This document shows positions 1-64,000 of a stretch of 64,000 nucleotides of DNA, in pieces (position 1 is the first letter of the stretch; every line of letters begins with the position of its first letter). Made by a program: the position numbers and the translations under genes. The stretch covers positions 806,001 to 870,000 of the forward strand of contig OX621163.1 in NCBI GenBank assembly GCA_951640195.1. Direction: 5' to 3'. The notes beneath the pieces were generated by a model. The model was not told the origin of the DNA and did not search any database. It saw only the letters and a program-made list of their open reading frames with translations. This DNA comes from Porpolomopsis calyptriformis. Lineage: Eukaryota; Basidiomycota; Agaricomycetes; Agaricales; Hygrophoraceae.

Positions 1-87
1 GAAAGCATTGATCCTTAGGCAATTCCGGGTTCCTACTAAGAAGTTCCGCCATTCTCGGTCAGAGAGTGGGATTTTCTCTTCATGCTT

Positions 88-306
88 TCAGTCTCCTGTC
101 GAGACCTCATACATATTAGACACCGTAAGCCAGTAGAACCAGCAAAAGCCAAAACCGCTCACCAGCCACAGAGTGAGAGCAGCAGATTTGAGCCTCTCCA
201 TTATTCTGTCTTTCAGAGTGCCAAGAGCCTCATCTTGATCAATCTTGACTTTAAAGACGTTCGAGCGATCGCCAAGTTGATTTCGAGCATGACCTTTAGA
301 CGTCAA
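88..306 (-). pseudogene. Possible remnant of a Crinkler-type ubiquitin-like header
   Basis: A short reading frame contains SNVFKVKIDQDEALGTLKDR followed by LKSAALTLWLV. The pattern (NVF-x-V-x-I, then a TLK-x-x-I helix, then L-x-LWLV) resembles the N-terminal ubiquitin-like header of Crinkler (CRN) proteins, which fungi carry in variable numbers. No in-frame ATG precedes it; the frame opens at a TTG. After a possible donor at the end of LWL (GTGAGC) I find only a few in-frame codons before a stop. This is therefore either a decayed fragment or the 5' part of a gene I cannot complete. It could also be chance similarity. Confidence 0.25.
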
Positions 307-445
307 GACGCTATGAAACCAAAATCTGACGCCTGAACATTTTTTTGTTTATGTTACCACAATCGAGGTCGTTACGAAGTACATTCGCAGAAAGGAAGCA
401 TGGGGCAAATTGTTCTCCGGAGCAGAAGTTAAAAAACGTGACAGA

Positions 446-1477
446 CTACGGGTAGAGTGGAATATTGTTACCCTCGACCCACGCGGTACCATTCCAGGCC
501 CATTCCTTGATACCACCCGTGCGCTGGAAGTACAACCTAATCTGCACTTGATCCGGGAGGTCGTCATCCTGCCATAGAATGGCACCAATACCAGAATCAG
601 TCACCGCCGCGGTGGTGATAGTCGTTGTGGGGTACCAACGTCCTCTAAAAGCAGTTTCGACAACCTCGTTCTTTTCGTTGATAGCGTAAACTCGGAGTTC
701 CACGTCATCCCAGCCAATAACAGCCATCGCTGCCCCAGGGCGGAAGACGCCCTGTGGGGCGAATGAGCCTGTGAATGCAAAGCTTGTGTCAGCATTCGTG
801 ATGGAAAACGTAAACTTTGTCATTTATTCACCTTGAAGCCAAGGGCCAGTGGTGGACGAGGAGAGCATTTCTTTAAGTTTCAAAGTGGGGTCTTGAAAAT
901 AAATCCACCAGGTATCAGGTAATCCATCCACACCGCTTAACGCAGCAAGGGAAGTCCCGGGTGTTGCGGTAGCGATATGGCGAGGGGACTTGTACCATTT
1001 GTCGAGAAGTTGCAGTTCTTGGATGGTGTGGTCCGGAGCTTGGAAGTAGACTCGAAATTGCAATCCGTTGACTTCGGACTTGGATGCAGCAAGCTGGGAG
1101 AATGGGGCAGCTTGGAAGTTATAACGACGGAGGCTGCCGTCAACCCAAACCGCTCCTTCATAGGCACGCTCGCAGACATAGTCGTTGGTATCGAGGTAAA
1201 ATAGACGAATCTATTGTGAGAAAATGAGATGAAGGGTGAATAGAAAAGAATGGTGAGGTCTAACCTGAGTTCCAGCAGCCCAAGAGACGACAGCGATGGG
1301 CGAGTTAAGCTTAGCAGCAACAACGTCGCCATTGCTACGAAGGTTCCATCCTCTGATAGAATCATAGAATGTCTGTTTCACCTCGTCGCTGGTGTACTGA
1401 TAATAGACGCGGATGTGCAAGCCAATGTCGTCGTTGAACTTGGTAGAACAAAGGGTGGTCTTGTTGAGAATGGGCAT
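446..1477 (-). CDS. Fungal fucose-specific lectin (AAL/FleA family)
   Basis: Predicted 304-residue lectin in three exons: 1477-1265, 1210-832 and 768-446, with introns of 54 and 63 nt. The product has the repeated blade signatures of the six-bladed fucose lectins of Aleuria and Aspergillus: IRVYYQ, IRLFYLD, FRVYFQ, WWIYFQD, LRVYAIN and IRLYFQ, each followed by an acidic or aromatic stretch (for example KEWAWNGTAWVEG near the C terminus). The total length matches the roughly 310-315 residues of the family. There is no signal peptide, as expected for these cytosolic or unconventionally released lectins, which bind L-fucose glycans in defence or recognition. A TAA followed by ATG at 823-828 looks like two tandem genes, but it lies inside the second intron; removing that intron joins WLQ to GSFAPQG in frame. 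Confidence 0.85.
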
Positions 1478-2123
1478 TGTGAGAGAAGTTTTTTTTCGAT
1501 GAAGCGGGGGTTGCTGCTATTGGCCCAGGCAAGGTCACTTTTATACTGTTCTGGACGAAATTTGGGGGTGAACAGAACCGGGGATTTCTTGCAGCCGAGT
1601 GAAATGAGGCGATAGCGTGTAGTCGTAGACAAGATCAGCTGGCGGTGATTCCACGACAGCTCCACAGTGGCTAGCTTGAGAACCTCCTTGGATGTCTTTG
1701 AAGATTCATTTGTTACCATTAACGTTGCCGAAGCATAGAGAAAACGACGTGTTATGTGCCAATGCATCAGGTGAATGCGACTAGGCAACAGGAAGGCCAC
1801 CTTTGTGTGGGACCTGGGGAAATTGAAGTGATCGAGGGCATCGATGAAATCTCTCCGAATGTCTTGAAACCAGTAAACACCGGTTATTCGGAAATTCAAG
1901 TGCTTTCTGAAATGTTTTTCCTATAGCCTCATCGGCGTTGGTACGCACCAGCCGCAATTGAGATCATTTGAAGGATTGAAAGGGCCATCATGGTGAGATT
2001 AGGGAACGGCCGATCTCGCAGTCAACCCCAGCCATGATGACCGGTGAATATAATTCTGGTCGGAGTTCAACTGGCTGATCTCGTCTTCACCTCGTCGCGG
2101 GGCACTTGAAACGGTGCTCGAAA
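1478..2123. other. Divergent intergenic region, lectin / NDUFAF3
   Basis: 646 bp between two divergent start codons, so it should hold both promoters. Open frames here (for example minus strand 1378-1899) overlap lectin exon 1 and show no recognisable protein. I see no repeat or RNA gene. Confidence 0.5.
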
Positions 2124-2737
2124 ATGATTCGACCATTCTATATCCTGGGTCGGCGAGCGTTTCATACGACTGCCGCAGTCAGAAACCGTCCAACCACCTT
2201 GACAAACATCCTCGCCAGCGACACACCTCCTCCGGTACAGGTCGAATCCATAACATCCGACGGTATCCGTCTTGCAGACGGTTTAATCCTGCCATCTGCT
2301 TGTATATTTTTAGAAGGAAAGGTATTTCTATGGGATGTCCCTTCCAGTCTCTGGACAGAATGGAGCAAAGACCATTTCGAGATCTTTCAAATAGTTTATC
2401 CAAGACCAGGTAAATGATGTCCACAGTTGGCATCATCAGCCATGAACTAGCTCTACCGATAGAAATCCTTTTGTTTGGCACTGGAATGAAAGTTGCCCTG
2501 CCACCGCCTTTTATACGCAACCACCTGAATGGACTCGGCATTCAGCTGGACATTATGGATACGGTGAGTTTCCGCAACGGTTCTCCGTAAAAATGAAAAC
2601 GACATTCTTCCTAGCGAAACGCGTGTTCCACATATAACTTACTTGCTGAAGAGGGTCGGCGGGTGGCAGCTGCGTTGCTGCCGCAAGACCCTCGCCGTTG
2701 GGTTAAAAGTAATGACATGAAAGTTAATGTACAGTAA
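2124..2737 (+). CDS. NDUFAF3: Mitochondrial complex I assembly factor NDUFAF3 (Mth938/DUF498 domain)
   Basis: 173-residue protein in three exons (2124-2409, 2451-2563, 2615-2737). The N terminus (MIRPFYILGRRAFHTTAAVR) is basic and hydroxylated, as in a mitochondrial presequence. The Mth938 fold follows: ESITSDGIRLADG, FLWDVP, the glycine turn ILLFGTG after intron 1, and the family signature RNACSTYNLLAEEGRRVAAA in the last exon. Human NDUFAF3 has the same order, including the terminal NAC-x-x-(Y/F)N-x-LxxEGRxVAAALLP stretch. It works with NDUFAF4 in early assembly of the complex I Q-module. The start is the first ATG after an upstream TTG-opened frame. Two further complex I genes lie within 4 kb. 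Confidence 0.9.
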
Positions 2738-2793
2738 GGTAAGAAGCGTATATTATAATCAAAGGTAAACGACACCGAGAGATGTCATACAGT

Positions 2794-3395
2794 TCATTCT
2801 ACTGCCTTCCGTTTTCCCTTGCGGACCGGCAAAACATCCAGTGGGACTTGTGGTACATTCGCTGACTCCTTGGGGACCGGTGAAACATCCAGTGGGACTT
2901 GTGGTACATTCGTTGATTCCTCCTCATCGTCATATAACAACGCTGGTTGTGAAACTTCGACGGGCATTAATTCACCTACGGAAGATCAACAACCGCGGAT
3001 ATTCCGTGATAAAATGTACACTCACCACGCTCGTCTCTGAATCGCAAGAACAAAACCTCCCAATTCGATTGATGAGATTTAATTGGGAGTGAACTGTCCA
3101 ACGGCTCGTAAACTGGCGGCTGTTGTTGCTTCGACTTGTCCTTTTTCAGTTTGCAAATTTCGAAATCTTCCACCCTTGTCACTTTTGGCACATCATCCAC
3201 CTTGTTGACCTCTGAAGTGAGAGCGGACAAAGCCTCCTGCTTAAGAAACGCGACAGTGGTCCACTGCGGGGCTGTCAAAAGGATGGTAAGCTTGTGGGTC
3301 TTGAGAAGTGTCTGGTAGTATTTGAGCGGGCTTTTTGGCGACTATTCGAAGTGAGGTTAGTGCTGAATACGCGCTCAACGAGAGGCACTGACCAT
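2794..3395 (-). CDS. Hypothetical 166-residue protein, possibly ubiquitin-like fold
   Basis: I do not recognise this gene. The in-frame model has three exons: a single-codon ATG exon (3395-3393), then 3341-3026 and 2975-2794, with 50-51 nt introns. The product begins MSPKSPLKYYQTLLKTHKLT, continues with a hydrophobic strand (ILLTAPQWTTVAFLKQEAL), a central strand FEICKLKKDK, and WEVLFLRFRD. The strand and helix order is reminiscent of a beta-grasp (ubiquitin-like) fold, but that is inference. The C terminus has an acidic patch (DDEEES), two 17-residue repeats built on NVPQVPLDV and a basic end (RKGKRKAVE) that could be a nuclear signal. It is transcribed away from NDUFA8, with start codons 51 bp apart. 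Confidence 0.65.
2824..2925 (-). repeat. Two tandem 51-bp coding repeats
   Basis: Two adjacent copies of a 51-bp unit (2824-2874 and 2875-2925) differ at only a few bases. They encode 17-residue units containing NVPQVPLDV near the C terminus of the orphan protein at 2794-3395. A recent in-frame duplication is the simplest explanation. Confidence 0.8.
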
Positions 3396-3446
3396 GTTCG
3401 TCGTTTGACTCTGCTTTGATCACGTGATCGGGTCACTCTTGCCAGG
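3396..3446. promoter_or_regulatory. 51-bp divergent region between two start codons
   Basis: The minus-strand orphan gene starts at 3395 and NDUFA8 starts at 3447 on the plus strand. Both transcripts must begin within or beyond this short segment, so the promoters probably overlap the opposite gene's 5' end. It includes the palindrome CACGTG at 3421-3426, an E-box-like sequence. Confidence 0.5.
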
Positions 3447-4111
3447 ATGAGCGACGGCTCACTTGCATACAAGGATCCCACACCTCTGCCGGATGATATT
3501 CCAAAGGTGGAGGAACTCGGCGCTACAAGTGCACCACTCAAAAGCGCTGCGTTTTTCATCGGGGCGTACTGCAAGGATTACAATGGTGGGTGCACCTATC
3601 ACATTCGTTGGACCTCTCATTGAGATGGAGATTCGATGCGGAAAGAGGATTTTATTCTCTGCAAGCAGGAGAATCGAGACCCGGCACATTGCTTAAAGGA
3701 AGGAAGAAGGGTGACTAGATGTGCGGCCGACTTGTGAGTCTTTCACTCTCACCGCATGAATGATCACTTTCTTGTCCACTTCAGGATAGCAAAAATGAGG
3801 GAGAATTGCTCCCAGCAATTTGACGATCATTGGAACTGCCTTGAACTCCAAAACCATGTATGTACATTCGAATCTCAATTCATGAAATCATCCATGTCAT
3901 TCTATCAGGAGTACTACCGCTGTCGCAAGCCCGAGCGGACGTTTAACAAGTGCATGTTCGAAAGGCTGGTCTGTAATCTTGTTCTCCTTGCACACCAGCA
4001 ACTGAACTTGCGCGAACCCAGGGTTTGGTCAAGACTATCCCCGGGACGCCAGACGGCAAAACGGCCATACATGAGATTGAGAATCCTATATATAAATCCG
4101 TGCAGAAATGA
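3447..4111 (+). CDS. NDUFA8: NADH:ubiquinone oxidoreductase subunit NDUFA8 (PGIV/20.8 kDa)
   Basis: 149-residue accessory subunit of mitochondrial complex I in five exons (3447-3585, 3646-3733, 3785-3857, 3909-3968, 4022-4111). It carries four exact CX9C motifs after splicing: C-KDYNEDFIL-C, C-LKEGRRVTR-C, C-SQQFDDHWN-C and C-RKPERTFNK-C. This is the two-CHCH-domain arrangement characteristic of NDUFA8, which is oxidised by the Mia40 pathway in the intermembrane space and binds the membrane-arm heel. The N-terminal PLPDDIPKVEELG and the end PGTPDGKTAIHEIENP also fit fungal 20.8 kDa subunits. All exon junctions are in frame with GT-AG borders. Confidence 0.93.
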
Positions 4112-4164
4112 GCGGTGTAGATGTACTTTCTCGTAGAGTTTGAGACGCTACTTCATTCCATTTT

Positions 4165-5585
4165 ATGGTCTTCCTTCCTCATCGCTGGATCACCCGCTCA
4201 TTCTCAACACTATGTACAACCGCACCGATTTACGTGTCCAGATCCACCAACCCGTACTTCAATCTGACCTTTGAGGACTGGTTCGTTTTTCTTTCCAAGA
4301 CCGAACATGTTCCAATGGTCTATCAAGGCTTTTCAGACACAAGCCCCCAAACGAACCCCTCCTTTTCGTTTACCGAGACGAGCCATGCGTGGTCATAGGC
4401 CGTAACCAAAATCCATGGACGGAGGCCAATATCTCCAAGATGAGAAGGACGCACACACCGCTCATTCGTCGGCGGAGCGGAGGTGGGACGGTCTATCATG
4501 TACATTCCTTTCCGCGTACGCTCGCCGAGTGTGCCTTCTTGATACCACCCACAGGATCTCGGAAACACCAATTTTTCCATCCATTTCCCTCGGGCATCTT
4601 TCGATCGGAATGTAACCACCCAAATAGTCGTCCGGGCTGTACGTTCGCTCGGGGTAAATGCTCATGCCAACGGGAGGGACGACATTTACGTGGGGATTGG
4701 AAAGATGAGTGCCTTTTTTTTCAAAGGAAAAAGTGTCTCAATGCTGAAACCTCTTTTATCCTCCACGTTTCTGGATCGGCGTACAAGCTTGCCAATCAGC
4801 GAGCTTACCACCATGGCACTATGCTCATTTCAACACGTCTCGGTAGCTTGAGTGACATGCTTCGCTCCAATCAGGTAAGTGACATGACCATTCGATCATC
4901 CCTCTAAGAATTAATGATGCGTTAAAAGGAGAACATGGTCACACGAGGAGTAGCCTCTGTGCGCTCTCCAGTTTGCAACCTACAACAGTTTAATTCCAGC
5001 ATTGATCATGATGTCTTTGCGGATGCTGTTATCCAGGAGTTCCGGAAGGAATATAACATTGACCACATGGTTGGGACATCGCTATTGACTATCACACATA
5101 TATTCATTATACGCGCAGGTACACGCCGTGGAGGAAGATGAACAAGCGAGACGTTTGGAGTATGTTCGCCAAGGCATGGTCGACCTTCGTGTACGTCTTA
5201 TTCTGCCCATCTTATACACTCTCGCTGAATTCGTGGTTTCTAGAGCTGGGAATGGTGTTACGGTCAAACGCCCGAGTTCACTTATACCATCAGCAAGTCA
5301 TTTTTTTGGGGCGACGTTGTGAGTGCCGCTGACCATCAATGCACTCGCTCTGAAAAAGTTCTTCTCTAGACGACGGAAATTCGTTCAAAACGTGGCATCA
5401 TCCTTTCATGCTCGTTTACACATAACCAAAGTGATGCCTCGCTTGACGACGAATTAAATAGTCTCGCCAAGGCCCTCGAGGGCAAGAGATATGGGTTCAT
5501 CGAGGATGCAACTTACCGTGGGCTGGTTGTAGAGAATCGTGGTCACGATGTATGGGATTTCTTGATGCAAGTCATGGATTCCTAG
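4165..5585 (+). CDS. AIM22: Mitochondrial lipoate-protein ligase A / lipoyltransferase (LplA/LIPT1/Aim22 family)
   Basis: 349-residue enzyme in eight exons (4165-4280, 4328-4499, 4555-4704, 4767-4874, 4929-5069, 5119-5190, 5244-5318, 5370-5585). It attaches or transfers lipoyl groups to lysines of the pyruvate and 2-oxoglutarate dehydrogenase E2 subunits and of glycine cleavage H protein. The motifs are in family order: FEDW-LFRHKP, VVIGRNQNPWTE, RRRSGGGTVYHDLGN, NGRDDIYVGIGK-VSGSAYK and AYHHGTMLIST, then the C-terminal SWEWCYGQTPEF segment. The start MVFLPHRWITRSFSTL looks like a mitochondrial presequence. Seven introns are needed. The third is in frame and keeps the conserved Lys of the K-V-S-G-S-A motif (Lys133 in E. 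coli LplA) only if spliced at AT-AC borders. The gene converges on NDUFA1 with 37 bp between stop codons. Confidence 0.9.
4705..4766 (+). other. Predicted AT-AC intron in the lipoate ligase gene
   Basis: Exon 3 ends GGA AAG at 4704 and the next family-consistent exon begins GTT TCT GGA at 4767. The 62-nt interval begins ATGAGT and ends CCAC. It has a CTGAA branch-like sequence followed by a pyrimidine-rich stretch. Apart from the first base it looks like a U2-type donor (GTGAGT). No GT-AG pair here restores the frame while keeping G-K-V-S-G-S-A. Confidence 0.7.
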
Positions 5586-5622
5586 TCCCTCCATTTGAGA
5601 ACGGCAATACCATTTACAAGTC

Positions 5623-6057
5623 TTATCGTGTTTTCTCTGTATACCAAACGCTGTTTGTATCAAATCCCTCTGGAGCTATTGGGTTAGACTACATCAACAG
5701 TGAATGAACACGCTCGGGTCAACATGATAACGAGGATGAACTTACTGTTTGTCCGCGCCGATGTCCTGTCAGACGTTTATCTCGGTCCATCATCATTTCA
5801 TCCCAGGCATCCAGGTTGTATCTCACAGGCTTTTGAAAAGGATGACAATGGGGATGAGCACCGCAGCAAAACGTTCCGCCATGGACAGACGTACCTTTCC
5901 TTGATTTTGAGCTCTCACTGATGTGTTCAAGAGCGTTCCTGCAGCTCCGAACATGAGAGTGACAAGTCCTAATTTCGCAAGGACCGCTTAGATGGAGAAA
6001 ATGGACAGAAAATATGAAGATACCAAATGGAATGAGTGCCTCCCATGGAACAGGCAT
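5623..6057 (-). CDS. NDUFA1: NADH:ubiquinone oxidoreductase subunit NDUFA1 (MWFE)
   Basis: 85-residue single-membrane-span subunit of complex I in four exons (6057-6024, 5968-5895, 5829-5746, 5688-5623). The start MPVPWEALIPFG is the highly conserved N terminus of the fungal homologue. The transmembrane segment LVTLMFGAAGTLL follows, then the matrix or intermembrane tail RYNLDAWDEMMMDRDKRLTG and GQTSNPIAPEGF. The family is about 70-90 residues long, so this is full length. A stop codon after exon 3 read-through disappears when the last intron (GTAAGT to TAG) is removed, giving the family-like SNP-x-AP-x-GF motif. The 3' end faces the lipoate ligase. Confidence 0.92.
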
Positions 6058-6173
6058 GGTGGTCGAATGCTATTTGCGGCAATTTCCTTCTCTTATCATC
6101 TTCACTTCTTGCTGACAGTGATATAGAAAGCGCTACTCGCGAAAATACACTACGACAACACCACTCAAATCAA

Positions 6174-7399
6174 TCAACCATGATGACCTGTTGGAGGCAC
6201 AGCTTGACATCGGATACCTAGGTAAGTAGGTTAACTGACACATATTCACCTTTCCCTTGTTCTCAAAGCTCACCGATATGCCCCATAAACCGGTTCAGGT
6301 TCGTCTCTCGGACAGGATCCTCGGGAAGCCCATGGTCTCTCATCAGTTCCTTCATCTTCTCATCTATAAAAGTAGGGGAACGTATAAGCTTCTCAATCAC
6401 GCTCGTAGTGGTTCAAGTTTCAACAACGTACCGTCGTAGAAAAACAACGACCGTAAATCCGCTGGAAATAGGTTGCTTCTCTTCCCATCAGCCTTCAACA
6501 CGACTTTCAACGGTTCGTCGAGGTCCGAAGCGGGCAGATTGGCATTAATCATCCTACTTTGTCTGGGGTGAACATATATGACGGACTCAGCGAAATGCCA
6601 TGCACGCCGGATCAAGGGACTGACGAGTTTTCGAGTGATCTGGAAATCTCGTGCATCAACTTCTTGCTGTCTTCCGTCTGCTGCTCGAAGGAAACCGGGA
6701 GAAATTCTTTCATTTGGAGATCGACGATTTGCTGTACTTGTCTCTCGATTTCTGTTTTGACTTGCTGGTCAACCTTGAGCCTAATCGTTCACCATCCACG
6801 TCAGTTTGCCGTGTAACGAGGACACCAACTAGGCCATAGTTGAACATTATCAATCACTTGCAGGGCCGCTCTACCACCAATCATTCAAGGCCCTCTTCCC
6901 CGAACGGAGTGCACGTCGGGTTCCGAATGAACTCACTTCGTCTGATCAAAAACTTGCACTGGAAGACTTGTGGTGGCTTTTGTCTTCAACTCCTTGATGG
7001 ATTTCTGGTGAGTCGCGGTGTGTGTCTTTAATTGTTCTATCATTTGTTCGACCTGGGCCAAAGAATCCTTCTAACGCACAAATGTCCAAATCAATCACAT
7101 GCCTCGCAATAACTCGACTCACCACCGATGGCCCCAGGGAAGAGAGCCCTGAGGATTGTTCATTGAAAGTCCCGAACGACTGATCACTGGTGAGAATTTT
7201 GTTTACCAAAATAGAATACAGCGCCTTGGGATTTTCCTCCGCCGAAGAGAGGGGGGGGAAATACGGGGATGCAAAGAGGGTGCAGAACTCACATGTTCTC
7301 CAACGTGTTGTTCATCTGCCCAAGAAGCTCCTGAATCGAGTTTGTTCCGTTCCCACTAGTGGGACTGCTGGAAGCATCGCCGTTGGCTACGGATGACAT
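6174..7399 (-). CDS. Hypothetical coiled-coil protein
   Basis: I do not recognise this gene. A multi-exon model of about 250 residues can be read. It starts MSSVANGDASSSPTSG (exon 7399-7293), then has a Gln/Leu-rich helix (IQELLGQMNNTLEN) and FGTFNEQSSGLSSLGP. Strong coiled-coil stretches follow (DSLAQVEQMIEQLKTH, QKSIKELKTK, DQQVKTEIERQVQQIVDLQM). A C-terminal globular piece reads NLFPADLRSLFFYD and MRDHGLPEDPVRETNLNRFM. The intron near 6925-6785 is long for this locus and may hide a small exon. The pattern suits a structural or kinetochore-like component, but no family call is justified. Confidence 0.55.
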
Positions 7400-7767
7400 T
7401 ATGCAAATTGGGGGTGGGTGTTTGTTTGAGACGAGGAGTGGGCGCTTGGAACTGCGGCGTCCTGCCTCATGGCTTTCACGAGGCGATTTCTAGTCTGCAA
7501 AGCTTATCATATTAAGCTCCCATGTTTCGTATATACAAAAAATTTACGACCCAGCGCATCGGTTCAAGATGTTCATAAAAGTAGCTGCAGTGATCTGCGA
7601 TGGTTCGATATGGATTAATATTACAAAAAGTCCCAGAGTCGAGTTTGACAGATATGCGTCGGAGAGATGAAACGGAGTAAATATTTGCTACAAGTTAAGG
7701 TCCTTTAAACGTCCTGGAGTGGGGTGTGCGCGATACATGAGGAAGAGGGGTAGATATGGTTAAGGTT
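7400..7767. other. Intergenic region, no gene seen
   Basis: 368 bp upstream of the coiled-coil gene and downstream of the next minus-strand gene. It should contain the promoter of the former and the terminator of the latter. Nothing else is recognisable. Confidence 0.4.
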
Positions 7768-8943
7768 CTAGAAGAAATAGTTTGGGACGTAGGTACCGCC
7801 TACAGTGCCGGTCATCTGGCCTTGGGGAAAGTCGAGGTTGCCCGGTGGTACATCCAACCCGTGTGACAACGAACCCAGATGTTCTGCAGGTCGGGAGGGT
7901 GGATAATCATAGTAAAAATCGTGGGCTTGGCACGGATGGTGGGCGGCTCCAACACCGTACCCATGGATGGCAGGAGCCGGTGGGCCATTCTGCGCTGACG
8001 CGGCCAAGCGCGTGGCGCCAGAACCGAGCAGGCGAGCTGATGTGGACTCAACCTGAGGACATATCGGATTGGGCAGCGAGCTTCCTGATGAGATCCAAGG
8101 GTGAATGTCGTTCGAAAACGGCTGTGCCTCCTCATAGGGGACGGGATACGGTGTCTTGATCCCGTGATCGAACTCCGGATGTATGAGCCGCGGGCGCTCC
8201 GGCCAGATGGGATGATATCCCCCTCGCGGGCCATGGCCTTGTATATGAGGGGGGATGCGGCTATTGTTTGATCCTGGAATTGGAGCCATCAACGCCACGC
8301 TATCCTCGTTGCCGCCTACATATTGTGACAGGGTGTCCGTGCCGTACCTGTTTGAGGGACGATCGAACCCGGAGGGAAAGTCAGGCCTCTCGCAAGTCGT
8401 TTGCTTGCGGTAGGCAGCGACCAGAGGCGGCCCCTGAGCCATTCCCACTCCGGGAAAGAGAGAGGCGTGAACGTCGGGCCCGTTTTCAGGATTGAAAAGA
8501 AGAGCCGCGGTCTGGTGAGTATCAAGGCCAGCCCTTCCGACGAAATTGTTGTCGCCGTTACTGCCGACGCCGCTGTGGAAGGACGAGGGTGGGGGTTGGT
8601 TTGGAATAAGACCCGGTGGAAGAAGACAATCGGTTGACACGGAATTCGAATTTGACGGAGATGCCGAAAAGGATGGACTACGAGAGATTTGACCCTCAGC
8701 AGCAGAGGGAGAGTGTTGCTCGTGGGTCCAGTCAGCTTCCAGCTCGCCGGTCTTCCCCTCGGTTGCCTCTGTGGCAGTGCGTGAGGGACACCATTTCTCG
8801 CCCCACACGACGAGCTAAAAAAAATGGGGTTAGCTCATTAGGATTTGCATCAATGGCGCAATAGCGATGGTGATCAATCTACTAACGTGGTGCTTCATAA
8901 ACCGTAGACTTCCACCGATATTACGAGGAGAATACGCTGGCAT
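7768..8943 (-). CDS. Hypothetical Pro/Ser/Gly-rich disordered protein
   Basis: 367 residues in two exons (8943-8887 and 8814-7768). The N terminus MPAYSPRNIGGSLRFMKHH joins LVVWGEKWCPSRTATEAT across a 72-nt intron with a T-rich 3' end. This short Trp/Cys-containing N terminus is the only ordered-looking part. The rest is low complexity: rich in Pro, Gly, Ser, Asn and His with no membrane segment. I do not recognise a domain. Such proteins in basidiomycetes are often nuclear or regulatory, but the sequence here does not show that. Several shadow frames exist on the opposite strand because the exon is GC-rich. Confidence 0.6.
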
Positions 8944-9615
8944 GCAGAGAAAGAGTTGGAGGGGACAGACAAGAAGGAAACGAACGCGCGGTAGAAGAGA
9001 CTAGACTGCTGCCGGCAAGCGAGTCATCCTGGAGTTTTATCAATGTTGAAGTATGGACCCACAAAAGCATAGCCCAAACTGAGGTATGTTAGCAGGCAGG
9101 CACATCGCTTGGAGGCCGGCTGGCCATGCACGGCAGATATTTAATGCCCAGATCATTGTGTACACCCCACAACCCTTTCTGACCTATCGAAAAGCAGAGT
9201 GAGCGAGAGAGACTACGCTGGTAGACCTACCAGTCTTTGCGGCCATTGACCAGGATCGGACTCGGAGATCAATGATCTATGTTCGACTTCTTTACGGAAC
9301 CGCTTGCCTCCGTTCTGGTTCGGAATTGACCAATGAGGACATCTGATAACGGATTTGCCTGTCTCGTCAGGTTTCAACAACCATGTGAGGGTACAATAAC
9401 GGTTGCGCCGAACATCCTGATGACGATTTCGGCAAAGACCAGTGTGTACCAGCGGCACGAGGCAGTCACGGAACAGCACTCTCACTCACACATCAGGACA
9501 TGGCAATCGAATGCATCAAGCTTTTGTTGGGTAATCCATTTACACTCTAAAAGGGATGGGATAGATAAATGCGATGGGGACAATACTTCAGGGGACTTTC
9601 AATACATGTTTTCCT
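8944..9615. other. Intergenic region, no gene seen
   Basis: 672 bp between two minus-strand genes. Short open frames (for example minus 9213-9485) show no family resemblance or plausible splice continuation. Confidence 0.4.
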
Positions 9616-11775
9616 TCATTTCCTCTTTGACGGATTCCTGTCACTGGCACGACGGTAGACTGTCGAAGACACGTGCACACTTGTAAACGACGATCCAGCC
9701 GCAGGGGCTGTAACTCGGCGAGATATGGGGGGCGGAGCAGTCCCTCGGTTAGCCAGGCGAGCCGACGTTCGCTGTCCGACCGGGGGAGCCTCCAGTGGTG
9801 GTCTTGGTCTTGGTCTCACAGGAGGTATGTTCAGAGACGATGCTACGCCTCTGGCAGGTTTCTGATCCCCAGTGGCGCGAGTGCTGGTGATACCCTTGGG
9901 GGGCATCAGATTTCTCTTTCTCTCCGCTTCCATTTCCTCTGAATCACTAGAACTGGAATCATCGCTGTCGCTATCAGACGAATCATCCTCATCACGATCA
10001 TCATGATCATCAACATCAGCCAGAGGGTGGATGGTTATAGTCTGGTTTGATTCTCGGGACACAGCCATCTGCGGAACAGCTGTCCGTTGGACGATGGTCG
10101 ATGCCATGTAGCGATTCTGGGCCTGCGGAAATGATCCATTGTGCTGAGCATTCGAGGAAGAGTCAGAAATTGACATCGAGTCGGAGACCGATATCGATCC
10201 CGAGGACTCCGAGTTGGACCGCGTGCGGACAGACGACGCGTTATCGGTGGTCGTCAAAACTGTCGGCCTGCTTTTTACTGAGCCCGCTGTCGATGCATTG
10301 GACACTCCCGATCGAGTACGGATTTGAACGATGGGTGATGTTAAAGTCACATCAAAGTCATCCCTGTCACTACTCTCGTTGTCACTGCCATTGTGATCAT
10401 CTGCGGAGACATTGCCACTATGGTCAACTGGACCATCTAAAATGCTGTCAACATCACTCGAGTTGTGCAAGAAACCAGGATCCAAAGGCCCTCGAGGGGG
10501 TAGAGACGATCGTGCGAGACCTTGCTGCAATCCTGTAGACAGCTCTCCTGGAATCGGGGGAATCTGAGGGCTATATATGGACACTTGCCGAGCACCGGGG
10601 GTTATAGAACTTCCATTTGAGGGCGAGCCTTGACTGAATGGAAGCATTGGTGGGGCGGGAGAGGGTGAAAGGGGGTATGCAGCGGGGCAAGGAGGGTAAC
10701 GCCGCCATTCATCGACAATTGCCCCGGAATCCGTTAATCCTTCGAGAAGGTCATTTGGCAGAGAGGGTCCTCGATCCAATGGCAGAGGAGGGTTATCGAA
10801 TGAAGATCGTTCATCCTCTGACGGGGTCTCAACTGCAGTGGGAGGATACCAAATCTGATGATTGGAGGAGACCTGCTGAGGAGCTTCTTGGACGGGAGGC
10901 CGATGTTGAAAAGAGTTGGGTTTCATGGCATATCTTCGGCCACGACTCGGCCCTCTCACTGTCCTTGTGCTAACATTGTCTGGTAAACGCAGACGAACAG
11001 GAAGGCTCGGTGAACCACTTGAGGACTCCTGCATCTCAGCAGGATGCCGTCGGGGGGGATAAGTCCGCATGGAGTCCCTCCTTACATGATGGTGGGTATG
11101 GGGAGGCTGTGTGGGTGGGGAATGGGAAAGGGTGGAATCTCCTTGTGATGATTCGTTGTTAGCCTCACGTTTTCGGCGAGTGGGCGAATGAAAAGGGACC
11201 GGATGAGTTTGTTTTCTGTGACGAAAAGTGTCACGCCACCATGACATAGCGAAGTGGATGGGCACAGTCGAAAGAAAAAAAAGGATATCTCCAGCGGTGC
11301 ATACGATGTCCAGTAAGGAATCCAGCATGTCGGTATGAGGTTTGATGATTGGGCGAATGATATGCAAATAAATAGGTTCAGCACCCTGATGGTACCGATA
11401 AGCGTGGAGGAAGTAAGCTAAGCGGGTAACATACTCGTGCGCGAGTGAGGATAAAGAATATGATGACGACCGTCTTGAGTTCATCGTAAAAGGGAACAAA
11501 GAGTTTGACTGCACCATCCAGTGTTCGGTCGTATGTGGCAAAGCAACACTGGGGAAGTAAAGTGAGTGTGGCCAATGCCATATTGCAGATATTCTCACCC
11601 AAACGATCCACACTGCGAGGCAACCTTTCATATCTCGTTTTCTCTGAGTCCGAGCGCGAGCACTAGGGCGCCCGCCGTTGCGGGAAGAGGGCGGAGGGCT
11701 TTTGAGAGTTTTGTACGTTTCATACACATTGAGAAGAAGCAAGAACAAGCGAAGGATGGGGACTACGAGGGGCAT
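9616..11775 (-). CDS. REEP/Yop1 (TB2/DP1/HVA22) membrane-shaping protein with long disordered tail
   Basis: 686 residues in three exons (11775-11599, 11548-11435, 11385-9616). The N-terminal 150 residues are the DP1/HVA22 domain that inserts as hairpins and curves tubular ER: LFLLLLNVYETYKTLKSP, CLAVWIVWCCFATYDRTLDG, VPFYDELKTVVIIFFILTRA, and GAEPIYLHIIRPIIKPH, the family's Y-x-x-x-(I/F)RP-x-x-x-x-H signature. The remainder (about 500 residues) is Ser/Pro-rich and disordered. It includes a strongly acidic run (DEDDSSDSDSDDSSSSDSEE) and a basic C terminus. Canonical Yop1/REEP5 proteins are under 250 residues, so the extension is notable and may bind microtubules or other partners. Reading straight through the first two introns gives a misleading single 719-residue frame. 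Confidence 0.85.
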   Translation of the reverse strand: MPLVVPILRLFLLLLNVYETYKTLKSPPPSSRNGGRPSARARTQRKRDMKGCLAVWIVWVRISAIWHWPHSLYFPSVALPHTTEHWMVQSNSLFPFTMNSRRSSSYSLSSLAHEYVTRLAYFLHAYRYHQGAEPIYLHIIRPIIKPHTDMLDSLLDIVCTAGDILFFLSTVPIHFAMSWWRDTFRHRKQTHPVPFHSPTRRKREANNESSQGDSTLSHSPPTQPPHTHHHVRRDSMRTYPPRRHPAEMQESSSGSPSLPVRLRLPDNVSTRTVRGPSRGRRYAMKPNSFQHRPPVQEAPQQVSSNHQIWYPPTAVETPSEDERSSFDNPPLPLDRGPSLPNDLLEGLTDSGAIVDEWRRYPPCPAAYPLSPSPAPPMLPFSQGSPSNGSSITPGARQVSIYSPQIPPIPGELSTGLQQGLARSSLPPRGPLDPGFLHNSSDVDSILDGPVDHSGNVSADDHNGSDNESSDRDDFDVTLTSPIVQIRTRSGVSNASTAGSVKSRPTVLTTTDNASSVRTRSNSESSGSISVSDSMSISDSSSNAQHNGSFPQAQNRYMASTIVQRTAVPQMAVSRESNQTITIHPLADVDDHDDRDEDDSSDSDSDDSSSSDSEEMEAERKRNLMPPKGITSTRATGDQKPARGVASSLNIPPVRPRPRPPLEAPPVGQRTSARLANRGTAPPPISRRVTAPAAGSSFTSVHVSSTVYRRASDRNPSKRK

Positions 11776-12011
11776 GGTATGGAGGGAGTGTCTAGGAGTG
11801 GGTTATGAATATTCCAGCGGCGAAAGATAGAAAGGGGGCTGATGGGCAGCGAAGGGAAAACGCGTTTTGAACGCTGCGGACGGTGTCTTGAGGTGTGTTC
11901 CGTAGCAGGTTGCGGTCGCCCACGAGTTCGAGGGTGTGAAGGAGGAAAGGGCCCCTTTACCTAATGGGTATACACGTGACCGAGCACAGCGTTCGTTTTT
12001 GCGCAACCACG

Positions 12012-12648
12012 ATGCCGAAGATACGGACGACGAGAACAAAGAAGCCTCCGGAGGGGTTTGAGGATATCGAGGCGGTGAGTGGTGATGTATTTGGATGGTT
12101 TGAGTCTGAGGAATTCTTTCTAGATCCTTGACGACTATGCTAAAAGGATGAGGGACGCCGAGAACGAGTCACACGAAGGAAAGCGCAAAGCAGAGTCGCT
12201 GTGGCCAATAATGCGGATTTCTCATACCCGCTCGCGGTACATCTATGAGCTGTATTACAAGCGTGAAGCGATAAGCAAGGAGTTGTATGACTGGCTTCTG
12301 AAGGAAGGTTACGCAGATGCCAAGTGAGCGCATCCGTGGTTTAATGTCGGCGGTGATTGACCTTTCCAGCTTGATTGCCAAATGGAAGAAAACGGGTTAT
12401 GAAAAATTGTGCTGTCTACGGTGCATACAAACTAAAGTATGTGTGGGTTTCTTTTGTCTCCTCAGCTGACCGTTTCTGTAGGATATGAACTATCAAGGTT
12501 CGACCTGCATCTGTCGAGTGCCTAAGACACAGGTCAGAACTGGAACCATCGTTGAATGTGTTCATTGCGGTATGTGTGAAACTTGTTGCCTAATGACAGA
12601 ACTGAAAGTCAATTTCTAGGGTGTCATGGATGTAGCTCAGACTCCTAA
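12012..12648 (+). CDS. BUD31: Pre-mRNA splicing factor BUD31 (G10 family)
   Basis: 148 residues in five exons (12012-12074, 12124-12323, 12370-12436, 12482-12569, 12620-12648). It is a core component of the NineTeen/Prp19-related complex in the activated spliceosome. Diagnostic segments are [63 protein letters not shown] and the zinc-binding C terminus. That C terminus has [17 protein letters not shown] and VHCGCHGCSS, giving the conserved cysteine set for the zinc cluster. Length equals that of the family (about 144-157). The start is supported by the conserved MPK-(I/V)-(K/R) N terminus. It is divergent from the REEP gene (236 bp between starts). Confidence 0.95.
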
Positions 12649-12792
12649 TATTGTATTCATTGGCAAGGTTCTTGAAAATGAAAATGAAAGCTTTAGAACA
12701 CGTGACACTGCATGTGACTGTACTTGCTTTATAAGGTAATCATGATATGATATAACAAAGGGGCAACTCTCTTCAGTTCTCCCCTCGAAGCA

Positions 12793-15732
12793 ATGGGTCG
12801 GCTCTCAGACGAAGTGGCCGACTTGGTCGAAGTCTTGGTCAAAAGGGCCGCACCAGCACAAGTCAGTTTCACTAATGGCTCCTATCTCCTACTCACCTCG
12901 CACTAGGCGGGCATCTTTTCAGGAGACAATCCTTCCGAGTACAATGCAGCAGATCCCATTCGTCTCTGGATCATTCAAGTCAGTGAGTACTCCATGCTTT
13001 CGCTCAATCCAGTAACGAGGCCGCTCACCTCTTCGTCCTCTAGTTATCATTATTGCGATGTGCCAGGGTCTCTCACTCGCCTTCTCTCGAATCCGACAGG
13101 CAGGTCTACATCCTCACCATCCATCATTCATTCATTTATTTCTATTCAAATAGCCACGGGTCATATCCGAAGTCATCGGAGGCGTTATCCTCGGCCCAAC
13201 CGTAATGGGCCATATCCCCAACTTCCAGAATACTATTTTCCCCACCGCATCGATGCCGATGCTCACCTTGACCAGCACCATCGGCCTCGTCCTCTTCCTC
13301 TTCCTCATCGGCCTCGAGATCGACACCCGGATCGTCAAACGGAACATCCGCGCCTCCACCATCATCTCCGCCGCCGGCCTCATCGTCCCCCTCGGCCTCG
13401 GCGCCGTCCTCGGCGTGGGAATCTACAAGGAATTCACCGACCACACCGTCAACTTTGGCTACTTTGTCCTCTTCACCGCCGTCGCCGTCGGGATCACAGC
13501 CTTCCCCGTGCTCTGCCGCATCCTCACCGAGCTCAAGCTGCTCGACACCAGCGTTGGCGTGGCCACGCTCTCCGCAGGTGTCGGGAATGACGTCATCGGC
13601 TGGGTCCTCCTCGCCCTCACCGTCGCCCTCGTCAACGCCACCACCGGGCTCACCGCCCTCTATGTGTTGCTCACCGGGATCGGATTTGTCCTCTTCCTGC
13701 TCTTCCCGGTCAAGATCGGATACAGATGGCTGGCTAGACGGACCGGCAGTCTGGAGACCGGACAGCCTACCGCGTTCATGATGACGGTGACGATTATGCT
13801 CGTATTTGGATCAGCGTTCTTTACGGATGTGATTGGTATACACCCCATCTTCGGTGAGTCGGCCTTTTCGTGCGTTCTTCATTTGTCGCTAGATCAGACA
13901 CAGGTGGATTCTTGGCCGGGCTTATCATCCCGCACGACAATGGCTTTGCCATCTCGATGGTAGAGAAAATTGAAGATCTGGTCACCATCCTCTTCCTACC
14001 CATAGTGCGCTCGATCATTTCATATACACCTCTCGTTCTTACTCACCCCTGGCTTAGTACTTTGCCCTCTCCGGACTGAAAACTGATCTCGGATTGCTTG
14101 ACAATGGTAAAACGTGGGGGTACACTTTTATCATCTGTCTCGTTGCGTTTTCCTCCAAGTTTTTCGCCTGCTTCGCTGCTGCCAAAGCGACCGGTTTCAA
14201 CATCCGTGAATCGGGCGCTATTGGCTCTTTAATGAGTTGCAAAGGGTGAGATCGCTTTAGATAAGAAAAGAGGTATCCTGATGCGCTCGACACAGGCTTG
14301 TGGAGCTAATCGTGCTCAATGTGGGTCTTCAAGCTCGGATCCTTGACACTCGGACGTTTTCGATGTTTGTGGTGCACGCTATTATCCTGACGTTCATAAC
14401 GACGCCGTTGACGCTTTTGTGGTATCCGACCAAATACCACGTTCACGTTCACTCGAATAAAGCGAGAGATCATCCGCCTCCGGGAGACGAAGGAGGGAGG
14501 AGGCAACAGGATGGGGAGCAAACGAGGACGAAATTCGCGATGATTTTGGATAAAATCGACCAGTTGCCTGCTGCAATGACGCTCACGCAGCTTTTGCTGC
14601 CGGGTACGGATGAGAACACGTTAGAAGACAACCAACGACCGCTGGCACGAATCCGAATGGATGCATTACGTTTAATTGAACTGACGGCGCGGACGTCGGC
14701 GGTGTTGAAGTCGCAGGAGGCAGAGTCACTGATGCGGTGCGACTCTGTGATCTCTGTTTTTCGCACGTTTGGGTATCTGAACCGATTGGTTGTCTCCACG
14801 GCGTTGTCTGTGGTGAACTACGACGAGTTTGCGAATGCTGTTGCGGACCACGCTCGGGAATCAGAGTCGGATATGGTGATAGTGCCCTGGTGCCGAACCT
14901 TCCGGGCTGATGAAGAGGGAGCTAGCAGTAACCCGTTCGACAGCTTCTTCGGAAAAGCATCTGGAGACGACATGAGCAATTCGGTTGTGTATTCAGAGTT
15001 TATTCGGAAAGTGTTCCTGAACTCGCCTACGGATGTGGCATTGTTCGTCGATCGGGGTATCTCATCTTCGAATGCGGACGTGAGGGGCCAACATATTTTC
15101 CTTCCGTTCTTTGGTGGACCGGATGATCGACTGGCGCTGTCGTTTGTAGTCCAGCTTTGCGGCAACCCGAACGTGACTGCGACGGTGGTTCGGATGACGA
15201 AGACGGAGGATGTGTCCCGAAGGAGCACGATCCAAGAAGAGAAGTCGGGAGCTATGAATACGTTTAACGTGAGTGGTTTATTCGAGACAACAATGGGGCT
15301 ATCTGAGTCAAAAATTTGGTCAAAAAGACGGCAACAGCGGCAGACACCGTGTACGGACCGGGAGACACTCAGACACGTCTAGCATCGGAAACAGCCGATA
15401 ACCTGAATTGGGATCGATATGTGATGGCATCAGACTCATGCCGTGTCAGTTCACTGAGCCGCATCAAGTTTAGCAGAGAGCTGTCGTCGAAGCCACTGCA
15501 CCGTATGCTCGAACTGGTGTCGGCAGAAATGGCGAATGGGCGGAGTGTGGTTGTGATCGCGGGTCGGTCGAGACGGATGGCTGTTGAGTCGCACAAGACC
15601 GAGTTGAACGAGCTCAAGCTGAAGCGAGGGCCGTTAATTGGGTCTGAAGTGCCCAAGACCGTTGGAGATGTCGGTGCTGCATTTATCGTATCGGATATCA
15701 AAGCGAGTTTGTTAATTTTACAAAGTATTTGA
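12793..15732 (+). CDS. KHA1: K+/H+ antiporter, Kha1-type CPA2 cation/proton exchanger
   Basis: Predicted 855 residues in eight exons: 12793-12861, 12907-12982, 13044-13099, 13154-13853, 13904-14004, 14058-14245, 14296-15268 and 15328-15732. The N-terminal half is a Na_H_Exchanger domain with about twelve membrane segments. It includes [60 protein letters not shown] and [18 protein letters not shown] (short excerpts). The C-terminal half is a soluble regulatory region with two universal-stress-like stretches ([23 protein letters not shown]). Yeast Kha1 acts in Golgi-type membranes in K+ and pH homeostasis. The third intron has a GC donor. Confidence 0.88.
13100..13153 (+). other. Predicted GC-AG intron in the antiporter gene
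   Basis: Exon 3 ends CGA CAG at 13099 and is followed by GCAGGT. The intron ends AAATAG at 13153. Splicing here (54 nt) yields [12 protein letters not shown], as in the family. Using the nearby GT at 13104 shifts the frame. AG/GCAGGT resembles the usual GC-AG donor consensus. Confidence 0.65.
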
Positions 15733-15834
15733 ATAAATTTTCAGTTTTTTGTTTTTTTAACGAATTACTATAAACGGTAATCTGACCTGACCTTGTTCTC
15801 GATACGACCAATTCCTCAATCGCTCTCTCATACT

Positions 15835-15872
15835 CATCCTCCTCATCCTCATCCTCATCCTCATCCTCATCC
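15835..15872 (+). repeat. CTCATC microsatellite
   Basis: About six perfect copies of a 6-bp CTCATC unit within a pyrimidine-rich tract. The tract lies just upstream of the ATG at 15953, so it is probably 5' leader or promoter sequence. Confidence 0.85.
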
Positions 15873-15952
15873 TTTTCCTCCTTCTTTTCCCCCTTCAACG
15901 TGAGTCTCTTTCCCTCTTTAACCGCCCTCCATCTTCACATCCACCCCAGCCA

Positions 15953-16906
15953 ATGTCCCCACCCAAGAAACGCCCTCACTGCAGAAAGTGCGGTTCCATG
16001 ATGGTCGGTCACAAACGTCGAGACGGCACCCTTCAATGTCCCAATAGCACACCCTCCCCCGGTCTCGACTGCCATGAGTCACTACCAGGGTACTCTACCT
16101 CTCCCGAGTTCGAAGATCTCGAGATACCCCAGTACGGCCTCTGGCATCGCCGCAATCCCAACTGGGTCGACCCCCCTCACCCGAGCCGCGCACCCTCCCC
16201 GCCCTACTCAGGCTCAGTCATCTCCACCGTCCTCAACTCGGACGCGTGCAGCGTCACCCGGCCCGAGGACGATGACGATCAGCTAGCCCAAGATCAGGAC
16301 GAAGACGAAGACGAGGACGAGGACGAGTACCAGGACGATCACCGCGAGGGCGATGATCTAGATGAGATGCAATCCAGAGACGGGCGCGACACCGACGACA
16401 GCCGCTCCCTCGCCTCCTTCGACTCCTCCGCGACCCACTCCTCAGGGAGCTTCATCGACCACGTGTTCGAGAGGAGCATGCCCCTAGCCAGCCTCTTCGC
16501 CCTCCCCCGCCGCCGCGACATCCCCCACCTCCAGAAGGTGGCCAACAGGAAGGGCCTCCACGTCGGCCTCGTCCGCAACCCCCGCCCGCACCCCTCCCAC
16601 TCCTTCAGGTCCGCCTCCTCCTCCTCCTCTTCAACCTCCAGAGACTGGGGCGGCAGCCGCCATGGAGGCAGCAGCAGAAGGAGACGTAGCAGTGGCGGGA
16701 TCGGCAAGAGCCCCCTCTCCCGTGAGACCTCGTGGTGGATGGTCATGGGCAGAAGCGCGGACGCAGTCAAGCATCTCGTCGATCTCCAGCAGAAGAGCAT
16801 GCCAGGCGTGTTCGCGACCGAATACGACATGCTCCCCGAGAAGAAACCGCCACCACCATCCCAAGCCCAGCACCACCAACTGCAGCGCCAACTGCAGCAC
16901 CCCCAA

Positions 16907-16938
<32 letters not shown>

Positions 16939-17026
16939 CCAGTCGCTCTCCCTCTGGTTTCTTCAGCTCACCTTGGCAGGTGTGTTTGGTGGACTCATCG
17001 TCGTTTATGGACTATCTCTTTTATAG
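15953..17026 (+). CDS. Zinc-knuckle-like protein with acidic/polyQ linker and C-terminal membrane anchor
   Basis: Single-exon 357-residue protein. Near the N terminus it has a C-x2-C-G-(x)-GH-(x)-C-P cluster (PHCRKCGSMMVGHKRRDGTL, then QCPN). An acidic run DEDEDEDEDEYQ, a Ser-rich basic central region and a polyglutamine tract at about 16908-16938 follow. The last 25 residues are hydrophobic (LWFLQLTLAGVFGGLIVVYG), consistent with a tail anchor. A protein with the same layout is encoded at 60507-61520. I know of no established function; the Cys/His cluster suggests zinc binding. The start is the first ATG after a pyrimidine-rich leader. Confidence 0.7.
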
Positions 17027-17361
17027 CCCGGCGTTTGACCAACACCCTCCACTCAATCCCCAGCCGATTAATCAGACTTTCCTTGTTTTTGGTCTTTCTT
17101 TATTCATTTATTCATTCATTTTTACTTCTGTAGGTACTGCGTATGATCTATGCTTGTACACTATCTCTTCCAATATGCCATTCCATGTTTTTTTCTCTCT
17201 AACGCTGCACCGGAATTTTCATCAACGACGGACAAAAACTCAAATAACATTACTACAGACAATTGGTTATCGTGAGCTGTCGTAAAAAAAAAAAAAACAA
17301 CGAAATCCAGAGGAGAAATAATTCAGTTTAACATACTGTACAGCGTCGTCCACAGACTCTC
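17027..17361. other. Convergent 3' region, no gene seen
   Basis: 335 bp between two converging stop codons. It contains a 14-base A run near 17285 and AT-rich sequence suitable for polyadenylation on both strands. Confidence 0.4.
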
Positions 17362-19359
17362 TCAAACGGCCCAATCATTCAATCCGCTTGAAAACCCCAT
17401 CCGTGATCCCCACCCGACCCTCTCCTCAACCCTCTCCTCAGCCGTCGTCTCCTGCCTTAGCACACTCGGCACAACAGGCTTCGTCCCAATCCTAATCCCG
17501 CTCGCAGCACTCACCAACCAAGCTGTCCACCACCCACTGCCACCGCCACCTCCTTCTCCTCCTCCCCCATCACTTTCACTGCCCTTCCTCCTCCCCTTCC
17601 TCCCACTTCTACTCTTCTTCTTGGATGATGACGACGCCGCCGGCCGAGAACTCGCATACGACTCTGGCAGCTCCGCAAAGCTGATCCGTTTAGGCGTCGA
17701 CCGACCCGAAGATGACCTGCTGGCGCCCCCGACCAGCGCACGCGCGACGCCCATGCCGAGAAGGTCAGGCAAGCTCATCGCCGCCGCGTTCGGTATCCGC
17801 ATCGTCGTCGGGTTCGGGATCGAGTTCGGGGTCGGCGATCGCGATCGTGAAGCCTGCTTCATTGCCGACGATTTCGGTGGCGGCGGTGGACGCGTCGAGG
17901 ACGAGTGCGTGCCTTTGGTATATAATCGCGAGATGGACGCCGTCGCGGTCGACGTGCCGAATGCAGGTGGCGGTGGCGGGGTGCGAGGCAGGAAGGCCGG
18001 CGGGCGCAGGCGGTCGCGCACCGCCGGTCTTTTGCCTGCTGCCGTTTCCGAGAGCAATGGCGGCTGGTCGTCGAGGATCTTGCGGAGGGATTGGATGGTG
18101 AGCTTCGCGGGGCAGCCGTCGTCTGACGAGGACGATGGCGATGGTGATGGCGATTGCTCTTTTATGGGAGGACATTGGCGGAGAGGGTCAGTTCGTGTCG
18201 CGGCGGGAGAGCGCGAGCGGGAAGGGTTGGAGACGGATGGACCCGAGTCCTTGAGGATGGATCTTGATTTACGCCGCTCTGCACTGGTGGTTGTGCCGCT
18301 GGAACCACGGCGGGTGCGAGAGATCATTGCGGACAGAGTGGATGGTGCAGGCGTAGTAGACCCAGAGGAAGGTGGGCGAGCTACGAATGAAGAAAGCATG
18401 TTATATGCTGGAGTCGACGGGCCAGATGTGCGGTCTGTGACCACGGGTAACGAAATTAAAGAGTGAAGATTTGGGTAAAGAGTGGAATGGGTTGATGGAT
18501 CGATACGTCGTGAGTCGGCTGTGCCAGAAAAGTGAGATGAACCAGAGGAACGGAGGCCGATAGTGGAGGGTAGGATGATGGAATCCGGGTCAGCTGATGA
18601 TGCGACGAACTGGGTCAAAGCTCGAGGTGGAGGAGAGACGAGATGGCCACGATCTGCGGTGGAGAGGTGCAAGCCTGGGGACTCTGGACTGCTCACTTGG
18701 AGGTCGAGAGAAGGTCTCTTGCGGGGACGCCGAGGTTGGATGGACAATCCAGTAGTAGGGAGGCTGCTACTGATACTGGTTTTAGGCGGGGTCCGCTTAT
18801 CTTCCTGTCCTCCAAAGAGGCGATCCACGTCTTGGTTTATCTGATCCAAATCGTCAGCCCAGTGATCATATACGTCTCTATTAGTGCGGACTGTGGATGG
18901 TAAACCGCGAGCGCGCGCCTGTAAGGAATGCTCCGTTGTGGAGTCAGCGGCGAGGACGCCGGGTAGGTCGGTCTGAGTGGAGATGGATGACTGGAGGAGA
19001 GCGTTGGACATTTCGAGCGCATGAACGCTGCGCTCCAGGAGAGAGTCCAGGAAGTGGTCCGAGGAGGGATTGGACTGGCGCCGTTTGTGAACGAGCAGAC
19101 GGCGGGAGCGACGTGCGGCGAATGGGGAGAGAGGCGGGGAGATGATGGGGGGTTTGACGTCGGAATCAGTCTCTTCGTCTGCCTCCTCTGCGCTGTCTGG
19201 ATAATCTGGAGGCTGGTCTGAGGGAGGGTCGTCGTTGTTATCTTGCTGTCTCTGCCACGAGTGAATATTGTTGTATTCTGGCAGAGTGGCGGTTGTGTCT
19301 GAGGAAAGACGGAAGGCAGAGATACGTTTGCGATGTGCGCGACGAGCTGATGGATTCAT
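17362..19359 (-). CDS. Hypothetical large disordered Ser/Pro-rich protein
   Basis: About 665 residues in one exon, starting MNPSARRAHRKRISAFRL. An in-frame ATG 96 bp upstream (19455) is possible, but the intervening CTTTCC-rich DNA reads like a leader. The protein has an N-terminal basic segment, an acidic patch (SAEEADEETDSD), and a predicted helical segment HFLDSLLERSVHALEMSNAL continuing into LLQSS. A second helix (WADDLDQINQDVDRLF) is followed by long Ser/Pro/Arg-rich stretches with many S-x-R and R-S-x-S phosphorylation-like sites. A short basic lysine-rich stretch lies near the C terminus (KKKSRSGRKGRRKG). I do not recognise a family; the two helices are the likely conserved parts. Confidence 0.6.
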   Translation of the reverse strand: MNPSARRAHRKRISAFRLSSDTTATLPEYNNIHSWQRQQDNNDDPPSDQPPDYPDSAEEADEETDSDVKPPIISPPLSPFAARRSRRLLVHKRRQSNPSSDHFLDSLLERSVHALEMSNALLQSSISTQTDLPGVLAADSTTEHSLQARARGLPSTVRTNRDVYDHWADDLDQINQDVDRLFGGQEDKRTPPKTSISSSLPTTGLSIQPRRPRKRPSLDLQVSSPESPGLHLSTADRGHLVSPPPRALTQFVASSADPDSIILPSTIGLRSSGSSHFSGTADSRRIDPSTHSTLYPNLHSLISLPVVTDRTSGPSTPAYNMLSSFVARPPSSGSTTPAPSTLSAMISRTRRGSSGTTTSAERRKSRSILKDSGPSVSNPSRSRSPAATRTDPLRQCPPIKEQSPSPSPSSSSDDGCPAKLTIQSLRKILDDQPPLLSETAAGKRPAVRDRLRPPAFLPRTPPPPPAFGTSTATASISRLYTKGTHSSSTRPPPPPKSSAMKQASRSRSPTPNSIPNPTTMRIPNAAAMSLPDLLGMGVARALVGGASRSSSGRSTPKRISFAELPESYASSRPAASSSSKKKSRSGRKGRRKGSESDGGGGEGGGGGSGWWTAWLVSAASGIRIGTKPVVPSVLRQETTAEERVEERVGWGSRMGFSSGLNDWAV

Positions 19360-19479
19360 GGCGAAGGGAAAGGAAAGGAAAGGAAACGCCGAAGCGTTGA
19401 GTTGAGTTGCGTTTGCTGTGAAGTTCGAGTCAAAGTCAATAAAATGAAAATCCAATTCAGGAAATGTCTAGAAAATATT

Positions 19480-20830
19480 CTAAAGGTCGTCGAATGGACC
19501 GGCTACCCTCTCAAGGTATCTCTTCGCAAAATGACCGTTTGCAATCACCACAGGGGTATAATACCATAACGTAGTCCAAAGAAATCCACGGCCGTATTGT
19601 GCGACGGTCTTGTCGTAGTCAGCTATTATCCGTAAGATCACCAGTCGTGTACCCAGAGCCATCACTCACAACGAAGCGCATCTCGAAGATCCAGCCAGGT
19701 CTTCGTTACATCTGTCAGAATCGCATCCACTTCCCATCGCACAGCCTGGCATCCTCGGTTTCATTTCCGTGTTTCAATCGAATATTGAACTGACCTCCAT
19801 CATGTGTTCAGGCTGGTTGACCGTCCAGACCATCAATTGCTTTCCCCCAGTCTTGCACTCTCCTCTAAACCTGCTCGTCTTTAGCTGGGGCCACAGCCAG
19901 AAATCACACACTCACTTCTGCCCGTCGATCGTAGTCAGCGTGCCAAACGACATCGAAAACACATCGACGTGCTCCCAGAAATACTTGCGCGCGATGTCGG
20001 TGCTGTGGCCAATATAAGACCGGCGGCAGTACGGAAGCAGGTTCTTCGCGGCCACTAAGAACCGGGGATGCCACAGCCCAAGCAAGAGGCGGGGTGCCAA
20101 CACCGCCTCCCAGTCAGGCTGCGACGAAATCACATCGTGCATTAACGAGAACAAACGGTAAGGGTCGTTCTGCGGCTTCACGTCCACGTTAAGCTGGACA
20201 TGGCGGTTGTTCGGCTATCCAACATCCTGAGTGAATGGATGGTTGGCCAAACGAGAAACTCACCAGCATGAGCAGCTCGACCGTCTCGGAGAAAGTCGGG
20301 ATCGACTGCCTTGGCTCCTTCACCGTTCTGACGTGCTCCATTCCATCCTTACCATACCACGTCCGTTCCTTGATAAACCCTTCATAAACGGATATGTTTC
20401 AGTATTGAGAATGAAAAGCAACAAGCGAACCTGTCGAGTCTGTCGTTCGTTCCAACGCTGCGCACCGAGCACTAAGTACTCAAATCATCGGAAGCTCAGA
20501 GACATACCCGGATCATGGAACATGATCACGACGTCGTCCAGGGAGACATGGACGTCTGAATGACGGTGGTTATGGGCGTAAAGCGCAGACGCCATTAACT
20601 ATGAAATACCACTCTCGATGCCCTCTGCACCATCACGAATGGCGGCCTCAAAGCTTGCGAGCGTGTTCTCTGGGAATAGCAACGAGGCCTTTGTACATCA
20701 GTCAAGCGATCACATCTCACGGTCGGCAAACTCACTCCGCGATGGCCCCAGCAGTCTGTGAGGGTGAATTGTCAGCAGAGACAGCTTTATGAGAGAGGAT
20801 ATTACCAGGAAGGGCCCTTGGCTGCGACAT
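19480..20830 (-). CDS. PGC1: Phosphatidylglycerol phospholipase C-like GDPD family enzyme (Pgc1 type)
   Basis: A model of roughly 305 residues over about ten short exons, starting MSQPRALP at 20830. The glycerophosphodiester phosphodiesterase motifs are in order: CWGHRG, LLFPENTLASFEAAIRDG, EGIESDVHVSLDDVVIMFHD (metal-binding E and D plus the catalytic HD), then ALERTTDSTG and FSETVELLM. After these come LNVDVKPQNDP, LLGLWHPRFL, YIGHSTDIARKYF, MSFGTL, QLMVWTVNQPEHMME and RWEVDAILTD. The C terminus has a hydrophobic helix (LWTTLWYYTPVVIAN), as in yeast Pgc1, which degrades phosphatidylglycerol on lipid droplets and mitochondria. All junctions I traced are in frame. Neighbouring lipid gene: the Slc1-type acyltransferase upstream on the same strand. 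Confidence 0.82.
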
Positions 20831-20976
20831 CGCCAGAGCTAATGAGAGAAAGCAGGGTATCACAACATGATCCCAAGCCAAGGTCCTTTATAGGAGTGCA
20901 GCATGTCAAACGTGTGATCCAGTCACTCTTGCCTGGTATAAATTCCATATCATTATCATCGTCAGTACGGTAACGC

Positions 20977-22140
20977 TCAAGGTCGTCCAACCAACACCAT
21001 TCCCTCGTCTTCTTCCGTTTCCGTCCCATTCTCGCTCCCTTCATTCCTCCGGCTCGAATGCACACTACCAGCCAACGATGAAGGCGCCGTGTCCACATCA
21101 CCTCCCACGGCTCCACCATCACACACACGTTCGTTTGCCGAGGCTGGATCCACGACCGGTGGCACTTCTACCTGCGCAGCAAATTGAGATGATTCCTCGG
21201 CCTTCTCCTCCTCGGGTACTGCGGCCGAGACCTTAATAGAAATATTTCGTAAAGTATCCAGCATCTGATCATGTACACGAATCGCTAGCGCAGGCACGTC
21301 CGCCACAGTCAGTCCCGTCGTGGGCACAGGGGGAAGAACTAGACGGAAAAAAATGAGCATGATATATAGACAGATTCTCTTTCTTACCCTGCACTTTCAT
21401 CGTCCCGTGGCCAAATACGCCAGAGTGATATAACCACCAGTAGTTTTCGGTAACGACTGGCACGATGGGTATGCCTGCCTGAACGGCCAGATGGAAGCCA
21501 CCCTTCTTTAATGGCAGCATGCTCGGCACTTCCGAGCTAGAGCGCGTTCCTTCGGGGAATATCCAGAGTGATGTCTTTTTCTTTTTCATCGTCTCCCCAG
21601 CTTCAGCCATAGATTGAATTGCACTCGCGCTGTTTCCTCTGTCCACAAAGAGCGCGCCAGCTAGTCTCATGAACGGACCTAGTGGTGTCCACCTTAACTC
21701 CTTCTTGGCCATGATAGACGTCTTTATCGGAAACACTCTGTGGGCTGATGGTTAACGAGCGTAGGGAGAGACCGGCCGCTTGCATTTTACCTTCCGAGAA
21801 CGAGCACGTCGAGCATACTCTGGTGATTAGCCATGAACACCGCCGGCCGTGTGTCCAAATACTCTCCGCCTTGAACATCAACCTGTATGGAGAGTAGCCT
21901 GCCGGTGACCGCATAGAACGTTCGTGCGACGTAAAAGTTGAGTTCAAACGGTTGTCTCGCAACGAACATGCCGACCCCCACAGCTGCGCCCCATACGGAC
22001 ACCAAGACCATCGCACCGAGATAGATCCCTACGTTTACATAATAACGAACGGTGGGCGAGGACGAGGTGATGGTTCGGAGGAGGACGATTGGCACGGATA
22101 AATACGCAATCGGTTTGATGAGTGAAATCCAAAGGGCCAT
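20977..22140 (-). CDS. SLC1: 1-acyl-sn-glycerol-3-phosphate acyltransferase (PlsC/Slc1 family)
   Basis: About 340 residues in three exons. The start MALWISLIKPIAYL begins two membrane segments (PIAYLSVPIVLL; GIYLGAMVLVSVWGAAVGVG). Acyltransferase motifs are in order: NHQSMLDVLVLG (NHx4D, motif I), FVDRGNSASAIQSM (motif II), WIFPEGTRSS (motif III) and AGIPIVPVV (motif IV). Catalytic His and Asp of NHx4D are present. It makes phosphatidic acid from lysophosphatidic acid in the ER. The C-terminal 70 residues are acidic and Ser-rich, longer than yeast Slc1. An in-frame extension upstream of the start is probably leader sequence. Confidence 0.9.
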
Positions 22141-22793
22141 CGTAGAGAGTAAATTGAAATTATTAGATCGTGCACCTCGTTCGAATGTCAGCTGGCGACC
22201 GCACTCAAGTCGGACGCGTTTGCTTGACCGACGCTGTCTTGTCTTGTTTGGCTCGGGTCGCAGTCCTCTCGCTAAGGTGCACCCCACTTTGACAGTCACC
22301 ATTCTCAAGAGCTCTCCAAGAGAACGCGATAGGTCGTCGTGAGTGGGGCACGCTCCATTGTTAGTTGGTATCACCGCCACTCACGATGAAGAAACGATCC
22401 ATTGTTATTTGGTGTTCCTTCTCTTATGATGCAGACATCCGTCTAGAACATAGCTCGACGCGCTGAATCTGACGCCAGAACAATCGCACTTCCTTTCAAT
22501 CTGATTCCTTCGCCTTTTGAGAGCGTTCTCGAATTGTACCACTCGGTCGGATGTGGTGGGCATTTTTTCTCCGCAGCGTCGGGGTAACATGGCATGATGG
22601 ACGTTTGACCCCTCATACTTAATCGCTTGAGCATGTGGTTTTCTAAATTGTTTTTTGTCCGCTTCTACGCCTTAGTGAGTAGTCCTCTGGCTGACTGATC
22701 AAATAACACTGTGGCTGGAGACGATGACATAGCTCAAAAGGCTGTGGTCTGGCGCTTATCCTTCTTATCTCTTTCGCTCTGACCATCATCATC
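22141..22793. other. Divergent intergenic region, acyltransferase / NLR
   Basis: 653 bp between divergent starts. No additional gene supported; the short open frames lack similarity or plausible splice sites. Confidence 0.45.
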
Positions 22794-25473
22794 ATGGCCA
22801 AAAATTCGTTAGCCCCTACCGTTAACGTAACTGTTTACGGTACATTCAACTTGGTTGGACACGATCAAAACAATTACGACCTGCCCTCCGCACTCTCAGG
22901 TCAGTGATTCTTCATTCCGATGTGGTGCAGATACGATCTGGTTTGGCGGATGACCATTCTTTTGTGCTGGAAGATGTCTCTTCTCGCTGATCACCAATCT
23001 ACCATCTGCTTCGTATGTAGAAACATCAATATCCATTCTAACCTTTCTTGTGCTTTCTAGGTCGAGGAAACACCAGCCACCAGCCACGATTACCGCAGCG
23101 AATTATAGATGCTCCCATCCATCGTCTCTCGATACATTTCGCTGGAAGAAGGAAAGAATTCGAGTTTTTAAAGGAAGCGTTGACCCAACGCCCAGGAAAT
23201 CTACCAAGTCGATGCGTTATATACGGCATGCCAGGCATAGGGAAGACGCAGTTAATTCTGCAGTACGTCAAAGCATCGTTCGACAATGACTGGTATTCGC
23301 ACATATTCTGGACATCGGCTACGACTGTCGATAAGCTAATCCAAGGATTCGCAAATATTCTTGATCTCGTCGATGATCGCGGTCGCTACGTTCAGGAACA
23401 GAGCGCAAAACTAACTTCGGTTAGGCTTTGGTTAGAAGGGTCGCACAGAGATGGCGATATCAACTGGCTCCTTATCGTTGATAATGTTCATCGGGACGTC
23501 CTGGATTTTCTTAGCTCGCATCTGCCTCGCGGAAAGATCCATGGGAGCATTCTTTTCACTACACGGACGACTGGTGTTGCCGAGGCTTTAGCAAATGCAG
23601 CAGGAGTGCGATATCCAATCATCAGACTTCAGACGCTAGACGTGAAAGAGGCGATAAACCTTCTTATCGAAGATGCAGGTATCGATTCGGCTACCGCAAC
23701 GCCATCCGAATTAGGCGAAGCTGAAGAATTAGTGAAATGCGTCGGTCGTTTGCCCCTTGCTGTTGTTCACGCGGCTTCATTCATCAAAGAAACGGGCACG
23801 ACTCTTTGCAAGATGCTCGAGTTATATAACAGCGAACACAAATCAGAAGTGAGTCTATCATTCTGCCTCTTATGTTGAGTGTAAGCGTTCACATTGACTA
23901 AAAGGTCATTCGATGGGAGAATGATTTAAATTCCTATGAGGAGCAATCCGTAGCCTCTACGTTTACCAACCAATTCAACCAATTAAACGAAGAATCTCGG
24001 GATATCAGCAATCTGCTGAAAGTTCTCTCGTTCCTTGACCCTGAAAGTATACCTGTCAAGATGATTGTTCAAGGGGCCCGACGGCTGTCGGACCAAGGGC
24101 TACTTTCCAACCCGTCATCGCTTCATGCTTCACTCCCCGAATCGCCTTGTGCCTCGACGTCCTCTTTGCCATCATCGTTGTCATTACCAAAACGTACCCT
24201 ATTACAAAAGCTGAAGGGATGGAGCAAGAGTCCTCAACGCATGGGTCACAGTGTAGGAGCTCGGGCGGATGACACCACGCCAGCGTCTCAGATATCTTCA
24301 GAATGCCAGTCTCTTATTTCCCTCATCCTGTCACCAATCGAATTTCCGAAAGCGATACAAAAGCTCAACAACTTATCTCTCGTTGAACATCGACCGAATA
24401 TCGGAAACTCTTCATTGTGGATACACGATTTGATCCAATTCATGATGCGAGAGTCTACAAGAACGGAAGAAAGTTACCAAGAATGGCTCCAGCTATCTGT
24501 GTCGCTTGTCTGTGGTGCGTTCCGAGATATCAAAGACCATGGATCACCACGGTTGTGGCCTGAATGCGAGAAGTTCATGCTGCACATAAGATCTTTGGAC
24601 GAAGCATGGGATGACGCATATGGCATGAACAATGAGCTGGCTGAGGCCAAGACCACGATGACACTATATCTATGGCGCCGTGGACGATATGTTAAGGCTG
24701 AGGAGCTGTGCAAGCAGGCGGTTGAAGTGAGGAAGAAGAATCTAGGAGCCGATCACATTGACACCCTCATTTCGATGCACAATCTCGCGCTAGTATATAG
24801 ATCCCAAGGACGATACCACGAGGCAGAGATACTTTATAAGCAAGTGTTGGCAAGCCAGGAGAAGGTTATCGGGGCCAATCACCCAGACACACTCACCTCG
24901 ATGCACAATCTTGCGTCGGTATATATGTCCCAAGGACAGTATAACAAGGCAGAGACGCTTCACAAGCAAGAGTTATCTGGCTCGGAGAAACTTCTAGGGG
25001 CCAATCACCCTGACACGCTTGCCTCGATGCACAATCTTGCATCGGTGTATAGGTCCCAAGGACGGTACAAGGAGTCAGAGACGCTTCATAAGCAGGTGTT
25101 AGCAAGCCGGGAGAAGGTTCTAGGGGCCAATCACCCAGACACGCTCACCTCAATGAATAATCTCGCATCGGTGTATTGGTCGCAAGAGCGGTACGATGAA
25201 GCTGAAGTGCTATACAAGCAGGTGTTGGCAAGCCGCGAGAAGGTTATGGGGGCCAATCACCCACACACGCTCACATCGATGAACAACCTTGGATCCGTGT
25301 ATTGGTTGCAAAAACGGTACGATGAGGCCGCTGCAATTTATAAATCGGCCTTATCTGGTTTCGAGAAGTCTCTCGGGAGCAGCCACCCATGTGCACAGAG
25401 GACCGCTGATTCTCTCCGTGAGTTACAACGACAAGCTAGTGAAGCGAACCAAGACGAAGAATCCCTCGCATGA
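22794..25473 (+). CDS. NLR-like STAND NTPase: NB-ARC plus kinesin-light-chain-type TPR repeats
   Basis: 820 residues in three exons (22794-22899, 23061-23848, 23905-25473). Residues 1-35 are a short N terminus with VNVTVYGTFNLVGHDQNN. The nucleotide-binding domain begins near FAGRRKEFEFL (residue 63). It has Walker A GMPGIGKTQL (about 91-100), Walker B NWLLIVDN, a TTR sensor (LFTTRTTG) and the GLPL-like GRLPLAVVHAASF. A winged-helix or MHD-like part contains WIHDLIQFMMR. From about residue 545 there are six 42-residue TPR units ending GRY/ERY/KRY. This is the standard layout of fungal NLR-like receptors, which act in non-self recognition and regulated cell death; ligand and output are unknown here. 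An effector domain is absent apart from the short N terminus. Confidence 0.88.
24691..25440 (+). repeat. Six tandem 126-bp TPR-coding repeats
   Basis: Units start at about 24691, 24817, 24943, 25069, 25195 and 25321. The middle units are close to identical at the DNA level (shared KQVLAS-x-EK and GANHPDTLTSM-x-NLASVY coding). The first and last are more diverged. High internal identity suggests recent duplication or conversion between units. Confidence 0.85.
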
Positions 25474-26911
25474 TGGACAGTCGGCTATCTTTTCATCATC
25501 TTGTTCACTTCGGGGTCGTAGAACAACTAGTCACCATGTTCGATCGTTCAGGCGAGCCTTGGACTCATTTTCCCAGTTTGTACACTTGGTCAGTGAACTG
25601 CGCCCTTCGTTTACCTGATGACCTTCAATGTTTATTCTTATCAATGCATGCCTTGAATTATTGGATGACTTGACTAACAATTGAGTCGATTGCATATCAA
25701 GCGTGAACACCTGGTCTCCCATACTCTGGTTTCAGGACAGGGTCCAATGTTCAGGGTCCACATATTAAGACAAGCCAAGTATCTGGGGTGCTGCTATACT
25801 CTGTTTAGAGTACGAGCGATAGTGTTCCAAGCTGGAGGGCCGTGGTGCAGGGGGAGAGGGTGATGTTGGCTACGAAGAGTAACTTTCATGGGTGTTCTGC
25901 AATCGGGATATTTCCCATACGCAGAAGGGACAGTACGCTGTGCTAGCAAGGATGGTAGTAGATGTGGCGCCCTAGAAGACGGTGTTATGGTTTCTGAACA
26001 GGTAGGTCATGTCCTGGGGATGTTGTTTCGAATAAGGCGATCCCTTTCCTTTTTCAGAGGGTGTTTCTCCAGTTTGCGACGTCTCATTTGCTTGACTGAG
26101 TTTGTCGGTCTATCGGGAGCGTACCATAGTGAAAACGCCAGCCGCAACACATCCATTGCCTGTGTAAACATATCGTAAAAAGAACAAAAGAGTAAGATAT
26201 AAGAGTAGACGAACCGGTAGATTAGGTGCTCCCGTCGTCCTTAATATAATATCTTTTCACATTCCATTCGCGTTGGGGCCTGGGGTAGTTTCTTTAGCGC
26301 TTAATTTGGATGTATGCATCTATGGGGTTGCTGCTATCCTGAGTGATGATACCAAGAGTGGAGGCAGCACGTACAATGTCGCTCCTAGGACAAGGCAGAT
26401 GATTCTCTCTTTAAAAAATAGAAAACTGACCACAATTGGACTTGGGACCGCCGATGAGAAATCGCACAATTACTTGACCTAGGTCACTGGAAGAGGGAAG
26501 AGGAAATCGAGCTGGTCGTTGGCAGCACTCCCGTTGTCGATCCCATCTTGACAAGTCTGGTTAACGGGTTAGGCAGGACGGAAACGTTATCATTGGAGTG
26601 CGGTGCGATGACAGAAAGGTTTGCCTGGATGGCTGAGATGCCCAGTTTCCAATCAAAAACTATTCGAACAGGCTACTCTCGTTACTCCATGAAACTCGAC
26701 CTGGTGAAGGCCAATGACCGTAATGACAGAGCAGAGTCCTGCAGCTGATAAAACTCGCAAGCCCAATCTTATTATTCGTGAGTTTCAACGTTATTCTGCC
26801 CAGTTACAATTGTTTGAGCCCATAAATAGGACTTGCCACGCCGTTTACTCTTCAACCCTCAAAAGTTGTTCAGTTTGTTTGGCAACGAATCCAACAAACC
26901 TTTTAGCCTTC
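25474..26911. other. 1.4-kb intergenic region, no gene supported
   Basis: Between the NLR-like gene and the kinase-like gene, both on the plus strand. Small open frames occur at 25470-25673, 25888-26178, 26273-26482 and 26548-26748. None shows a recognisable protein or consistent splice joins. The segment could carry decayed gene remnants; I see no terminal repeats. Confidence 0.4.
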
Positions 26912-28517
26912 ATGTCATCGCTTCCAAATATTCCCGAAGAACCTTTGTTGTTGTCGCAAGAGGATGGCTTTGGGTACTTTCCTGCTCGCCCTGGCGAGAG
27001 GTTGAAAGATTCACGCTACCAGATTATCGGAAAGCTTGGTTGGGGCCAACATTCCTCGACCTGGCTTGTCGCTGATGTCAAGTATGTGCGTCCCTGGCGT
27101 GAGTTGTAATTAATGTTGAGGTGTGCCACCCACATTTACAGGCAGTCGACCGGAAAAAGATATCATGCTCTCAAGGTCTTGACAGCCAATGCCACCCAGC
27201 AGAACAAGGATGGGCGAATGTGCGAGTTACAAATTATGCAGACTATAGCGTGGCTCCGCCAAGTCACCTCTCGCTCAGTAGCGGACTCGGACGATGGGAT
27301 TTCCTCCGACGAAGAGGAAAGTGGGGACGATGATGACTCAGAAGAGTACGATCTTCGTCAACTGCCCCAGCTTCTTGACTGCTTTGAGGTGGAAGGGCCA
27401 CACGGCAGTCATCTTTGCATCGTCACAGACATATACAGTACCAACGTGGCCAACTTCCGAACGGCGGCGCCAAGTAAAAAATTGGCCCTTCACATTGTCA
27501 AAATCATCACCGGGCTCATCTTATCCCCACTCGCCAAGTTACATATCGCCAATATCATACACACCCGTCTGTACCCGTCCTCTAATGCATAAATTTACTG
27601 AAAAATCTTTTCATTTCTCCAGACGTCACTCCCGACAAAGTCCTGTTCCACCAGGGGATTTCAGATGACAAGCTCGAAACGCACTTCAAAACCGCGTCGA
27701 CTCATGATAATGACTTGGAGATTAACGGTGTCAAATACCCCATCATCCGATCTCATCCAATTCCGACAGCGTTTGCCTGGGACGACGAAGCGATGGTCGT
27801 CAAGTTGTACATGGTTCATCTCACTAGTTTAGGACATGGTACGCCGTTCGTTCTGCGAAAAATGCAGGTAAAGCTCACTGGGTTTAGGTCAAGTCGCCGA
27901 CAACATTGATGCAACGCGGGTACGGACACCTTACCCTTATCGCGCTCCTGAGGTTGTACTTCGTGCGGAATTTGATGGAAAGGTAGATATCTGGGCAGTA
28001 GGATGCATGGTCTGTTGTCTCTCTCGCCTTACAAGTGATCGAGTGCTGCAAGGATCGTTGTTTCCAACCAGGTCTTTGAGCTTCTCACCGGACATCCTTG
28101 TTTTATTCCTGAAGCTGCACCCGACTGGGGAATCGAAGAGGATTATCTGGCAAAGGTTATGCAATTGACTGGAGAGAAATTCCCCGAGGAATTGCTTGCA
28201 CGCTCGGAATTGCGGGATGAATACTTTGCGGAAGCTGGTACGAATTCACCTTTTATCCCAATACGCGATTCGTTGACGACGTCTCGCACACGTCAGGTAC
28301 ACTGAAGCGTGTGGATCCACTTCCACCCATCAGTATCGAGGAAGGATTAGCTGAAGCAAAGACACTCGATTCGGATGGGATCACGCAGACGGCATCGTTT
28401 ATCCGCGCTTGCTTACACCTTGATCCAGACCAACGCCCCGCCGCAGGATCGCTGGACTTGCACGATTGGCTGATGGGCGCCAGTTTGTGTGCCGATTACC
28501 GCGAACCTGCAGAATAA
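26912..28517 (+). CDS. SRPK-family protein kinase homologue, probable pseudokinase
   Basis: About 450 residues over six exons, starting MSSLPNIPEEPLLL. Kept features are the glycine loop (IGKLGWGQHSSTWLV), the ATP-anchoring Lys in YHALKVL, the helix-C Glu region (CELQIMQTI), an acidic insert (SSDEEESGDDDDSEEYDL) typical of SRPKs, the RAPEV motif and VDIWAVGCM-VFELLTG. The catalytic loop is altered: splicing C|AC gives IHTHVTPDKVLF where active SRPKs have HTDIKP(E/D)N. Asp, Lys and Asn are thus all replaced. The metal-binding DLG/DFG is replaced by TSLGHG. Active SRPKs phosphorylate SR splicing factors; this protein probably cannot. It ends DYREPAE at 28517. It lies 1.4 kb downstream of the NLR-like gene. 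Confidence 0.75.
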
Positions 28518-28754
28518 TCGAGCACGGATATTGTGGAGGATTTTTCCAATGGTTCCTTTCTTGATGTGATCTCGGGAGTGGAACCGTCTAATGTTTGCTG
28601 AAATGATTTTTCATGGATTTTTTTTGCCAAAACATCGACTCTCATTTGTAGCCATGTCCAGATGTGTAGCTGCATTTTGTATACTAAATTGCTCGTAATA
28701 GCTGCTGAGTCAGCTTCCTCTGAAGCACTTTTTTTTTGTAACGATCAAGCAGAA

Positions 28755-31468
28755 ATGAACGCAAGTATCAGTAAACCATTCTTGCTTTCGAGTTATGGCC
28801 TCCCAAAACGCCTTCCAAAGGGCGAGTCGAGTGTATATGTCACTCACAACCACACCTCCATGAGTTCGGATGGTCATGTCACGGTCGCCGCACAGGGAGA
28901 CGGAGTGCACCTACTGGATGTATGTGAAAAGTTTCCCCCGGAATCAAGCTCCGAGAGATGACTTCCGGCTCAGCTTTCTAGTTTGCATCCCGTGATATCG
29001 CACACCCTCGGACCATCTACAACTTTCTCCTGTCCTGCCGTCAGCAGGAACACGGTAGAAAAAGGTGCACATATCTGCACCACATACGCTGTCATCGCGT
29101 CTTCTTCCGATGTCACTCCAGACGAGTGTGGTCGCACCGTGTGGTCCTGGAGAGACAATTTGTCGGCGAGCCTCGACAAGGCTTCGCAACAGAAACGGTC
29201 GACTGTGGTAAGAGCTTTTCTAAAATGCTGCGTCAAGTTCTCCCTTAAATTTACCATGCAAGCTACCACTAGGTCTTACACGCTATTTCCCGGATATATA
29301 TTCTTGAGGATATGGAAGCGCGGGTACTGTTGTTATCGCCCGAAGGAAGTTTGACCCTCACCGATGCAGAATTGAACGTTTGCGGTACCCATGGCATCCC
29401 CAATAGCGGTAGTCTCTTGATAGAGAGCTTCGTATTTTCCCGGAATGCTTGTTCTTTCCTACCAAGCAGGACTGCCCCACCACAAGGGATTATTGTTATC
29501 CTGGTTTTGCGGATCGAGGAAGCGACAAGAATCCGAGTCCTGGCTATTTACGAGGAAGAATTCATTGAACTTGGGAATACCGAATTAACGGTGCCTCCAG
29601 ATGTAAAGTAGTATCTCGCCTTGGTCTAGCGCCATTTTTTTTGAAACGCTTGACAGGAGATTTTTACCATATCCTGCAGTACATCTGGGTGTGTGAGCAT
29701 TGTAGGTGTGTTATACGGCTAACTTGAGTTTTATTCATTGTTTGATACATTAATCCAGCTCGAGACGGTGTCTGGTATCCCTTTCTTCTCGAATCGACTG
29801 ACAACAACTCTATACACGCGCTTTCTTTTTCGGAGTCGGTCCATCTAACATCACTATCGTTTGTTTCTGCTCCCAAGCGTCATAGATCCAGCAACGAGGT
29901 TTCGATCCTATCTCTGGGCTCTTCCCATGTTCTGCTTGCTGGAATTAGCACCTCTCCCACACCCGAAATCGTCTTTTTGCTTTGGGATCTCCAGTATTCC
30001 GTCCATCTTGCATCCAGCTCCTTACCCATTCCCTCCACACTACCATACTCCAAAGAAAGTAGCATCCGGTTGACTCTCGTTGCCGCAAATGCCTCTTACG
30101 TTTTACTAGCGCTTTGCCCAGCTTCGGATTTACCAGGTACCGAGTCAAGGTCTCATTCGTCAACATCTCGCTCCAGTGTCCTTGCCATACCATTTACTGC
30201 ACCTGCTATGTCTACAATTGCCAATGCGATGGGGCGAGCTGCGGACGGGATGCGGTGGCTTGCGAAGGACAGTTTTTTGTTAGGGCCGAGTCCGGCGGAA
30301 AATGGCCCGACACGCGGGAAACTTCTCAAAACCATGCGCACCAGTATGGAACAGAATAGGCCCGCTGCTGCCAGCGCCGCTTTTTTCGAATGGGAAAAAT
30401 CTGAGACCAAAGATGTTAGTCAGATGAGTGGCGATGGTGACCCAAGGGCTGCAAACGCCGGCCAAGGTAAACTTGTGGTATGTATCTTGTTGTCGTCTCG
30501 CGAATTTCACCTTACGTTTGTTACAGCTCGAGTCCATAGACTATGCATTTGTGAAGCAAGTTCTCGATGTTGTTCTGCAGCCTGCCAAATTAACGACTGC
30601 GCCGTACCCTTCCGATATTCTACGTTTTCTACTTCAAAGAGATCTCGTCAGCGCGAGTATGATCGAAAGCGATCTACTTGAGGTTTTATGGTTACGGAAC
30701 GACTGGGTAAGCTGCATCATCGTATCTGGCCCTGTCGGGTGCTGACGCATCCTCAGGAGTCGGTGCTATTGGCTCTCGATCACGTTTTGGATATTCCCGA
30801 AAGTGATGTTATGTCAACCTTGAAGCTGGTCATCTCTCATCATCGAAAGGGTCAAGCGGGATCATCCAGTGAGGACGCCATGCAGGTTGACTCCGAGATA
30901 CCGACCTTGCAAATTTTTTTGTCTTCTTGTGTGGCATATACCATGTCTCCCGCAGCCTTGCGATTGGCGGTGCACGAACACCTGAGGGACGGTGATGACT
31001 TAATCTGTGTACTAGAGGTTATGGAAGGCTGGGTGTCGGCATGTGTTCTTAATAACGCCTTGTCCCCGATCGAGGAGACAACGTCGAGCGGCGACAAGAG
31101 TTTACCACCACTAACCAAGGTTAGATTCTACTGGTCCTCACGACTCTTACTCATCCTCTTTCCCTGCCTTATAGAGTTTATCCTTCTTGGAAGCACTTCT
31201 TGATGCCTGCCTTGTCAGTCTGTTGCAACATCCTCCCTGTCATCGTGTACTCCGAAAAGTTTTGTCACAACTGGAGCCAGAGTTGGCTATGATCGAACAA
31301 ATGGAGGAGCTGAGGGGACCACTCGAGCCGTTTGCCAGACATGCCAAGGCAGCTAGGGAAGGCGTGCGCGAGGAGCCTCAGGTGGATTGGAGGAAGAAGA
31401 GAAGACAACAACATGAGCAGACGGCTCTTGCTATTGGCTTGTATCGAGTAGAAGAATTGGTGCTCTGA
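28755..31468 (+). CDS. UTP8: UTP8/NOL11-like nucleolar protein (t-UTP, U3 processome)
   Basis: Roughly 750-800 residues over several exons. Clear exons are 28755-28919, 28974-29207 and 29273-29602; the join to the exon beginning near 29760 is not resolved. The N terminus (MNASISKPFLLSSYGLPKRL, then VTVAAQGDGVHLLDLSS-LHPVISHTLGP) follows the layout of the Utp8/NOL11 beta-propeller start, where a query-like strand precedes a D/N-x-x-P-x-x-S-(x) segment. The C-terminal half is helical: VKQVLDVVLQPAKL, ILRFLLQRDLV, LLEVLWLRNDW, ALDHVLDIPESDVMSTLKLV, ending DWRKKRRQQHEQTALAIGLY. In yeast Utp8 belongs to the t-UTP subcomplex needed for rDNA transcription and 18S processing. The family call rests on layout and short motifs, so it is moderate. 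Confidence 0.5.
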
Positions 31469-31540
31469 TGTTTTCTCGATGACATCTGTCTGTGTTATGA
31501 TCGAGAACGATCGCCATTATGTAATTCTCAAGCCCTCGTC

Positions 31541-33916
31541 ATGTCATCCATTCGTGCAGCCATACTAGTTGGTTGGTTTGCCAGTCACCCGATAAACGTT
31601 CAAGGCAACTAACCATCGGGCAAAGTTAGCGATACAGCGTCAGTAGACCCATCGGCCGATGTGTCTGGAATGACCATCAGAGACCGTTTGACAGTCAGGG
31701 GATACGATTGCAGATATCTTCTCATCGTACCCGATGATGAAACAAGAATTCGGACAATCATAAAAGAATGGAGCAAACAGGGCGATGTGGACTGGATCAT
31801 CACGACGGGTGGGACAGGGTTTGGTAGGCGAGACAGGACTCCCGAAGTTAGCTGACGCGTGTCTCTTTACTTCACATTCGTTGTCTGACTGTGAATTGGT
31901 CTAGGCAATATCTCCTCTCCTTGAGCGGGAAGCTCCAGGACTCGTGCACTTCTTGTTATCTACATCATTGAAGCATACACCACTCGCTGCCTTATCGCGC
32001 CCTGTTGCCGGAACTGTCGGGAACACCCTCGTCGTCACCCTCCCCGGGAGCGTGAAGGCTGTAAATGAAAGCCTTGAAGCTCTGCTCTCCAACGGAGTAG
32101 TTGATCATGCCATCGACCTTATTAAGGGCGGTACCGGAGAACGCGTTCATGCGGCCTTGGCTTCGAGAGCTACTGGAGGTACTGGATCTGATCACAGCGG
32201 TGAGATGTGTCACCATCACCATTCTCATCATACCCCCCGACCAAGGACAGTACTTTCGCACGATCCGATGCTTCCCGGTCCGTTGTCATTAATCCCTCGC
32301 TTCTTATTCATATAAAATGACTTACGAAGAGAGTTTTGTCCAGCGTCTGCAAGGCACCGAGTCTCGCCTTATCCGCTGATCTCCTTTGAACAAGCTATCG
32401 ATATCATTTTAAAGGAAGTAGTTCCCTTGGAAGTCATCAAGCAACCTGTAGGCACACAGCCTGACAGCCAAAGTGGGAGCCTATTCACACAAGATTTCTA
32501 GGTCACTGCCGCCTTGGCTGGTTTCGTCTTGGCCGAAGATGTATATGCTCCTGAAAGTGTGCCAAACTGTCACACGAGTAATGTGGATGGCTATGCCCTT
32601 CGATGTACGCAATCGATTATAGCTTGCCCTTGACGTTTCTCACTTGGAGACAGCGAGTGACGGAGCTGGTGTCTACGGAGTCCTCACACCTCGGACACAT
32701 GTACTTTCGAAATTTTTGCCTTCATCCTATATCTATCGTATTAATACTGGCGGGCCACTACCAACCGGAACTGATGCAGTTGTCATGGTTGAAGATACCC
32801 GTCTCGTCGACACCTTCGACGGCGACGATGCTGAAGAAAAAAGTGTCGAGACGCTGACTCAAGTGTCCACTAGCGAAAATGTCAGAAGTCCTGGATCTGA
32901 TATCAGAAAAGGTGATTTGGCTTTGCCAATGGGCCAGATAGTTCGTAGCGCCGGTGGTGAGATCGGCACATTGGCATTTATTGGTCGGAAGCAAGTAAGT
33001 CACTAACCAACCGGGGTAAACAGTTCTCTGATGACTGCGGCCCAAGGTTCAGGTATACAAGAAGCCTGTTGTTGCTCTCTTTAGTACCGGAAACGAGATC
33101 GTTGACCTCCAGTCTCCGGATTCCTTATCTCAGGATGATTGGGGAGGGGTCAGGGACACCAACCGACCTTCACTGCAGGCTGCGCTTAGAGGGATGGGAT
33201 ATGGCGTCGTGGATTTGGGGATCGTGGCTGACGAGTTGGTTAATTTTCCTTTTTTACCCCTTCCCCCTTAACGTGCTTCGAACCCGGACAGTGTAACGGC
33301 TCATATCGCTGCGATCAAGAACGGTTTGGAGCGAGCCGATCTACTGTTGACAACAGGAGGAACCTCTATGGGGTCCACTGACCTTTTGAAGCCAGTCATC
33401 GAGCGCCATTTTAGTGGCACAATCCATTTCGGGCGCGTCACGGTCAAACCAGGTAAACCCACCACATTTGCGACCATCCCGTCTTCGGAAGGGGTCGCAA
33501 AACCGATTTTCGCTCTTCCGGGAAACCCAGCTTCTGCCCTCGTCACATTCCATCTTTTTGTTGTGCCCGCGCTTAGGAGGTTGGGTGGCTGGCGTACAGA
33601 GCTTTGCCAATTACCTCGTATCAGAGTTCAGGTTGGTTCACTTGACAGCTCGAAATTCTTTGACATGAATGATCCGTTAAAGTCGCAAAATGTCATGAAT
33701 CTCGATCCACGAACCGAGTTTCACCGCGTTGTGATTCGAGCGGAAAAGGAGGGGCTCAAGGCCTATAGTTCTGGAGGTCAGCGGTCAAGTAGGATGGTTA
33801 GCATGAGTGGAATCAATGGGTTGGCCGTCTTGCCCCCGCGTACTGAAGCTGGGCGAGAGAAGATACACGTTGGGGAATATGTGGACGCTATCGTCATCGA
33901 AGAGATAGAGATGTAA
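31541..33916 (+). CDS. cnxE: Gephyrin-like molybdenum cofactor enzyme (MogA-MoeA fusion)
   Basis: About 650 residues over several exons. The N-terminal MogA/MoaB domain (MSSIRAAILV-VSDTASV) has the MPT-binding IITTGGTGFG and GTVGNTLVVTLPGS. It adenylates molybdopterin. A histidine-rich linker (CHHHHSHH) leads to the MoeA domain, which inserts molybdate: PYPLISFEQAIDIIL, VPNCHTSNVDGYALR, RINTGGPLPTGTDAVVMVED, VALFSTGNEIVD, LLLTTGGTSMGSTDLL, TVKPGKPTTFA, IFALPGNPASALVTFHLFV. The order MogA then MoeA matches gephyrin and fungal CnxE, the reverse of plant Cnx1. The first exon is short (31541-31568) and joins in phase 1. It converges on SPC19. Confidence 0.92.
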
Positions 33917-34241
33917 TGTTACCTTTGACCAAGCAGCGATCTGATTCGACTTCTGACAAGCTTGTTCTGCCCAATAAAATCGATCATCTATAACCCATCA
34001 GCAAAGATGCTGTGCTACGTATAGGTAGATGAGGACTATGGACCGTGTATTCATATCTAGAGATGGACATATGTGAATTATAGCAAGTTCCCAAGCATGA
34101 GGGAAACCATGAAAGGATGATACAGTGATATCTGGTTCCTTGATACAGTCTGATCTTTTAATACACCAATAAGAAACAGCCTCCAATCCTTGCACAGGAT
34201 GTCAACGGCGAGGGGCGAAACGTAGTAACGAATCTTGGACG

Positions 34242-34990
34242 TTAAAACTTTTTGAGTTCCTGGCACGAGAGAAGGATTCAATATATTTCGAAAGAGGGTG
34301 TATGAGGGTATAAATTACCAGAGCCTCGACTTCTGCATTCAAGGTTTCGAAATCCTGTTCCAGATGCTGCCGCAGCTTAGTGAGCCTTTGAAGACGGCGC
34401 ATTTCCACATTATGTGAAACGGTAGGTCCTTTTATTGTGCGTTTTGGTTTCGACTGTGCTTCTTCAACCTGTAGGAAATAAGATAGTCGTTCAGAAAAAA
34501 GAGATATGAGACCCCAACCTTGGCCTGCAACGCGCGTTCTTTCTTGTATAGATTTTTGAGTCCTTGGTCAGCCCGTTCGATAAGTTCGTTTATTGCAGGT
34601 TCTACTTCATCGGTGAGGTCGGCTTTGTATTTCTTGATGGTACCCTCATTCACAAGAAGGAAAACCTGATGATCGAAATATAGAAAGGTAACGATCAGCT
34701 TGTTCAGACGACGTACCCTCTGGCTTTCCAGCACCTTTGTCATCCTGGCCAAGTCACTTGTCCCGTTGTGAAGCAACTGCTGAGCTTCGTGTGCCTAGAG
34801 AGCGATGAGGATCGGTTATGAAGGGAAGTGGGAGAATACCTCTTCGCAGCAGTCTTCCATGGCCATAACACATTCTTCCAAGTTTGGGGGACATATAGCT
34901 TGGATATCACCTCGATATTGTTCTGGACCACTGGTGAATATCGATTCTCGTCCTTTCAAGGTAACGCGAGAGAGACGCGACATCATACAT
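34242..34990 (-). CDS. SPC19: DASH/Dam1 kinetochore complex subunit SPC19
   Basis: About 183 residues in five exons, starting MYDVASLSRYLERTRIDIHQ. The coiled-coil composition and motif order match Spc19: an N-terminal helix, LLHNGTSDLARMTKVLESQRVF, VNEGTIKKYKADLTDEVEPA, INELIERADQGLKNLYKKER and ALQAKVEEAQSKPKR. A conserved late helix follows (MRRLQRLTKLRQHLEQDFET) and the protein ends EVEALELKKF. The DASH ring couples kinetochores to microtubule plus ends. Two apparent C-terminal alternatives disappear when the last intron (donor after GCTCTG, acceptor GCCAG) is removed, leaving a five-residue final exon. Fungal Spc19 is 110-200 residues. Confidence 0.82.
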
Positions 34991-35496
34991 GGCCTGTTGA
35001 GGCACGTGAGTCGGCAGAAGTAAGTTCAAACTCCGGCCGATCACTCCTATATAAAGCCCGTTTTTTTCTTCTCCTGTTCTTCCCAGTGTCCAGTTCAACC
35101 CACTGAAGCGTTAGCTCTAGCGCAGAGGTTAATTCTTCTGGTGACGTTATACTTCAGGTTGATGGAGCGAGACGTCCCTCGGGGCGTTCACAAGATCAAG
35201 CGTTGTCTTCCTACCCGTCTTCGTATACCTTTCTCTTGGCTGAGACCGCTTCATCGTGTTGACTCGCCTTGAGGATGGAAGGCTGATGTTTGAAGATGAC
35301 GTGGCGTCATATTCCTAGACTTACCGTACCCGCCTTGCTCCAAGGTTGCTACTATGTGGCCTTGACGGACTGGTGAAACCATGACGCAGACATTGCTTGG
35401 GTAGCCAAAAACTCTCATCCGCATAATACAATATTAATGTAGTGATCTATCGACAATAACGAACCCCAATCAACGATAATAGAGATGAAATCGTCT
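34991..35496. other. Intergenic region, no gene seen
   Basis: 506 bp between two minus-strand genes, upstream of SPC19. No gene, repeat or RNA recognised. Confidence 0.4.
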
Positions 35497-37976
35497 TTAT
35501 CCTTTGGTATCATTCTTGTATCCCTCCTCTTCCTCATCTTCCCCAACGTCAAATATAGGTGGCTCTATGGCCTCCGGTGAGCGCCCCTTGCCTTTCCTTT
35601 GTCTGAAGGGCTCGTCCTCCTCTTCATTCCCTGCGCGATCGTGTCCAGTCATGGCTGTGTTGAGTGGAATGCTTTCCTCTTCCTCAACGTGTCTACTCGG
35701 AAGACGTAGTTTTCGGCGACGAATCCGACACCAGATGAAAGTTCCCACTGCGAGGAGTATCAGAACAACCACCAAAGCGATTGACCCAGCGTTATAGTAC
35801 GCTTAAACACCGAACGTTAGTTAAATAACAGAGTTGGGTAGATGGACTAACCCTCCCACGCGGCTTTATCTTGATGAGGTTTTCCTGCACCAGGAGCAGC
35901 CGTCGACTGAGGTCTATACTCTTCCTCGAACAGTGGCTTGATCGCGTCGCCAACACTACTGGGAATTTTCGCTGAACCGTCCGCGATAGCAGAGAAATTG
36001 ACTCCCATAAAACGAAGGATCATGTCATGGGATACGTGCGGGACGTCGAACGGAGCCATGTGAGACGCGTTAAAGAGCTAAAAAGTCAAGTCAATCGGGC
36101 GTAGCATGACTTCGCCAATAATATAAACCTTGGCATAGGTGAGATTCCTGTTGGAAACCCAGGTCCCTGCAGGTGCGTTGTTCACACTCCAGGACTGAGT
36201 TTGGACAGCCTGTCAAATTCCTCGAGAGATTGGCGAGTTGAATCAAGGCAGGCGACCAACACTTACCCCAAATCCGGTATGGTCATTCCAGGTCATTTCT
36301 TGAATCATGGCCTCCAATCCCATGTAATTGCAGATAAAGTCTTGATCACCGGCAAAAATTAACACCGGAATTTTCTCGAGAATTTTAGGTAGGAGGGTGA
36401 TGGATGAATTTGAGAGGCGAGTTTCGAACATTGCATGAATGGAATGGCGACATTCAATCCAGGACTCGGATTTTGCCTCAGCGTGTAGAGCATGTACAAC
36501 ATCTTTGCGCTGGATGAGAAGCCGCGTTAGAGCTGGATGAGGTAGTAGCAATGAAACGTACATCAAGATACTTTGTTATGGGCTTGATATCTGGGGGCCA
36601 ATTCAACCCACATGCAGGCAAAGTGTCTTCAAGTCGGATGTCATAGATGTTAAGGCACATGGCTTTACCATCAACCCTGGGCGGAAAGTTGTTGATCTGA
36701 CTCGGAATCATAGAACACAATCATACTCACGTCCTCTCTTTACTTTTTACGACTTTCATCAATAGACTATCGCAAACCGATGTAGAAATGGGTTCTACGC
36801 CCGTGATCTTTTTTAAATCTTCAATACAATTATCGGTTTCCTTTTTGGCGACCTTCCACGCCTAGAATCTGGCCTGTTAATGTGTTAAACAATACTTAAC
36901 GACATGAACTGACCTCGGAATTTTCTTCCAACAAGCCATGCTTGACGGAGTATTCTATAAACGAAGGATATTGTCTCCGAGCGTCATGCCAACCATTTCC
37001 TATCGCTATTCCGCGAAGAGGAGTAGGAAGTTTGGATGACAACAATGCATCGGCTAGATGCAGAACATTAGAGGCTGGTAGTTTAGCGATCTGACAACAG
37101 TGGGCTGACCAAAATATGGTATATACTGTCCAGCAAAGCTTTCGCCTCCTAAATATGTCTATTTCGATTATATGCTTAAGCAAGGAGATAAAGGGAAAAA
37201 GAACATGAATGGAAGACGTACGTCCATGTGTTGGTACTCCGGAAAGACCTTGTAAAAAGTACGAAGAAACTCGATCCACTGCTCGGAAGCCTGGCGAATC
37301 CGTTTAGTAAGGCGCTGAAAAGGTGCGGGAGACAACGTACTTCTTCGAGTGTTCGGACATATTTGTTAGTACTGGTATATGAAAAGCCCGTGCCAGCGGG
37401 CTGATCAACTGCCAAATGCGTGAATATAAGGATAGGCATTGTAGGCTAAGAAGGGAACTGACCATAAACCATGGTGGTGTACTCTTCCCATCCACCTTCC
37501 ACTGTCTTGAGGCCACCTTTCCAGTCCACCCGCCAAGGCCCGATTTCCATCATTAGCCCATCAAATGATGAACACCCAGGACCACCCTGCAGGAATCTGT
37601 TTAAACGTCATGTACCGAATTTTCAGATCACACCTACATTGAACCAAAAGATGATTCGTTCCTTATCGGCTACTCTCCGATTCTTTATTAATACAAAGAA
37701 CAAATGGGATATTATATCGTTACTGGCCGCTTTTGAGGCATTTGGGTCCGATGGGAGATGGCCAGAGAATATATGGAGAGGATGGTCTGCATCCTGGTGC
37801 AAGTCTGGAAGATGGTTGACGTAAAACGAAGCTGCCGACAGGACTAACAGAAAACCTTAGGAGGTGTACACAGATCGCGAACGCGTTTGCTACTTACTGT
37901 CCGTAGGGGCCGCATAGATCGAGGGTATGGTTGCAAGCCAGACCGAGAGAATTCGCCTACAGATGAACGAAAGCAT
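35497..37976 (-). CDS. KEX1: Serine carboxypeptidase KEX1 (peptidase S10), Golgi membrane protein
   Basis: About 600 residues over roughly a dozen exons. A signal peptide ([22 protein letters not shown]) starts at 37976. The S10 core follows: [46 protein letters not shown] (catalytic Ser), [29 protein letters not shown] (catalytic Asp) and [21 protein letters not shown], with the catalytic His in SHM. A single membrane span ([15 protein letters not shown]) and an acidic cytosolic tail follow. This is the full KEX1 layout: it trims C-terminal Lys/Arg from propeptides after Kex2 cleavage. It is divergent from the membrane-protein gene at 38097 (120 bp apart). Confidence 0.92.
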
Positions 37977-38096
37977 CGAGTGCTAAATTTTGTGGTCCAA
38001 TGTGTTGGCGCTGCGAAGCGTCGACAGCTACGGAGAATTTATTGATTATGTAAACGACTTGGCCATTCTCGTTCTGCTGGTCGCCGCACAAGCACG

Positions 38097-39233
38097 ATGA
38101 AAATACTCCCATTCTGGGGCTCATTAGCCCTTGCAGCCATTGTCAATGCTCAGTACTTTTCTGCTGGGTGGGCCCCTGGCCAATCCCCACAAAAAAATAA
38201 ACCTTCTGCCACGTCTCCCCCTCCGGAAGCCACGTCCAGCCCCGCTCCAGCCCCGTCTGGTGGATCCATGTTCGATATGAAAAATTTGCTCTCCTTGCCA
38301 CCTGTAGTATCATTACTCTCTCGATTTGGCGTGAACGTTACAGAGAGGCTGGACAAGGCTATGGCGAATAACCAGTACTGGGATAGCCGTATCCCTCTTG
38401 TGACAGATGATAATTATGGCGATCTGATTGTCAATGAGACATTGACAACTTCAGAAGAGAAGGAAAGAATGTGGTTTATAGTTATGTGAGTTTTCTCATC
38501 TCACGTCCTTGACGCTTGTAAATTGTTATTCTCAGCTCTGTCACCGCTTCCCAACCAGAAGGTATATCAAAGTACCTGGATGAGGTCTTTGACAGCGCGT
38601 ACAACACCACAGTGATAGCGGGAGATTTGCCAGGGGTGCGGTGGGGTCGAATCGACTACCTCAATGTCACCACCATCACCACAAAGTGGGCCATATGGCA
38701 GTAAGTATCCTTCAAGTTTCTATTACTTGTATTTTGGATTCAAACTGTGCCACCTGCAGAGCACCTTACTTGGTTTTCGTCACGGACCGCGGGCAAACCT
38801 TGCGGTTCCTACAAGGCAACAGGTTACGATTGAGTGCCGATGCTATGCGGAAATTCTTGAAAGAAGAAGCCTGGAAAACTCTGGAACCCTGGTCTTCGGC
38901 TTATGCACCAGGCGGCAGCAGGTCACTTCATAACTTCTTCATGTAACGCCGCTTTGCTTATTCTGTCTTAGGGAATGGATAATGGACTACTTCGCCATCA
39001 CGTTGACGAAAATTTACAATGTGTTTGTTATGATTCCCAAATGGGCGCTTTTCATTTTGTCCGGTGGTCTCGGCTCTGTGATTATTGGACTTTTGCACAG
39101 AAACCCTGCGAACGCGAAGGCTGTAAAGCAAACAAAGACCGCCGTTAGCTCGGTACAGCCCCCTACAACTCCCGCTCCCTCCCAGAGTTCCAAGCGCACC
39201 GAGACAAAGCAACGTAAAACTAGGAAGAAGTAG
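38097..39233 (+). CDS. Secretory-pathway single-span membrane protein, thioredoxin-like lumenal domain (hypothetical)
   Basis: About 310 residues in four exons. A signal peptide (MKILPFWGSLALAAIVNAQY) is followed by a Pro/Ser-rich stretch. A lumenal domain of about 170 residues has N-glycosylation sites (NVT, NET, NTT). Its elements MWFIVI, YLDEVFDSAYNT, VRWGRIDYLNVT, APYLVFVTDRGQTLRFL and LSADAMRKFLKEEAW fit a thioredoxin-type alpha/beta fold, but no CxxC is present. A membrane segment (WALFILSGGLGSVIIGLL) and a short basic Lys/Thr-rich tail ending RKTRKK follow. The basic end could serve as ER retrieval. No family name is justified. It may be a non-catalytic PDI-like ER protein. Confidence 0.65.
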
Positions 39234-39720
39234 GACACATTTCTTGATGGTAATTTACTATGCGACAGGGGATCCTAAAGCAACCCAGATTTATATTATT
39301 GATGGTATCGTATTCAGATTATTGACTGTTGTAATATTGTACCGTTGTTATACCGGTCTCATTTCTACCTATCTTATTGCGAATATACACCAAGATTGTT
39401 TCCAGTCTGAACATCCATCGGGGCGAAACTAGAACGTTTATGTGCACAGCTACGGAAGTGGGTTTCTCATTTCGGGCTCGGGACATACAGTCCTTCTATT
39501 TTCTACCATTCCTGGCCTGATCAAGGACTCACCTTTCTAAGGAGGACAACTTGTATTTTCAGATCGTGCATCCATGTATCGTGGTGTTAGGTCGATCCTT
39601 TTGACAACAATTCTCCACCAAGCCCCGCCGGAGGGGACCCGCTCAACATCATAAAGCATTGGCCCAAAGACTAGATGACTTTGGGAAATTGAGATCGCGG
39701 AAATGTACAAAGTCAAATTG
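39234..39720. other. Convergent 3' region, no gene seen
   Basis: 487 bp between converging stop codons. Open frames at 39244-39432 and minus 39537-39848 overlap the MGM101 3' end or lack support. Confidence 0.4.
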
Positions 39721-40743
39721 TTATAACTCTCTGTACGGGTACTCGAGCTTCGGTTGGTCTTTCCGCCGCCAAAGTTTCTTCCTGTAGGTGGGTTAGAGGG
39801 TACAATATCGATCTGTGGGGGGGCCAAACCTTTTTTTCGTAGTGACATGTTCCCCGGTTACCTCCTGACAATATTTCGCCTTGAACTCTCGAATGAATCG
39901 AGGGTCCCTTGCAGGCCAGAGTAAGTTGGAAAATGACTCGGAGAGACTTCAGAAACACACCAGAGTTCGCTGGCGACACCAAGGTCCTTACAGCAGCGCA
40001 TCAAGGCGTTGCTCTTGCAAGCTTCCGTTGCGGTTGGGACCCCCGTTGGGTCAAAATACTCCTGTTCTCCTCGGGCCACGGCAACAAGCCTTGATGGGTT
40101 TCCAATGAGTCTTTGTCTGTTCCAAACAAGGAAGTCAAATGTGGGACGAACCTTCCTTGGCAAACAAGAGCGTATTCCCTACTGACTATTTTTGCGCTGA
40201 CATTGGTCTCACTTCGAGGCGCTAAGCCCCACGCGCCAGGACCAAAAGCTTTGTTGAGAACGCGTCGATACTTGATCTCGGGTAGGTATAAAAGGCCGTC
40301 TGGTGCACTGCGTTATCAGGGAAAGATTACATGATGTACGAAGGTTACACACCTGGTTTCATTTCAATGTCCAAAGGATCAATGGGAGCTAATAGAACAT
40401 CAGCTATGTCTTTCGAGAAAGCCTGGCTGGACAATCCGTGATAACTCTTCGACCAATCGGTCGCGGTTGGTAGTCCATTAGAAGGAAGATCCTCCCCTAA
40501 AATTGACATTGAACCATCTGGGGCCTCGCTTCCCATGGCATCCGACTTTTCAGTGGCGTCTGACTCGTTGTCCACGGGTTCCACCACCGTGCTTGCTTTC
40601 GCGACAAGTGTGAGTTGGGGTGCTCCTACGGTCGCTCGAGGGATCCATGTACGAGACCGTATGGTTGTGAAACGCCTCGAATGGATCAAGTTTACCGTCG
40701 AGAATCTTTGGAGTATTGCTCGACTTGCCATGATGGTTGGCAC
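39721..40743 (-). CDS. MGM101: Mitochondrial genome maintenance protein MGM101
   Basis: About 270 residues in several exons. The N terminus ([20 protein letters not shown], then [18 protein letters not shown]) is a mitochondrial presequence. The Mgm101 core follows: [92 protein letters not shown] and a basic end [20 protein letters not shown]. Mgm101 is a Rad52-like single-strand-annealing protein of mtDNA nucleoids. The last intron (donor in AAAAAAAG|GTTTGG, acceptor CTACAG) is needed for the conserved K-(R/K)-x-WRRKD ending. The start could also be the second ATG (40731). Confidence 0.9.
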
Positions 40744-40879
40744 TTATTCAGGTTCTCGGAGTTTCAAGTCGCGTCCAAGTGAGCTGCCGCGAGCAAACGT
40801 TCCACTGGCCTCACCTCGCGATTTTAGCCTCAAATTCCTTTGTAAAGGCTTGGACATAGCAAAACCTGTAGCAGGAAAT

Positions 40880-43800
40880 ATGATTCCTTCCAGCTCAAGT
40901 TTCTTCGTGAGGCCGCCATCTCGTCTCTCAAGACCATCCTCTAGTGCTTCTCAACGGCCACCGTCAAGCATTTCTCAAAGGCCGCCATCAAGCGTTTCTC
41001 AGAGACCACCATCAAGCATTTCTCAAAGACCACCGTCTTCCGCAGGCAGACCCGCTTCCAGTTTATCCATAAGACCTGGATCTTGTGTTCCCCAGAGGCC
41101 AAACTCGCGTCATTCACGACCGGGCACTCGACAGTCTTCCCGTCTCTTGCCTCTTAGTCAAACTCTGGTAACTCAAATCACCGGCTTATCCGCAGAAGAT
41201 GACGGGGAGAATTTTCGAACAGCGGTGGATTTTGTTTCGAAGAACTTGGAACAAACTACAAAGGGGGGCGTCGGCGTTGATATGAAAACGATCGATAAAA
41301 AAATTCATGGGTCGGAATTCCTTTCCTTTGAGCTATTTGTCCTGTCTGATCTGGCGATGCAGCTACGTGCAGAAAGGTCGCATAAATTCCCGCGATGAAC
41401 TAAGCCAGGCTCTCGAAATCGCTTACCGGAAACTCAAGACTCAGGTGCAACAACACAATGACCTGGATCAGGACATAAAAGTAAGTTGCTTTCTCTGTAG
41501 GTGTTGACGTCGTGATTGATATTCGTACGGTCAAGATGTCACATCTTCCCGATCATCTACAATTCCTCGTGAGCTCCTCAAGCCTTCTTTAAAGTATCTC
41601 ATTCAACAATAAATGACAGATAGCACTATCTGTCCAGCCAACACAGTCAACGCTCTCCTTTGCAGAGTTCTATTTAGAAAATTGGCGGAATCCCCCAAAA
41701 CCGCCACCCGCACTATCCTGGAAGGACATCCTCTCAGAGGAACCTTTTCAGGGCCAACATTGGGAAGGCATTTATGGGCTGCCTCCAGGAAGCACCGTAG
41801 AAGGCTGGGAAGCCCAGAGCCGAGGAAGCACCCCCTCCTTGTCCCCCCTGTCTGATTATGAAGATGCAGATGACATTATTTCATCACTCGATTCGGGAGA
41901 ACTCCCACAAGAAACTCATACTTCAATACCTTCCGCCAAGCGCACAAGTTTTACCCCAAATTATGAGCAAATGTATGGCCATCGTGCGGTATTCGAAGAT
42001 ATGCAGGCGAATCAGTATTGGAGGTCAGATTGGCGAATGGACATTTCTTTAACGCGCCCATTTGATATTGGTGACCCTTCCACTTTAGGTAAGCGTAAAA
42101 CATGATATGTAGATAGCGACGCTCAGATTCTTGTGGTGTGTGCAGGACCGTCACTATGTCGAATCCTTAAAGAAGACTTGATCACGTTTGTTGATGGATC
42201 CAAACAAGAAGTAAGCAAACTATCTGACGTATTCGCCTTCATTTTTATCGTTTTGTTGTGATAGAGATATATCTATGAGCAAGACTCTGTGCGCGAAGTC
42301 CTTATGGCTCTCCAAGGACGGAAAAATCTGTTACTTGTCTGGACAAAAGGCCCTGAGAATACGTTCTCTTATGTGGTGAGCAGCTCACGTTTCTTATACA
42401 CTCCTCCCACTAAAGATTTCTTCAAGCCTGCGCCGGATGCGCCATTGTTACCCAGTCTGACCCCAGCCTCTCAGGAATCCATTCTGGCTTCATTTGGCCG
42501 AACGGCAACACTTGTTGAATGCCTTCGTAAATTCACCTTATCCATTCTCACATCCACTTCACCATTGGCACCCCAGGCAGACCAATTCTTGCGATTCACA
42601 CGTAACTCCAGTCGTAGATATACTTGCACGCTGGAAGCCTTCTCGGAGGCCGTTGATCATGAACTAAGATTATTTTACAACTGGTGTGCAAGTAAAGAGG
42701 AGGAAATCTGCAGAGCTCGATGCGGCAATGGCCCTCCAATTATCGTCAGCCTCCTTGATCTGGAAAAGGGTATCTTGGACACCTTTTCAGACTCATTCGC
42801 CGTTCTTGCGGGCATTTCACAGAACGCTCAGAGCCATGTGTCGCTGCCTCGATCAGAGTTGAAGGAGTTGTGGATTCTCCCAGAACTATCTAGTCGAGTC
42901 CTTCCCGCCAACGCCACTGCCATTTTGCTTGACCATCTTTTCCAAGCCGTACAAGAGCATCTATCCATGGGCGACAATATCATATCTGATGCGCTCATGC
43001 GTGTCTTCGCCAAGACAGCTGAGCCTGTTTGGTCAATGGTGGGCCTTTGGCTCAAGAATGGTATGCCTGTGCGAGATCCGTCAGGTGTCCGGGGTATCTA
43101 CGAAGGCGGTTCCCTTGATGATGAATTTTTCATTGAGGACAACGAGTTGCCGCTAGTGGACCCCGACTTTTGGAAAGAAGGATACACATTGCGAGAAGGG
43201 GATGAATCGAAGTCGGTCCCCGTCTTCCTTACCCACGTCGCCGAGCATGTACTCAGCTCGGGTAAAGCCGTTGGCCTTCTCCGTGCTCTTGGCCTTCAAC
43301 CCTTGTTAAACGACGGTCATGCTTGGTTGTTTGACTGGCGTTCCTTCACCGCTCTTCTGGCAACAGAAACTCACCGAGAACTTCAACATCACCCCGCTAA
43401 TGCATATGCCCCAAAAGGCACCCTATTTTCTGTGTCTGCCGATACCCTTTCTAGAATTGTGTACGACGAGTTACTCCCCCACTACCAAACCATTGCTGCG
43501 CGATTAACCGAGTTTCTCACCGACGAGTGTGTGCTATGGAAGCATCTTTCTACAATAGAAAATCTGTTTTTCATGAGGAAGGGAGACGCCATGAATCATT
43601 TTGCCGATATGCTTTTCGCAAGGGTCTGCTCATCCTCCACTGATTCCACTTTTCATCAGATCTGAATTATTTTTAGATGGACGGGAACCAAACCTGGAAT
43701 GATTTTCACTTCCTAAACACCGCTTTCGGTGATGTAGTAGACGGGGCCGCTGCGAAATGGGTGGAGACTTCTCTTGTCCGACTATCATATCGTGGAAGCA

Positions 43801-44890
43801 AGGATAACGCGATTAACCGAACGGTCAAAGCAATCGATGGCTTGTTGATGGAGTACGCCGTACCCTTTCCTCTGACTTACATCTTTGGCCCTCGAATTTT
43901 CCAAGCGTACAACTCGATTTTCGTTTTCCTTCTACAAATCCGTAGGGCAAAGGGCGTACTCGAACGAATTCTCGTTCGTGGAAGCATTGCGAACGCTCCC
44001 CATCTTGGGAGTGATCTGAAAGTATTGTATGCTATGAGGAGCAAACTCTCGTGGTTTACAAAGTACGTTGTTATTTGTTCTCTTGAGGAAAAACAGGGGC
44101 TGATGCCTTCCACGGCAGTACGTTGTTGAATTTTTTGACCACATATGTGGGTAAAACTTTTGACTCGTTTTCCTTATTTTCGTCCTCAAAGACTTTGATG
44201 GCCCTAGGTTATTCACACCCAGACAGTGGGATTTCACGATGCTTTTCGTAAAGCCAAGTCCCTTGACGAGATGATTCGTTTACACGACGATCAGTGAGCG
44301 TGTTCTCTCCGATGAATTCATCTTTTCACGAACCTATTCAGCGTTGAAAAGATCCAAAGCCATTGTATCTTGAATTCAAACGTACGGATTTTATTCTTTT
44401 TTTTTGGGGGGGGGGGTGTCCTTTATAACTATCCTTGCAGACTTCGGCAGTACACAGAGCCATCATCTCCGTCCTTGATATATGTCTCCACTTCACTGAT
44501 TCCTTTGTGGCTTTCGCTGGAGATACTACGCTTGATATCTCAAGGCAGTCAATAACGATGAAGCGTCATAGAAGTCACCGCCAAAGAAGACAACGGCGGA
44601 ACGTCATTGGATTCTCGCAGGCGTTGGGAGGGTCTCAAGATAGTTCGGAAGATGATTCCGATCCCAACGCAGACAGCGATCTGTCTCTCTCGGAGCCATC
44701 CTTCGCTCTTGACACATCTTCAATCTCTGTGGAGGAGGGTATCTTCACCCGCCTAGACAAGATGTCGTCTGAACTTGACGGACTGGTACGGTTCATTCGG
44801 AGAGGTGTAGAGAGCCTTGCGGGAGGGCCAGGAGATGCTGCACCGGCATTTGGCGTTTTGGCTTTTGCATTAGAAGATTGGGACCTATAG
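40880..44890 (+). CDS. Gamma-tubulin complex component, GCP5-like (Spc97/Spc98 family)
   Basis: About 1,150 residues in roughly ten exons. The N terminus (MIPSSSSFFVRPPSRLSRPS) is Ser/Pro-rich with tandem SQRPPSS repeats. The GCP N-terminal region includes WKDILSEEPFQGQHWEGIYG, REVLMALQGRKNLLL and the helical FLRFTRNSSRRYTCTLEAFS. GRIP1/GRIP2-type segments follow: RVFAKTAEPVWSMVGLWLKN, FWKEGYTLREG, FLTHVAEHVLSSGKAVGLLR, ENLFFMRKGDAMNHFADMLF and YAVPFPLTYIFGPRIFQAYN. After these come FVFLLQIRRAKGVLERIL and the C-terminal helices to ALEDWDL. This family nucleates microtubules in gamma-tubulin ring complexes. The WxDIL-x-EEPF-x-GxHW segment argues for GCP5 over GCP2/3; GCP6 is not excluded. One intron has a T9-G11 homopolymer near 44395-44416. 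Confidence 0.85.
40949..41040 (+). repeat. 24-bp coding tandem repeats (SQRPPSS)
   Basis: Four adjacent imperfect 24-bp units encode SQRPPSSI/SQRPPSSV near the N terminus of the gamma-tubulin complex component. Differences are mostly synonymous. Confidence 0.85.
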
Positions 44891-44987
44891 GTAGATTGTG
44901 GTATAATTATGCTGAAGGCGTGTCTGACTGGCTGGGAGTGCTAGGTAGGTATTTACACTGACAATGGATGAGGTTGAATGTTATACA

Positions 44988-46218
44988 TTATAAGACGCTT
45001 TCTGCTCCTCTACGGTCCACACGACGATTGATCCCTCCGAGCAAGATCTTGATTAACGATTCTGAGCTCAGCGGTCCCCCAGTGTACGGTGTCGTATCAA
45101 CCATGTCCTGTCAAGGTGTTATTGTCACAAAATAAAATAATATTAATGTCGCCGACTCACTCGGATACCATTGCTGGGTGCAAGCGTGTCATCTAGCTCG
45201 TTCAAAAAATTCGTTGCGACTTCTGAGCTACCGATTTGAACAAACTGTATACCAACCTGCGGAACGAAGATTTGGTTGGTGATAGAGTTATAATATGACG
45301 AGGCTGCACCTCACCTGTGTCAAGGGGTAATTTCTTGAATCAAGTCGCTTGGCTGCGGTCACTATGACGGTCTCAGGATCATCAGCTGAAAGACCGATAG
45401 CGAATCAACAAAAAAAAACATGGACAGAGAGAAAACGGCTTACTTGGGGCGCCATCCGTGAGTATAATGTAATTGACGGGTTTGATTGTCTTTATAACAG
45501 CGAGGTCACCGGTGTCTTTGGCATCGTCGAGCATAGATAGATATTCCAAGAGCAACTCCTCCAGCTTTTCACCGATAGGAGTTGCACCTCGGGGCCGAAC
45601 GCTGTCAAAAAGTTGCTTGACTTCTGCGCTACTCTGTAGATAAAAGGAACAAAAACACTGCTGAATATCGCGGAAGGTTGTAGTGACGCATAGAATGACC
45701 TTCATACCGATCCCAGAGTTCTTACTATTCAGAAAATGTACATCGATACCATCAGTGTCATATTTCGATGCGGCGTGAGCTAGCGAAGCGAGGGCATTTC
45801 GGGCCTTGATGGTGGCCAGTCAGTAAGTGCAAGGTAAATCCCCCGAGAACACTCGCACCTCCTTCCAAAGGGCCCCCCGCATCGATCCGGAATCATCCAC
45901 CAAAATGACGGTGTTGAACTTTCGCAACATCTCCAGAGCATTCTCGGCAGATTCTCGATGATGCCCCCTAGGCGCGGCACTGTCGCTGCCCCTAGGAGGC
46001 GGGATCGAGAGGATGTTATCATAAACGCGAGTGTGGAATGAACCATGCAGTTCAGGTGAGGGTGTACCCGCGAACTCATAGGAATACGTGTGAGGTGATG
46101 TGCCCACTACGTCTGCATAGGGTGGTGGAGCGGATGGTGGATCCATCAACTTGCTTGTGCGATGTGAGGTGGGAGAATGAAGACGTTCGCTAGACGAAGC
46201 AGAATTGGTGTTACCCAT
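44988..46218 (-). CDS. VWA-domain protein with predicted N-myristoylation
   Basis: About 330 residues in several exons. The start at 46218 gives MGNTNSASSS, a good N-myristoylation signal (Gly2, Ser6); an in-frame ATG at 46287 would bury it. A Pro-rich segment (DPPSAPPPYADVV) leads to a VWA domain. Its MIDAS residues are VILVDDSGSM (DxSxS), a Thr in RPRGATPIGEKLEELL and Asp in YIILTDGAPS. YDTDGIDVHFLNS and YPLTQVGIQFVQIG are core strands. The end KILLGGINRRVDRRGA fits basidiomycete VWA proteins. It probably binds a protein partner through Mg2+ at a membrane. It converges on the gamma-tubulin complex gene (97 bp between stops). Confidence 0.8.
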
Positions 46219-46494
46219 TTCGCCGCTTCGCTGGTGGAAAGGGCAGGAAGTGAGACTACCAGTCACAAAACAGCTCCCTTTATGCAAGTTGAGGAGTCAG
46301 CCGGGTATCCGATGGACTGCCTCTTCAGCGCTTTGACTGTCAGGAGCACATCTTCTGGTGAGTTCCGTCTTCTTTTCCGTCTTCTTTCGAAGTTCCAGAG
46401 TGCGCGTATTTGCAGTGCAGGAGCTAAGGACGACTGCCCGCATATGGAACACAGCCTCAGCGAACACGCGTACCCCTATACCAACAGGCATATA

Positions 46495-46800
46495 AATATT
46501 GCAAATGGCGATGGTCTGTGGAATGCATTTTGTCCTTGTCAACACGAGCCTGCTGATATAGCCACGTCGCAACCAGACACTCAGCCTCACTGACATTCAT
46601 CCGTCGAAGCGCGCAACGGAATACTCTTTTGAATGCTATCCATCTATCGGAAATAACATGGTAGTAGAGATCGATCACAGCACGCAACATACTCTTTGCG
46701 AAACAATTCTCTGAACCATAGTTCGCTCGCTTTTTCGAGGGTAGGCCACAGGCTCAATTCAACCAACATCGCAGGCTGCAATGAATGGGCCATTGGGAAG
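46495..46800 (-). pseudogene. Truncated, decayed copy of the CSN12/Thp1-like PCI gene
   Basis: On the minus strand this segment matches the 3' part of the gene at 54246-55972. It reads LVELSLWPTLEKASELWFRE and LFRKEYVA, then the parental intron sequence, then FRCALRR and EAECLVA. The parent has LVELNLWLTLEKASELCLRG and LFRKAYVA. Relative to the parent there are internal deletions, frame breaks and no proper end. The intron is present, so the copy arose at DNA level rather than by retroposition. It lies in the 875-bp interval between the VWA gene and the hydrolase-NACHT gene, which otherwise holds nothing recognisable. Confidence 0.85.
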
Positions 46801-47093
46801 CCTCCTTCCAAATTTCTCTTGAACAAGCTCTATTCCTGGTTTAGACACAAGACACACTTTATGCGGGAAATCTACAGGTGTTAGATTAGATTGCTGGTAA
46901 CCAATTTATCTGAATCTATGCACATCAATCGTCCATCGTCTTTGTTCGGTTCCCTCCGTCTAGGCACATTTCGACCGCTTCCGATTAGCTGCCGTCGCCA
47001 TGCGACCAACTTGATAACCATAGCTGTCTTTCTGAAACTTTTGTGGTCTCCCAGCTTGCTTTCCTTAACGTTGGCTGCTGAATCGCTGCCACA

Positions 47094-50000
47094 ATGAACG
47101 TTCCCGGAGCCTTTCCGGAAGATCCTGAGCGACCCCCGGGCGACTTTCCACCTTACATCGATTTGGATTACTTTGATGCGGACGAAGACCTGGTCAAGAG
47201 AGCTGCGTTGAAGGAGGAGTATGTGTCGCCAGAGTGGAAAGCTTGGAGGGAGGGCAAATCTGAGGGCCCACGCCCAAGCCCACCAGTCGAGTAAGTACTT
47301 ACATCCTTGAAATTGTTTCAACTCTCGGGGTGGCCTTTAACATTCAGATGCATACAGTATTATCGCCGTGCAGGGCCTGGCATCTACATACAAGCAAACA
47401 TGGACGAAGAAATTAGAGGATGGAACGCGGGTCATGTGGCTCAGAGACCTCCTGAAGGAAGACTTACCGCTTGCGAGGATACTAACGTTCGAATACAATA
47501 CGACTTGGCTCGAAAATCCGGCAAACGTCTCCTTGAAGCAGTGTGCGCATGAATTGCTTCAGGCCATAATTTGGGATCGGTCACATCGAGGAGAGAACAG
47601 GATGTGTAAGACAATGGTGGGATATCACAGGTACTTATTCCGACAACCGCCCTAAAATTTGCAATTAGAGCAGGAGGCCTATAATATTCATCGGACATAG
47701 TTATGGAGGATTGGTTATCAAGCAGGTACGCTACGATATTGGGAGCCATCTGCGGATATTCACAATCCATTTCATTTTAGGCAATGGTGACTGCTGTAAC
47801 CTGCGATCCCGATCGCGTCTGGTATGATGACTTCCAGTCGATCATAACATCGGTCTCCGGAATCGTATACCTCGGGACTCCACATGGTGGCTCGATGCTC
47901 GCTGCTCGAATTGGGATACTCCAAACTCGGGTCTGGAATCTCTTTGGACGTCAAGCGAATCCCAAGCTTCTGAAACCTCTAGAGGTCGGTCCAAAAACCG
48001 GAGAGCTTCATGAGTTACATCAGTCATTTTTGGACATACGGACAAAGGACAGAATGACGGGGCTTAAAGTGTTTCATTTTTTTGAGACTCTGCCATGCAA
48101 GATTGGTGTACGTATTCTAACCAGCCGTGATATCTGTTACTTCGCTGACAAAAAAATTTAGAACTGGTCGATTGCTGTAAGCCTAATCCAGTTGCGCAAG
48201 CATAATTCCTCCGTGCTAATGAAGCGATTTTTAGGAGGTCGTTGATGAGTATTCTGCTTGCCTTGGTGCCTGGCTGGAAGAATGCCAGCCTCTGGAGTCG
48301 GATCATAAGAATCTGAATAAATATGCGAGCCGAGAGGAAAGCAACTATCAAAAGGTTATGCGTTGCTTATCATTTATACACGACACCTCGGCACTCGTGG
48401 TAGGCCAGCGATGGGGAAGTGAGTACCCCCCCACACACACCCTCAAGTCCATGAATTTCTTGTTAACGTTCCAACAGGGTACCATTACGCTGGGAAATTT
48501 TCTGGCGAAAAACTGGAACAGTTACGGAAATGGCTTAACCCATTTGAAGATGCTTTTGTCCGCGAAGAAATGCTTCAAAGCCAGAGATTCAGCGGCACCT
48601 GCGAGTGGTCCACTAGATTAGATGCAGTATCACGATGGCTTGATCCAGATATTGCGAAGCCTATCGCTGACGCAATTCAGGACGGTCGGTGCTTGTGGGT
48701 CCAAGGCAAGCCGGGGAGCGGAAAGTCAGTTCTATCGGCATTCTTGAGTGATCAGATAAACGCCCTCGTCGCGGAGCATAATAGACAGGCCATAGGGGAT
48801 GTTCGGTGTTCTGGAGAGGGGGATAGCGAACCGTGCGTCCCCGCATCAAGAGCTGACCTTCGGACTGCCCTCTATTTCCCTTTTTATAATGGCGCGAAGT
48901 TTGTGCAAGCCATTGTCACCATGATACATCAACTTCTACGGCAGCATCCCGAAAATAAGGCTTTACACAAAGTTACCGATGAGTTCCAAAGCAGATCGTT
49001 GACACCGGAGACCGCAATGAATCTACTCCTGGCTCTCGTGACAATACTAAAGCTTACATAGTGAGTAACAACTGCACCCAATGGTGAGGACCGCTTCTCA
49101 CTTTTGGTGTTCCAGTATTATCATCGATGGGCTCGATGAATGTGCTTCCTCGGAAGTTGGCCTAAACCAATACAGCGAGACGGAGGCCATGATGAAGCAT
49201 CTGGGTCGCCTTTGCGGAATACAGAACGTCCGCCTCCTCTTACTGAGTCGGAAAGAACCGGTCATTGAAAGATTCATGACGGAGTCACTCTGTTCTAGTG
49301 GTTCAATCCTCGACATGGCCTCTTACAATGGCTCAGATATCAACCTCTTCATTGATGTCCACATCTCCAGTTTCGCCGAAGCAATGGCTCTACCTGACGA
49401 CCTTCAAGAGCGCATTCGAACCAGCATTGTAAACCAGTCGCGAGGAATGTTCCAATGGGTCAAGCTTGTCATCCAACAATTAAAATTCAAGGTCAAAGAT
49501 GGGAATGAAGAGAAGATCATGGAGGTGCTGGAACAATTCCCGCGGGAGCTCAACAAGGCTTATCAGACAACTCTTGACCGACTTTCGCTTACTCCCGCGT
49601 ATAACAAAAAGCAAGCTATGGTGGCGCTGAAGTGGCTTGCATGCGCTAGACGGCCACTGACTCTTCACGAACTGAGTCTTGCCATCCGACTTCACGAGAA
49701 GCTAGAAGGTCCAGCCAAGCCGGAAACTGAGATTATTGAGAGTATACTGGTCAAGGTCACATGCGAGGATGAAGAGGTATTGGAAAGCGAATTGTCCCTG
49801 CTTCTGGGTGGGCTTGTGGAGTTCCAGCGACGCAGTAACATTGTCAACGTGGTAGATTCATGGGACAGCTATCGCGGCCAACGAAAAACCATCAATATCT
49901 GCCATCATTCCCTCACGCAATTCCTGGTGAGCGAGGAGCCAGGGGAATTTCGCTTTCCCAGTCAAAGTGCTCACAGCCTCATTGCGGGGACATGCATGAA

Positions 50001-52350
50001 TATGATGTGTGCTCGCAACGCTATTGGGACGTTCTTAGCGCACTACTATGTGAAAGACTGCAGTGACGAAATCCCCTTACTCCTAGACTACGCGGTTGAG
50101 AACTGGAGCCACCACCTCCGCACATCCGGTATCTGCTATGAAGATGAGCTCTTCAAAAATGACCTCACGGACTTGACCACTCACATTATCGACCAGAGCC
50201 TCCATCTCTCGCTCGTCATCATGGGTGCAATCCCGGCAGCCTGCAAACGCTTAAACGCAGCTCGGGTGGACCAAATGATGCAAGCCATCGCCATCCGCGA
50301 CTGCCAGGCCTCCATCCTCCCCACCGTCAACGCCGTAATAAAACTCCGCCCCTACCTCCCGAGAATCGCACGCGGCTTACGAGACATCAACAAGAAACTA
50401 AAATCCAAAGGCCGCTTAACAGCTGGATCCCACCGCAACGCAAGACTGCGAAGAATCGATAACGCCACGGAAGACAACGTTAAATCCTCCCTCAGCAATG
50501 ACCTCGACTCCCCCTTCGCCATTGAAGTCCTTGCCCTCATAGACTCAGACCCAAATCTCTTCCCCCAAACCCTAAAATCCCACCTCGACCACCTCCTCCA
50601 AACCTCACGTCAACTCCGCGCACTAACCATAAAATTATCTGTTGATCCTATCCGCACCTGGCTAGACCATCAAATCGGAGGTGGTGATGAAAATAACCAA
50701 AGAAGAGCACTAAGCCCCATCCCTGCGCTCGCACTCACTACACACACCCTCGACGTCCTCCTTGCTGCTGCGCTATTACCAACAACAAACCATGACCGGA
50801 GTGATTTCCGTGAACAATTCTTTGCAGACATGAAACATCCGATGTATGGTTTCATTGTTTCCACGCGGTACTGCCTTGATGGACGCTTCAAAGACGTCCT
50901 CACTCCAACTGACTACAAACACCACATCCTCGGGCACTACCTCCTCCGCATACCCGAATGGTGGGCCGCAAACCTCACAACCATCGTCCTTGAATTCAAA
51001 CCTCAAGACACGCACTCCGTGAACCTGTGGATACGTGACTGGCATACCTCTAGCCTGATGATCCATTACGGGGATGAGACCAACACCCAGGCGAGTTATT
51101 CATTCACGAGGACAGCATCAAAGGTGGTGAGTTTGAAGAAACATGTTATGGCGACGGCAGATGTGTTTTGGTTTTGCATCTGCATACCCATCGTGTTGAT
51201 GGCGAAGATCTTGATGATTATGTTTCCAATGATTGAGGAGGTTTTGATACGGATTTGGTGGCAGTTGCGGCACAAGACTGTGACAATGAAGCCGTGGTTT
51301 GTTGCGCTTATAGATGGGTGGAGATATTCTTCTCTCGCGTTGCCTCTCTTCCTCTTCCGCCTGAAGACCTTCCCCTGGCTCTTGGCTTCCTACCGCAATA
51401 CCCCCCTCCAAGACCTCCGCGGGATCTACAATGACCCATATGGCTACAAAACCAATTTCCAGCATGCTGGCTGGAAAATCATCACTCTCCTCGTCCTGCA
51501 AGAAATCTTTGTCGCGGGTATGATTCTCTACGACTTCTACAAGATCGCTGAGGCGCAAGAAAAAGCAATCCGGAATAGGTATCCAAAGCTTGCGCGACGG
51601 GTGACGGGGGTGAATCTGGAGGATGTGGGGAGTAACTTGTTGGAGCATGCGGAGGAGATTCTGATGGCTTTTGCAAGGATGATTTTCATCGAACGGACAA
51701 TCTGCGAGGTTTCCTATATCATTTTCGACATCCTCCAAATATCCGTTCAAATGCTGACACCCTCCTCCTGGTCCTGGTCACTCTTTATCCAGGCCTCATC
51801 CGGTGTCTTTGGACATGTGATTGGGCATATAACAGTCCACATGTTTGGGCTGCGAGGGATTGTAATCGTCCTTTTTATCTTGTGGTTCGGGGGTAAAGTC
51901 TGGAGGTGGTTGCGTTTGGGTTCGGCTGTGAGGTTCATCATCTGGGCTACGATTTTTACTCCGGCGCAGTGGATTTGGCCACTGATGAAGGTTCCATTTT
52001 TGACAACTTATGCGGGGTTCAAGTCCCTCACATCTAATGTTGTGGCGCCTGCCGTGGGGTTTATTGCATCGACTGCAGCAAAGGTTGCAAAGACTTTAGG
52101 ACCTGGAGGGATGGTCCTTTTGGTTGCTCTGCTTTTGGTGCTTTTCTTCACAGCATTCATGGTTATCATGATGGATCCCCTTCGGCTCAGACACGCAGCC
52201 TTCTCTTGTGCAAAAGCGGGAAAAGTCGCTGCTCGCGCCACAGGGGTGCGAGATCCCCTGAAACATCTGAATTGGAAAGCTGGTGACCTCAAATCCATCG
52301 AATATTATCCTTTAGCGGATCTTGATCAATTGGACAGACTTGGTGCGTAA
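47094..52350 (+). CDS. NLR-like protein: alpha/beta hydrolase, NACHT NTPase and multi-pass membrane C terminus
   Basis: 1,621 residues in eight exons: 47094-47290, 47358-47630, 47674-47725, 47781-48107, 48162-48176 (15 nt), 48235-48418, 48478-49060 and 49116-52350. Residues about 66-340 are a serine-hydrolase domain of the DUF676/PGAP1-like type: VDIIAVQGLAS, IIFIGHSYGGLVI (nucleophile Ser about 166) and SGIVYLGTPHGGS. A conserved VVDEYSA and a later DHKNLNKYAS supply candidate Asp/His. A NACHT domain follows: Walker A VQGKPGSGKS (about 424-433) and Walker B IIIDGLDEC (about 545-553), then RLLLLSRKEP and a winged-helix-like LKWLACARRPLTLHELSLAI. From about residue 1225 there are roughly six to seven hydrophobic segments (FWFCICIPIVLMAKILMIMF; MVLLVALLLVLFFTAFMVIM at about 1542-1561) where repeats usually sit. 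The role may be non-self sensing; this is inferred from the family. Confidence 0.82.
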
Positions 52351-52392
52351 CGTCTCCACCTCTAAAACCTAACTCTACTGACACCCCTCAAG

Positions 52393-52984
52393 GGAGTCCC
52401 CTGGGCATTGAGGGAATTGATGTCGGAGGGGCAGATGGGGAAGGTGTGGAAAGACTCTAGGTGAGGTATAGAGAAGACCGGCTTTGAAATAGCCAGTGTC
52501 GGTGTAGGTAATGGACAAGGAAACAACCTCCGACCCCGACGAGTCCCCACAAATGACACCCCATCCCTCACATCTCCATCCCCAAACGAGCTCTCCTCCC
52601 CCAACACCAATAACCACCATCAACTACCACTCAACAAACTGCGTTGGCTGCTCAGGGGGCGCCCAATGAGGAGTGTTGCGGCAGCGGTCGCGCAGCCCAC
52701 GCAGAGTTCTCGTCCCCCTCCTCCATCCGCAGAACCAGACACAGACCTCTCCCTTAATGAACTCTTCCATCAAATTTTCGGTAGTTCAACCTCACCTACT
52801 TTCTCTCCTTACAATCTTTCGCTTTCTCACCCCCCACCCCGCTTACCCCTTCATCCCACCCATCCCCATGGACTCCAGTATCACTTCTGCATTTGCTGCG
52901 CAGGCAATGGCAGATGGGAGGATGGCCATGGCGTCGGCAGCGAGTACCACAGCGATTCATGGACAAACACAAATTCTAGGGTCA
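52393..52984 (+). other. Open region downstream of the hydrolase-NACHT stop, possible extra exons
   Basis: The TAA at 52348-52350 overlaps a possible donor (G|GTGCGT). Splicing to CCTCAAG near 52392 would extend the protein with SPLGIEGIDVGGADGE. A further 54-nt intron then gives a long Pro/Asn-rich open stretch to about 52780 and an alanine-rich ending near 52984 (AAQAMADGRMAMASAAS). A stand-alone small gene is also possible. I cannot decide from sequence alone. Confidence 0.35.
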
Positions 52985-53097
52985 TAGTGAACTATTTACA
53001 TTTTGCAAAACTAGTATGTATGGACTATCGGTAATTGGGTATTTAAAGCATTGGATTACAGATGTTCGAGTAAGCCTGATGGTTTGTTGGAAATGTT

Positions 53098-54212
53098 CTA
53101 CATTTTTCGAGTAGCCTTCAACGCAAACACAAGCTCTCTGAGAAGAAAGAAACAGGCAATTCCAGGAACAAAAAGAGTGCTGAACAATATCAAAAGCAAA
53201 CACGCCACAGAAAACCCGCGAGATAGGGAAATGAATGCTGGCCAGGTGCTGTTGCCACCACGCACCTGTTCAACAGTCAACACGACTTGCATGGCACTCA
53301 ATGCCACCGAGACAGCAGCAAAGACATAGACAAATGGGGTGATAACCCTGGCAAGAAAAGGTCCATATTGTCCCATAACTTTGTGGTAGTGAGCCTCTAG
53401 CAGGTAGAACTTGGTGTACAAGTTCAGGCGGCTCAAACGAAGTTCTCCATACCGGTATCGAAGGGTGACAGCATCGTCACCGATGTCTCCAAAAAATCGG
53501 AGGAAGTATAGAAGTTCACTGAAGTCTGTGGTGGAACTGATTAACTTCTTCTCCAGTGCGATATCGAAGTCAGACTGGTGTTGAATGAGATAGAAGTATG
53601 ATCGCATGTAGCCCAAGGCTGCTCTCCGTAGCGCAGAGTCATTTCCCGAGAGAAATAACCTCCAAAATGCGTGGTTGGTGAGGCAAGGTGGGAGGGGTTT
53701 GATATAGACTTTGTCGTAATACCAAAGAAGGTGCAACCCAGGATTTTCCGTGATCGTTATCTCTCTCCCTCGGACTAGTTGGTGGTGAAGAGCGGATATG
53801 TGCGAACTTTGTGGCTTTCCGAGGAGCCAGAAGACAGGATAGAGCTTGTTGAGTCTGTCATGAAGGAGCTCGCGCCGCAGAAAGTCGAGGATGGCTTGGT
53901 GGTCATCTACGTCGAGGAGCGGCTGCCCTGGTATGCCTCTGATGCCGAACTTGTTGGTGGCTGTATGTATCTGAAATGGTCAGAGAGCAAACGACGAGAG
54001 CTACCAGAAGCACTTACTGAAGGGAGTTCTGATATTACGGTGCCCGACAGTTCTTTGTTCAACTCGGCTTTTGCGTCGAAGGGAGGCTTTATTACGATTT
54101 CAAGTGGTGTATCACTTGAAGTATGAGCTTGCAATTCAGCTGAGGTCCGCGGTAACGAATGTGTTTCCTTCTCGTGTTGAGTGGTAGTTGGTGATTGAAG
54201 GTGGCCGTCCAT
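53098..54212 (-). CDS. DUF6601-like multi-pass membrane protein
   Basis: About 340 residues in two or three exons. Exon 1 (from 54212) starts MDGHLQSPTTTQHEKETHSL and has a disordered segment to SELPS. The next exon begins IHTATNKFGIRGIPG. The conserved part reads LYPVFWLLGKPQSSHISALH, RGREITITENPGLHLLWYYD, KVYIKPLPPCLTNHAFW, YRYGELRLSRLNLYTKFYLL and then two or three membrane spans (FVYVFAAVSVALSAMQVVL; FSVACLLLILFSTLFV). The RYGELRLSRLN signature and the order of the LH-x-x-(W)-x-K-x-x-PLP motif match the fungal DUF6601 family as I remember it. Function is unknown. Its start lies 33 bp downstream of the CSN12-like gene's stop, in the same direction. Confidence 0.7.
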
Positions 54213-54245
54213 CCAAGATGGTATACAGTAAATAAGGAGATTACC

Positions 54246-55972
54246 TCAAAACAACGCAAATGGCGATGGTCTATCCGCTAACCGGGGGAATGCATTTGTC
54301 CCTGCCAACACGACCATCTGCTTCTCATGACTGATATAGCCTCTCATGAACCCTTTATATATCATATTCGCAACCAGACACTCAGCCTCCTCCTCACAGA
54401 CATCCATCCCTGATATTCGAAGCGCGCAACGGAATATGGATATTGGTATTCGAGTACTCTTTTTGGATGCTATCCATCTATCGGAAATAACACGGTAAGT
54501 CATCTGAGTAGGGATCGATCAAAGCACGCGACATACGCTTTGCGGAACAATCCTCGGAGGCACAGCTCACTCGCCTTTTCGAGCGTAAGCCACAGGTTCA
54601 GTTCAACCAGCCGACGTTCCCATTTTTCGAGCGCCGCGTCGTACCCCGAGACATCGCCGGTGCGCAAGGCTGCGATGAATGGCGCGTAGAGTTCGTCGAG
54701 GACAGGGAATCGCTGCATAAGTTCGGCGGATGGGAGGTGTCCGCGTAGGATGCGGAGGGGGATCAGGTAAGTTAGAATACGTCTGGGAAACAAGTCCTTC
54801 AACACCACCGCCATTGCGAGGTCGAATCAATCGGTTCATACTCTTGGTTATTGTGAGAATCGAGGTGGCAATGATAAAACGCGAGGGTCAGCTCCTGTTC
54901 AGACTTGGAATATGATTGAAAAGTAAGTCTCAAGATGCGGGGGAATACGAAAGTTAAACCTTTGCATATTCCTCATTCAAGAAGCTTAGCATGCCTATAT
55001 AGTATCGATAAGTAACCTTTTTCATGTGTCAGAGGCAATCGTCGATAAAATTACGAGACAAATGACACGTACTTGATGAGATCTGGGGTACTCAGAGAGT
55101 GGTGGAATATCTGTGTTAGCTTCCAAAGCCCGAAGAATGTTTTTCGACAAGGATATACGCTTCACCTGCCAAATGAGGAAGTTTTAAATAATGGACCCAT
55201 TGAAATCTGGGCGGACTCACCCGAAAGTAAGACTTGAGGATTAGGCCAACCACATAATAGACACCCCATTTTCGAGATTCTGGTAGCAGGGATGTTCTGG
55301 AGAGCTCGTTCAGCCAGAGCAGACACAGATACCATCCTAAAAAAGTACGCACCTGTCCGTCATGCAGTTTCCAAACGCCTTGGCGATGATCCTGGCAGCT
55401 TCTTCCATACATTCACTTTTTTGACCATTATACTTTGCATGAAAGTCGGCCTGATATGACCGCGATCAACTCGTGCGGGCCACACGACAGGGTAGAATGT
55501 TTACATCATATGCCAGATCTCGTAGATCTCGCAGAATAGAGAACAGAGCAGGTAATGTCCACCCGCTATTCGCTGTGAAGTATCGAAAGAACAACCTGAC
55601 GGCGGGGGTTTCACTGTCAAGGGAAATACGTCTAGATTCGTATTGCTCACGAAACCAGTTGACATTGCTCCTTGAAAGCCTCCCCAGGCCGTTTTTTCGC
55701 GGTGTGGGTACAGACTAACACATACTGGATCGCGATCTCATCCCATGGGCTTTCCAGGCTGCCTTCATAAAAAGAAAGGGTCGTACGCTGGAAACGACAG
55801 CTAATGAACATCCTGCACGAAAAGAAGAGGAGATGCTTACCGTTGGGTTGCGGAACTCTTTAACGAGATCTTTGCCGTGCGGGCTTGTTGGACGAAGGTA
55901 ATAGGCTAGATTGGGACCGTCGGATGTTTCTAGGGCCTCTGCCAAGTTGAGGAGGTACGTTGAAAAATTCAT
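54246..55972 (-). CDS. CSN12: PCI-domain protein, CSN12/Thp1 (PCID2) family
   Basis: About 430 residues over several exons, starting MNFSTYLLNLAEALETSDGP. Conserved blocks: NLAYYLRPTSPHGKDLVKEF, EGSLESPWDEIAIQYV, ECMEEAARIIAKAFGNCMTD, KWGVYYVVGLILKSYFR, VKRISLSKNILRALEANTDI, YYIGMLSFLNEEYAK, NQERILTYLIPLRILRGHLP and ELYAPFIAALRTGDVSGYDA. The PCI winged-helix part follows: WLTLEKASELCLRGLFRKAY, STRIPISIFRCALRISGMDV, EEAECLVANMIYKGFMRGYI and SHEKQMVVLAGTNAFPRL. Thp1/PCID2 acts in the TREX-2 mRNA export complex, and Csn12 associates with COP9 signalosome and splicing factors. A spurious frame beginning MAVVLKDLFP is intron sequence. A broken copy sits at 46495-46800. Confidence 0.9.
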
Positions 55973-56163
55973 TGAAAGGATGTGAGAGACGCCTTCATAT
56001 GAAATTCCCACGGTAGTATGCAGCAATTCATGGCTTTGACAAAAACACTGATATTGCATTAAATAATTGAGCCATCCTCAAGGTACCGTACTAATACACA
56101 GGTTATCAATTATCACATCAAATCAAGGAAAAGCTCCCTTTCAACTAAGTCGCCATAGATTGT

Positions 56164-57036
56164 TCACCGCTGCGCCATTGCCTGCCAGAAGCCCGTGACA
56201 CCCCTTTCAAGATCCTCGACTGTCTTTACCTTTGCCCACATTGGGTATCTTGCCAGTCGACTCATCTTAGACAGTGTATAGTGGTCTGTCGGGACGAGGA
56301 AAGCGCCTCGCACGAGCAACCAGTCCACAGAATCAAGGCTGACATGCACAATTGGCATCCCAAGCGGCACATCGCCGTCCCACGCCTTCAGCCCTTGTTG
56401 CGTCCAGTCAGTGGTTCGTGAAACCAACACCCTGATTATTGGATCCGGCCATCGGAGCAGATCGTGCGCACACATCTTGTACATCACCTTCGCAAACGCA
56501 GCCTTTTCCTCCTCCTGAGCGAGTCCACTCCCCTCCACTTTGTCGCGTAGAAATTCCAAGAGCACCTGGCGCGACCACCCCGCCTCCTCCAGGCGGGAGA
56601 AGAGTGCCGTCATCAGCGAGAACCGATAGTTCTTGATTGTGACGGACCCCACACAGGGAATGCAGTAAAATTCCTGATTCCGCTCTGCAGGCCAGAAATC
56701 AATGGTTTCGGGTAGATTGTGGTACTGCAGGTGGATGTGTGCGGCAGCAACGGATGTGACGAGATCGGGATAGAGGGCTTGGAAAAGGTCGAAGTAGCGC
56801 TGGACGGCGGGCATGTCTTTCTCACGCATGGACCAGTTGGAGGAGCGGTAGAAGATCGTGTAGGGGAGGGTGAGGAGGAGAAAGACAAGGTAAAGCGGGG
56901 CATAGAGGGCGATAGCAACGATGACGACCAGAATGGTGTAGGGGATCGTGAGCAGGGGCCAGCGTAGAGGCATTGCGAGTGATGGTACTGTACCGTCTTC
57001 CCTTGCTTGCCGAGTTCCCTCACCTTCTGATATCAC
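56164..57036 (-). CDS. Hypothetical two-span membrane protein
   Basis: 290 residues in one exon; an internal ATG at 56973 (MPLRWPLLTIPYTI) is an alternative start. A hydrophobic hairpin near the N terminus (ILVVIVAIALYAPLYLVFLL) is followed by a soluble region with WSMREKDMPAVQRYFDLFQA, WPDPIIRVLVS, WDGDVPLGMPIVHVSL and ending GVTGFWQAMAQR. I do not recognise a family. It is GC-rich and lies between the PCI gene and a divergent thioredoxin-fold gene. Confidence 0.6.
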   Translation of the reverse strand: MISEGEGTRQAREDGTVPSLAMPLRWPLLTIPYTILVVIVAIALYAPLYLVFLLLTLPYTIFYRSSNWSMREKDMPAVQRYFDLFQALYPDLVTSVAAAHIHLQYHNLPETIDFWPAERNQEFYCIPCVGSVTIKNYRFSLMTALFSRLEEAGWSRQVLLEFLRDKVEGSGLAQEEEKAAFAKVMYKMCAHDLLRWPDPIIRVLVSRTTDWTQQGLKAWDGDVPLGMPIVHVSLDSVDWLLVRGAFLVPTDHYTLSKMSRLARYPMWAKVKTVEDLERGVTGFWQAMAQR

Positions 57037-57397
57037 ATCACCGGCTTCTCCCGTTTTTTCACCAGGCCACGATAAAATCCCTGAAGCTCGAATAAATCTG
57101 CGACAGCGCTTGGAATAGGTTTCTTTGCGGTTGTACTTGTATCATTCCTTCTTCCTCCGTGAGGCGCGTTGGGTACGGGTTTCCGGTTGTTTTTCTCCAT
57201 TGATCCAATACCTCAGAAGGTCTTTTATGGAAATGTGTGGTTTGAGGGGTTGCGTTGGGGTCATGACGGTTTTCGTGGTGGTTGTGGGGGCTACAATTTG
57301 CGCGTTAGTCGGGTAGGCGCACCTGTAGTAGACGATGTAGAGTTCTACCGTGGGAGAGTACCAGTATGGGAATGACGTGACCTATCCTCACTCACCG
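57037..57397. other. Divergent intergenic region, no gene seen
   Basis: 361 bp between the minus-strand membrane protein and the plus-strand thioredoxin-fold gene. It should contain both promoters. Confidence 0.4.
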
Positions 57398-58275
57398 ATG
57401 GCACTTCAACCTTCTCTCCGATCCCTGGCAATCGCAGGACGCTACGAAGCTCCACACACCGTTGATGTATTTTGTATGTCACCACAATGAAAGGAGCAAG
57501 CTTTTCGTTCTGATTGGCTTCTTATACAGTGGACTATGTGTGTCCGTTCAGGTATTAATGTCACAGCCATCGAAATGAGGCCCGCGAATGAACCCCTCAT
57601 TCGTTTGAATACAGCGCCAAGATGGCTCTCGTGCTCGAGGAACTCCGCGAAAAAATATCAACCAGCGTTAACAAGGACAAGGTGAAGATTATCATCAGAC
57701 TCCAAGTCCAGCCCTGGCATGCTTCTTCGACTCTCACTCACGAAGCCGTCCTGGCTGTAAGTGTTCTCACTCAAACAGATGAACGAAACTTTGATTTGTT
57801 CCAGGTCGCCCGAGTCTCCCCAGATAGTTTCTGGCCTTTTTCTCTCCTCGTAAGGCTCTCTCGCCTAGAAGAAAGAGTGCAAGCTAACATACATCTCCCA
57901 GCTATTCAAAAACCAAGCCGAGTTTTTCGACATCCCCTCCTCTACGATGACCCCGCTCCAGATCCGCGAGAAACTCTCTTCACTCGCTGCAAAGGTCATC
58001 CCTAACCAAATCACCGAATTCAATGAGCTTCTCAAGTTAAAGTCGACACCGAACGGTGGAGTCGGCGTGACAGATGACCTCAAGTATACAAGTATGTGTC
58101 TCGCGACATTGTGAGTATAAGGTTTTTATCTCCCTTCCAAGTCAAATTCTCGAGGCAAAATGGAATTCACGTCTCCCCAACCGTTCTTTGGGATGGGTTG
58201 GTCGTGAATGAGATCTCCAGTTCCTGGGATCTAGCCAAGTGGTCCCAATTTCTGAACGATAGGATAACTGTTTGA
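57398..58275 (+). CDS. DsbA-like thioredoxin-fold protein (CPFS motif)
   Basis: About 215 residues in several short exons, starting MALQPSLRSLAIAGRYEAPH. The first strand TVDVFLDYVCPFSAKMALVL carries a C-P-F-S motif, the single-cysteine active-site form seen in DsbA/GST-kappa-like proteins. Further pieces are KVKIIIRLQVQPWHASSTLT, THEAVLAVARVSPDSFWPF, QAEFFDIPSSTMTP and the cis-Pro loop region GIHVSPTVLWDGLVVNEISS. The end is LAKWSQFLNDRITV. The fold suggests a glutathione- or thiol-dependent role in the cytosol; the substrate is not predictable. A tiny second exon (DYVCPFS coding, about 22 nt) is required. Confidence 0.7.
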
Positions 58276-58378
58276 TCCAAGTCCATAGGCAAGAAGCCCT
58301 CTTTCTACTGTACTTTTATTTGTGTGTCATTAAATAAAACTGAGGTTTCCGAGCTGCAAGCCAGGAGCTCTCCATATA

Positions 58379-60410
58379 TCACGCCGAATTAATTCTTTCT
58401 AGCACCTCCTTTGCTGCCTTTGCATCCGCCCGTCCCCTACTCTTCTTCATCACCCACCCGACCAGCTTGTTGACCACATTCTTGTTCCCTTTCCGCATGG
58501 CAATAGTTTCATCCGGCAATGCGGACATGGCTGCAAGACATAATGTTTCGAGTTCGGTAGTCGGAGAGACAGCAGACGACGTGGAAGACGGCAGGGCAAA
58601 GAGTTGCAGCCTTTCCGCCACCTCGGAAGGCATGACTGGAGAGCGATTGGCAAGCATGTGCTGAAGGAGAGCCTTCCCGGAGGTTCCTGTGGTGATAAGT
58701 TAAACCAATCGCAGATCAAGGCATGGGTCGCATGCATACCAGTGATTGTACCGCTCTGGACCATGTCGATCAGCTCGCCTAGTTGCTCGACTGACAATGG
58801 GTTGTCCCTGAATGATTTCTTGCGGACCGCTAGTTGACCCATCAACCCGTGAATCAGCCTGAGACAGTCAATTGAGAACCGCATAAAAAATTAAAAAAAA
58901 GAGGAAAGATACCAATTGGCAACAACTTTCGGATCTCGGCCATTTTCACAAAGATCTTCAAAGTAGTCAACTTCCCCTCGTCCGAGTTCCCCATCAAACT
59001 TGACATCACGCCCGGACATGAGAACCTCCACGTCCCTCGCAGATAACCCATAATCCGTCTTTAGACGCGCACGAGTGGCGTCTGGGAGCTCGGGCATGTT
59101 TTGCCGAACATGATGGATGTAAGCCTAAAGGCAGTGATTGGTGATGGGGAGAAGACCAAGGAGGCGCTGCACACCTCAGTGAGAAGCAGAGGTGGCAAGT
59201 TGGGATCCGGCATGTATCGATAATCTGGGGTATCCTCTTTACTCCTCAACTTGAATGTTTCACCTCTTTGTTCGTCAAACCCTCGTGTTTCCTGTGCGAC
59301 GGGAAGGCCAGAGTCCAGGAGGGCGGTCTGCCGATATACTTCCGAGGCTGTTTTGTGGACAATGTAAGTGATAATAGATGATGTGAAGGAGTGACGGACT
59401 TATGGCGATCATCACAGATTTGACGCTATTGAGGTTTTTGATTTCACATCGTGTTCCTGGAGGCTGTTTGTGTCGCGCCACAGAAACGTTGACGTCACAG
59501 CGCAAAGATCCCTGACTCCTTCTACATGAGGCTGACTGCTGATGACTCGAGAATCAAAGCAACTGCGGACCTGTTCCATGTTGCCATCGCTGGAGCCGAC
59601 AGCGCGTAAAAGGGATTGAAGGGTGCGGACATAGTCTGCAGCTTCTTGGGGTGAGCTGTAAATAGATCACTCGATAGAGTCCAGGGAGAACGGGGACAAA
59701 GTAGGCGGACTGCATATCGGGTTCTGACACTATCTCCATGAGACCACTGCCAGCTCTGTTTAGATCAATGTAAGATACACGACGCCGGGAGTCAAATGTC
59801 GATTTGGCGGTGTCCTGAGCCAAGATGAGCGCGAGTGTTGAAAGAAAAAAATTGTTCAAGTTACCTGTTCCAGCTGGATCTGTTTAATGCGCACGTCCCG
59901 GTTCGATAGCTTGAGCTGCCCACCAAGTGCGATGGGTGCTGAGGCTGTTCATCAATCCTGAGGCAGATAAGATGACAAGATGACTTGCAATACCGCTGAG
60001 TGATCTGATAGCCTGCAGGGAGATCTGAATAGAAATAGTGTTTTCTGTCGAAGGATGACTCGAGCTGAATGCGGGAATTGAGGGCCATGGCGGCTCGTAA
60101 GGCGAGGTCGACGCATTTGGGGTTTAGCCTCTGTTGTGGCAAGTTGGCAAGTTATTCGCGACGCAGAAATGGACGCGTACGGGTAGGGTGCCAGGGAACG
60201 AAGCATCGTAGGGTGATACACGCGTGTTGGGAGGATCACCAGGGACGGAAGTCCATGAGTCTAAGCAAGGTGAATATCAGCCTGGAAGACGGTTAGATTG
60301 AAGGCACCTGAAAACAGCTTTCTCCGTGACTTTATTTGAGCGTGTACCTCGATACCAACCGTGATTTCCCAGCCAGGCCATCGTCGAGGATGAATGTGAC
60401 GAGAAAGCAT
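58379..60410 (-). CDS. PET112: Mitochondrial glutamyl-tRNA(Gln) amidotransferase subunit B (GatB/Pet112)
   Basis: About 500 residues in many exons. The start [20 protein letters not shown] at 60410 gives a short presequence and the GatB opening [15 protein letters not shown]. Further signatures: [119 protein letters not shown] and a Yqey-type C-terminal tail ([20 protein letters not shown]). It amidates misacylated Glu-tRNA(Gln) in mitochondria together with GatA and GatF/C. It is divergent from the zinc-knuckle gene (96 bp between starts). Confidence 0.93.
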
Positions 60411-60506
60411 CGCGGTTGTGGCTGTGATCGGAACCGGTCGAGTCGAATTCCTCGTTTGGTCCTAAACCGTTCTTGTTCTCAATCCACCACCACCACCACC
60501 ACCATC

Positions 60507-61520
60507 ATGCCAACACTTCGCTCCTTTGTCCTCAAGTCACCCTCCGCTTCAACTAATTCTCTCAGCTCTACTCCCACATCTACTCCCCGGAAAGCACCCA
60601 AGTGCACGAAATGCGGACGTCCGAGAGCTGGCCACCCTCGCCAAGGTTGTCCTTACGTCGACTCACCCCTTACGAACGACACGAATTCTGTACACACGCC
60701 GGAACCGATCACAGACGCTTTGCAGTCCATGCACATCGACACGCTCGATGATGTCGAGAAACGAAAGAGGCGTCGTTCCTCGGCGCGTATGCAAGCAGTG
60801 CTAGCAGCCGAGCAAAGCCTCGCGTCTCTCTCCACCGATTCAAGAGCCGTCGTCGCCGGGTTACTTATGCCCGGTATTATGGACGATGATATCAACGATG
60901 ATGAAGGGGAGCGATGCAGGAAGAATATATTAGAGTGGCAAGCAAAGCTTCCCTCTCCTACGAAACTCAAATCGGAGGCGACCAAGGTCATCAACTTGGC
61001 TCGCCCCACCATGCCCGGCACGCTCTACACACCCTCTCCCAGCTTCTTCCGAATGTCCCAAGACTCGGCGTGTAAAACCGAGATCGACCATTGGGATATC
61101 AAACTCGAGTCGTCGCCCGAATCCACTCCCCAGCCCGACGAATGCATCCACTTCCGCCCCCTTGTCCGATCCTCCAGCGTCGAGGAACGCGAGGCGTTTC
61201 TCATGGAGCTCAGCGAAACATCGAAATTGTCGCCTGCTACCGTGTACGTCCTGCCTAGGTCCGACATCGCCGCCATCAAGAGGTCGGCTGAGAAGATCGG
61301 CTTCCATTCCCGTGCTGTCTATCCTGGCAACGGCGGAGAAGACTGTTGGCTGATATTAGGGGGTGATCGACAGGCGGTGCAGACCCTTCAGGAGGAGTTG
61401 GAAACCAATAAAGCCGCTCGCGACCAAATAAAGGGGGAGAAAGGGGGCACATTGAAGGCGGCTGCTGGAGGGGCCGTCGTGGGCGCCGTCGCTACGTGGA
61501 CCGGGCTTGCTTTCTCATGA
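60507..61520 (+). CDS. Zinc-knuckle-like protein with C-terminal glycine-rich hydrophobic segment
   Basis: Single-exon, about 337 residues, starting MPTLRSFVLKSPSASTNSLS just after a (CAC)n tract. The cysteine cluster PKCTKCGRPRAGHPRQGCPY has the same C-x2-C-G-x4-5-GH-(x)-CP pattern as the protein at 15953-17026. A basic KRKRRRSS segment follows, then WQAKLPSPTKLKSE, HFRPLVRSSSVEEREAFLME and a C-terminal part with VYVLPRSDIAAIKRSAEKIG and DCWLILGGDRQAVQTLQEEL. The end AAAGGAVVGAVATWTGLAFS is hydrophobic and glycine-rich. Function unknown. An in-frame extension upstream to 60336 overlaps GatB exon 1 and is probably untranslated. Confidence 0.7.
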   Translation: MPTLRSFVLKSPSASTNSLSSTPTSTPRKAPKCTKCGRPRAGHPRQGCPYVDSPLTNDTNSVHTPEPITDALQSMHIDTLDDVEKRKRRRSSARMQAVLAAEQSLASLSTDSRAVVAGLLMPGIMDDDINDDEGERCRKNILEWQAKLPSPTKLKSEATKVINLARPTMPGTLYTPSPSFFRMSQDSACKTEIDHWDIKLESSPESTPQPDECIHFRPLVRSSSVEEREAFLMELSETSKLSPATVYVLPRSDIAAIKRSAEKIGFHSRAVYPGNGGEDCWLILGGDRQAVQTLQEELETNKAARDQIKGEKGGTLKAAAGGAVVGAVATWTGLAFS

Positions 61521-61655
61521 AGGATCGCTTTTTGTACATATTTTCTGCAGGTTTTTCGAGACAATTGATGATTGTTGTGACATCTCTTTGCATTAAGGAG
61601 ATAATGACCCGGACACAGCCTTTTGCTGTTCATACCTTTCTTTCATCCCCTCATC

Positions 61656-64000
61656 ATGGGCGATCCCTTCCAGATACCCTCTCATATCGAGCAAGACAAG
61701 ATCGGAGACGACCAACTCCCCACATACAACGATCTCGCAGAACAGAACGGTCCCAATTCCAGGTAGGTTAACGCTCATTCTTACCGACTCCAATCTTACC
61801 CATTCGCAGGTTTGGGAGATGGAGGGAGTGGATTGAGAAGCGGTCTGTTCTTTACTCTCCTCGCTTTGCTCCCGCACGTACAAACGAGTCCCACCAGAGC
61901 GGCCGAGAGATATAATGATCTCACACCACAGGAGATTTCCCGAAGACGGGGACGGGGCTGGGGAGACGACTCGGTGAGTGGGTTTATACCTTCTTCTCGT
62001 CCCAAGACCCCATTTGGTTCCTTCCAAGGAGCCCGAACCACTATCACCACCACCACCGCCATTTCCAGCACCCACCATAACTGTCAATGAGTTTCCTCAA
62101 ACGCCGCCCCCCACACCCCCTCCCAAATCACTCCGCGTCCAAACCGACATGCGGCTCGATTCTCTGGACTCAACACACACTGATTCCACCAATGATCCAC
62201 CAACTTCCCCCCCGTTTCCGCTCATAGCCCAAGCGCTCTCACCTTCTCATCTTCGCCTTAACCAATTCGGCTCGCGCTTTCTTCCTCACACAACATCCCC
62301 CATCCGCTGTTTATTACCGCTATTAACCGATCGGCTGTTATTGATTGGCCACGAAGAAGGTCTCTCAGTGCTCAACATGTTCCCGCAAGAGTGGACGGAC
62401 AACGGGCAGATTGTATTCAAGGGTCCTGACGAGGCCCAAGCCAAGCTTATCTGGCACGGCGAAGGGTGAGCTCGTGCTCATTTTGTATATGTTCCTCTAT
62501 GTAACACGCGTGCAGAGTCTACCAAATGTCTATTCTGGAAGAGGAGTTTACCGGTGAGGGCTCTCCACAAGGGGTCATCCTTGCATTGGTCGGCCCGGAC
62601 CTATGTTCTCCCTCGTCGAAGGAACCAGAAGCTTATCGCTCGATTCGGATGTACAACCTCGCTAGCATCACCAGCTTAGCCAAATGGGTCGTAACCCAAA
62701 ATGTAAGTTCCCGATTTCTGGAAGCCAAAAATTGATCTTGCCATTGAACGATCTTTGGCCTAGGGTGCCCCCCTTGATCTACGACACGGTACCAACTGGG
62801 CCCCTCAGACTTTGATCAAAAAGCATCGCAAACAGAACAGCATCACTCGTTCTCTCAAATCACTCATAGAGAGCCCAACATCCCCCCCCTCTTGTGGACC
62901 GACAGAATTAACAACGTCTTACCCAAATATGCTCTCTCCCTCGTCTGCCAAGGTCGGGTACGGAGGCCCGAGTCCGAGAGTGTCGCCCACGAGACAGGAC
63001 ACCAACGACACATGGGATATGATCGATGATTTGCCGTTACGTTGGGCGACTGACTATGTACCTCTCGCGTCCGCCGGCTCGCGACTTGTCAACATGTCTG
63101 TCTTGTTTTATGATTTGTGGCGTGAAGATACAAAAAAGAGCAGATGTGGTGCGACCCTGGCCGTGGCTACCAAGTCGAACATATTCTTGTATGAGACTCC
63201 GAAGGGAGAAAGAGCCTTCCGTTTTGTCAAGGTTAGTTCACAAACGACATGGTCCGAACTTGACATTCAACTCTACTATAGGAGTTTTACACACCCTTAC
63301 CACCCCGCCGCATCACATTTATACAACAATCAGTTCAAGACGTTAGTCGCTCACTGTCCCAAGCTAGTCCTCCATCTCACCGATCTACCCACTCCCGCGA
63401 CCGTGCCTTTGCCAACCACAATCCCCCGAACGTCCTCCACCGCAATTCGTCCTCCATCTCTTTCCAAACGGTAAAAGTAAACCCAGACGTCCCCCTCAGC
63501 TATGGTACCCAACGCAGTCTCTTTGTCATCTTCGAGAAAAAAGCAGGGTGGATTCGACTAGCAGACTCTGCCGTCGGTGAGATTGAGTTGTACGAAGACG
63601 GTCTGTACTCGGGTTCTTCTCCTCCCTCTTCCTCCCTTTCGGGGTCCAACATCCGTCTCTCGCGCGCGGCTTTCGAGTCCAATCCTAATAAAGGCCACTG
63701 GGTCCCTCCTGTTCGCATCGACCTACCTGCCTTGAGGAACCACCAGCACGATCATTCCATTTCATGCAGCCTTTACTTCCTCACCCGAGGGAAACAAACA
63801 CACATCCTCCCATGCCCTCTCCCCACCAATTTCTCTTCCGTCCCCCCGATCTATATCCTCTCCTGGGAGTCCACGCCAACAACTATAACATCCAGACTCT
63901 GTTTCTCAACGCCAACAGGCGAGGCGGGCGACAGACGGATGTCCATCCAGTTGATCGCATTTGGCGAAGACGGCGTCGAGATTCAGGAGATCTCCTTGGC
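61656..64000 (+). CDS. CNH (citron homology)-domain protein, cut by window end
   Basis: Starts MGDPFQIPSHIEQDKIGDDQ at 61656 and runs out of the window. Early exons give FGRWREWIEKRAAERYNDL, TPQEISRRRGRGWGDDS, then a Pro-rich linker. The CNH-like beta-propeller begins at SPIRCLLPLLTDRLLLIGHE and EGLSVLNMFPQEWTDNGQIV, with AKLIWHGEGVYQMSILEEE, LAVATKSNIFLYETPKGERA and LFVIFEKKAGWIRLADSAVG. The last readable frame is IQLIAFGEDGVEIQEISLA. CNH domains bind Rho/Rab-type GTPases or lipids in signalling and trafficking proteins. No catalytic domain is seen up to the cut. Confidence 0.75.

Follow-up and report, generated by a model that had tools for sequence, protein, structure and literature searches.

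Structure of the gene

The window (the whole 64,000-nucleotide stretch of Porpolomopsis calyptriformis DNA analyzed here) contains, on the forward strand at 47094-52350, a gene that joins a hydrolase region, a NACHT domain and a long hydrophobic C-terminal tail. In the final model it has eight exons (47094-47290, 47358-47616, 47669-47725, 47781-48107, 48162-48176, 48235-48418, 48478-49060 and 49116-52350) and encodes 1618 aa; both the ATG at 47094 and the in-frame stop that ends at 52350 were checked in the window sequence. The junction of exons 2 and 3 was set by comparison with P0006, the hypothetical protein M1839_006230 from a Geoglossum umbratile MAG (the initial model gave 1621 aa). P0006 matches the window protein end to end (1037 of 1626 columns identical, 64%), an alignment that supports the intron placement and the status of the locus as one gene. 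From 49117 the last exon is a single open frame of 1077 codons plus stop and holds both the Walker B motif and the entire tail, so the join between NACHT and tail needs no splice. An earlier sequence-only reading had proposed that a GxSxG hydrolase, NACHT Walker A and B motifs and a multi-pass tail lie together in one frame-consistent gene, and the motifs, the shared exon and the full-length alignment with P0006 all agree with it.

P0006 has the same whole architecture as the window protein and differs by a C terminus that is 178 aa longer. One weak match to P0006 lies past the stop at 52820-52915 (E 0.009 in the 1.7 kb searched), and GTGCGT at 52346, near the stop, is a candidate splice donor. 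On these grounds it is possible that the gene extends in the 3' direction through a further intron and one or more exons (52346-52915, forward strand).

Hydrolase, NACHT and middle regions

The N-terminal region (aa 63-330, 47280-48369, limits approximate) resembles the sesB-like alpha/beta-hydrolases in weak Pfam matches and in the order of its motifs, which it has in common with the sesB-like paralogue L017. All hydrolase Pfam scores are below their cut-offs (PGAP1 18.0 bits against 24.3, Abhydrolase_6 18.3 against 26.3, LCAT 13.2 against 21), those of P0006 in this region are too, and the window gene is absent from the hits of a genome-wide PGAP1 search. The nucleophile elbow expected of such a hydrolase is present as GHSYG (aa 161-165, with Ser163; 47693-47707), and downstream lies His309 in SDHK (48304-48306), which we take to be the catalytic His; P0006 keeps both. 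At the presumed oxyanion motif a Gln, not a His, precedes the Gly. PADLOC profiles matched P0006 in the hydrolase (E 0.00023) and the window protein (P0001) at the NACHT end (E 0.016), and matched the tail of neither. GHSYG and the sesB-like motif order thus provide the N-terminal effector domain of a fungal NLR, albeit one with sub-cut-off Pfam scores. Domains of the sesB-like type are regarded as lipases and have been linked to SERAC1 (PMC4986451).

The central NOD typical of fungal NLRs (NACHT or NB-ARC) is found at aa 386-586 (48594-49251), where NPHP3_N (PF24883) scores 67.3 bits against a cut-off of 24.8; the NACHT family itself (PF05729) reaches 20.1 bits, below its cut-off of 26.7. Walker A (GKPGSGKS, 48705-48728, with GKPGSGK from aa 423) and Walker B (IIIDGLDE, aa 542, 49117-49140) are both intact. 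A winged-helix-like stretch follows at aa 704-736 (49603-49701; GPIID_WHD, 18.1 bits against a cut-off of 27, E 0.0037), and then a conserved middle of about 350 residues (aa 861-1214, 50074-51135), for which the Pfam search gave no match. Against its own genome the middle found itself and two matches of about 60 residues (E 0.008 and 0.013), both at its upstream edge. A PDB sequence search with aa 1-627 returned only HmuV (E 0.059), over the P-loop stretch, and NCBIfam gave no match for the window protein and two weak ones in the P-loop region of P0006.

The C-terminal tail

The tail (aa 1215-1618, about 400 residues, 51136-52347) stands out by its hydropathy, its conservation and its single copy in the genome. 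Hydropathy across the relatives places hydrophobic segments at 51157-51222, 51328-51387, 51472-51531, 51700-51756, 51817-51888, 51925-51993 (possibly two segments) and 52111-52170 (the strongest, mean 3.1), or six to eight in all. The fourth lies within the best conserved block of the tail in comparison with P0006, RMIFIERTICEVSYIIFDILQISVQMLTPSSWSWSLF (51676-51786); around that block, 45 of the 56 residues at aa 1385-1440 are identical between the two proteins, and conserved charged and aromatic residues (e.g. E1400, R1401 and D1412) lie within the hydrophobic block.

Four Kyte-Doolittle peaks of at least 1.6 occur in the tail. This exceeds shuffles of whole-protein composition (mean 0.9, maximum 5) but not shuffles of the tail's own letters (mean 3.9, maximum 8), so the excess is an effect of composition. 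Judged from the sequences compared, conservation is better evidence for the tail than peak counts. Of the seven main peaks, four stay at or above 1.3 in all eight relatives compared, and the remaining three fall to 0.7-1.2 in one or two sequences. Of the 1887 residue pairs that differ within the seven segments, 1129 exchange one hydrophobic residue for another and 139 involve charge; the corresponding fractions in aa 560-1214 are 0.21 and 0.43 of 6658 differing pairs, a contrast that is partly built in because the segments were chosen for hydrophobicity. The hydrophobicity of the tail is thus preserved while its residues drift. By hydropathy, then, the tail has the several conserved hydrophobic helices of a multi-pass membrane protein, and we infer its membrane insertion and sidedness from sequence.

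None of the window protein, P0006, P0007 and P0008 has a tail that matches a Pfam family at cut-off (MHYT in P0008, with E 0.2 and 12.1 bits against 21, was taken as chance), and a PDB sequence search with a tail profile gave no match at E ≤ 1. It had been asked whether the tail is a known repeat domain: no such domain appears at Pfam cut-off, and repeat families gave no Pfam match at E ≤ 1 anywhere in the same four proteins. The C-terminal superstructure-forming repeats of fungal NLRs were accordingly not found. Two structure models (mean pLDDT 34.7 and 46.4) were too poor for use.

Relatives and other NACHT genes of the genome

The only named relative is P0006, from an ascomycete; six unnamed fragments share the C-terminal half of the window protein, and the complete architecture is known from the window protein and P0006 only. 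Identity to P0006 is even along the protein, at 0.64-0.76 in the hydrolase, NACHT, post-NACHT and middle regions. Whether the same tail occurs on other NACHT proteins had been posed as a check, and the tail is attached to the post-NACHT region in all eight aligned sequences. As far as sequence comparison goes, tail-bearing relatives elsewhere make this a real protein family, not a misread gene. A profile from five relatives found no stand-alone tail at E ≤ 1 among 7997 candidates, which had to share 5-residue words and fall in a limited length range, so that distant ones may be missed. Searches with two short peptide patterns only gave 128 stretches in prokaryotic genome contigs and 36 in viral contigs, with none confirmed in either.

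At least 69 NACHT matches occur in the same genome. In all five relatives checked there (L012-L016), ankyrin repeats lie downstream of the NACHT; these genes align to the post-NACHT region of P0006 at 25-30% identity up to residue 873-880 and have their ankyrins at the place where the window gene has its middle and tail. The earlier proposal that a membrane module replaces the repeats thus holds for the position of the ankyrins in these five genes, and the membrane nature of the module stays a prediction. We also surveyed downstream hydrophobicity at 29 of the 69 NACHT loci (the first 20 and the last nine, the middle 40 being left out) in sense frames of at least 150 aa within 5.5 kb: 21 loci had no peak of at least 1.8 and eight had one, against four for the window gene. 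One surveyed locus (L048) has no intact NACHT frame.

A possible membrane-tethered switch

Fungal NLR C termini are described as mostly ANK, WD40, TPR or HEAT repeats or as unannotated (PMC4986451, PMC9815663, PMC12258605). The window protein shares the N-terminal alpha/beta-hydrolase and central NACHT of sesB-like fungal NLRs but ends in the conserved middle and multi-pass tail, which is single-copy in the genome. Starting from the observed gene structure, domains, conservation and hydrophobicity, we tentatively favor, at somewhat less than an even chance, a membrane-tethered STAND (NLR-type) switch that would keep a lipid hydrolase at a membrane. The hydrolase and NACHT would lie on the cytosolic side, and the tail, embedded in the membrane, would substitute for the repeats as anchor and probably, via the middle, as input. 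An alteration of the membrane, or of a partner attached to the tail or middle, might then cause the NACHT to exchange nucleotide and cluster, which would collect the hydrolase domains on the same membrane for local lipid cleavage. Enzyme activity, oligomerization and input are all inferred here. Because the gene is single-copy and evenly conserved, the cue would more likely be conserved self or membrane than variable non-self. Consistent with such a switch, all parts are in one gene, the Walker motifs are intact, P0006 keeps GHSYG and His309, and the tail is single-copy with its hydrophobicity kept in eight relatives; against it are the sub-cut-off hydrolase scores, the Gln at the presumed oxyanion motif, the occurrence of the complete form in just two proteins and the match of the peaks to own-letter shuffles.

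A broader reading, which we consider doubtful, is that these proteins form a conserved STAND family, embedded in the membrane, with a new multi-pass domain that serves as the sensor (or channel) and a NACHT that links membrane state to lipid hydrolysis. An NLR-like switch would then sense the membrane itself, not a repeat-bound ligand. What triggers fungal NLRs has been described as a crucial unanswered question (PMC10197012). A hydrolase-NACHT protein that is conserved, single-copy and equipped with a membrane tail would define where the effector works, and its gene would offer a single tractable target, in contrast to the large families with variable repeats. The case also shows that, in fungal NACHT proteins, C termini without annotation can conceal new, well conserved domains.

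Alternative explanations

The protein might instead be a housekeeping lipid-remodeling enzyme of an inner membrane, in which the NACHT serves only as a scaffold for ATP-dependent assembly and takes no part in reception or cell death. Single copy, even conservation (0.64-0.76 identity to P0006) and lack of repeats all suit this alternative, but it is rather unlikely given that the genome holds at least 69 NACHT matches, that the order effector-NOD-C-terminal module is that of fungal NLRs and that few species so far carry the family, unlike a housekeeping gene.

We consider it less likely again that the gene encodes an immune or allorecognition NLR, its tail keeping the receptor where a non-self cue arises and its activation killing the cell via the hydrolase. 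Alpha/beta hydrolases are indeed listed among the four largest fungal NLR effector families (PMC9815663), but the gene is single-copy without variable repeats, and its even conservation differs from the variable, positively selected C termini described for NLRs (PMC9815663, PMC4986451).

The tail could itself be the effector, as a NACHT-gated channel or pore with the hydrolase regulatory, as the conserved charged and aromatic residues in its hydrophobic block (E1400, R1401, D1412) might suggest. This is improbable, however, because effectors of fungal NLRs are reported as N-terminal (PMC9815663) and no channel family was matched in Pfam, in PDB by sequence or in NCBIfam.

Among known proteins, the GPI inositol-deacylase BST1/PGAP1 likewise combines a hydrolase with a multi-pass membrane domain. 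To our knowledge, BST1/PGAP1 has no NACHT, and SERAC1 has neither a NACHT nor a comparable multi-pass tail. The lipase domain of SERAC1 is described as related (PMC4986451). The window gene is not BST1/PGAP1 itself: a separate BST1-type gene lies at G000:C1:920230-923075, with PGAP1 and PGAP1_TMD both over cut-off, and the window protein gives no match to PGAP1_TMD (PF25140) at E ≤ 1, the single PF25140 match of the genome being elsewhere. The same two observations largely refute a BST1/PGAP1 derivative with an inserted NACHT, to which the weak PGAP1 and GPIID_WHD matches had pointed.

Finally, although the 3' end of the gene model is uncertain, it is very unlikely that the locus is an artefact, whether through a split into two genes, through misassembly or through a tail that is hydrophobic yet does not insert, since Walker B and the tail lie within one exon and the NACHT-tail join is kept in separate relatives, which rules out the first two forms, and since substitutions within the hydrophobic segments steer clear of charge.

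Gene structure and relatives

We modelled the window gene on the + strand from 47094 to at least 52350 with eight exons, placing intron 2 at 47617-47668 rather than 47631-47673 because P0006, a 1775-aa hypothetical protein (M1839_006230) from a Geoglossum umbratile MAG, reads CKTMSRRP there. The sequence-only reading had placed NACHT and a multi-pass membrane-like tail in one gene, and two results bear this out. The 1618-aa model aligns with P0006 end to end, with identical residues in 1037 of the 1626 columns and 38 gap positions, and the last exon is a single open frame running uninterrupted from Walker B to the stop, so the NACHT-tail fusion is independent of splicing. In a six-frame search of the genome, P0006 matched the window gene over six separate blocks, with identities of 61-80%.

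Residues 851-1618 as a protein query retrieved six proteins with 45-76% identity (7996 candidates scored). Querying with one of these relatives, P0007, returned seven rows including itself and added only P0008, and a five-relative profile of the last ~540 aa matched none of 7997 scored candidates at E ≤ 1. The C-terminal half aligns in all eight sequences. P0006 is the only full-length relative; the other six (sources ena, lgn and jgi) are gene-caller products that start near Walker B or past it, and the hydrolase is therefore documented in two proteins only.

P0006 continues for 178 residues past the last residue aligned to the window protein, and GTGCGT at 52346 could serve as a splice donor. 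A P0006 stretch comprising DSDIDSAFEALAAAD and its preceding residues matches window 52820-52915 (E 0.009 in a 1.7-kb search); the end of another relative, P0003, matches the DNA directly after the stop but in another frame. One or more further exons past the stop at 52350 are possible within 52346-52915 (+), the match to the P0006 extension being weak.

Domain content

NPHP3_N exceeded its Pfam cut-off in the window protein (67.3 bits) and Pfam NACHT fell under its own (20.1 bits). PGAP1, Abhydrolase_6 and LCAT matched weakly around GHSYG and GPIID_WHD weakly downstream of NACHT, with no Pfam match at E ≤ 1 past about aa 740; P0006 shows the same pattern. Since no hydrolase profile exceeds its cut-off, 'sesB-like' is a label based on motifs and literature. 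The motif order HG..W, HSxGG, GTPHxG, F.ET, DH is, on our reading, common to the window protein and the hydrolase paralogue L017, which has weak Abhydrolase_6 and DUF676 matches and an adjoining NB-ARC. At aa 70-75 (window 47368-47385, +) the window protein has VQGLAS, as does P0006, against VHGFGG in L017; we take this site to be the oxyanion motif around its Gly, and the His-to-Gln change beside that Gly could affect catalysis.

We also weighed an origin from BST1/PGAP1, the GPI inositol-deacylase, which combines a hydrolase with a multi-pass domain. The BST1/PGAP1-type gene is separate, about 50 kb beyond the window (G000:C1:920230-923075, -), and the window gene is absent from the matches listed in a PGAP1 search of the genome.

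The tail

Mean Kyte-Doolittle hydrophobicity over the eight sequences peaks at aa 1234, 1290, 1336, 1412, 1451, 1496 and 1550 (values 1.5 to 3.1), with weaker peaks near 1480 and 1525, giving six to eight segments; the tail's peak count is no higher than in shuffles of its own letters. Compared with P0006, the two blocks of segments have identities of 0.48 and 0.40, a loop 0.28 and aa 1385-1440 0.80, with 0.64-0.76 across the hydrolase, NACHT, post-NACHT and middle regions. Within seven chosen segments, 1129 of 1887 differing pairs exchange one hydrophobic residue for another and 139 involve charge, as against fractions of 0.21 and 0.43 among 6658 differing pairs at aa 560-1214, a contrast partly built in by how the segments were chosen. 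AlphaFold models from seven and eight sequences were mostly helical and not trustworthy. Pfam MHYT matched one tail stretch of P0008 under its cut-off (E 0.2).

NACHT loci of the genome

The genome has at least 69 NACHT matches, a lower bound from 92 of 106 candidates scored, and no second copy of the tail at E ≤ 10. The middle (aa 861-1214) found itself and two weak ~60-residue matches at the post-NACHT edge. Five NACHT relatives taken from among the matches to P0006, each matching it as far as residue 873-880, all have ankyrin repeats downstream, in four probably within one gene with NACHT. None of 29 sampled loci (of the 69) has more than one strongly hydrophobic downstream segment, versus four in the window gene.

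L028 and L029 on contig C11 are similar NACHT frames (1321 and 1320 aa); far downstream of its NACHT, each carries a single strongly hydrophobic segment. Many NACHT matches in open frames of roughly 540-580 aa lie close together on C3 and C14, a pattern suggestive of an expanded family.

Proposed working and novelty

Beyond the anatomy, we infer that the tail would hold a cytosolic hydrolase and ATP switch at a membrane. The NLR C-terminal domain restrains and triggers the switch, according to PMC12258605, and the middle and tail would stand in its place. Fungal NLR repeats are described in PMC9815663 and PMC4986451 as variable and under positive selection, whereas the window gene is single copy and evenly conserved; given this contrast, our preferred input is a conserved cue, either from the membrane or from self.

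Searches of open-licence papers turned up no fungal NACHT protein described as ending in a multi-pass tail, and the word 'transmembrane' is absent from the main texts of PMC9815663, PMC12258605 and PMC4986451. Pfam matched 52% of C-terminal domains in PMC4986451 and canonical repeats occurred in 3104 NLRs (67%) in PMC12258605; because such surveys leave many C termini unnamed, genes like this one may be hidden among them.

Window neighbours

A second NLR-type gene lies at 23042-25473 (+), with NB-ARC followed by tetratricopeptide repeats. Next to the hydrolase-NACHT gene, on the opposite strand, the frame at 56164-57141 (-) has no Pfam match at E ≤ 0.01 and appears partly hydrophobic, and that at 53098-53979 (-) matches DUF6601 (251.7 bits).
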